NCBI GenBank assembly: GCA_024689365.1 | Contig: JAILDQ010000212.1 | Coordinates: 1 to 35,786 of the forward strand | DNA length: 35,786 nucleotides | Reading direction: 5' to 3' | Source of the DNA: Treponema sp. | GTDB lineage: Bacteria; Spirochaetota; Spirochaetia; Treponematales; Treponemataceae | Shown here: in pieces, positions 1 through 35,786 of the stretch | Layout of the letters: each line of letters begins with the position of its first letter | Position numbering within the stretch: position 1 is the first letter of the stretch | Translations under genes and position numbers: made by a program | The notes under the pieces: model-generated | The model's database searches: none | What the model saw: the letters and a program-made list of their open reading frames with translations, nothing else | What the model was told of the DNA's origin: nothing

Positions 1-1100
1 GGATGGGCTTTTTTGATTTTTTGTTTTGGCGCGGAATCTTTTCGCAAAAGCTGTTCTATGCGGACTGGATTTTTTTCATTTAAAATATCTTGGTAGGCTT
101 TGTCCAAGGCCGCGATTTTTTTGTTTGCCAGCTCGATTTCCGTCTTCAGCTCTTCGGCGCCGCTCACTTCCTTTTTGTACAAATCATAGTAATAGGCGGC
201 GTTTGCTTGCGCGGATTTTTTTGGGTCGATTTTTATTTGGATTTTTTTTCCGTTTTGATAGTCCTCGCATTCCAAAAAGTTTGAGCCGTTTTGAATCAAA
301 TGCGCGTTTGACAAAATCAAGTCGCCCCAATGCTTTTTTTGTCCTGCGTTTTCAAAATCCGCCTTTTTCTTTTCCAAGCGCTCCAAGGCCGCGGTTTGCT
401 TTGACCGTCTGCTTTGATACCAAGCCTTTGCCTTTTCCAAAAGCGCGTCGCGTGAAAGGGCGGAAGCGCTTTCGCTGTAAAACCAATCCACTTTTTGGTT
501 GAAAGAGAGGGGGAGCCAGTCTGGATGCTTTTCTTTTATCTCTTCTTGAACTTCCAAAAAATCTCGGACAGGAAATTTTTCCTCGCTTTTTATTTGGGCT
601 GATTTTTCCTCTTCCGATTTTTTTTGAGCCTTGCTCCAAATTTCTTCTTCGTTAAAAACGCCGCCGGTGACTTCGCCCTTTTGCGGCCGCCTAAACATTG
701 TGTCCAAAATATTGTTTTCTTTGTCGCATAAAATTATGTTGGCCGCGGCGCTCCACAAGCGGACGAACATGTTGAATTCCTCGTCGCCGTGGACGAGTTC
801 CATTTTTACAATTCTTTCAAGCGCCATTTGCTTGCAAGAAAGAATTTTTGCGCCGCGAATCTTTGACTTTAGGAATTCCATGAAGCGAAGGGGCTTTTCG
901 TTTTTGGGAATCTTTCTTTTTGTTTCGTTTATTCTGGTGGCTCCATTGGCCGCGCAAACTACAATCGTTTTTGGCGTTCCTTCCTTGTATGTGTAAAAGG
1001 CGATAGTGTCAAAGCCCGGCTGTATTATGTCTTGAATGAAGCTTCCGTCTAAATTGAGTTCGTTTAGAATTGCGTTTATTTCGTTGCAGTTAAGTGACAT
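1..1100 (-). CDS. rqcH: RqcH/NFACT-family (fibronectin-binding-like) protein, N-terminal part; gene runs off the left edge
   Basis: Minus-strand frame open from ATG at 1100 to position 1: MSLNCNEINAILNELNLDGSFIQDIIQPGFDTIAFYTYKEGTPKTIVVCAANGATRINETKRKIPKNEKPLRFMEFLKSKIRGAKI..., typical NFACT-N. Absent from the ORF track because no stop lies in the window. Confidence 0.8.
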   Translation of the reverse strand, partial: MSLNCNEINAILNELNLDGSFIQDIIQPGFDTIAFYTYKEGTPKTIVVCAANGATRINETKRKIPKNEKPLRFMEFLKSKIRGAKILSCKQMALERIVKMELVHGDEEFNMFVRLWSAAANIILCDKENNILDTMFRRPQKGEVTGGVFNEEEIWSKAQKKSEEEKSAQIKSEEKFPVRDFLEVQEEIKEKHPDWLPLSFNQKVDWFYSESASALSRDALLEKAKAWYQSRRSKQTAALERLEKKKADFENAGQKKHWGDLILSNAHLIQNGSNFLECEDYQNGKKIQIKIDPKKSAQANAAYYYDLYKKEVSGAEELKTEIELANKKIAALDKAYQDILNEKNPVRIEQLLRKDSAPKQKIKKAH

Positions 1101-1163
1101 TGAAAAGATTTTACAACAGGAAAAAGATTCTTTCAATATCTCTTTTTGACGGCGGAAAAAACA

Positions 1164-1192
1164 TTGAAAAAAACTTATGCGCGCGCTAAAAT
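1164..1192 (+). promoter_or_regulatory. sigma70-type promoter TTGAAA-17-TAAAAT
   Basis: TTGAAA 1164-1169, 17-nt spacer, TAAAAT 1187-1192, upstream of a CDS with GGAGGA Shine-Dalgarno at about 1226. Confidence 0.65.
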
Positions 1193-1234
1193 ATTTCTAT
1201 TATTTAATGCTGATGTAAAGATTCGGAGGAAAGA

Positions 1235-1750
1235 ATGTTAAATTGGATTTCGGGCCTTTTTAAGGCGCTTAACGCAAATCAGAATCCTGCTGAAATCGCC
1301 CACGCTTTGGCGCTTGGCGTAATGTTGGGCTTCATGCCAAAGAACAACGCTCTTTGGTATTTGATTTTAGTCTTCTTCTTCTTTGTGAGAATCAACAAGC
1401 CGACTTACTTGCTGACCCTTTTGGTCGTCTCGTATTTTTCTTGGATGCTCGATCCCTTGTTCAGCTCAATCGGCTACACGGTTTTGACTTACAAGCCTCT
1501 TGAAGGAATTTTCGGCTTTTTGGTAGACGTTCCTTTTGTGGGCTTTACAAAGTTCAACAACACAATAGTAATGGGAAGCTTTTTGTTCAGCCTCGCGCTT
1601 TACATTCCCGTTTTTTTCTTTGGAGTTTTCTTCGTGAAGATTTGGCGTACAAAAATCGCGCCCGGTTTCATCAAGTCGCCGCTTTACAAGGCCGTTCAGA
1701 ATTTGCCGGTCATTGGAAAAATTTTCGAAGCCTTTGAGGAGAAGTTTTAA
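1235..1750 (+). CDS. TIGR03546 family (DUF2062-like) membrane protein
   Basis: 171 aa, multiple TM segments, NPAEIAHALALGVMLGFMPKNN N-terminus; immediately followed by TIGR03545-type gene. Confidence 0.8.
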   Translation: MLNWISGLFKALNANQNPAEIAHALALGVMLGFMPKNNALWYLILVFFFFVRINKPTYLLTLLVVSYFSWMLDPLFSSIGYTVLTYKPLEGIFGFLVDVPFVGFTKFNNTIVMGSFLFSLALYIPVFFFGVFFVKIWRTKIAPGFIKSPLYKAVQNLPVIGKIFEAFEEKF

Positions 1751-1752
1751 TT

Positions 1753-4092
1753 ATGGCAAAGATTACAGATAAAGACACAGAGAAAAAGACTGGCGCTAAG
1801 GCTCCAGCCGCAAAAAAAAGCGCGGCTCCCGCTTCAAAGGCAAAGGCTCCTGCAAAAAAGCCTGCCGCGACAGAAAAGACCCCCGCAAAAAAAACGGAGC
1901 CCGCTCAGACTCAGGCAAAGGCTCCTTCCGCAAAAAGTGAAAAGCCCAAGAAGGCTCCAAAACTTTTTCCCGCGAAAAAATTGCCTGGCTTGCTAAAAAA
2001 GGCTTACCGCGCGGACAAAATAGAAAAGATTCTTTACAAAAAGATATACATTTCAAGCGACAAGGAATTGGTCAAGTCTTTTTTTGTGGACAATCCTGAA
2101 AAGCCTGGAACAGTTCGCATTCCGCTTGACAAAATGATTGCCAAGCCTGATTTTACCCGCTTAAAGGCCATAGCCAAAGACATTAAGAAAAACAAGGGGT
2201 CCTTCAAACTTGTTCCCTTTGTCGCCGTTGCCGCTTTTATCGCGCTTGTGGTTTTCGCTTTCATCACCTTTAAGAATCCCATCGCCAAAAAGGGAATGAT
2301 AATTGGAATGCAAAAGGTCTTTGGCGCTCGAACAGACATCGCCCGCGTTAACGTTGAGCTTTTAAAGGCCACGATTACCGTGAACGGCCTTCAGCAAGCA
2401 AACGCCAACGAGCCGATGAAAAACCTTTTTCAAATCGACAAGACGGAAATTAAATTCAATTTGACAGAAGCCCTTCGCGGAAAATTCGACGCGCAAAACA
2501 TTGAAGTGACGGGCCTTCAGATTGGAACAGATAGAAGTTATTCCGGCGAGCTTCCCGAAGCGGAGAAGGCCAGCAATCCTTACGTTGAGAAATTCACGGC
2601 GGCCGCAACGCAAAAAAAAGAAGCCGCGATTTCCGCCGCCAAAGATTCTATCGAAGCGGCCTTTGCGGAATACAATCCCGAGAACATGATTAAAAACGTT
2701 CAGGACAACTTGAAGTCTCCGGCGCTCGCAAAAGAGGTTCAGGCTAAGGTTGAGGCTTCCGTTGAAAAGTGGAAGAACAAGCCGGCCGAAGTCGAAGCGC
2801 AAGTAAAGGATTTTTCTGACAGCGTGAACACTCTTGTCAACAAGGATTGGTCAAACGTAAACGATCCGATTGCGATTAAGAACGCCATCACCGACATCAC
2901 CAACGCTTTGCAAAAAAGCAAGAGCGTGACCAATTCGGTAAAGGGAATCGCCAACGACATCAAGGCGGACGGAAACGCCGTTCGTCAAATTTCAAGCCAA
3001 GTGCAAGAGGCGATCAAGGCTGACACGGAATTGGTGAACAAGCAGTTGAAGAAGATCACTTCGTTCAACATGGACACAGGAACTCAGATTTTGAGCAACG
3101 CCTTCAACAGCGCCCTTTACGCAATTTGCGGAGACTATTATCCTTACGTTTCAAAAGCGATTGACGCGGCTATGAAGGCCAAGCAGTCCGCTTCGAGCGA
3201 TCCCAAGGAAACTCAGAAGAAGGCCGCCGAAACTCAAAAGAGGCACGAGCGCCTTCCCGGAATTGACGTTTGGTACAAGAACGACAATGTGCCGCGCTTT
3301 TTGATAGAAAAAATTTCTTTCTCCGGTTTGGGAGTTTCCGCCCAAGGCTTTGAGATTTCAAACGACATGGACAAGCGCGGCTCTCCCGCAACCCTTACCG
3401 GTTCTTACCAAGAGGGCGACAGGCGAACCCACAAGGCAAAGCTTGTGGTTGACGCAAGAAGCAAAACGAACAATCCTCTCGTCGGCGCCGAATACACGGG
3501 AAACAATTATCCTTTTGGATTTGAAAGCCCTTACTTGAACCTCGCCTCAAACACAACTTTGACCGCCACAGGAACGATGGATTTGACAGGAGCCGTTTCC
3601 ATTGGCGCCAAGTTCAACATGAAGGCGATGCAGTTGACCGCCGATGAATTTGAGCCTGCAATCGCTTACCGCTTTTATTCAAGCGCCCTCAGCGCGATAA
3701 ACAATTTGACCCTTGGCGCTCAAATCGGAATTGACGCGCAAAGAAACCTTTCTCTAAAAATCGATTCAGACTTGGACAAGCAGTTCAACACGATTTTGAG
3801 AAACGTGGTCAACAAGGAATTGGGAGCTTTGATGAACGAAGCCAAAAAGCAAATCACCGAAAAGCTTGGCGAGCAAACCGGCGGCGTTACAGACAAAATT
3901 TCCCAATTCATCAATTTGGAAAACGGAATCAACGCCCAAAGCTTGAACATGGACGCGCTCAACAAAGAGCTTAACGCCAAAAAGGCTGAGCTGCAAAAGC
4001 AGCTTCAAGATCAAGCGGCCGGAGCCATTGGCGGAGCCGCCGGCAACGCCGCTGGAGAAGCTATTGGCGGCGCTTTGAAGAAACTTTTCTAA
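1753..4092 (+). CDS. TIGR03545 family protein: Lys/Ala/Pro-rich N-terminus, single TM, AsmA-like periplasmic region
   Basis: 779 aa; low-complexity KKxAAPAxKAKAPAKK N-terminus, TM VPFVAVAAFIALVVFAFITF, then coiled-coil and beta-rich segments; start 2 bp after upstream stop. Confidence 0.8.
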   Translation: MAKITDKDTEKKTGAKAPAAKKSAAPASKAKAPAKKPAATEKTPAKKTEPAQTQAKAPSAKSEKPKKAPKLFPAKKLPGLLKKAYRADKIEKILYKKIYISSDKELVKSFFVDNPEKPGTVRIPLDKMIAKPDFTRLKAIAKDIKKNKGSFKLVPFVAVAAFIALVVFAFITFKNPIAKKGMIIGMQKVFGARTDIARVNVELLKATITVNGLQQANANEPMKNLFQIDKTEIKFNLTEALRGKFDAQNIEVTGLQIGTDRSYSGELPEAEKASNPYVEKFTAAATQKKEAAISAAKDSIEAAFAEYNPENMIKNVQDNLKSPALAKEVQAKVEASVEKWKNKPAEVEAQVKDFSDSVNTLVNKDWSNVNDPIAIKNAITDITNALQKSKSVTNSVKGIANDIKADGNAVRQISSQVQEAIKADTELVNKQLKKITSFNMDTGTQILSNAFNSALYAICGDYYPYVSKAIDAAMKAKQSASSDPKETQKKAAETQKRHERLPGIDVWYKNDNVPRFLIEKISFSGLGVSAQGFEISNDMDKRGSPATLTGSYQEGDRRTHKAKLVVDARSKTNNPLVGAEYTGNNYPFGFESPYLNLASNTTLTATGTMDLTGAVSIGAKFNMKAMQLTADEFEPAIAYRFYSSALSAINNLTLGAQIGIDAQRNLSLKIDSDLDKQFNTILRNVVNKELGALMNEAKKQITEKLGEQTGGVTDKISQFINLENGINAQSLNMDALNKELNAKKAELQKQLQDQAAGAIGGAAGNAAGEAIGGALKKLF

Positions 4093-4102
4093 AAAAAAAT
4101 TG

Positions 4103-4143
4103 CAAGAGACTCTTGTTTTTAAGGCAAGGGTCTCTTGTATAAT
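4103..4143 (+). promoter_or_regulatory. 13-bp imperfect inverted repeat abutting a TATAAT hexamer
   Basis: CAAGAGACTCTTG (4103-4115) and CAAGGGTCTCTTG (4125-4137), 12/13 complementary, then TATAAT at 4138-4143. Confidence 0.5.
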
Positions 4144-4172
4144 CTATCCCATTGGCGCTAAAATGCGCTATT

Positions 4173-5732
4173 ATGCTAATCAAACTTTTTTTAATCCTAG
4201 TTTTTTTCGCCGTTTTTGTTTTTGTTGGAATTAAGTGCCGCGCGGCAAGTTCCAGCGTCAACGGTTATGTTTTGGGCGGCCGCAAAGTCGGCCCGTGGCT
4301 TACCGCTTTTGCTTACGGAACTTCGTATTTTTCCGCGGTAATTTTTGTCGGCTACGCAGGCCAGTTTGGCTGGAACTTTGGCGTGGCTTCAACTTGGATT
4401 GGCTTGGGAAACGCCTTTATCGGCTCTCTTTTGGCTTGGGCCATTTTGGGACGACGAACAAGAATCATGACGAGGTTTTTGGATTCAAAGACAATGCCTG
4501 ATTTTTTCGGACGCCGCTTTGAGTCAAACGGAATAAAGGTCGCTTCAAGCGCGATAACTTTTTTGTTTTTGATTCCTTACACAGCCTCTTTGTTCAACGG
4601 ACTTTCCCGCTTGTTTAAAATGGCCTTTAACGTTGACTACGCGGTTTGCGTTGTAGTCATGGCCTTGTTGACGGCGGTTTACGTAATCGCCGGCGGTTAC
4701 ATGGCGACTGCGGTAAACGACTTTATTCAAGGTTTGGTAATGCTTGTAGGAATCGTCGCCGTCGTTCTTTCGGTGCTTTCGCAAAACGGCGGCTTTATGC
4801 AAAGCCTCAATCTTATGAGCCAAATAGAGTCTCCGGTTATGAAGGGCGCCTACGTTTCTTTCTTTGGGCCGGATCCCCTTTACCTTCTTTTTGTAGTTTT
4901 GCTCACTTCGCTTGGAACTTGGGGCCTTCCGCAAATGGTTGGAAAATTCTACGCGATTAAAAATGAAGAGTCGATTAAAATCGGAACCGTGATTTCCACA
5001 GCCTTTGCCGTTGTGGTTGCCGGCGGCTGCTATTTCTTGGGCGGCTTTGGACGTTTGTTCGCCACTCCTGAATCAGTCAAGGCGCAAGGCTTTGACTCGA
5101 TCGTTCCGAACATGCTTTCAAATTTGGGCGACGTTTTGATTGGCGTAGTCTTGATTTTGGTTTTGTCGGCTTCAATGTCAACGCTTTCTTCACTCGCCTT
5201 GACTTCAAGCTCAACTTTGACCTTGGACTTTATCGGCGCCTTGAAAAAGAAGAAAAATTCAGAAAAGCAAAACATGCTTATGATGCGCCTTTTTGTAGCC
5301 TTCTTCATAATTGTTTCTGCCGCAATCGCGATTGTGCAGGCCAAGAGCCGCGTCACTTTCATCGCGCAGTTGATGGGCGTAAGCTGGGGCGCTTTGAGCG
5401 GAGCCTTCCTGGCCCCCTTCCTTTACGGCTTGTATTGGAAAAAGACCAGCAAGGCCGCGGTTTGCGCTTCCTTCTGCTTTGGAACTATTGTCGAAATAAT
5501 CCAGCTTTTCAAGTCTTTGGGAATGATAAAAATGAGCGGAGACTTCTTGAACTTCGTGTTCAGGAATTCCCTTTATTCCGGCGTCTTCTGCATGCTTGGC
5601 GGCCTTGTGATTGTTCCCCTTGTCAGCGCGTTGACCCAAGGCTCAAAGCCAAAGGACGTTGACCAAATGTTCACTTGCTACGACAAGCAAGTTATGGTTC
5701 CGGCTAGAGAAATCCTTACCGAAGACAAGTAA
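4173..5732 (+). CDS. sodium:solute symporter (SSS family)
   Basis: ORF 4152-5732; ATG at 4173 (MLIKLFLILVFFAVFVFVGIKCRAASSSVNGYVLGGRKVGPWLTAFAYGTSYFSAVIFVGYAG) preferred over TTG at 4152; 12+ TM, SSS signature. Confidence 0.85.
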   Translation: MLIKLFLILVFFAVFVFVGIKCRAASSSVNGYVLGGRKVGPWLTAFAYGTSYFSAVIFVGYAGQFGWNFGVASTWIGLGNAFIGSLLAWAILGRRTRIMTRFLDSKTMPDFFGRRFESNGIKVASSAITFLFLIPYTASLFNGLSRLFKMAFNVDYAVCVVVMALLTAVYVIAGGYMATAVNDFIQGLVMLVGIVAVVLSVLSQNGGFMQSLNLMSQIESPVMKGAYVSFFGPDPLYLLFVVLLTSLGTWGLPQMVGKFYAIKNEESIKIGTVISTAFAVVVAGGCYFLGGFGRLFATPESVKAQGFDSIVPNMLSNLGDVLIGVVLILVLSASMSTLSSLALTSSSTLTLDFIGALKKKKNSEKQNMLMMRLFVAFFIIVSAAIAIVQAKSRVTFIAQLMGVSWGALSGAFLAPFLYGLYWKKTSKAAVCASFCFGTIVEIIQLFKSLGMIKMSGDFLNFVFRNSLYSGVFCMLGGLVIVPLVSALTQGSKPKDVDQMFTCYDKQVMVPAREILTEDK

Positions 5733-5750
5733 TAAAAATATTTTGTAAAA

Positions 5751-5787
5751 TCGGCCTTTCAAGCCCATTCGCGGCTTTTAAGGCCGA
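5751..5787 (+). terminator. hairpin downstream of symporter gene (terminator-like, weak T tract)
   Basis: TCGGCCTT (5751-5758) / AAGGCCGA (5780-5787) with inner AGCC/GGCT stem. Confidence 0.45.
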
Positions 5788-5828
5788 AATTCCTTTAAAA
5801 AAATCCTGAAAAATTTCTTTCTTTTTCC

Positions 5829-5855
5829 TTAACTTTTTTTTTCAAAAACCGATAA
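5829..5855 (+). promoter_or_regulatory. candidate sigma28 (FliA) promoter for fliS-flgN
   Basis: TTAACTTT-N11-ACCGATAA against consensus TAAAGTTT-N11-GCCGATAA (6/8 and 7/8), upstream of fliS. Confidence 0.6.
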
Positions 5856-5898
5856 TCTTAGCGATGTAGTATCCGAACTTACGGGAGGCGAACAATTT

Positions 5899-6339
5899 AT
5901 GATGTATAATCAGGCTTACAACGCTTACAAAAAGGCTAGTGTCAAGACCGCAAGCCAAGCGGAACTCGTTGTTCTTCTTTATGAGGGAGCCGTGAAGAAA
6001 CTCACTTCCGCGTCTTCAAAATTTACGCCAGACGGAAAACTGCCAGTCGCAAATATAGAGGCTTTCAGCGCGGACGTTTTGCGCGCTCAGGAAATCATCA
6101 CGGAACTTCAGGTTTCCCTCGACATGGATAAAGGCGGAGAAATCGCAAGAAATTTGATGTCCTTGTATCTTTTCTTCAACGACCAGCTTAGAAGCGCGAA
6201 CATTTCAAAGAACAAGGATAAAATCGATTCAGTTTTAAATATGATGAGCCAGTTGACTGACTCATGGCGCCAAGCTGCGGAAACCTCAAACGGCAGCGTT
6301 TCCACTCAAAGCCAGCCGGCGTTGAACATTGAGGGGTGA
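5899..6339 (+). CDS. fliS: flagellar export chaperone FliS
   Basis: 146 aa, YNAYKKASVKTASQAELVVLLYEGAVKKL typical FliS N-terminus; start at ATG 5899 or 5902. Confidence 0.88.
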   Translation: MMYNQAYNAYKKASVKTASQAELVVLLYEGAVKKLTSASSKFTPDGKLPVANIEAFSADVLRAQEIITELQVSLDMDKGGEIARNLMSLYLFFNDQLRSANISKNKDKIDSVLNMMSQLTDSWRQAAETSNGSVSTQSQPALNIEG

Positions 6340-6343
6340 CTTT

Positions 6344-6814
6344 ATGGAAGAGATTACAAAAGAAGAGCTTGAAGAGCGCGTGGCCTTGCTGAAAAAATTC
6401 CGCAGCTTGCTCCAACAGCAGCGCGACAAATTCCGCGAGTACCTCAATGTTTTGGAAAAGCAAGAAACTTCAATCACTACAGAAAACGCCGACGCTCTTT
6501 TGGCCCACACAGAGCTTGAGCAACAGGTTGTTTCAAACATAATGAACTTGCAAAAGGTCATCGTGCCGATGTCCGACTTGTACAAGGCCCGCTCTGGCGA
6601 AGAAAAGGAAGAGTCGATTACGGCCCTTCAAAACGATTTGTCCAGCTTGCAGAATCAAGTTCTCGCGCAAAACAAAAAGAACCGCGACTTGCTCAGAAGC
6701 CACATCGACAGCATAAGGACTCAAATCGCGTCTTTCAGAAATCCCTACAAGAGCCGCCGTTCAGTTTACGCCGAAAAGAATTCCACTGGCTCAATGGTCG
6801 CGGTGGAAGCGTAA
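6344..6814 (+). CDS. flgN: FlgN-family flagellar chaperone
   Basis: Coiled-coil protein MEEITKEELEERVALLKKFRSLLQQQRDKFREYLNVLEKQE..., directly after fliS; start moved to the ATG at 6344. Confidence 0.65.
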   Translation: MEEITKEELEERVALLKKFRSLLQQQRDKFREYLNVLEKQETSITTENADALLAHTELEQQVVSNIMNLQKVIVPMSDLYKARSGEEKEESITALQNDLSSLQNQVLAQNKKNRDLLRSHIDSIRTQIASFRNPYKSRRSVYAEKNSTGSMVAVEA

Positions 6815-6857
6815 AAGCGGCAAAAATTATAGGATGAAAGCCTAAAAGCGTTTGTTA

Positions 6858-6909
6858 GCCGCATAAGCGGCAACATTCGCGCTCGCATCCAAACTCGCGC
6901 GAACAGCCG
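6858..6909 (+). repeat. copy A of dispersed two-hairpin element
   Basis: GCCGCATAAGCGGCAACATTCGCGCTCGCATCCAAACTCGCGCGAACAGCCG; 49/52 identical to the reverse complement of 29247-29298. Confidence 0.8.
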
Positions 6910-6960
6910 TACGTCTTAAACGTTGTTTCGAGCGGATTTTTCAATCGAACGCTCGGAGGA

Positions 6961-6985
6961 AGCCCGCGGATGCGGGCTTTTTTTG
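6961..6985 (+). terminator. intrinsic terminator
   Basis: AGCCCGC GGAT GCGGGCT followed by a T run. Confidence 0.85.
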
Positions 6986-7000
6986 TCGGGCGAGAAATTC

Positions 7001-7029
7001 TTGAATTTTTTGTTTTGGCGCGCTATAAT
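7001..7029 (+). promoter_or_regulatory. sigma70-type promoter TTGAAT-17-TATAAT
   Basis: TTGAAT 7001-7006, TATAAT 7024-7029, 17-nt spacer, AAGGAGA Shine-Dalgarno before ATG 7060. Confidence 0.75.
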
Positions 7030-7059
7030 GTTTTATCTTTATCAAAAAGGAGAAACATT

Positions 7060-8370
7060 ATGGAAAAGTTCTTTCAGCTAAAAGAAAGAAACAGTACCGT
7101 TAGCAAGGAAGTTGTTGGCGGCATTACAACCTTCTTGGCCATGGCTTACATCTTGGCCGTTAACCCAGGAATCTTGAGCGAATCTGGATTGCCTTGGGGC
7201 GGAGTGTTCACCGCGACTGCAATTTCCGCCGCGATCGCTACATTGGTAATGGCCTTGCTAGCCAACTTGCCGGTTGCCTTGGCCCCTGGCTTGGGTCTCA
7301 ACGCTTTCTTCACTTACAGCGTTGTTTTGGGAATGGGCTGCTCTTACCAGTTGGCATTGACAGCTGTTTTGCTTGAAGGAATTTTGTTCATTGTTTTGAG
7401 CCTTTGCGGAGTTCGCGAAGCAATCGTTAAGTCAATTCCTGACGGAGTGAAGAAAGCCGTCGCGGTCGGAATCGGTTTGTTCATCGCGATTATCGGCTTG
7501 GTAAACGCCGGAATCTGTTCAACAAAAACAGGAACATTCATCGGCTTTGTAAACTTTGCCGGCGACAACCACTCGGCCATCGTAGCCGTTCTTGGCCTTA
7601 TCATTACAATCATCCTTTACACCCTTAACGTAAAGGGCTCAATCTTGATTGGAATCGTAATCACAACAATCATCGGAATCCCATTCGGCGTTACGACTGT
7701 TCCGGAAAACTTCAAGCCATTCTCAACTCCGGAAGCTCCTGTAATGTTCGCCTTTGACTTTGGCGGAATCGGAAAAGATATCGGAAAGTTCTTCGTAATC
7801 TTCTTCACATTCTTGTTCACAGATATGTTTGACACAATCGGAACTTTGCTTGGCGTTGCCGAACAAGGAAATCTCAAGGACGAAAACGGCGACATCAAGA
7901 ACGCCAAGGGCGCTTTGCTTGCCGACGCTGTTGGAACCGTTGCCGGCGCCTGCTTGGGAACTTCTACAGTAACTTCATTCGTTGAGTCTTCATCTGGCGT
8001 TGCCGCCGGAGCCCGCACTGGTTTGGCCAGCGTTGTTACAGCCATCTTCTTCTTGCTCGCCCTTTTCTTGAGCCCGCTCTTTGGACTTATTCCTTCCGCC
8101 GCCACAGCTCCCGCTTTGATCTTCGTCGGATATCTTATGATGAAGAGCGTTGTCGGAATCAAGTTTGACGATCCTACAGAAGGAATCCCGGCGTTCATCA
8201 CAATCATGACAATGCCTTTTGCCTACTCAATTTCAAAGGGAATTATGTTCGGAATCATCACTTACGTAATTGCCAAAGTTGCCGGAAAGAAAGCCAAGGA
8301 AATCCCCGTTGTTACTTGGATCTTGGCCGTTGTATTCCTTGCCGACCTTATTTTCGAAGCGTGCAAATAA
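7060..8370 (+). CDS. NCS2 (AzgA-like) family nucleobase permease
   Basis: MEKFFQLKERNSTVSKEVVGGITTFLAMAYILAVNPGILSESG...GLGLNAFFTYSVVLGMG; start moved from 6970 to 7060 because of the promoter, SD and terminator upstream. Confidence 0.9.
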   Translation: MEKFFQLKERNSTVSKEVVGGITTFLAMAYILAVNPGILSESGLPWGGVFTATAISAAIATLVMALLANLPVALAPGLGLNAFFTYSVVLGMGCSYQLALTAVLLEGILFIVLSLCGVREAIVKSIPDGVKKAVAVGIGLFIAIIGLVNAGICSTKTGTFIGFVNFAGDNHSAIVAVLGLIITIILYTLNVKGSILIGIVITTIIGIPFGVTTVPENFKPFSTPEAPVMFAFDFGGIGKDIGKFFVIFFTFLFTDMFDTIGTLLGVAEQGNLKDENGDIKNAKGALLADAVGTVAGACLGTSTVTSFVESSSGVAAGARTGLASVVTAIFFLLALFLSPLFGLIPSAATAPALIFVGYLMMKSVVGIKFDDPTEGIPAFITIMTMPFAYSISKGIMFGIITYVIAKVAGKKAKEIPVVTWILAVVFLADLIFEACK

Positions 8371-8410
8371 GCGGCGAGATTTAAGTTTTGTAAGACCTTA
8401 AGCGGTTGGC

Positions 8411-8450
8411 GCCGCATGAGCGGCAACAATCGCGCTCGCTGCCAAGCGAG
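8411..8450 (+). repeat. copy B (diverged) of the dispersed element, in the permease 3'UTR
   Basis: GCCGCATGAGCGGCAACAATCGCGCTCGC shares 27/29 positions with copy A, then CTCGCT GCCA AGCGAG hairpin. Confidence 0.6.
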
Positions 8451-8463
8451 ATTTAAGGCATGA

Positions 8464-8490
8464 AAAAGCCCCGCGATTTGCGGGGCTTTT
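8464..8490. terminator. bidirectional intrinsic terminator between convergent genes
   Basis: AAAAGCCCCGC GATTT GCGGGGCTTTT. Confidence 0.9.
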
Positions 8491-8510
8491 CTTTTGGCAC
8501 GTGGCCAGAA

Positions 8511-8858
8511 TTATTTTCCGGAATAGAAATCAACGACGTCGTCTGGAACAGAGTCTTTGATTTTTGTGTTTAGGACAAGCGCCTTGCAAATCTTTCGGCT
8601 GGCAAACCAAGCCAAAAGAATTCCGCCTAGAATGGCGAATGGCGAAACGCTTTTCATTATTGTCGCTTCTGCCTTTATCACGCGGCCAAAGAAAAAAGCC
8701 GCTCCAAGTTCAAGCGCGATTACAAAAATAAAGCCCAAGATTAAAAGAATCACGGCTCCAAGCATTTGAACCCAAAATGCGTTGCGGCGTTTTTGGCTTT
8801 CAGTCAACGGAGCTTTTTGGTCGGGCGCCTGAATGTTTTTTAAATCTTCTTCAGTCAT
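8511..8858 (-). CDS. small membrane protein, unknown function
   Basis: 115 aa, two TM segments; start overlaps the end of lspA by 8 nt, so likely co-transcribed. Confidence 0.7.
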   Translation of the reverse strand: MTEEDLKNIQAPDQKAPLTESQKRRNAFWVQMLGAVILLILGFIFVIALELGAAFFFGRVIKAEATIMKSVSPFAILGGILLAWFASRKICKALVLNTKIKDSVPDDVVDFYSGK

Positions 8859-9372
8859 TTTTTTTCACGTCCTTTACGCTAAGAATGAATGAGACAATCA
8901 AAATGATTCCGCAAACTACAATCGCGGCGTCGGCCACGTTGAAGGTGGGCCAGCGGTCAAGGCCAAAGATTCCAAAGAATTTCACGTCGATGAAGTCTAC
9001 GACTCCGCTGCTTCTGAATATTCTGTCGATGATGTTTCCGACGCCGCCGCCAACAATGCCGCAAATGCACCATCTTTGCAAGGCGTTGAATTCGTTATTC
9101 CTAAAGTAAACGCCGATGACAACGCCGATTATGACTAGAGGCATAAGGGAGAACAAAAGGCTTCTGAAAGTTTGCGAAAGGCTTGAGCCCAAGCTAAAGG
9201 CCACGCCCTTGTTCACAACGTGAATGATTCGCAAAAGGTCTCCGCCGATTGTCCAACCGATTGTGTAGGGCGGAATGCAATTTACGATTATCGCTTTTGT
9301 GATTTGGTCCGCCAATATTACGGCAATCGCCAAAGTAAAGGGGATGAGTTTTTCTTTTAAGCTTTTTTCCAT
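8851..9372 (-). CDS. lspA: lipoprotein signal peptidase (signal peptidase II)
   Basis: ADQITKAIIV, VNKGVAFSLG, GGGVGNIIDRI and GVVDFIDV motifs. Confidence 0.93.
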   Translation of the reverse strand: MEKSLKEKLIPFTLAIAVILADQITKAIIVNCIPPYTIGWTIGGDLLRIIHVVNKGVAFSLGSSLSQTFRSLLFSLMPLVIIGVVIGVYFRNNEFNALQRWCICGIVGGGVGNIIDRIFRSSGVVDFIDVKFFGIFGLDRWPTFNVADAAIVVCGIILIVSFILSVKDVKKND

Positions 9373-9406
9373 AGTTCAAAAAGTATATAGGAAAAGGGAA
9401 TTTTGT

Positions 9407-10015
9407 TCAATTAAAAAAAACGCCGCGTACGAAAATTTCAAGGCCTATGAAAATCAAAATCGTTCCGCCAAGAATTTGCGCTCGCGACGACAATTTTTGT
9501 GACGCCGCTTTTCCAATCAACAAGCCTGTCATGCAAATGCCAAAGGTTACGGCCGCGATTATCAGCGACGCGACAATCGCCATGCAAAGGCCGTATTCTG
9601 CGATTGTAAAGCCAACGCTCAGGGCGTCTATGGAAGTCGCGATTCCTTGAATCAGCAAGGCTCCAAAGGCAAGCGAACGAGCGCTTTCATTTTGCGTTTC
9701 GCCGCAATTCTTTTCTTTTGACTGAATCGATTCGACAATCATTTTTACGCCGATGAAAAGCAAGAGAATCAGCGCTATCCACGGAATGAATTTTTGAAAG
9801 GCTTTGAAAGTTTCGGCGACCCAATGAACGCAAAGCCAGCCAATCATCGGCATCATGAACTGGAAGAAAGCGTAAACGCCCGCTATCAAGCATTGCCTTT
9901 GCGGCTTCATGTTTGGTTCGGAAAGGGCGTTCACTATGGAAACGGAAAACGCGTCCATGGCAAGTCCTATTCCCAGTAAAGCGGAGTTTGCGAAGAAAAT
10001 AAAGTTCCAGTCCAT
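9407..10015 (-). CDS. mntP: manganese efflux pump MntP
   Basis: GIGLAMDAFSVSIVNAL and GIATSIDALSVGFTIA duplicated Asp-containing TM motifs. Confidence 0.9.
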   Translation of the reverse strand: MDWNFIFFANSALLGIGLAMDAFSVSIVNALSEPNMKPQRQCLIAGVYAFFQFMMPMIGWLCVHWVAETFKAFQKFIPWIALILLLFIGVKMIVESIQSKEKNCGETQNESARSLAFGALLIQGIATSIDALSVGFTIAEYGLCMAIVASLIIAAVTFGICMTGLLIGKAASQKLSSRAQILGGTILIFIGLEIFVRGVFFN

Positions 10016-10108
10016 AAAAGCATTCTAGCGTTTTTTTGTAAGTTAGTCATAGACAACTGGCAATAAAATCTTTGATTGTTGTTGAATGAGCGCTTTAAAA
10101 CTTGTCGC

Positions 10109-10137
10109 TTGTATCGGTTATTTTATTGCGCTATAAT
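10109..10137 (+). promoter_or_regulatory. sigma70-type promoter TTGTAT-17-TATAAT
   Basis: TTGTAT 10109-10114, TATAAT 10132-10137, preceded by GCGC. Confidence 0.65.
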
Positions 10138-10153
10138 TTTTCAAGGCAAAAAA

Positions 10154-10849
10154 ATGGAAGACCAATTTTCAAGAACCCGCCTTTTGTTGGGCGAAGAAAA
10201 AATGCAAAGGCTCTTTAACGCAAGCGTCGCTGTTTTTGGAATCGGCGGCGTTGGAGGCTACGTAGTTGAAGCGCTTGCAAGAAGCGGCGTGGGCTCTTTT
10301 TTGCTGGTGGACAAAGACCTTGTGAGCCTTACGAACATCAACAGGCAAATAATCGCCACTCACGCAAGCCTAGGCCGGCCTAAAGTTCAGGTGATGAAAG
10401 AAAGGATTCTTGACATAAATCCCGCCGCCATAGTTGAGGCGAGGGAATGCTTTTTCCTTCCGGAAAATTCGAGCGCCTTTGACTTTTCAAAATATTCTTA
10501 TGTAGTTGACGCGGTTGATACGGTCAGCGCGAAATTGGAAATCATAAGCCAAGCGAAAAAGGCTGGCGTTCCTGTAATAAGCTCGATGGGCGCCGGGAAC
10601 AAGCTTGACCCGACAAAATTTCTTGTGGCCGACATTTACCAAACAAGCGTTTGTCCTTTGGCCAGAGTGATGCGGCGGGAATGCAAAAAGCGGGGCATAA
10701 AGGATTTGAAAGTCGTTTATTCAACCGAGCAAGCGGCAAAGGCCTTTTCGTCCGAGGAAGAAAGAAGCCCCGCGAGCGCGGCTTTTGTTCCGTCTGTCGC
10801 AGGGCTTGTGATAGCGAGCCAAGTTGTAAAAGATTTGACAAAAGATTAG
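10154..10849 (+). CDS. tcdA: ThiF/TcdA-family tRNA threonylcarbamoyladenosine dehydratase
   Basis: FSRTRLLLGEEKMQRLFNASVAVFGIGGVGGYVVEALARSGVGSFLLVDKDLVSLTNINRQ; ATG at 10154 preferred over 10076. Confidence 0.88.
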   Translation: MEDQFSRTRLLLGEEKMQRLFNASVAVFGIGGVGGYVVEALARSGVGSFLLVDKDLVSLTNINRQIIATHASLGRPKVQVMKERILDINPAAIVEARECFFLPENSSAFDFSKYSYVVDAVDTVSAKLEIISQAKKAGVPVISSMGAGNKLDPTKFLVADIYQTSVCPLARVMRRECKKRGIKDLKVVYSTEQAAKAFSSEEERSPASAAFVPSVAGLVIASQVVKDLTKD

Positions 10850-11466
10850 CGCTGGACGCTTGCGGCCTTAATCTTTTGAGCCGTTTCCTTTCCGCACAGT
10901 TTTTCAACAATCGCCATGGCGAACTCTTCCGCCGCTCCAGGGCCGCGGCCGGTGATTACGTTTTGGTCAACAACAAAGGCCTTGTCCGCCAACAAGTTTG
11001 AGCCTTTCATGCATTGGTCGGCCTTGTCTTTGCCCTTGCAATATTCGGCCAAGTTTTGGTCCATTCCAGGATAGCAAGTGTAGTTCTTGCCAGCCAAGAT
11101 TCCAGTCTGCGCAAGAACCACGACCGGCGCCGCGCAAATGGCGCAAACCAATTTCTTTTCGTCAAACATTTTTTTGATAAAGTCCAAGGCTAGGGCGCAG
11201 GCTCCTACGTTTGAGGCGCCGGGCATTCCGCCAGGAACAAAAACCGCGTCGGGCAAATCCGAAGCGCATTGGCTTGCAAAATCGTCAAACGTAAGGTCCG
11301 CCTGAACGCTGATTCCGTGGGCGCCTTGAACGAGCAGGTCAGCCTTGTTGTCAACAGGAATCGCCGCGAGCTGAACTTGAACGCCCGCCCTGCGCAAATA
11401 ATCAATCGGCGTTATCGCCTCAATTTCTTCAAAGCCCTTGGCTAAAAAAACAACCGCTTTTGCCAT
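10846..11466 (-). CDS. DJ-1/PfpI family protein
   Basis: AKAVVFLAKGFEEIEAITPIDYLRRAGVQV ... KKLVCAICAAPVVVLAQTGIL (nucleophile Cys elbow). Confidence 0.92.
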   Translation of the reverse strand: MAKAVVFLAKGFEEIEAITPIDYLRRAGVQVQLAAIPVDNKADLLVQGAHGISVQADLTFDDFASQCASDLPDAVFVPGGMPGASNVGACALALDFIKKMFDEKKLVCAICAAPVVVLAQTGILAGKNYTCYPGMDQNLAEYCKGKDKADQCMKGSNLLADKAFVVDQNVITGRGPGAAEEFAMAIVEKLCGKETAQKIKAASVQR

Positions 11467-11502
11467 AATATTCCTCCTTGATAATAAATGCGAATTTCAG
11501 TA

Positions 11503-11531
11503 TTGAAATTATAGCCGTTTAGCGTTAAAAT
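11503..11531 (+). promoter_or_regulatory. sigma70-type promoter TTGAAA-17-TAAAAT
   Basis: TTGAAA 11503-11508, TAAAAT 11526-11531, preceded by GCGT. Confidence 0.6.
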
Positions 11532-11539
11532 ATCTATAT

Positions 11540-12805
11540 ATGGAACCAAACGCCAGACAAAAACAAGTTTTAATCATAAACGCCGCTCCCATGTTCAGGG
11601 AATTTTTAAAGGAAAAACTTTCTTCAGAAAATGTAAGCGTGGAAATTTCAGACAGCCGTTTGGATTCCTTTTCAAAAGTTGTCCGCATTTTGCCTGATTT
11701 GATTATCATCGACATCGAGTCTTCCTTTGACGAAGTGATGGATTTGCTTGAGCGAAAAATGTCGGATCCAAACGCAAAAAGAATTCCTGTGATAATTTCA
11801 GGTCCGGTTATGGACCGCGCGCAAATATCTTCGCTCGTTCAATTTGGCGTTGTAAAGTATTTTTCAAAGCCGATTAAGTTTGACATTTTCTTTGAGGCAA
11901 TCGGAAAAATAATTCGCGTAAACCTTTCGATGGACACAACGCCGTGCGTTCTGGAGATTCACCACAACGGAAACATTATTTTTGTGGAAATAGCGCAAGG
12001 CTTGAACCGCGAAAAAATTTCCTTGCTAAAATATCGAATTACCGAAATGATTGACAACTACAAGATTAGAGAGCCAAAGATGATTGTCATGATGACAAAC
12101 TTGCAGCTTTCTTTTGTAGACGGAATAAACGTTGAGCTTTTGCTTGACACGGTTACCGCCGACGAGCGCATTCAGCATAGAAACATAAAGATTCTTTCGC
12201 TGGACAATTTCATGGACGAGTTCATTGACGGACACGTTGAATATGTTGGCGTAAAAGTAATCAAAGACTTGACTTCCGCGCTTGGCTCTTTGGTTGGAAA
12301 AAACAATTCAAATGACGAAGCCACTGACATCATCGCAAACAGCATTCTTGCCGGAGACGACAGCGACGCCGACGGAATGGTTGACATACGCTTTGGCGCT
12401 GACGGCGCGGACGGCGACGAGTTGAACACGGAAGGAAGCCTTTTGAACATCGCCATTGTAGACGATGATGAAGTTGTCAGAAGAATCCTTTCGCAGTCCT
12501 TTGTCGCTCTTGGAATCACAACCGAAACCTTTGACAGCGGCGCCAAGTTCGCGCAAGCGATTCAAACAAAAAATTACGACCTTGCCGTTCTTGACATTTT
12601 CATGCAAGGAGTTTCGGGCTACGACATTCTAAAGCAGTTGCGCGGAAGGGAAAGGCCGATTCCTGTAATTGTTTACTCCCAAGCGGTTCAAAGGGAATAC
12701 GTCATTCAAGCGCTCAGCCTTGGCGCCAAGGGCTATCTTGCAAAACCGCAAAAGCCGGAAGTGATTCTAAGAAAGGCTATGGAAATTTTGCATGAACGAA
12801 TCTGA
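11540..12805 (+). CDS. response-regulator-like protein: degenerate REC, STAS-like middle, canonical REC
   Basis: C-terminal REC has IAIVDDDEVVRRIL, LAVLDIFMQG, VYSQA, KPQKP; N-terminal REC keeps LIIID and SKPIKF but lacks the acidic DD pair (IINAAP). Confidence 0.8.
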   Translation: MEPNARQKQVLIINAAPMFREFLKEKLSSENVSVEISDSRLDSFSKVVRILPDLIIIDIESSFDEVMDLLERKMSDPNAKRIPVIISGPVMDRAQISSLVQFGVVKYFSKPIKFDIFFEAIGKIIRVNLSMDTTPCVLEIHHNGNIIFVEIAQGLNREKISLLKYRITEMIDNYKIREPKMIVMMTNLQLSFVDGINVELLLDTVTADERIQHRNIKILSLDNFMDEFIDGHVEYVGVKVIKDLTSALGSLVGKNNSNDEATDIIANSILAGDDSDADGMVDIRFGADGADGDELNTEGSLLNIAIVDDDEVVRRILSQSFVALGITTETFDSGAKFAQAIQTKNYDLAVLDIFMQGVSGYDILKQLRGRERPIPVIVYSQAVQREYVIQALSLGAKGYLAKPQKPEVILRKAMEILHERI

Positions 12806-14807
12806 CGCTCCTCTTGAAGCGATAGCCACTGGAAGCCGTTTTCTTTCCAGCACAGTTCACGAAATGCGAACGCCAATTCAAACCATCGTGGGCTCGCTTG
12901 AACTTTTAAAAATGACGAAGCTCGACAAGGAGCAGTTGGAGTACGTCCACCAAATGCAAGTGGGCGCCGAAACCTTGTTGGCGCTCGCAAACGACATTCT
13001 TGACTTTTCAAAAATCCGCTCGCAAAATTTTCAGCTTGAAAGCATAGAGTTCAACTTGATTGACGTGGTTGAGCGCGTTTTGGATTCAATAAGCGCGGAA
13101 GCCTTTAACAAAGGCCTTGAAGTTGTAAGCGACTTTTATCCTTCGGTTCCAAAATACATTGTCGGAGATCCGACCCGCTTGCAGCAAATTCTTTTGAACA
13201 TAGTCAAGAACGCCACAAAGTTTACGGAAAAGGGATACATTCACACAATAGTTGAGCGCGACGATAACGGCTCAATCTTGTTTAAGGTGGAAGACACCGG
13301 CATCGGAATTTCAAAGTCCGCAAGCAAAAAACTTTTTACCGACTTCTATCAGGCTGACACCTCCACCACCAGAAAATACGGCGGAACGGGTTTGGGACTT
13401 TCTATTTGCAAGGCGCTTGTGGCCGCGATGAAAGGAAAAATCGGCGTAAACCAAAATCCAACCGGCGGCTCAGTCTTTTGGTTTTCAATTCCTTGCGTGG
13501 AGGCGAAAAACAAAAACGCCTCTTTGGAAAATTTCAAGCGAATTCGCTATCCAGAAAACACTCGCGCGCTTTTGGTTGACGATAATTTTTTGGCGCGAAA
13601 ATCTTTTGAGTCAAAAGTAAAGGATTTTGGCTTGTCCAACGTTTCTCTGGCCCAAAGCGGTTCCGAGGCTTTGGATATGATGAAGGCCGCCGCCGCTCAA
13701 GGCAATCCTTTTACGATTGTTTTTATCGACATGATTATGCCGAAGATGGACGGTTGGCGCCTTGCGAGCGAAATAAATTCCGATAAAAAAATCAACGACG
13801 CAAAACTTTACTTAATCGTTCCTGAAGGCCAGTTGCGGCAAGACGCAAAAATGCGAATGCTCAACTGGTTCAACGGATACATTTACAAGCCAATCAGAAC
13901 GCATAAATTGTTTGAATTGCTGAACATGGCTTTTGCCGTTCCTATTGAACTAAAGGGCGACGAAAGGGGCGATGGAGCTTCTGCAAAAGAAGAGGAAAAA
14001 ATCGCGAAAGGCGTTTTGGTGCTTGTCGCCGAAGACCATCCTGTCAACAGAAAGCTTATCGTCGCCTTCCTGAAAAAAATGGGCGCCCAAGTTTTGGAAG
14101 CCGAAGACGGAAAGAGCGCCGTTCGCCTCGCCAAAGAAAACCCAAAGACGGACATTGTCTTTATGGACTTGCAGATGCCTGTCATGAACGGCTTGGACGC
14201 AACAAAGGCTTTGAGGAAAAACCGTTACAACGGCGTAGTTGTCGCGTGCACGGCCAACCACACAAAAGAAGACTTTAAGGTTTACAAGGCCGCCGGAATG
14301 AACGACCTTTTGGGAAAGCCTTACAAGAGCGACGACTTGAAGAAAATAATCGCAAAATGGAAAAGCTCTTTTGCGGCCAATTTAAAGGCTGGACAAAGCG
14401 AGTCCGCTTCAAAGGCGAAGAAAGAAAAAGTTGTTTGGGACTCGGTGGATTTTGAAGACACAATTTCAGGCGACTATGAATTGGGCGAACAGCTTATCGC
14501 GGACTTTTCAGAGCAAAGCAAAAAATTGATAGGGGAAATCCCAGCCTTGATAAAGAAAAAGGATTACGTTGGACTCCGGCAAATTGGCCACACCTTGAAG
14601 GGAAGCGGCGCGACGATTTCGGCCCTCTCAATTTCATATTACGGCGGAGCCTTGAACAGGGCGGCTCATGAAAAGGATTCAAAAAAATTGAACGAGGCTT
14701 ACAAACGCCTCAGCGATGACTTGAAGGAATTCAACAGTCAATCGGAAGCTTGGAAAAAGGAGCGCGGTCTTGAAGACGAATTATCATACACACACGACTT
14801 TTTGTGA
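12792..14807 (+). CDS. hybrid sensor histidine kinase: HisKA-HATPase-REC-REC-HPt
   Basis: STVHEMRTPIQTIVGSLELL H-box, N/G boxes, two receivers (ALLVDDN...FIDMIMPKMDGW; LVAEDHPVNRKL...FMDLQMPVMNG), HPt IGHTLKGSGATIS; overlaps upstream gene by 14 nt. Confidence 0.92.
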   Translation: MNESDAPLEAIATGSRFLSSTVHEMRTPIQTIVGSLELLKMTKLDKEQLEYVHQMQVGAETLLALANDILDFSKIRSQNFQLESIEFNLIDVVERVLDSISAEAFNKGLEVVSDFYPSVPKYIVGDPTRLQQILLNIVKNATKFTEKGYIHTIVERDDNGSILFKVEDTGIGISKSASKKLFTDFYQADTSTTRKYGGTGLGLSICKALVAAMKGKIGVNQNPTGGSVFWFSIPCVEAKNKNASLENFKRIRYPENTRALLVDDNFLARKSFESKVKDFGLSNVSLAQSGSEALDMMKAAAAQGNPFTIVFIDMIMPKMDGWRLASEINSDKKINDAKLYLIVPEGQLRQDAKMRMLNWFNGYIYKPIRTHKLFELLNMAFAVPIELKGDERGDGASAKEEEKIAKGVLVLVAEDHPVNRKLIVAFLKKMGAQVLEAEDGKSAVRLAKENPKTDIVFMDLQMPVMNGLDATKALRKNRYNGVVVACTANHTKEDFKVYKAAGMNDLLGKPYKSDDLKKIIAKWKSSFAANLKAGQSESASKAKKEKVVWDSVDFEDTISGDYELGEQLIADFSEQSKKLIGEIPALIKKKDYVGLRQIGHTLKGSGATISALSISYYGGALNRAAHEKDSKKLNEAYKRLSDDLKEFNSQSEAWKKERGLEDELSYTHDFL

Positions 14808-15621
14808 CGGAAAAAACACGCCTGAAGAAATGATTCTTGGCGCGATTGAAAGAAATTTTTCCATACTTGGATTTTCTTCCCACAGCATGTATCCGCATTC
14901 TTCGGATTGGCACATGGCGGTTTTAAATCACAAAAATTATTTTGAAAGCGTTCGCGAACTTGCGAAAAAATATTCGGACAAAATAAAAATTTACGCGGGC
15001 CTTGAAGCCGATTACATTCCTGAATTTTGCTGCGACTTTAAATGGCAGTACAGGGATTTTTCTCCGGATTATCTTATTGGCTCTGTTCATTATTTGACAA
15101 ACAAAAAAGGTTTCTTTACCGTTGACGACAAGCTTGAAAATGTAAAGGAAGGCTTGGAGCGCCTTTATTCAAATGACGGAAAAAAAGCGGTTTGCGAATA
15201 CTTTGACCGCCAGCGGCAAATGCTTTTGAGCCAAAAGATTTTGATTTTAGGCCACGCTGACTTGATTAGAATCAGAAACGAACATTTGAAATTTTTTGAC
15301 GAAGGCGATTCCTGGTATAAAAAAGAGTTGAAGGCCACCGCAAAGGCGGCTGCAAAGGCTGGCGTGATTGTTGAGATAAACACTGGCGGGCTTGCTCGCA
15401 AAAACATTGACGACGTTTATCCCAGCGCTGAATTTTTGGATTATTTTAGGCAAGAAGGCTGCCCCGTCACTTTTTCTAGCGACGCGCACGCTGTTCAAAA
15501 TCTTGACTTTGCTTTTGACCGCGCGGAACTTGCGGCGGTCAGAGCTGGCTATACCGAAGCCGCCTATTTTGAAGACGGCCAAATTAAGTTCCGCCCCTTG
15601 GACGGAAGACTAAAATACTAG
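14770..15621 (+). CDS. PHP-domain histidinol-phosphatase (HisJ-like)
   Basis: TTG start; MKTNYHTHTTFCDGKNTPEEM, GLEADYIP, GSVHYL, LGHADLIR, SSDAHAVQNLDF. 38-nt overlap with the kinase gene. Confidence 0.85.
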   Translation: MKTNYHTHTTFCDGKNTPEEMILGAIERNFSILGFSSHSMYPHSSDWHMAVLNHKNYFESVRELAKKYSDKIKIYAGLEADYIPEFCCDFKWQYRDFSPDYLIGSVHYLTNKKGFFTVDDKLENVKEGLERLYSNDGKKAVCEYFDRQRQMLLSQKILILGHADLIRIRNEHLKFFDEGDSWYKKELKATAKAAAKAGVIVEINTGGLARKNIDDVYPSAEFLDYFRQEGCPVTFSSDAHAVQNLDFAFDRAELAAVRAGYTEAAYFEDGQIKFRPLDGRLKY

Positions 15622-15971
15622 CGGCGCTTTTCAGCCTGTGACGCGCAGTTGATGCACATAAAGGCGTAGGGAAGCGCTTCCAATCTTGCTTCAGGAATGG
15701 GCTTTCCGCATTTGAGGCAGAGGCCGTATTTTCCTTGCTGAATGCGAAGAAGCGCGTTGTTGATTAGCGTAAGGCGGTTTGCGTCCTGCGCTCCAAGAGA
15801 ATCCAACATGTTGCGGTCAACAGCGTCGCTGGCCACGTCGATTTCATCTCCTGACTCGACTTTGGAAACCAAGTCCTTAAATTCGTTATTCTGAGCGGCA
15901 AGCGCGTCCAAAATCAAGTTTCTTTGTTCAATCAATTTTTCTTTCATTTTTTTAATGAATGACTGTCTCAA
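15618..15971 (-). CDS. TraR/DksA-family C4 zinc-finger regulator
   Basis: CLKCGKPIPEARLEALPYAFMCINC zinc finger; ~117 aa coiled-coil N-terminus. Confidence 0.88.
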   Translation of the reverse strand: MRQSFIKKMKEKLIEQRNLILDALAAQNNEFKDLVSKVESGDEIDVASDAVDRNMLDSLGAQDANRLTLINNALLRIQQGKYGLCLKCGKPIPEARLEALPYAFMCINCASQAEKRR

Positions 15972-16061
15972 AATTTTCCCCTTGTTGACAAAAACGATTA
16001 TTTTAAGATACTATAATACCACATCTTGAAAAAAAATCAAGTGTTTTTTTGAGGAGGAATC

Positions 16062-16280
16062 GTGGCAAAAGAAGAAGCGATTGAAGTTGAAGGATTGGTA
16101 AAAGAAGCTTTGCCAAACACAATGTTTCGCGTTGAATTAAAAAACGGACACATCATTATGGCGCATCTTTCGGGAAAAATGAGAAAGCATTACATTAGAA
16201 TCGTTCCCGGCGACAATGTTAAGGTTGCGCTCTCTCCCTACGATTTGGACAAGGGAAGAATCATTTTCAGACAGAGATAG
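16062..16280 (+). CDS. infA: translation initiation factor IF-1
   Basis: 72 aa, GTG start after [74 protein letters not shown]. Confidence 0.97.
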
Positions 16281-16327
16281 TTTGACAATCGCGCAAGAGC
16301 TTTATGCGAAGCGCGCTTTAACTGTTC

Positions 16328-16909
16328 CTATTTTTTCTTTGGACTGAAGAGGGCTTTGAGCGCCCTGCCGGCTCCGCTGACGCCGTTTACAATCGCCGCC
16401 AAGCTTAGTATCGGTCCGATTGGGAAAATGTACAAAGAAAAAGACAAAGACCAAAAGCCTATCAATATTTGAATTATTTTCCAAATCAACTGGCTAAAAG
16501 CGGCTCCTCGAGAGAGGGGCTCTTGGTCTTGACTGTTTGAATAATAATATCTGCGGCTGGAATTGCTGTAATTGGCCCATTCTCTAAAGGGGTCGTAACT
16601 TTCGTTTGAATAGCCTTGCTCTCCAAAAGGATTGTAATATCCCCAAGAGCCGTAATTTTGTTGGTATGAATTTTGACTTGCGCCGGCCGAACCAAATGGG
16701 TCAAAGCCGCCCGCGTCGTATTGCGCCCTTTTTGTGGAATCGCTCAAAACGGAATACGCTTCGCTTATTTGCTTGAATTTTTCTTCAGCGTCTTTGTCGC
16801 CAGGATTTCTGTCCGGGTGGTATTTAAATGCGAGGTTTCTGTAAGCTTTTTTTATTTCGTCTTCGCTAGCGTTTTTGTTCACGCCGAGTCGGGCGTAATA
16901 ATCTTCCAT
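16328..16909 (-). CDS. J-domain (DnaJ-like) membrane protein
   Basis: [58 protein letters not shown]-terminal hydrophobic segments. Confidence 0.9.
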
Positions 16910-16927
16910 ATTTATAATATAATAAAT

Positions 16928-17323
16928 TTAAGGGCGAACGGCAACCCATGTGGCGCCGCTTCCGCCTTGGCTTTTGTCTGCCTTTCCGCTGGCTCCCAAG
17001 CGTTGGTCGTATTCAATGAATTTTTTGACAACGCTTCCTAAGACTCCTTCGCTGTCCGCTGAATGCAAGCCTTTTCCGTGAATGATTAAAATTTTTTGAA
17101 GGCCCCTTCGTTTTGCGTTTGCGACAAAATCGTTGAGGGCATTCCATGCCTCTTCTTGAGTCAAGCCGTGAAGGTCAAGCGTGTCTTGCGGCGCCAAGTT
17201 TTTGACGTAAGATGAGCTTCTCATCTTTTTTTTTACCGCGGCTTTTTCGGCGGCCGCGTCCTTGTCAACCACTTGACCTTTGTTTGAGGATTCCCATTGC
17301 GCGAGAATTTCGCCGAAGTTCAT
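16928..17323 (-). CDS. Smr-domain protein
   Basis: LDLHGLTQEEAWNALNDFVANAKRRGLQKILIIHGKGLHS. Confidence 0.9.
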   Translation of the reverse strand: MNFGEILAQWESSNKGQVVDKDAAAEKAAVKKKMRSSSYVKNLAPQDTLDLHGLTQEEAWNALNDFVANAKRRGLQKILIIHGKGLHSADSEGVLGSVVKKFIEYDQRLGASGKADKSQGGSGATWVAVRP

Positions 17324-18738
17324 TTTATTGCCGCCAAATTTTCTTTTCTAATCCAGCCGCCGTTTTCGTTGTAAACGATGTAATACCAATCTTTGACTTC
17401 TTCTTTTATGAGGACGCGGCTTCCTCCGCTTACCGCGGTTTTTGTCATCGCGGACTCTTCAGGAACGGGGCTTATTTCGCCGCCGACAATGATTCCGTGT
17501 TTTTTTATAAGAACGTTCGCGTCTATTGATGTGACAAAAATAAAGGCGATTGCGGCGATTCCCGCCATCGCGGCCTCAAAGCGTTTTTTCAACAAAAATA
17601 AAATTATGCCAAGAGCCGCCAATATTCCAGTCGTTCCAAGCAAAATAAAAAAGATGGGAAGCAAGGGCTCGTTTTCAGATTTCTGCAAGCCTATCTTTTC
17701 TTCAGCCGCGATTCTTTGCGCTCTGATTTTCCTTGCGTTGATAAATGACCTGCGCTCTTGGGAGCGAAGCCTTGCGATTTCGGCGCAGTCAAAGGGCGAT
17801 ATTTCTTTGTCTTGCTGTTCTTTGTTGCCGGACGTTTCTTCCGCCCAAGCGTAGGCGTAAACCGAGTCTTGCTCGCTTGTTTTCATGTCTTGCTTGTCTG
17901 CCTTGCTTTTGTTTTGCGGCGTGATGGTGACCAGGCATTCTGGAGTTGTCAAGTAAATCGAACGGCCTGAATACGCTGTGGCCATCATTCTAATTTCAGG
18001 CAGAGATGTTTGTCCGCTGGCAAACGGCGTCCATTCAAAATCCGCCACGGGAACTTTTTTTGTTGAAAAGTCCGAAGCCCGCTCTGAAGACTTTTCGATG
18101 TTGTAGCGCTTGGTTTCGATGAAGATTGAGTCTTTTGGAATGCTCCATGCGAATTGCTGCGCTTGAATCGCGTATTGCAAGTAAAGCGTGAAGCGTGCCG
18201 TTTTATTGCTTTCCAATGAAATCGTCGGAATCTTTTTTGTCTCTTCGCCGATGACTTCTCCGCTGTCAAAAACCAAAGTCATGCGGGGCAAAATCGTGCG
18301 CGGGTTTTCGTAAACCTCGACTGTTTTAAAATTGATTGAATAGCGGCGGCCTTTTACATAAATGATGAGAGGCGGCAAGGTGAGCGAGCCGGTTTTTCTA
18401 AAGGTGAACCAAAGGTCGATTTCCGCGCCCATGCTTCCGTCTTGCGAAAAATAATCTCCTCTTTTTGAAGAGTTGAAAACAATTCCTTCCGGAAAATTTG
18501 GAAGCTCGGTCTGAACGTCGCTTGGCAAAATGTTTGGAATCTTAAGAATGAACTGCGCTTCCTTGTTTGTGAAAAAAATGTCGTCCTTTGGAAGAATCAT
18601 CAATTTTTCAGCGTCATCTCTTGTAAAGGAATTTTTTTGCTCCGCTTGAGAAAATGAACTGTTGGCGCAAATCAGCCAAAGCGCCGCTAGTAGTCCAAGG
18701 ACGAATCGCTTTTTTGTTCTTTTTGATTGTTTTTCCAT
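17320..18738 (-). CDS. BatD-like protein with C-terminal SH3-like domain
   Basis: Signal peptide, Ig-like/BatD-type repeats, TM segments, C-terminal SGGSRVLIKEEVKDWYYIVYNENGGWIRKENLAAI; position in Bat operon. Confidence 0.7.
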   Translation of the reverse strand: MEKQSKRTKKRFVLGLLAALWLICANSSFSQAEQKNSFTRDDAEKLMILPKDDIFFTNKEAQFILKIPNILPSDVQTELPNFPEGIVFNSSKRGDYFSQDGSMGAEIDLWFTFRKTGSLTLPPLIIYVKGRRYSINFKTVEVYENPRTILPRMTLVFDSGEVIGEETKKIPTISLESNKTARFTLYLQYAIQAQQFAWSIPKDSIFIETKRYNIEKSSERASDFSTKKVPVADFEWTPFASGQTSLPEIRMMATAYSGRSIYLTTPECLVTITPQNKSKADKQDMKTSEQDSVYAYAWAEETSGNKEQQDKEISPFDCAEIARLRSQERRSFINARKIRAQRIAAEEKIGLQKSENEPLLPIFFILLGTTGILAALGIILFLLKKRFEAAMAGIAAIAFIFVTSIDANVLIKKHGIIVGGEISPVPEESAMTKTAVSGGSRVLIKEEVKDWYYIVYNENGGWIRKENLAAIK

Positions 18739-20315
18739 TGTTGTTGGTCTTTCTCCCGAATTCTATTAAAGACAGATTTTTGCAAGTCTGATTCTTCTTG
18801 CGACATTTCGTCCGCGCCAATCATTTGCCTTTCGCTTTCATGGGCCCGTTGAACTTGCTGGCTTCTTGAAAGCTCTAGGTTGACCTTTGCCTTTACGTTT
18901 GTTGGGTCTATCAAAAGCGCGTTCTTAAAAAGCTCCACGGCCTTTTTGTAGTCGCCTTCGCGCTGGGCGATTATTCCTGAATTGTAAAAAGAAGCGAAGC
19001 GGATTTTATCTGGCGCGTTTCCCGACAAAGCGTTGATTTTTTCCATCGCCGCCTTGTTTTCGTTTTGCATCAAGTAAGTCGCTGAAAGTCCGTAAAGGGC
19101 GTATTGCTTTATCAATTGATTGTCGTTGGCTTCTGCGTCCGTAAGGCATTGTGAAAAGCCTGCCACCGCTTCGGTGTATTTTTTTTGGTTCCAGTTCCAA
19201 ACCGCGCCCAAGATTTTTTTTGACTCGTTGAATTCGTTTGAGCATGAAACAAAGTTCATCGCAATCAGAGAAATCGCGAGGGCTTCTTTAGCGCCCTTTA
19301 AAGAAAATTCGCTTGCAAAAAAGCTTAGGGCAAAAAGAATGATTCCGAGCGTTATGAACAGCTTGTGGTGGTCGACTGTTTGGACTTCATACGCCATTGT
19401 CGTGGAATCTCCGTCTCCTGAAAAGGCGCTTGTCGTTGAAAGAATTTTTCGGGCGGAACCAATTTCAGTCGCGTCGACGAATTTCACCGAAGCGCTTTTT
19501 ATGAATCTAAAGCCTTGTCCGCCCAAATTCTTTTTGTTCGCCTCGTTAACGGCTTCCTTGATTTTTTGCGAGCGCAAGGCGGTCTTTACAGGAGTCTTTC
19601 CGTCGCCGGAAATTATTTCAATTTCCCGCTCTTCGCCAAAGCCGATAATGACTACGTTCGCGCCTCTTCTCAAGGCTGAGCGCAAGGCGTTCTGCAAGGA
19701 GTTGTCGGTTTCTTCGCCGTCGGTGAAAAGCCAAATTACCGGCGCCTTTGAAATTGTTTGCGGAAAAGATTTTAGAGCCTCGTTGATTCCTTCGCCCAAG
19801 CCGCTTCCTGCGGAAGTCATCATTTTGGGCGAAAGGTTTCGCAAGAGCGCCCGTATGCTTTCGTTGTCTTCTGTCAAGGGAACCGCAATCGCCGCTCCGC
19901 CTTTTGCCAAAACGGCGCTGGATGGGATGCCTTCCGTTTTGTCGAGCAAGTTTGACGCGAATGACGCGGCGGCTTCCAGGCGCGTCAAATTGTTTGGACA
20001 GTCCCTTGCCGTCATGCTGTAAGAAATGTCAAAAACGTATGCAATCGCGTTTCCGTTTTTTTGCGTTGGCGTTGAAACTGTTTCCCAAGAAAAGCCCGCA
20101 AGCGCAAAAATCATCATGCACCAGGCGGACACTCTTAAAACTATTCTGGTTATGACGCGCTTTTTAATGTTTATGAATTCCTGCGACCTTCTTCTTTTGC
20201 TGCTTTTGTAAAGCGCCGTAAAAGTTTTTTTGTAAATGAAGGCGCAATAAATCAAGGCTGGAATGATGAATGGAATTCCGTATAAAGCCCAAGGGCGTTC
20301 AATGCTAAAATTCAT
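18687..20315 (-). CDS. BatB/BatC-like fusion: VWA domain plus TPR repeats
   Basis: VFDISYSMTARDCPNNLTRLEAA MIDAS, VIWLFTDGEETDN; C-terminal TPRs (AVELFKNALLIDPTNVKAKVNLELS). Confidence 0.85.
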   Translation of the reverse strand: MNFSIERPWALYGIPFIIPALIYCAFIYKKTFTALYKSSKRRRSQEFINIKKRVITRIVLRVSAWCMMIFALAGFSWETVSTPTQKNGNAIAYVFDISYSMTARDCPNNLTRLEAAASFASNLLDKTEGIPSSAVLAKGGAAIAVPLTEDNESIRALLRNLSPKMMTSAGSGLGEGINEALKSFPQTISKAPVIWLFTDGEETDNSLQNALRSALRRGANVVIIGFGEEREIEIISGDGKTPVKTALRSQKIKEAVNEANKKNLGGQGFRFIKSASVKFVDATEIGSARKILSTTSAFSGDGDSTTMAYEVQTVDHHKLFITLGIILFALSFFASEFSLKGAKEALAISLIAMNFVSCSNEFNESKKILGAVWNWNQKKYTEAVAGFSQCLTDAEANDNQLIKQYALYGLSATYLMQNENKAAMEKINALSGNAPDKIRFASFYNSGIIAQREGDYKKAVELFKNALLIDPTNVKAKVNLELSRSQQVQRAHESERQMIGADEMSQEESDLQKSVFNRIREKDQQQWKNNQKEQKSDSSLDY

Positions 20316-21316
20316 ACAAACTCCTTAAGCAAAAATCTTCTTATTAACCAAGCCAATGTAAAGGCAATTACAGCGGCCAAAAGAAATTCGTCGTAATAAA
20401 AGGTGTTGACGTTTCTAAGATAATAGTTTTGGGCGACGGTTTGCCTTTTTGTTATTGCGGATAGGGCGACGGAAAAAGCCTGAATGTTTTCCACTCCGTA
20501 GTAGCGGCCGCCAGAACCAAGCGCTAGTTTTTCCAAGGGAGCGCTGTCGAACGTGGAATCCAAGTAGCCCGTGTATTCTTTTCCTGTGTATGGATCTTTG
20601 TAGTCAAGAGGAACTGAACCTCGGGTTCCTATTCCAACCGCGTATATGATGATTTTATTTTCAATTGCAAGCCGGGCCGCGGTTTCTGGATGAATCTCTC
20701 CGGCATTGTTCTCGCCGTCTGTGATTAAAATTATGCACTTGCTTGGAGCCTTTGAATTTGAAAGGTGGAAGATTGCTGAACTCAATCCTGTTCCAATCGC
20801 GGTTCCTTCTCCCAACTCTCCAAGCTTGAGGGACATCAAGCGGCTTTTGAAAAATTCCAAGTCCGATGTCGGCGGCACAAGAAGAGCGGCTTCGTTTCCC
20901 ATCGCCACAAGGCCGTATTCCGCGCCTGTGTTGTTTTGAACCAAAGTTTGGGCCGCTTGCCTAGCCGCGTCAATTCTAAGCATTCCTCCGATGTCTCGGG
21001 CGGCCATTGAAGGGCTTGTGTCCACAACAAAAACGATGTCGGTTCCCCTGGTTGTGTAGACCCTTTCTTGCGTGTGCGCGACGGGGTCGGCAAATGCGAT
21101 TACGATGAATAAAAACGCCGTAAAGACCAAAATCGCCGAAAATGCCGACGTGAAATTCAAGAGCTTGTCGTTCCAAGAAAAAACGAAGCCGTCCCAGTCG
21201 GCGAAAGTAATCGGAAAGCTTATGCGCTGCAACAAGCCGATTTTTCTAAACACAAAAAAAACGGGAATCGCCAATAAAAGGAAAAAGGCGGCTGGATTCA
21301 TAAAGCTAAAGGACAT
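20312..21316 (-). CDS. BatA-like VWA-domain membrane protein
   Basis: DIVFVVDTSPSMAARD MIDAS, CIILITDGENNAGE, N- and C-terminal TM; ATGA overlap with the downstream gene. Confidence 0.87.
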   Translation of the reverse strand: MSFSFMNPAAFFLLLAIPVFFVFRKIGLLQRISFPITFADWDGFVFSWNDKLLNFTSAFSAILVFTAFLFIVIAFADPVAHTQERVYTTRGTDIVFVVDTSPSMAARDIGGMLRIDAARQAAQTLVQNNTGAEYGLVAMGNEAALLVPPTSDLEFFKSRLMSLKLGELGEGTAIGTGLSSAIFHLSNSKAPSKCIILITDGENNAGEIHPETAARLAIENKIIIYAVGIGTRGSVPLDYKDPYTGKEYTGYLDSTFDSAPLEKLALGSGGRYYGVENIQAFSVALSAITKRQTVAQNYYLRNVNTFYYDEFLLAAVIAFTLAWLIRRFLLKEFV

Positions 21317-22382
21317 TCAATTCCTCCTCGGACTCTCCGTCGCTTTCAAAAACTGCGATTGCCTTTAAAACCATGTCGCTCAACGACTTTCGTTCCGCCG
21401 CCGCGAGCTTGGCTTGGTGTTCGGCTGGAGGATACAATTGGGATTCAATCGAATCGTGCGCGTATCTTATGTAGTCTGTTCTGATGAACATTGAGGTCAA
21501 ATCTTCCACGCTGTTGTCGATTACCGGCGGAATTTCGCCAAGACAAATTTTCATGAAGGCTTCCCTGATTCCTCTGGCGGATGCGGAAGCGAAGGGGTAG
21601 TTGAATCTAAAGGCCAAGTAAGTTCTTGTGATGTTTTGCATGGCCGCGCAAAATTCTATGTCGTTGAGCTTTTTGTTTTTTAGAAGCTTTTTTATTTTCT
21701 TTACTGCGATTGCTGAATTGCGCCTGTAGGCGCGCGAAATCTTCATATGGTTGAACCAGCGCCTGATGTCGCCAAATTTTATCAAGGCCCTTAAAAGCAA
21801 GGCAAAGAAAATTATGGCGCCCAAAACAATCGCGAAAATAACGTAAGTGGTTCCTGGAATTATGAAGGGCGGCGACGGCGGCTGCATTTCGCGCAAGTTC
21901 GTCTTTTCTACAATTGATTTTATTTCTATCGGGTCGAACAATATCGAATAAGAAATGTTTTTGTTTTTGTCCTTTTCGTTGAGGTTTAAAACCGAGAACA
22001 AGTCGAAGGGCGGAAACTCAATTGTTCCGGAGCGCCAAGGAATGAAATGAACGCTTATGACGTATTCCATATCGTTGCGGGTAAAATACGCCTTTTTAAT
22101 CGTTATGGAGTCGTAGAGTTTTCTAAAGGGAAATTTTGCGGCGTTGATTTCCTCTTCCATGACCAATTCGGCGTTTGGAAAAAAGTCAACGGCGCTTCTG
22201 AATGAATAGCGCAGTTCCGCCTCGTCGCCTACATAAACTTCCAGCGGCAAGAGAGTCTGCGACAATTCCGAAGCGTTCGCCGAAACCGTGTCAGGCATGT
22301 TTTGGGCAAAGGCAGCGGCAAGGCTCGCAAGCGCAAAAGCGAAAAGACTTTTTTTCAGGCTTTTTTTCAGGCTTTTTTTCAT
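21306..22382 (-). CDS. Bat-operon secreted/membrane protein of unknown function
   Basis: Start at ATG 22382 (MKKSLKKSLKKSLFAFALASLAAAFAQ) preferred: signal peptide and ATGA overlap with the upstream stop at 22379. Confidence 0.7.
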   Translation of the reverse strand: MKKSLKKSLKKSLFAFALASLAAAFAQNMPDTVSANASELSQTLLPLEVYVGDEAELRYSFRSAVDFFPNAELVMEEEINAAKFPFRKLYDSITIKKAYFTRNDMEYVISVHFIPWRSGTIEFPPFDLFSVLNLNEKDKNKNISYSILFDPIEIKSIVEKTNLREMQPPSPPFIIPGTTYVIFAIVLGAIIFFALLLRALIKFGDIRRWFNHMKISRAYRRNSAIAVKKIKKLLKNKKLNDIEFCAAMQNITRTYLAFRFNYPFASASARGIREAFMKICLGEIPPVIDNSVEDLTSMFIRTDYIRYAHDSIESQLYPPAEHQAKLAAAERKSLSDMVLKAIAVFESDGESEEELNVL

Positions 22383-23269
22383 GCGATTTCCCTCTGAGAA
22401 AAGAAGGTTAAAAGCGCGCTCAAAGAGTCTTCGCTGGTTGAGATTGAAAGCGGAATTCCTCCGCGGCGCAAAACGCTGTCGGTCCATCGTTTGCTTCTCA
22501 TCGCGGCGTCTTCCCGCCATTCGCTTCTAAATGTTTTTGACATTGTAGGGAAAAGGCGGCGTATTCCTCTTTCGGGGTCTCTTACCATAACGGAACCGAT
22601 TTCCGGAAGGGAAGAGTCTATGCTGTCTGTGATTCTGACCGCTACAACGTCGTGACGCGCGGCAAGGTGGGCAAAGGAATCTTCCCAGCCGCCAGCCCTA
22701 AAGTCGGACAATACAAAAACCAACGAGCGTTTCTTTAGCAATTTTCCGGCTCCGCTAAGTGAAGCCGCAAGCGCCGTTCCTTTTGAGCGATCGGGCATTT
22801 CGTCAAGGCGCGATAGCAAGAGCAAAGTCTGGTTGGCCGAGCTTTTGGGCTTGATTGCAAATTCTATTTGTCCGGAAAAAAGAACCGCGCCGACTGGATT
22901 GGAATTTCGTTCGGCGCTAAAGGTCAATAAGGCCGCGATTTCCGTGGCGCTTTCCAAGCGGGTTTTGCTTTTTGAGCCTTCTTGCATCGAAACAGAGCGG
23001 TCCACGATTAAAAAGATTTGCAGCTCGCGCTCTTCTTCAAAAATCTTTACAAAGGGCTTCGCGCTGCGGGCGGTGACATTCCAGTCAATCGTTCTTACGT
23101 CGTCGCCGCGCAAGTATTCCCGGACGCCGGCAAATTCAATGCCTTGTCCGTGATACAAAGAGCGGAAGGCTCCGTTTTGCATCGCAGAGGCTAGAGAAGT
23201 TGTTGTGATTCTAAGCGCCGCGGCCCTTTTGATTAAAGACTCGCGGTCTGTAAGCAATTTTTCCGCCAT
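22379..23269 (-). CDS. DUF58 domain-containing protein
   Basis: GIEFAGVREYLRGDDVRTIDWNVTARSAKPFVKIFEEERELQIFLIVDRSVSM. Confidence 0.93.
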   Translation of the reverse strand: MAEKLLTDRESLIKRAAALRITTTSLASAMQNGAFRSLYHGQGIEFAGVREYLRGDDVRTIDWNVTARSAKPFVKIFEEERELQIFLIVDRSVSMQEGSKSKTRLESATEIAALLTFSAERNSNPVGAVLFSGQIEFAIKPKSSANQTLLLLSRLDEMPDRSKGTALAASLSGAGKLLKKRSLVFVLSDFRAGGWEDSFAHLAARHDVVAVRITDSIDSSLPEIGSVMVRDPERGIRRLFPTMSKTFRSEWREDAAMRSKRWTDSVLRRGGIPLSISTSEDSLSALLTFFSQREIA

Positions 23270-23284
23270 TTTCAGTCCAAGTTA

Positions 23285-24277
23285 TTACGGAAGCGGAGTC
23301 AATTCCAAAATCTTTTCTATAATGTCGTCCGCGGTAACGTTTGACGCGGCCGCTTCGTATGACAAAACCAAACGGTGCCTTAAGACGTTTTTAGCCACGG
23401 CCTTGATGTCGTCTGGCAAAACAAAGGAACGGCCGCTAAAGAGGGCCTGGACTTTGGCGCATTGAAGCAAGGCGATTCCCGCTCGCGGCGAGGCTCCGTA
23501 GCTTATGTATTTTGAAATGTCGTTTTTGCCTATGGCCATTGAATTTGCGGGGCGGGTGACGTTCACGATCGAAACGATGTATTCAATCACTTTTTCGTCG
23601 CAAACGATTCGTTCCAAAAGGCTTCTGCATTTTTTAAGCGTTTGTTGGCTGAAAACCTTGTTGACAGGAACCAAGGCCGCGTTGCCGCAAGTTTTTACGA
23701 TTTCAATCTCTTCGGAAACCGTCGGGTAGGGAACCACGATTTTCATCAAAAAGCGGTCCAATTCGGCTTCCGGCAAATTGTAAGTTCCTTCTTGCTCAAT
23801 CGGGTTTTGGGTCGCCAATACAAAGAAGGGGTCGGGCAGCTTGTAAGTCGTGTCGCCAATCGTAACTTGGCGCTCCGCCATGGATTCCAGCAAGGCGCTC
23901 TGGACTTTTGCCGGCGCTCGGTTTATTTCGTCCGCGAAAACGACGTTTGTAAAAACCGGTCCCTTGTGAACGCTAAAACGCCCGGAATTTTGTTCGTAAA
24001 TCAAAGTTCCGGTCAAGTCGGCGGGAAGCAAGTCTGGCGTAAACTGAATGCGCTTGAAGTCCAAGCCTGAAAGCTCGGCGAACGTTCTTACCGCCAAAGT
24101 TTTCGCAAGGCCAGGAACGCCTTCGAGCAATACGTGGCCGCCTGCGACCATGGCCATAAGAATTCCGTCAATGACTTGGTTTTGGCCAACCAAACGCTTG
24201 GCGGCCTCTTCGCGGCAATTTTCAGCAATTTCGCGGCATTCTTTTAGATCCGCTTCGTTGATTTCCATTTTTTCCAT
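23285..24277 (-). CDS. MoxR-family AAA+ ATPase
   Basis: GGHVLLEGVPGLAKTLAVRTFAE, FADEINRAPAKVQSALLESMAERQVTIG, LATQNPIEQEGTYNLPEAELDRFLMK. Confidence 0.95.
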   Translation of the reverse strand: MEKMEINEADLKECREIAENCREEAAKRLVGQNQVIDGILMAMVAGGHVLLEGVPGLAKTLAVRTFAELSGLDFKRIQFTPDLLPADLTGTLIYEQNSGRFSVHKGPVFTNVVFADEINRAPAKVQSALLESMAERQVTIGDTTYKLPDPFFVLATQNPIEQEGTYNLPEAELDRFLMKIVVPYPTVSEEIEIVKTCGNAALVPVNKVFSQQTLKKCRSLLERIVCDEKVIEYIVSIVNVTRPANSMAIGKNDISKYISYGASPRAGIALLQCAKVQALFSGRSFVLPDDIKAVAKNVLRHRLVLSYEAAASNVTADDIIEKILELTPLP

Positions 24278-24308
24278 AAGGGCAACTCCAGTTAATCGGC
24301 ATATTGAA

Positions 24309-24324
24309 ATGAATATTTATTCAT
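24309..24324. promoter_or_regulatory. inverted repeat ATGAATA-TT-TATTCAT between divergent moxR and aminotransferase genes
   Basis: Perfect 7-bp arms, 2-nt centre; possible operator, function unproven. Confidence 0.35.
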
Positions 24325-24381
24325 ACTTTTTGCATACTTATTCTTGACATTTATGTTGCGTTTAGCGTATTATATTATATC

Positions 24382-25674
24382 ATGTTGAACCCTTTAGCAC
24401 AAGAATTAAATGAAATTTTAAAGAACACAAGCGCGGCTTCCTTGTTCTCGGATTTTGGCGAGCGGATTTATTTTCCGAACGGAATCATTGCCCAAAGCGG
24501 CGAGGCCAAGAAATTTGGCTACACCGCGAACGGAACTATCGGAACGACGATAATTGACGGAAGACCCGCCATGTTGGACGCGATCCACAGGCACGTTCCG
24601 GAATTTTCCAGCTCCTCTTTGGTCGGCTACGCTCCGACTGCGGGAAATCCTGAATTGCGCGAAGCCTGGCGCCAGGACATGATTAGAAAAAATCCTTCGC
24701 TTGAAGACAAAGACTTCTCCCAGCCGGTTTTGGTTCCCGGCTTGACCGCGGGAATTTCTTACGTGGCCGACTTGTTCTTGGATTCAACAAAGGCTCTTTT
24801 GGCGGCCGACCCAAGTTGGGACAATTACGCCTTGATTGCGGAAGCCCGACGCAACGCTCCTTTCCATCAATTCAAGATGTTCAACGATGGAAAATTCGAC
24901 TTTGATTCTTTTGAAAAGGCTCTTAGAAAGGAATGCGAATCCGGCAGCGCCCGCCTTTTGCTCAACTTTCCTCAAAATCCTTCAGGATATTCTCCGACCC
25001 GCGAAGAGGCAAAAAAAATCGTCGCCTTGCTAAAGGAACTTGCCGAAAGCGGAAAGAAGATTCTTGCCATAAGCGACGACGCGTATTTTGGCTTGAACTA
25101 CGAGGACTCGATTGAGCCTCAGTCCCTTTTTGCCTACACTTGCGACTTGCATCCGAACATTTTGGCCGTGAAAATTGACGGTCCCACAAAAGAGGATTTT
25201 GTTTGGGGCTTTAGAGCCGGCTTTGTGACTTTTGGCTGCAAGGGCTGGACAAAAGAACAGTATCAAGCTTTGGTCACAAAATTGATGGGAACGATCCGCT
25301 CTTCAGTAAGCTGCTCGTCAACTCCGCCCCAGTCATTCTTGCTAAAAGCGATGACGGAAGAGTCCGATGAATTTGAAGAGCAAAAAATCGAATACAGAAA
25401 CATTCTTGAAAAAAGATACAAGAAAGTCCGCGCTTTTGTCGACAGCCATTCGTCAAAAGTCGTGGAGCCCCTTCCTTTTAATTCAGGCTATTTCATGAGC
25501 TTTGACGTAAAGGGAAAGAACGCCGAGGAATTGCGCCAAAAGCTTTTGCGCGAATACGGAATTGGAACCGTTTCGATTGACAGCCACACTTTGCGCGTTG
25601 CCTTTAGCTCTCTTGAGGCGGAACAAATTGACGAAGTTTATGCGACGATTTACAAAGCTGCGGATGAAATCTAA
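24382..25674 (+). CDS. PLP-dependent class I/II aminotransferase
   Basis: LVGYAPTAGNPELREAW, NFPQNPSGYSPTREEAKKI, AISDDAYFGLNYED; TTGACA and TATTAT elements upstream. Confidence 0.85.
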   Translation: MLNPLAQELNEILKNTSAASLFSDFGERIYFPNGIIAQSGEAKKFGYTANGTIGTTIIDGRPAMLDAIHRHVPEFSSSSLVGYAPTAGNPELREAWRQDMIRKNPSLEDKDFSQPVLVPGLTAGISYVADLFLDSTKALLAADPSWDNYALIAEARRNAPFHQFKMFNDGKFDFDSFEKALRKECESGSARLLLNFPQNPSGYSPTREEAKKIVALLKELAESGKKILAISDDAYFGLNYEDSIEPQSLFAYTCDLHPNILAVKIDGPTKEDFVWGFRAGFVTFGCKGWTKEQYQALVTKLMGTIRSSVSCSSTPPQSFLLKAMTEESDEFEEQKIEYRNILEKRYKKVRAFVDSHSSKVVEPLPFNSGYFMSFDVKGKNAEELRQKLLREYGIGTVSIDSHTLRVAFSSLEAEQIDEVYATIYKAADEI

Positions 25675-26914
25675 TTTGCTCTTTGGCCTTGCCATAGGCC
25701 TTTTGCTTGTTTCCTGCGCTCAAAAAGAAAGCCGCCTTTTGTTGGAGACGAACAACGCGGAATTCGCTTCTTGCGCCGAGCTTTTTAACGCAAGCCAAGA
25801 CGAGGTTAAGGTCATCGTTCACTACAAGGACGAGCTGATTAAAAATTTAGGGGCGGACAAGGATTCTCCGATGCCGGACCTTTTGGCCGGCAGCTACCTT
25901 CAGTCAGGAATCGAAAAAAAATATTTCGCGAACATTTCCTCGTTGATAAAAGAAAAAGGCCCGCTTGACAAAGACGCCTTTTATCCAAGCCTTTTGCAAA
26001 GCGGCCGCCTTAATGAAAAGCAGTTTTTGCTTCCGGTAAGCTTTAATTTGCCGGCGCTTGTTTTTTATTCCGCAAATTCCGAAAGCTTGCAAAACGCCGC
26101 GATGCTTTCCTTTGACGACATAAAGGACTTTTCAAAAAAATTCAACTCGCAAAACAAAGAGGGCGTTTACACTTCTATGGGCTTTGGCCCCCTTTGGTCG
26201 ATGGACTTTTTGTATTTGGTCTTTAAGGACAACGGAGTTTTTTTCAATCCAAACGCCGATTCAATCGTTTACACTGAAAACGCCTTTAACAAAAGCGTTG
26301 AATATGTTCGCGACTGGATAGAAGAAATTAACGGCGGCGCAAAAAACGAACAAGACTTTGCCTTTAAGTATTTGTACATGCCCTTTTACAATCAGGCGCA
26401 GAGCGGCCGCTGCCTTTTTTCATACGCTTCGAGCAGGCAAATATTGTCGCTTTCAAAAGACCAAATTCAAAGTTTGGATTTCCGCTGGATTTGCAACAAC
26501 AATAAAATTCAAATTGAAGACGACTATGTAAGCATTGGAATTTTGGCCAAGAGCAAAAACAAAGCGGCCGCAAAAAAATTCATCGTTTGGCTTATGGGCG
26601 AATATTCACAAAAGCAAATATTGGACAGAAAGGCACAAATGAATCTTTCTACCGATGCCTTTGGAATTGCCGGCGGCTTTTCTTCTCTGCAAAACGTTAC
26701 AGAGCGCCTCTTTCCGCTTTACTACCGCTTTTTGCTTTCCAACACGCCGGTGGCCGACCGCTTGAGCGCGCCGCAAAATTTTCCGAGCGATTGGGCAAAG
26801 ATAAAGGAAATTGCGGTTGAGCCTTTTATTTTGGATTCTTGTTCCAGAGACGATGAAAAAATTAAAAGCTTAAACGAACGTTACGCGGATTTCTTGGCTT
26901 CCCAGGAAAAGTAA
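25664..26914 (+). CDS. extracellular solute-binding lipoprotein (sugar-ABC type)
   Basis: MKSNLLFGLAIGLLLVSCAQKES lipobox; KKFIVWLMGEYSQKQIL late motif; overlaps aminotransferase stop by 11 nt. Confidence 0.75.
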   Translation: MKSNLLFGLAIGLLLVSCAQKESRLLLETNNAEFASCAELFNASQDEVKVIVHYKDELIKNLGADKDSPMPDLLAGSYLQSGIEKKYFANISSLIKEKGPLDKDAFYPSLLQSGRLNEKQFLLPVSFNLPALVFYSANSESLQNAAMLSFDDIKDFSKKFNSQNKEGVYTSMGFGPLWSMDFLYLVFKDNGVFFNPNADSIVYTENAFNKSVEYVRDWIEEINGGAKNEQDFAFKYLYMPFYNQAQSGRCLFSYASSRQILSLSKDQIQSLDFRWICNNNKIQIEDDYVSIGILAKSKNKAAAKKFIVWLMGEYSQKQILDRKAQMNLSTDAFGIAGGFSSLQNVTERLFPLYYRFLLSNTPVADRLSAPQNFPSDWAKIKEIAVEPFILDSCSRDDEKIKSLNERYADFLASQEK

Positions 26915-26916
26915 AA

Positions 26917-27303
26917 TCAGGCTTGAATTGAAAGGAGCGCTCCGGCTTCGGGCTTTGCTCCGTTCAGCATGAATTGGGCTTGGCTTGCTTGAACCGCTTG
27001 GGCGATTTGCTTTTGATAGTTTTGAATCAAAGCGTCGGCTTGCGCTTCGGTGATTTTTACGTTTTTTGACGGCGTGTTTTGAACGCCCTTTATTCTGCTT
27101 AAATTTTCAATCAAAGAATTTAAAATCTGAATCTTGGAAATGGAAACGCCGCTTTGTCCTTTTGGCGCCGCTATTCCGGAAATGTGATTGAACTGAGCGT
27201 AAATTACAGCGGACGGGCTTACAGGCACAAAGAGTTTTCCGCTTGCTCCGCTTGACGAGACGTGGTAAGTGTATGGGTTCAAATTTGTAATATTTGAAAT
27301 CAT
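26917..27303 (-). CDS. conserved-looking hypothetical protein, 128 aa
   Basis: Long ORF with good composition, converging on the lipoprotein gene with a 2-bp gap. Confidence 0.65.
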   Translation of the reverse strand: MISNITNLNPYTYHVSSSGASGKLFVPVSPSAVIYAQFNHISGIAAPKGQSGVSISKIQILNSLIENLSRIKGVQNTPSKNVKITEAQADALIQNYQKQIAQAVQASQAQFMLNGAKPEAGALLSIQA

Positions 27304-27364
27304 CTTTTTTCGCTCCGTTTAAATTATCGGAAAACGAAAAAAAAACTTTATAGGCGTGACTTTA

Positions 27365-27396
27365 AATAAAAAAAAGGCTCGAGCTTGTCGAGCCTT
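27365..27396 (-). terminator. intrinsic terminator, minus strand
   Basis: AAGGCTCGA GCTTG TCGAGCCTT hairpin; T run on the minus strand. Confidence 0.85.
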
Positions 27397-27578
27397 ATAT
27401 GTTCTTCTATTACGACGCTGAAATATTCAGCGGAAGAACGGTATTAGTTTCTGCATAACCGCAGATGGTATGTTGTCTACTGTTTTATAGCCCCAGTCAG
27501 GCTTGCTCTCTTTGTCGGAAATTGCATAACGCCTCCTGTCGCGCGGGCGGTTAAAGTCCTCATCTCTTTCCTGCCCAC
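27374..27578 (-). ncRNA. candidate short transcript (sRNA or small-protein mRNA)
   Basis: Minus strand: TTGCAT (27607-27612), 16-nt spacer, TGC-TATCAT extended -10 (27585-27590); ends in AAGGCTCGACAAGCTCGAGCCTTTTTTTT terminator (27374-27396). Confidence 0.5.
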
Positions 27579-27682
27579 GATTTAATGATAGCATAGATTC
27601 TGAATAATGCAAGTTTTTTTTAATGAAAAAAGCGCTTTTTTTTGCCCTTTTTTTTGATTGTTGAAATTTTCAAACAAGCCCC

Positions 27683-28654
27683 TTAAAGCTCAATCGTGCA
27701 AGCGATGGGAAGGTGGTCGGACCAACCGTTAAGGGAATAAATTCTAAAAGGCTTTGGCCTTCCGTCGTCGTATGACCATTCTCCTGTTCGCGGAGAAAAA
27801 TCTTGCACTTGCAAATTTCCGCAAGAAAAAAAATGGTCGATTCTTTCCCATTTGTCTTTGTAATTGTAGCTTCCCAAGGGGCCGTCAAATTCCAGCCAAG
27901 GCGAGTAGAGCGAAACTTTTTTCCCCGAATAGCCGGACGTCAACTCAACGCAGGCGGGCGAAGAAATTGTAAATTCCTTGATGTCTTGGTTAAAGTCTCC
28001 GGCGCAAAGAATCGCGGCGCTTGAATCGCCTTCTTGCGCTTGAATAATTTTTTGCGTCAAAAGGCTTTCTTGCCACTTGCGCCAAACGCTTGTGTCTTCC
28101 GCGCCCGCCTTGGACTTCCAATGGTTTACAAAAATTTTTAGGGGCTTTGGCTCAAGCAAGTCAACTTCAATGATGGGCCTCATTGAAGGCGAAGGGCCTT
28201 TTTCGCTTTGAATGTCCAAGGAATGCGATTTTATTCCTTTTATTTCATAACGCGATAGAAGGGCGCAGCCAATCGACGACTTTTCTTTTTTTGAAAAGCA
28301 AGCGTATTTGTAAACCTTCGCGGGATTCCAATTGTTTCCGGCCAAGGCGTTAGAAATGTCGTAAACGATTCCGATGTTTTCTATTTCTTCCAAAATCACA
28401 AGGTCGCCGTCAAGCTCGTTGATGGCCTTGCAGAGCTTTTGCAGGCGCTCTTTGTAAGCGTCTTCATTCCATTTTTTTGACTTGATGAAATTTGAGTATT
28501 CGATTCCGTCCTTGTTTCCGTCAAAAAAAGTTTGCGCGTTCCAGTTAACGACTTTTAGCGAAATCTTTTTTTTCCCGGAATTTTGGCAAGCCGCAAGGAC
28601 AAGGCTTGCGAATAAAAGCGCCGCAGCCGCCGCCTTTCTTTTTAATCCTTTCAT
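27683..28654 (-). CDS. endonuclease/exonuclease/phosphatase-family lipoprotein
   Basis: LLFASLVLAACQNS lipobox; KVVNWNAQTFFDG, VILEEIEN, FVNHWKSKAG, CAGDFNQD, SDHLPIACTIEL. Confidence 0.88.
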   Translation of the reverse strand: MKGLKRKAAAAALLFASLVLAACQNSGKKKISLKVVNWNAQTFFDGNKDGIEYSNFIKSKKWNEDAYKERLQKLCKAINELDGDLVILEEIENIGIVYDISNALAGNNWNPAKVYKYACFSKKEKSSIGCALLSRYEIKGIKSHSLDIQSEKGPSPSMRPIIEVDLLEPKPLKIFVNHWKSKAGAEDTSVWRKWQESLLTQKIIQAQEGDSSAAILCAGDFNQDIKEFTISSPACVELTSGYSGKKVSLYSPWLEFDGPLGSYNYKDKWERIDHFFSCGNLQVQDFSPRTGEWSYDDGRPKPFRIYSLNGWSDHLPIACTIEL

Positions 28655-28758
28655 TTTTCCTCTCTTGCGAAAAGCCGCGTTTTTTTTGCCTTCCGCCCGT
28701 CACATATAAGATACAAATTTTTATTAAAAAATGCGCCTTAAGTCGCAAAAAAAACAAA

Positions 28759-28863
28759 AATAATTTCCGCTCCAAAGCGAAAGCGCGGCGAAGCGAAGAC
28801 GGGAGGCTCCGTCTCTTTTTTTCCGTCGCTGGGACCCGCAATTTTAGCCCGCTTTTTTACTTT
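28759..28863. repeat. partial copy of the foldback right arm
   Basis: CAAAGCGAAAGCGCGGCGAAGCGAAGACGGGAGGCTCCGTCTCTTTTTTTCCGTCGCTGGGACCCGC...AGCCCGCTTTTTTACTTT, nearly the same as 28982-29087. Confidence 0.8.
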
Positions 28864-28875
28864 CAAATCATTCTA

Positions 28876-29092
28876 ATTAAAAAAAATAAACGGGCAAAAT
28901 AAAAGGCGGGACGCAGGAAAAAAAGAGTGGAAGGACCCGTCAGCAAGCAAGCGAGCGGCGGCGCTCGAAAGAGCGCAAGTGAATGATTTCCATTTCAAAG
29001 CGAAAGCGCTGCGAAGCGAAGACGGGAGGCTCCGTCTCTTTTTTTTCGTCGCTGGGACCCGCCATTACAAGCCCGCTTTTTTACTTTTTTTA
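28876..29092. repeat. nested imperfect inverted repeat (foldback element)
   Basis: CGGGC 28891-28895/GCCCG 29071-29075; GGCGGG 28905-28910/CCCGCC 29058-29063; GAAAAAAAGAG/CTCTTTTTTTTC; CCCGTC/GACGGG; internal GCGCTC-GAAA-GAGCGC 28961-28976. Confidence 0.65.
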
Positions 29093-29340
29093 AACGATTG
29101 ACCTCGCCGCTAGTTCAGGTAAAAAAATACCTCGGCTGTTTGCGCGAGTTAGGATGCGAGCGCAAATGTTGCCGCTTATGCGGCGTCTAGCAATTATGGT
29201 TTTGCTAACGATTGACCTCGCCGCTAGTTCGGGTAAAAAAATACGCCGGCTGTTTGCGCGAGTTGGGATGCGAGCGCAAATGTTGCCGCTTATGCGGCGT
29301 CTAACAATTATGGTTTTGCTAACGATTGACCTCGCCGCTA
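29093..29340 (-). repeat. 114-bp tandem repeat, 2 full units plus 20 bp; carries copies C1/C2 of the dispersed element
   Basis: AACGATTGACCTCGCCGCTA begins at 29093, 29207 and 29321 (exact 114-bp period). Confidence 0.95.
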
Positions 29341-29361
29341 ATTTTCATTAAATTATCTTTT

Positions 29362-30534
29362 ATGAAAGAACTTGAACTTAAATACGGATGCAATCCAAAC
29401 CAAAAGCCCGCTCGGGTTTTCGTTGAGTCTGGCGATTTGCCTATAACTGTTGTGAACGGCCGTCCTGGCTACATCAATTTGCTTGACGCCTTGAACGGCT
29501 GGCAGCTTGTAAAGGAATTAAAGGAAGCCACTGGACTTCCAGCCGCCGCTTCATTCAAGCACGTTTCACCGGCAGGCGCCGCTGTAGGGCTTCCTCTTAG
29601 CGACACTCTCAAAGAGATTTACTTTACCGACGACGTTGAGCTTACGCCTCTTGCCTCTGCCTATGCCCGCGCTCGCGGCGCCGACAGAATGTCAAGCTTT
29701 GGAGACTTCATTTCCCTTAGCGACAAATGCGACAAGGCCACCGCGCTTTTGATTAAAAAAGAAGTTTCTGACGGAATCATCGCGCCAGGCTATGACGACG
29801 ACGCTTTGGAAATTTTAAAGGCCAAGAAAAAGGGCGGTTATTGCGTGATTCAAATTGACCCAAATTATCTTCCGCCTGAGCTTGAAAAAAAGCAAGTTTT
29901 TGGAGTCACCTTTGAGCAGGGCCACAACTTCATCAAGTTGGACGAAGAATGCTTGAAGAACGTTGTCACAAAGAAAAAGGATTTTACAAGCGAGCAAAAG
30001 CGCGACTTGATTATTTCTTTGATTGTGTTGAAGTACACCCAGTCAAACAGCGTTTGCTACGTAAAGGACGGACAGGCGATTGGAATCGGCGCGGGCCAGC
30101 AAAGCCGCGTTCACTGCACGCGCTTGGCGGGCGACAAGGCTGACAAGTGGTGGCTAAGGCAAAGCCCGAAAGTTTTGGGCCTTAAATTTGTTCCAAACAT
30201 TAAGAGAGCCGACCGCGACAACGCGATTGACGTTTACACCGGAAACGAGTATATGGACGTTCTTGCCGAAGGAAAATGGCAGAACATTTTTGCCGAAAAG
30301 CCCAGCGTCTTTACCGAGCAAGAAAAGGCTGAATGGATTTCAAAAAATAAAGACGTCGCTGTTGGAAGCGACGCCTTCTTTCCCTTTAGCGACAACGTTG
30401 AGCGAGCCTATAAGAGCGGCGTGAATGTAATCGCGCAGCCAGGCGGCTCTGTTCGCGACGACGCGGTGATTGATTCCTGCGACGACCACGGAATTGCCAT
30501 GGCCTTTACAGGAATCCGTTTGTTCCACCACTAA
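29362..30534 (+). CDS. phosphoribosylaminoimidazolecarboxamide (AICAR) formyltransferase, stand-alone PurH-like
   Basis: MKELELKYGCNPNQKPARVF, AASFKHVSPAGAAVG, YTQSNSVCYVKDGQAIGIGAGQQSRVHCTRLAGDKA, DAFFPFSDNVERA, GVNVIAQPGGSVRDD; ATG 29362 preferred. Confidence 0.92.
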   Translation: MKELELKYGCNPNQKPARVFVESGDLPITVVNGRPGYINLLDALNGWQLVKELKEATGLPAAASFKHVSPAGAAVGLPLSDTLKEIYFTDDVELTPLASAYARARGADRMSSFGDFISLSDKCDKATALLIKKEVSDGIIAPGYDDDALEILKAKKKGGYCVIQIDPNYLPPELEKKQVFGVTFEQGHNFIKLDEECLKNVVTKKKDFTSEQKRDLIISLIVLKYTQSNSVCYVKDGQAIGIGAGQQSRVHCTRLAGDKADKWWLRQSPKVLGLKFVPNIKRADRDNAIDVYTGNEYMDVLAEGKWQNIFAEKPSVFTEQEKAEWISKNKDVAVGSDAFFPFSDNVERAYKSGVNVIAQPGGSVRDDAVIDSCDDHGIAMAFTGIRLFHH

Positions 30535-30558
30535 TCGTTTTGGCTTTTTGTCTGGCGA

Positions 30559-31149
30559 CTATTCTTCTTTGTTGCCGGACAAAAAGTTGTTGAGCGCGTT
30601 TGTCAATCCTTGCGCTCCTTCTTGAATCTTTCCAGTGACAGTGTTTGTAGTTTCGTTAACTTTTTCGTCAACCTTTGATTTTGCCGTGTCCTTAACATTG
30701 TTGGCGGCTGTGTTGACCGAGTCCTTTACGGAATTGACTGCGTTTGAGCCGGTTTCTTTTAGGGCTCCTCCAATGCTGTTGGCGGCGTCGCCCAACGCCT
30801 TGCCTGTTTGGCTTGCTTTTTCAGATCCGTTTTTAACAGCGGTTGAAGAAGCGGCGGCAGCCTTGATTTTTGCGTAGGCTGAATTGTAGCGGCCCGTAAG
30901 GCGCCAATCGCTAAAGCGCTGGGTTGTTGTAAGCGTGACTGTTTTTCTCAACGCGTCGATTTCAACTTTTTGAGCCGCGATTGAAGCCGCTTTTGAACCG
31001 TCTTTGTTTTTGGCGCAAGCTTCGGCGCTTGTTACAAGAGTCGTAAATTTGGAAAGATAATTCGCCGCGGCGCTGTCGGCAAAAGCCAAGGCTCCAAATG
31101 CCAAGATTGCAAACACTGTCGCGATTTTTTTTAGATTTTTCATAGACAA
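30559..31149 (-). CDS. secreted Ala-rich protein with LEA/apolipoprotein-like C-terminal repeats
   Basis: Signal peptide KNLKKIATVFAILAFGALAFA; C-terminal ANNVKDTAKSKVDEKVNETTNTVTGKIQEGAQ. Confidence 0.7.
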   Translation of the reverse strand: MSMKNLKKIATVFAILAFGALAFADSAAANYLSKFTTLVTSAEACAKNKDGSKAASIAAQKVEIDALRKTVTLTTTQRFSDWRLTGRYNSAYAKIKAAAASSTAVKNGSEKASQTGKALGDAANSIGGALKETGSNAVNSVKDSVNTAANNVKDTAKSKVDEKVNETTNTVTGKIQEGAQGLTNALNNFLSGNKEE

Positions 31150-31175
31150 ACTCCTTGCTGAAAAATTATTTCAGT

Positions 31176-31204
31176 ATTATTGCGCTTTTATAAAAGAATT
31201 TCAA
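31176..31204 (-). promoter_or_regulatory. sigma70-type promoter TTGAAA-17-AATAAT, minus strand
   Basis: TTTCAA 31199-31204 and ATTATT 31176-31181 on the plus strand; GCGC adjacent to the -10. Confidence 0.6.
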
Positions 31205-31280
31205 TTGAAAAAATCAAAAGACTTTTCTGTGAACGAAAGCTTGCAAAAATTGCTGGATGCGCGAGGGTGGGTGGAGACAA

Positions 31281-31310
31281 AAAAAATCAGCCTGAAAGTT
31301 TTCAGGCTGA
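31281..31310 (-). terminator. intrinsic terminator for the minus-strand ABC/DUF4340 operon
   Basis: TCAGCCTGAAA-GT-TTTCAGGCTGA perfect 11-bp arms, T run on the minus strand. Confidence 0.85.
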
Positions 31311-31348
31311 CGTGGTTGCTTGAAAGTTTTTTCAGGCTGACGAAAATG

Positions 31349-31936
31349 TTATATTTCTTTTTGCTCGGAACTTTTGTCCTCGGGCTTGCTTTCGGCCGCT
31401 TCCTCTTCTTTTGGGGGAGTTGGCTTTAGGGATTCCAAATCAAATTCCCAAGTGGAGCGAAGCCTTCCGCTGGCCAAGAAAATTTCTTTTTTGCCTTCGA
31501 CTTGAATGTAAGACTGGCTTCCGCTTGAACTGTCTTTTCCTATTGAAAACGAAATCAAGTTTTTGTCCTTTTCTTTCGCTTGAACGACAATCGCCTTGTC
31601 AAGGCCGTAGCGCTCCAAAGAGGCTTCTGACGCAGATTTGCTTGTTACGCCCAAAGTCTTCAAGGGAGTGAAAGATTTTTGCAAGGCGGCGACTTTGTTC
31701 GAGTCTAGCGCCTCGCCGCCGCAAAACCATGTGTCTCCGTTTTTTTGCAAAACAATTTTGTTGCCTGAATTTTCGATTGAGATAAAGTCGGGCTCGCCCT
31801 TGAACTTGAATGTCTTTTGCGGCGACTTCAAGCCAAGCAAAAATTGAACGACGCAAATGACCGCAAGCGCCGCGGCGACGCAAGCCAATATTTTAGTTCG
31901 TTTGGAAATCTTAAAATCAACGTTCATTTTATTCAT
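31349..31936 (-). CDS. DUF4340 domain-containing protein
   Basis: N-terminal TM, ISIENSGNKIVLQKNGDTWFCGGEALDSNKVAALQKSFTPLKTLGV; operon with GldFG-like gene. Confidence 0.72.
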   Translation of the reverse strand: MNKMNVDFKISKRTKILACVAAALAVICVVQFLLGLKSPQKTFKFKGEPDFISIENSGNKIVLQKNGDTWFCGGEALDSNKVAALQKSFTPLKTLGVTSKSASEASLERYGLDKAIVVQAKEKDKNLISFSIGKDSSSGSQSYIQVEGKKEIFLASGRLRSTWEFDLESLKPTPPKEEEAAESKPEDKSSEQKEI

Positions 31937-34733
31937 CCTTCTTTGCAGCTTTTGAATTTTTTTGAATCTCGCGCTCGTCGTTTGGATTGTACTTTGCGCG
32001 AATCTCGCTTCTTCTTACGCTTCTAAGGCGCCAAACAAGCAAGCCTGAAAGCGCCACTAATATGGCAAGGCCAAATTGGTTGAAGAGCTTGAAAATTGTT
32101 GCGAGAGCGGCGTTTTTGTTTTCAATCAAGTTTCCTGAAACGCCCTTTGTTCGCATCTCGCAGTAATCTTCTTCGCCGTTCAAGTAGTCAACGCTGTTTC
32201 GCATGAAGTAAGACATCGGCTCTCTTCCGCCTTCGTCAATCAATTGCTGTGTAGTCACTTGCGAAGAGTTTATCAAAATGATTTTGGCGTTTTGAATTCC
32301 CTTGTCCAAATATTCGCTCGCGCTGATGGCGTCAGTTTTGGCGCCTTCTTCAAGTCCTTCTTTGGATTCGCTTTCGTCTTTTTCTTCAGGAATGCCGGCA
32401 AAGGCGCTCTTGAATTTTCCTTCGACCAAAACGGCAAGGTTTTTCTGGCTCATCGTTGACCTGTCTTCCGGCGGAAGAATGTATCCTGGATACAAGATTA
32501 TGTTTTCGCTTACTGTCCAAGCTTCGTCTGACGAACGGGCCAAAACTGTTGTCTTTGCCTCTTTGTTCTTTTGCGCTTCGCTGATGTCGATTGAACCGTT
32601 CTGCAAGAAAATCATTTGCGGAATGTATTTTGTTATCGGATTCTTTTTGTCAAGCTGTTTTTGCGCAAGAAGGGGAGCCCAATTCATTTTCATCGCGTTG
32701 GCGCGTCCCTGGTTTTGAATGAAACAATTTTCGTCCATTACAAAATTCGCTTCGGGAACAATTCCATAAGAAGAAAGAATTTTCTCAAGGCCTGTTTCAG
32801 GTTTTGAATATGATGGCATCGAGGAACCGCCGCCAGACTCTTGAAGCGAGTCCAAGCAGAACAAAACGTTTCCGCCCTTCATTATGAATTGGTCAAGCTT
32901 TCTGAGCTCCTTGTCGCTGAACTTTGTTTTTGGTCCGTTAACAATCGCGCACTTTATGTTAAGGGGAATGTCGTCTTGGCTAAGATTGATTTCCTTGAAA
33001 GTGTAAATGTCGTTCAAAACGTTTCTGAAAGTTTCAGCGGTGAGTTGGTTTTGGCTGTAAGGATTTCCGTTCAAGGCAAGCTCGTCGTGGCCTGTGATGT
33101 AGGCGATTTCGACTGTTCTTGCAAGAAGGCTTTCTATTGAAGATGAAACGCTTTCTTGCAAATTGTCGGCGCCTGCCAAACGCCAGCCAAAAAAGTTTTG
33201 AAGCTTTAAAGGAATGTTTCTGAATTCTCCGTCCAATTCCAAAACAAGGCCCAAGGCTGTGACTTTCTTTTCTTGCGTGTTCGGGTCGTCGTAGTTTACG
33301 GTTTGAATTCCGTACTTTTCGCCAAGGGCGAGCGCTTCTTGTCCAACGGCGTTTTTAACGACAAAGTTTATTTGGCCGTTGTATTTTTTGTTCAATTCGC
33401 TTGCGGTGTTTTTTACGTGGTCTTCAATTTTGTCCAAGCCGGCGATTCCAAAATCCTTTAATTCGCTTGCGGGATACAAAATCAAGTTGAGGCCGCCGTT
33501 CAAAGCCGCCAATGCGTCGTTGGTGGAAATCATTTTTGACATCGCTGTTGTCAATGTGTATTCCAAGCCCGCGGTTGAATTGATTGAGTCAAAGGTCTTT
33601 ACGTTGTCGCCGTAAACAATCGCGGCGCTCATCCAAACCGCTTTGGCGCTCACTTCCGTCGTCTCCACTTTTTGAACTTGCGTTTGTGAAAGTCCGTATG
33701 AGTTTGCCGCTTCTTGGCTTTCCTCTTTGTTCATGTCGTAGAATTTGTAGTTGAAATTTTTGTTGCCCGCGTTTTTATATTCAAGCAAAATGTCGCGAAG
33801 GTATTGGTCTACGTTGTTGTAAGGAGCCGGCAAGTCGCTTGAAAAGAAAACGTTCACGTTAAGGGGCTCTTGCAAATTCTGGACCAATTCCTTGCTGGCC
33901 TTTGAAAGCGAGAACATTTTTTGCTCTGTCAAGTCGCATCTAAAGAAAGCCTTGCTTCCAGCCATGTTCGCAAGAATCAAAATTACGATTGACAAAATCA
34001 AGTCAACGGAATTTTCTTTTGTCCAATTTATGACGAATCTCTTGATTGTAAAAAGCAAGAAAATCGCGGTCAAGGCGACAAAGTAAAGAATGTCCCTTGA
34101 ATCAACGATTCCTCTGGCGATGGCCTGAAAGTGCGTGGAAACGCTCAGCCAAGAAAGAAAGCGGACCAAGGGCGACGGAAGGAAAACCAAAACGCCGCCC
34201 ATAAGGGTCAGCGTAAAGCTGATGGCGAGCGCGGTGAAAAAAGCGATGATTTGGTTCTTTGTCGCGGCGCTCGAAAAAATTCCAATCGCTGAATACGTGG
34301 CGCACAAAAAGAGCGCTCCGATGTAGCCGCCCAAAAGAGGGCCCGCGTCCGGCTTTCCAAAAACAAGGCAAGTGATTGCGTAAAAAAGCGTCGGCAAAAG
34401 CATCGCCGCGCTTGTGATGAAAGCCGCCAAATACTTTCCGATTGTGACTTGCGCTTCCGTTACGGGAAGAGTCATCAAAGTTTCAAAACTTCCTGACCGC
34501 AATTCCTCGCTAAAAAGCCGCATCGTCAGCGCCGGTATAAAAAGGCTCAAGAGAATTGGAAGCAAGCCAAAGAAATTTCTTAAGTCAGCCCTTCCGTTCA
34601 AAAAGAAAGTTGAAAAGAAAAGGATTCCCGAAAAAATCAAGAAAAGGCCCGTAACGATATAGGCCGCCGGATTTGTAAAATAAGCGCAAAGCTCGCGCCT
34701 TGTTATGATAAAAATTGAATTTTGCTTTTTCAT
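31929..34733 (-). CDS. fused ABC-2 type permease and GldG-like protein
   Basis: N-terminal ABC-2 permease (IITRRELCAYFTNPAAYIVTGLF) followed by GldG-type region (LSKASKELVQNLQEPLNVNVFFSSDLPAPYNNVDQYLRDILLEY); 934 aa. Confidence 0.87.
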   Translation of the reverse strand: MKKQNSIFIITRRELCAYFTNPAAYIVTGLFLIFSGILFFSTFFLNGRADLRNFFGLLPILLSLFIPALTMRLFSEELRSGSFETLMTLPVTEAQVTIGKYLAAFITSAAMLLPTLFYAITCLVFGKPDAGPLLGGYIGALFLCATYSAIGIFSSAATKNQIIAFFTALAISFTLTLMGGVLVFLPSPLVRFLSWLSVSTHFQAIARGIVDSRDILYFVALTAIFLLFTIKRFVINWTKENSVDLILSIVILILANMAGSKAFFRCDLTEQKMFSLSKASKELVQNLQEPLNVNVFFSSDLPAPYNNVDQYLRDILLEYKNAGNKNFNYKFYDMNKEESQEAANSYGLSQTQVQKVETTEVSAKAVWMSAAIVYGDNVKTFDSINSTAGLEYTLTTAMSKMISTNDALAALNGGLNLILYPASELKDFGIAGLDKIEDHVKNTASELNKKYNGQINFVVKNAVGQEALALGEKYGIQTVNYDDPNTQEKKVTALGLVLELDGEFRNIPLKLQNFFGWRLAGADNLQESVSSSIESLLARTVEIAYITGHDELALNGNPYSQNQLTAETFRNVLNDIYTFKEINLSQDDIPLNIKCAIVNGPKTKFSDKELRKLDQFIMKGGNVLFCLDSLQESGGGSSMPSYSKPETGLEKILSSYGIVPEANFVMDENCFIQNQGRANAMKMNWAPLLAQKQLDKKNPITKYIPQMIFLQNGSIDISEAQKNKEAKTTVLARSSDEAWTVSENIILYPGYILPPEDRSTMSQKNLAVLVEGKFKSAFAGIPEEKDESESKEGLEEGAKTDAISASEYLDKGIQNAKIILINSSQVTTQQLIDEGGREPMSYFMRNSVDYLNGEEDYCEMRTKGVSGNLIENKNAALATIFKLFNQFGLAILVALSGLLVWRLRSVRRSEIRAKYNPNDEREIQKNSKAAKKDE

Positions 34734-34734
34734 C

Positions 34735-35685
34735 TTATTTTTCTTCCTTGCCTTGCGTCAACGTGTGGAAGACGTCTTCAAGGCTGTTTTTCTGAACGCC
34801 CATTTCGTAGATTGTCCAAGAGTTTTTGACGGCGGCCTGGAAAATCTCTTTTCTGGCCTCAACTCCTTCCTGCACTGAAAGGCGAACCGAGCAAAGCTTT
34901 CGTTCGCCCTTGATTTTTTCGCATTCCGTTTTGGCAAGTCCAGAAACTCCTTCAATCTTGGAAAGCGCTTTTTGAACGTCGGTGAAATTCGCGCCGCCGA
35001 GGGTCAAGTTTAGGGCGATGGAATTTCCAAAGCGCTCCCTAAGCTCGTTGGTCGGGCTGTCGGCCACCAATTTTCCTTTTGAAATGATGATTACGCGCGG
35101 ACAAAGGGTTTCAACCTCGCCCAAAATGTGGGTGGAAATTATTACGGTTCTTGTCTTTCCGATTTCTTTTATGAGGGCTCGCACGTCTTCGATTTGGTTC
35201 GGGTCAAGGCCGCTGGTCGGTTCGTCCAAAACCAAAATCTCAGGGTCGTTCATAAGCGCGTGGGCCAAGCCGACTCTTTGCCTGTAGCCGCGGGAAAGTT
35301 CCGAAATGTTTTTGTGCATTACTTCCTTTAAGCCGCAAGTTTGGCAGAGAAGGGGAACTTTTTGACTAGCGTCAACGTTTTGCATTTGGGCAACATAGTT
35401 CAAATAATCTTCAACTATCATGTCCGAGTACAAGGGCGCGCTTTCTGGCATGTAACCGATTTTGCTTTTCGCTTCCACCGGATTTTCGCTGATGTCCTTG
35501 CCGTCAATAATTACGCTTCCTGAGCTCGCTCCCAAAAAGCCGCAAATCATGCGCATGGTCGTTGTTTTGCCCGCGCCGTTTGGTCCAAGCAAGCCTACAA
35601 TTTGTCCTGTGGGAATTGAAAAGCTTACGTCGTCAACAGCCCGAAAGCTTCCGAACTGGCGCGAAAGGTGAGACACTTCAATCAT
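34735..35685 (-). CDS. ABC transporter ATP-binding protein (GldA-like)
   Basis: GLLGPNGAGKTTTMRMI Walker A, LSRGYRQRVGLAHAL signature, ILVLDEPTSGLDP Walker B. Confidence 0.95.
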   Translation of the reverse strand: MIEVSHLSRQFGSFRAVDDVSFSIPTGQIVGLLGPNGAGKTTTMRMICGFLGASSGSVIIDGKDISENPVEAKSKIGYMPESAPLYSDMIVEDYLNYVAQMQNVDASQKVPLLCQTCGLKEVMHKNISELSRGYRQRVGLAHALMNDPEILVLDEPTSGLDPNQIEDVRALIKEIGKTRTVIISTHILGEVETLCPRVIIISKGKLVADSPTNELRERFGNSIALNLTLGGANFTDVQKALSKIEGVSGLAKTECEKIKGERKLCSVRLSVQEGVEARKEIFQAAVKNSWTIYEMGVQKNSLEDVFHTLTQGKEEK

Positions 35686-35708
35686 TTTTTATTGCTCCAT
35701 AAGAAAAA

Positions 35709-35786
35709 TTATGGTTCTATTTTAATGCTTTTTCCCTGTGAGCGCAATATCCTTTGGATGGCGAATTTTCCGCTTGTCATCGCCAT
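35709..35786 (-). CDS. possible C-terminal end of an upstream gene running off the right edge
   Basis: Minus-strand frame open to the edge, ending ...MAMTSGKFAIQRILRSQGKSIKIEP*; too short to assign. Confidence 0.3.
   Translation of the reverse strand: MAMTSGKFAIQRILRSQGKSIKIEP

Follow-up and report, generated by a model that had tools for sequence, protein, structure and literature searches.

Two hairpins that recur within a short stretch of a Treponema genome raise the question of whether they belong to a structured RNA, to a mobile repeat, or to both. The stretch analyzed here (the window) comprises 35,786 nt of contig JAILDQ010000212.1. The original prediction described in it a dispersed 52-nt core that could be either a 3'-UTR RNA or a REP-like element. 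The broad part of that proposal stood –many copies, strong covariation, and sense placement after stop codons– but a REP in the strict sense was unsupported, since the carriers lack a Y1 transposase. We consider the best explanation, with a probability of roughly 60%, to be a new lineage-restricted family of REP/ERIC/MITE-like repeats: non-autonomous, intergenic, mobile or formerly mobile, and probably acting in mRNA.

Repeat unit and fold

The 52-nt core is located at 6858-6909 on the plus strand and, inverted, at 29133-29184 and 29247-29298 (94% complementary), as predicted. It is not the whole unit, which measures about 95 nt (about 95-110 bp across the family) and starts some 43 nt upstream with TAGCGGC. 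The unit consists of two adjacent hairpins, P1 and P2, and its consensus reads T-AGCGGC - 34-36 nt - GCCGC ATRA GCSGC AACA NNCGCGC TC GC-loop-GC TC GCGCGNN CA GCSG - TA. In P1, the 5' AGCGGC pairs with GCCGC and closes a loop of 34-36 nt. P2 (GCSGC..AACA..NNCGCGC / GCGCGNN..CA..GCSG) is long and imperfect, and its internal loops are fixed.

The second hairpin of the original prediction was drawn correctly, and its exchange of C-G and T-A is real, being one among many such changes. Its first hairpin, GCCGC-ATAA-GCGGC, was rejected by the pair counts: its middle pair is disrupted in 19 of 39 copies. The partner of GCCGC is the far 5' GCGGC; that of the second GCGGC is the 3' GCCG, and these last two flip in step (GCSGC/GCSG). 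With the P1/P2 fold, 96.9% of cells are paired in the 39 aligned copies. The covariation is strong: nine pairs changed on both sides (vs. 4.4 in shuffles), and the score was 0.205 (vs. 0.017-0.059 with the partners slid). Pair 56-95 is G-C in 20 copies and C-G in 19, with none broken, and some copies carry a two-sided change in P1, from GGC/GCC to GCC/GGC. The folded structure of the element is kept by paired changes.

At single-copy level, RNA folding was modestly better than shuffles (z from -1.0 to -3.0), and the consensus fold was not always returned. Both internal loops (AACA/CA and TC/TC), like the ATRA joint, are unpaired and near constant, so the stems have not merely been homogenized into perfect palindromes. 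The P1 loop is A-rich, of near-fixed length, and contains a conserved GCAAGCC.AAAA; we found conserved sequence only and no consistent pairing within it.

The stems of 124 distinct copies, taken from several species, comprise 1984 cells, of which 1979 were Watson-Crick, one was G-T, and four were A-C, in a parse by a motif pattern that restricts the letters at some stem positions while admitting both G-T and A-C in P2b. For an RNA helix under selection, it is unusual to see almost no G-U intermediates, and this hints at a DNA-level constraint or at en-bloc copying. The pattern would be expected of a hairpin in DNA, or of two arms changing together, and not of a slowly drifting RNA helix. These near-perfect stems favor the main rival of our reading, a purely DNA-level selfish repeat, which we regard as possible but doubtful. 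Here, a hairpin-recognizing enzyme would insert the element strand-specifically at gene-junction motifs, the sense orientation would stem from the target alone, and the element would have no role as RNA.

An insert of about 60 nt (TTACGGCGTTGCCGTTTTGCG...GAGCGGGCAA) was observed at one point within P2 in several copies (L153, L156, L166, and L210 of the near-complete genome G207, and L056 and L062 of G035), representing an element within an element.

Copies in the window

The covariance model retrieved four copies in the window, three full and one damaged. Copy A (6815-6910, plus strand) matched the model with 100.2 bits and is supported by covariation. Its P1 is formed by the 5' arm AGCGGC (6816-6821), the loop (6822-6857), and the 3' arm GCCGC (6858-6862). 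After the ATAA joint (6863-6866) come P2a GCGGC (6867-6871), the internal loop AACA (6872-6875), P2b TTCGCGC (6876-6882) paired with GCGCGAA (6897-6903), and then CA (6904-6905) and GCCG (6906-6909). It begins right after the TAA stop (6812-6814) of a FlgN-like gene (6329-6814, plus strand), whose FlgN match of 25.2 bits lies under Pfam's cut-off of 30.5.

Copy B, which had been placed at 8411, is an element copy on the plus strand that extends from 8369 to about 8450, as judged from its sequence. Its first A is overlapped by the stop codon (8368-8370) of a xanthine/uracil permease gene (7060-8370, plus strand). The 5' arm of P1, its 3' arm, and the start of P2 are intact, and the 3' arm of P2 has been lost or replaced. 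The model match of 43.4 bits (8369-8484) was completed only by borrowing a GC-rich hairpin downstream, whereas the full copies of the window reach 90-100 bits.

Both copies were said to lie in sense after a stop codon and directly before an intrinsic terminator. The stop codons do abut both. The GC-rich hairpins with T-runs downstream (6959-6985 and 8466-8493) were read by eye, and the terminator scanner listed neither. A second repeat (GTTGTTTCGAGCGGATTTTTCAATCGAACGCTCGGAGG) occupies 6923-6958, between copy A and the terminator-like hairpin; repeats related to it fill the same orthologous places in other species, where they stand instead of the main element.

The other two copies form a tandem pair on the minus strand with a 114-nt period, situated between divergent genes and not behind a stop codon. 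Copy 1 (29246-29340; 90.6 bits) has TTTGCGC/GCGCAAA as P2b, and copy 2 (29132-29226; 91.6 bits) belongs to repeat family D1. The neighboring purH-like gene (AICARFT/IMPCHase; 29362-30534, plus strand) diverges from them. The pair is closed by a 20-nt repeat of the element start, TAGCGGCGAGGTCAATCGTT (29093-29112, minus strand; repeat family D9), which repeats the first 20 nt of the pair itself. Since sister species have a similar native sequence in front of purH, an insertion or duplication at this site probably used that repeat. Element-start sequence that resembles native DNA and is repeated at the far side also fits the DNA-level selfish repeat. A 100-nt direct repeat (GAAGCGAAGACGGGAGGCTCCGTCTC...GTCGCTGGGACCCGC) at 28759-28858 and 28982-29081 (86% identical) adjoins the tandem pair.

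Distribution among genomes

Further copies, as anticipated, were found both in the same genome and in congeners. At up to two mismatches, an 18-nt core matched 19 times in the 2.5-Mb genome of the window and its reversed control did not match at all, so the sequence is repeated far beyond chance. One of the 19 matches (C283:8865) is coding sequence that is conserved as coding in G207. Many copies were present in 10 of 200 congeneric genomes, and two others had single weak matches. These 10 carriers coincide exactly with the 10 genomes highest in PurH identity to the window (93-100%; the next has 86%). A scan of 396 genomes from 94 genera of the order retrieved this clade alone, plus one weak match. 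The family is restricted to one clade, with about 10 to 95 copies per genome: 95 model matches in G207 (about 54 of them above 70 bits), 50-58 in G129, G180, and G190, and 10-13 in G136, G191, and G108.

Searching Rfam 15 gave no match over the gathering score in the window and chance-level matches only in six loci. A limited literature search found no described element of this kind for Treponema. In genome G000, contig C276 (L007, L035, and L045) is 98-99.5% identical to G207 and the other contigs about 80-89%, which could be due to assembly contamination or to recent transfer.

Placement relative to genes

We analyzed placement in 1.94 Mb of G207, calling genes with a simple script based on codon usage. 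We could place 60 intergenic copies whose 5' arm is intact; three more overlapped a called gene. Co-directional genes flank 47 of the 60, and all 47 read in sense. Eight lie behind a sense gene with a converging neighbor, four before a sense gene with a diverging neighbor, and one has only a sense downstream neighbor in view. None of the 60 is antisense to both neighbors; the original prediction had named random orientation inside genes as what would speak against it. The element is strictly sense with its flanking genes.

In 34 of the 55 copies with an upstream gene in sense, the stop codon of that gene is positioned between -20 and +5 nt relative to where the element starts, and in 18 of the 55 it is a TAG to which the element contributes the AG. 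A start codon lies no more than 45 nt downstream in 34 of 52, and the 3' flank consensus TAYTGTTNGGAGG is a Shine-Dalgarno sequence. The predicted 3'-UTR placement thus proved right as to the sense orientation and the stop codons; as to terminators it did not, since copies lie mainly between a stop codon and the Shine-Dalgarno sequence of the next gene.

This sense-only placement beside stop codons and Shine-Dalgarno sequences, together with the conserved unpaired ATRA, AACA/CA, and GCAAGCC.AAAA, could also suggest a native cis-regulatory RNA that is not mobile, such as an attenuator, a riboswitch-like leader, or a 3'-UTR element. We consider it improbable: the copies are scattered beside unrelated genes, occur in tandem, are absent from orthologous sites in sister species, and have no Rfam match.

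In our preferred reading of a non-autonomous repeat family, most copies would have come to lie between a stop codon and the Shine-Dalgarno sequence that follows, reading with the flanking genes. This placement would make them part of intercistronic or 3'-UTR RNA. Their spread would depend on an enzyme acting in trans, probably on the DNA hairpin form. By analogy with ERIC and Correia/NEMIS, the hairpins in mRNA would probably be structures for processing, stability, or separating translation.

A more specific version, which we hold only tentatively, is an operon-junction element. This would be a mobile cassette that opens with a TAG stop of its own, ends just before or with its own Shine-Dalgarno sequence, and is inserted only in sense between cistrons. 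If true, it would spread through operons without breaking translation and would leave a structured RNA at each junction, through an enzyme of a kind not recognized for REP-like repeats.

Empty sites and conservation in place

Copies of the other carriers, once mapped onto G207, revealed many clean sites where the element is present in one genome and absent from the orthologous place in another. Empty sites with the upstream stop and the downstream gene intact were those of L098, L106, L071, L082, L087, and L261. For example, G191 reads ...ACGGAACGG-TAGCGGC...GCGGTATTGTTAGGAAAG...ATGG and G207 reads ...ACGGAACGATAAATATGG. At the sites of the window (both sides of the permease and upstream of purH), the element is absent in the nine other carriers, one permease flank of G035 being unreadable. 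Some G207 sites hold remnants of the element; thus, loss occurs too, and some absences could be losses.

Inspection of three copies by eye had suggested a target-site duplication of fixed length, which the test rejected. Flank repeats of at least 9 nt were present in only a minority (11 of 134 copies, vs. a shuffled mean of 1.1), with lengths of 9-15, and several are tandem footprints. The fixed-length duplication of MITEs is therefore missing, and as for terminal inverted repeats, the ends TAGCGGC / GCSGTA share only an imperfect match of 5-6 nt.

Among 21 orthologous pairs, eight elements were 96.8-100% identical while their flanks were 84-97%. In other pairs, differences between the elements reached about 20%, one such site having flanks 99% identical. 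From these sequence comparisons, some copies are strongly held in place and others seem to have been replaced as blocks.

Both behaviors bear on the DNA-level selfish repeat. Block replacement fits it, as with L007/L161, where the flanks are >99% identical and the element copies differ (80%), and so does the repeated Shine-Dalgarno sequence that flanks some copies. Against it, the element is 100% identical in L089/L157 and 98.9% in L259/L180, while the flanking coding DNA is 84-88% and 84-89%, respectively. Orthologous copies more conserved than the coding DNA beside them suggest a role in place. Besides, no helper enzyme was found: the search for Y1 transposases and integron integrases retrieved none tied to the element.

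Relation to known repeat families

The REP families moved by a RAYT (Y1) transposase were a natural candidate, being dispersed, extragenic, and hairpin-forming, with reported complementary changes and clade specificity (PMC2817692). The element shares these features, but it is a longer unit of two hairpins, without the GTAG/GTGG head and without inverted pairs: its consensus starts with TAGCGGC, and its tandems are direct, sense-only arrays and not alternating BIMEs. Moreover, PF01797 (RAYT/Y1) at E<=1e-5 had no match in the 10 carriers, which are 82-99% complete, vs. 6 of 25 non-carriers, and the positive control matched in E. coli and others. A strict RAYT-associated REP was therefore rejected, and we find this origin very improbable.

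The attC sites of a chromosomal integron, perhaps a decayed one, would also be structured, in sense, and between a stop codon and the next gene, as in cassettes. This option was pursued given that integron integrases are full length in two of the 10 carriers (L299 on C1 of G085, and L297/L298 on C20 of G136); IntI-like C-terminal fragments occur in four (G180, G035, G190, and G108). We rejected it, and rate it the least probable reading of all, because the consensus has no RYYYAAC...GTTRRRY pair of core boxes and the cassette-like repeats beside the G085 integrase (TGTCGGCTACGAACCTTTGTTATG), the real attC-like repeats of the genus, differ from the element. G207, the richest carrier, has no integron integrase over the cut-off, only Xer-like and other partial integrase matches, and the neighbors of the element are ordinary chromosomal genes.

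ERIC and Correia/NEMIS are known to alter mRNA stability or processing (PMC2229807; PMC3049150). ERIC is an imperfect palindrome, short and intergenic, that lies in transcribed regions and is transcribed together with its neighbors; its effect on mRNA depends on orientation (PMC2229807; PMC3049150). Correia/NEMIS, from Neisseria, is a non-autonomous repeat of about 105-155 bp whose RNA hairpin was proposed to be processed (PMC2229807). In pneumococcus, BOX, RUP, and SPRITE are small interspersed structured repeats, and BOX supplies the stop codons of genes in 36 cases (PMC3049150).

The element resembles the enterobacterial ERIC/IRU as a short intergenic palindromic repeat and, judging by its placement, would likewise be transcribed. 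Unlike them, it has two separate hairpins, is strictly sense, and is carried by another lineage; we know of no sequence relation between the two. As with Correia/NEMIS, it is short, probably non-autonomous, and hairpin-forming, but it lacks a general target duplication and long terminal inverted repeats. Like BOX, it supplies gene stops and belongs among small interspersed structured repeats, although it is not modular (A-B-C) and is sense-only.

Some groups of bacteria are rich in small structured repeats. This family provides an unusually clean test case: its hundreds of copies are spread over about 10 sister species, orthologous sites occur both filled and empty in large numbers, the sense bias is complete, and compensatory change is strong. 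It is relevant to the questions of how elements of this type move in the absence of RAYT and whether they become parts of mRNAs. It is also a warning for genome annotation, in that some stop codons come from the element and its copies border on ribosome-binding sites.

Finally, a larger palindromic repeat family (GCCGCGYAAGCGGCAG..AATAGTTWCAAGRCGCA) was observed in G207 at L157, L158, and L167, with about 20 copies in that genome.
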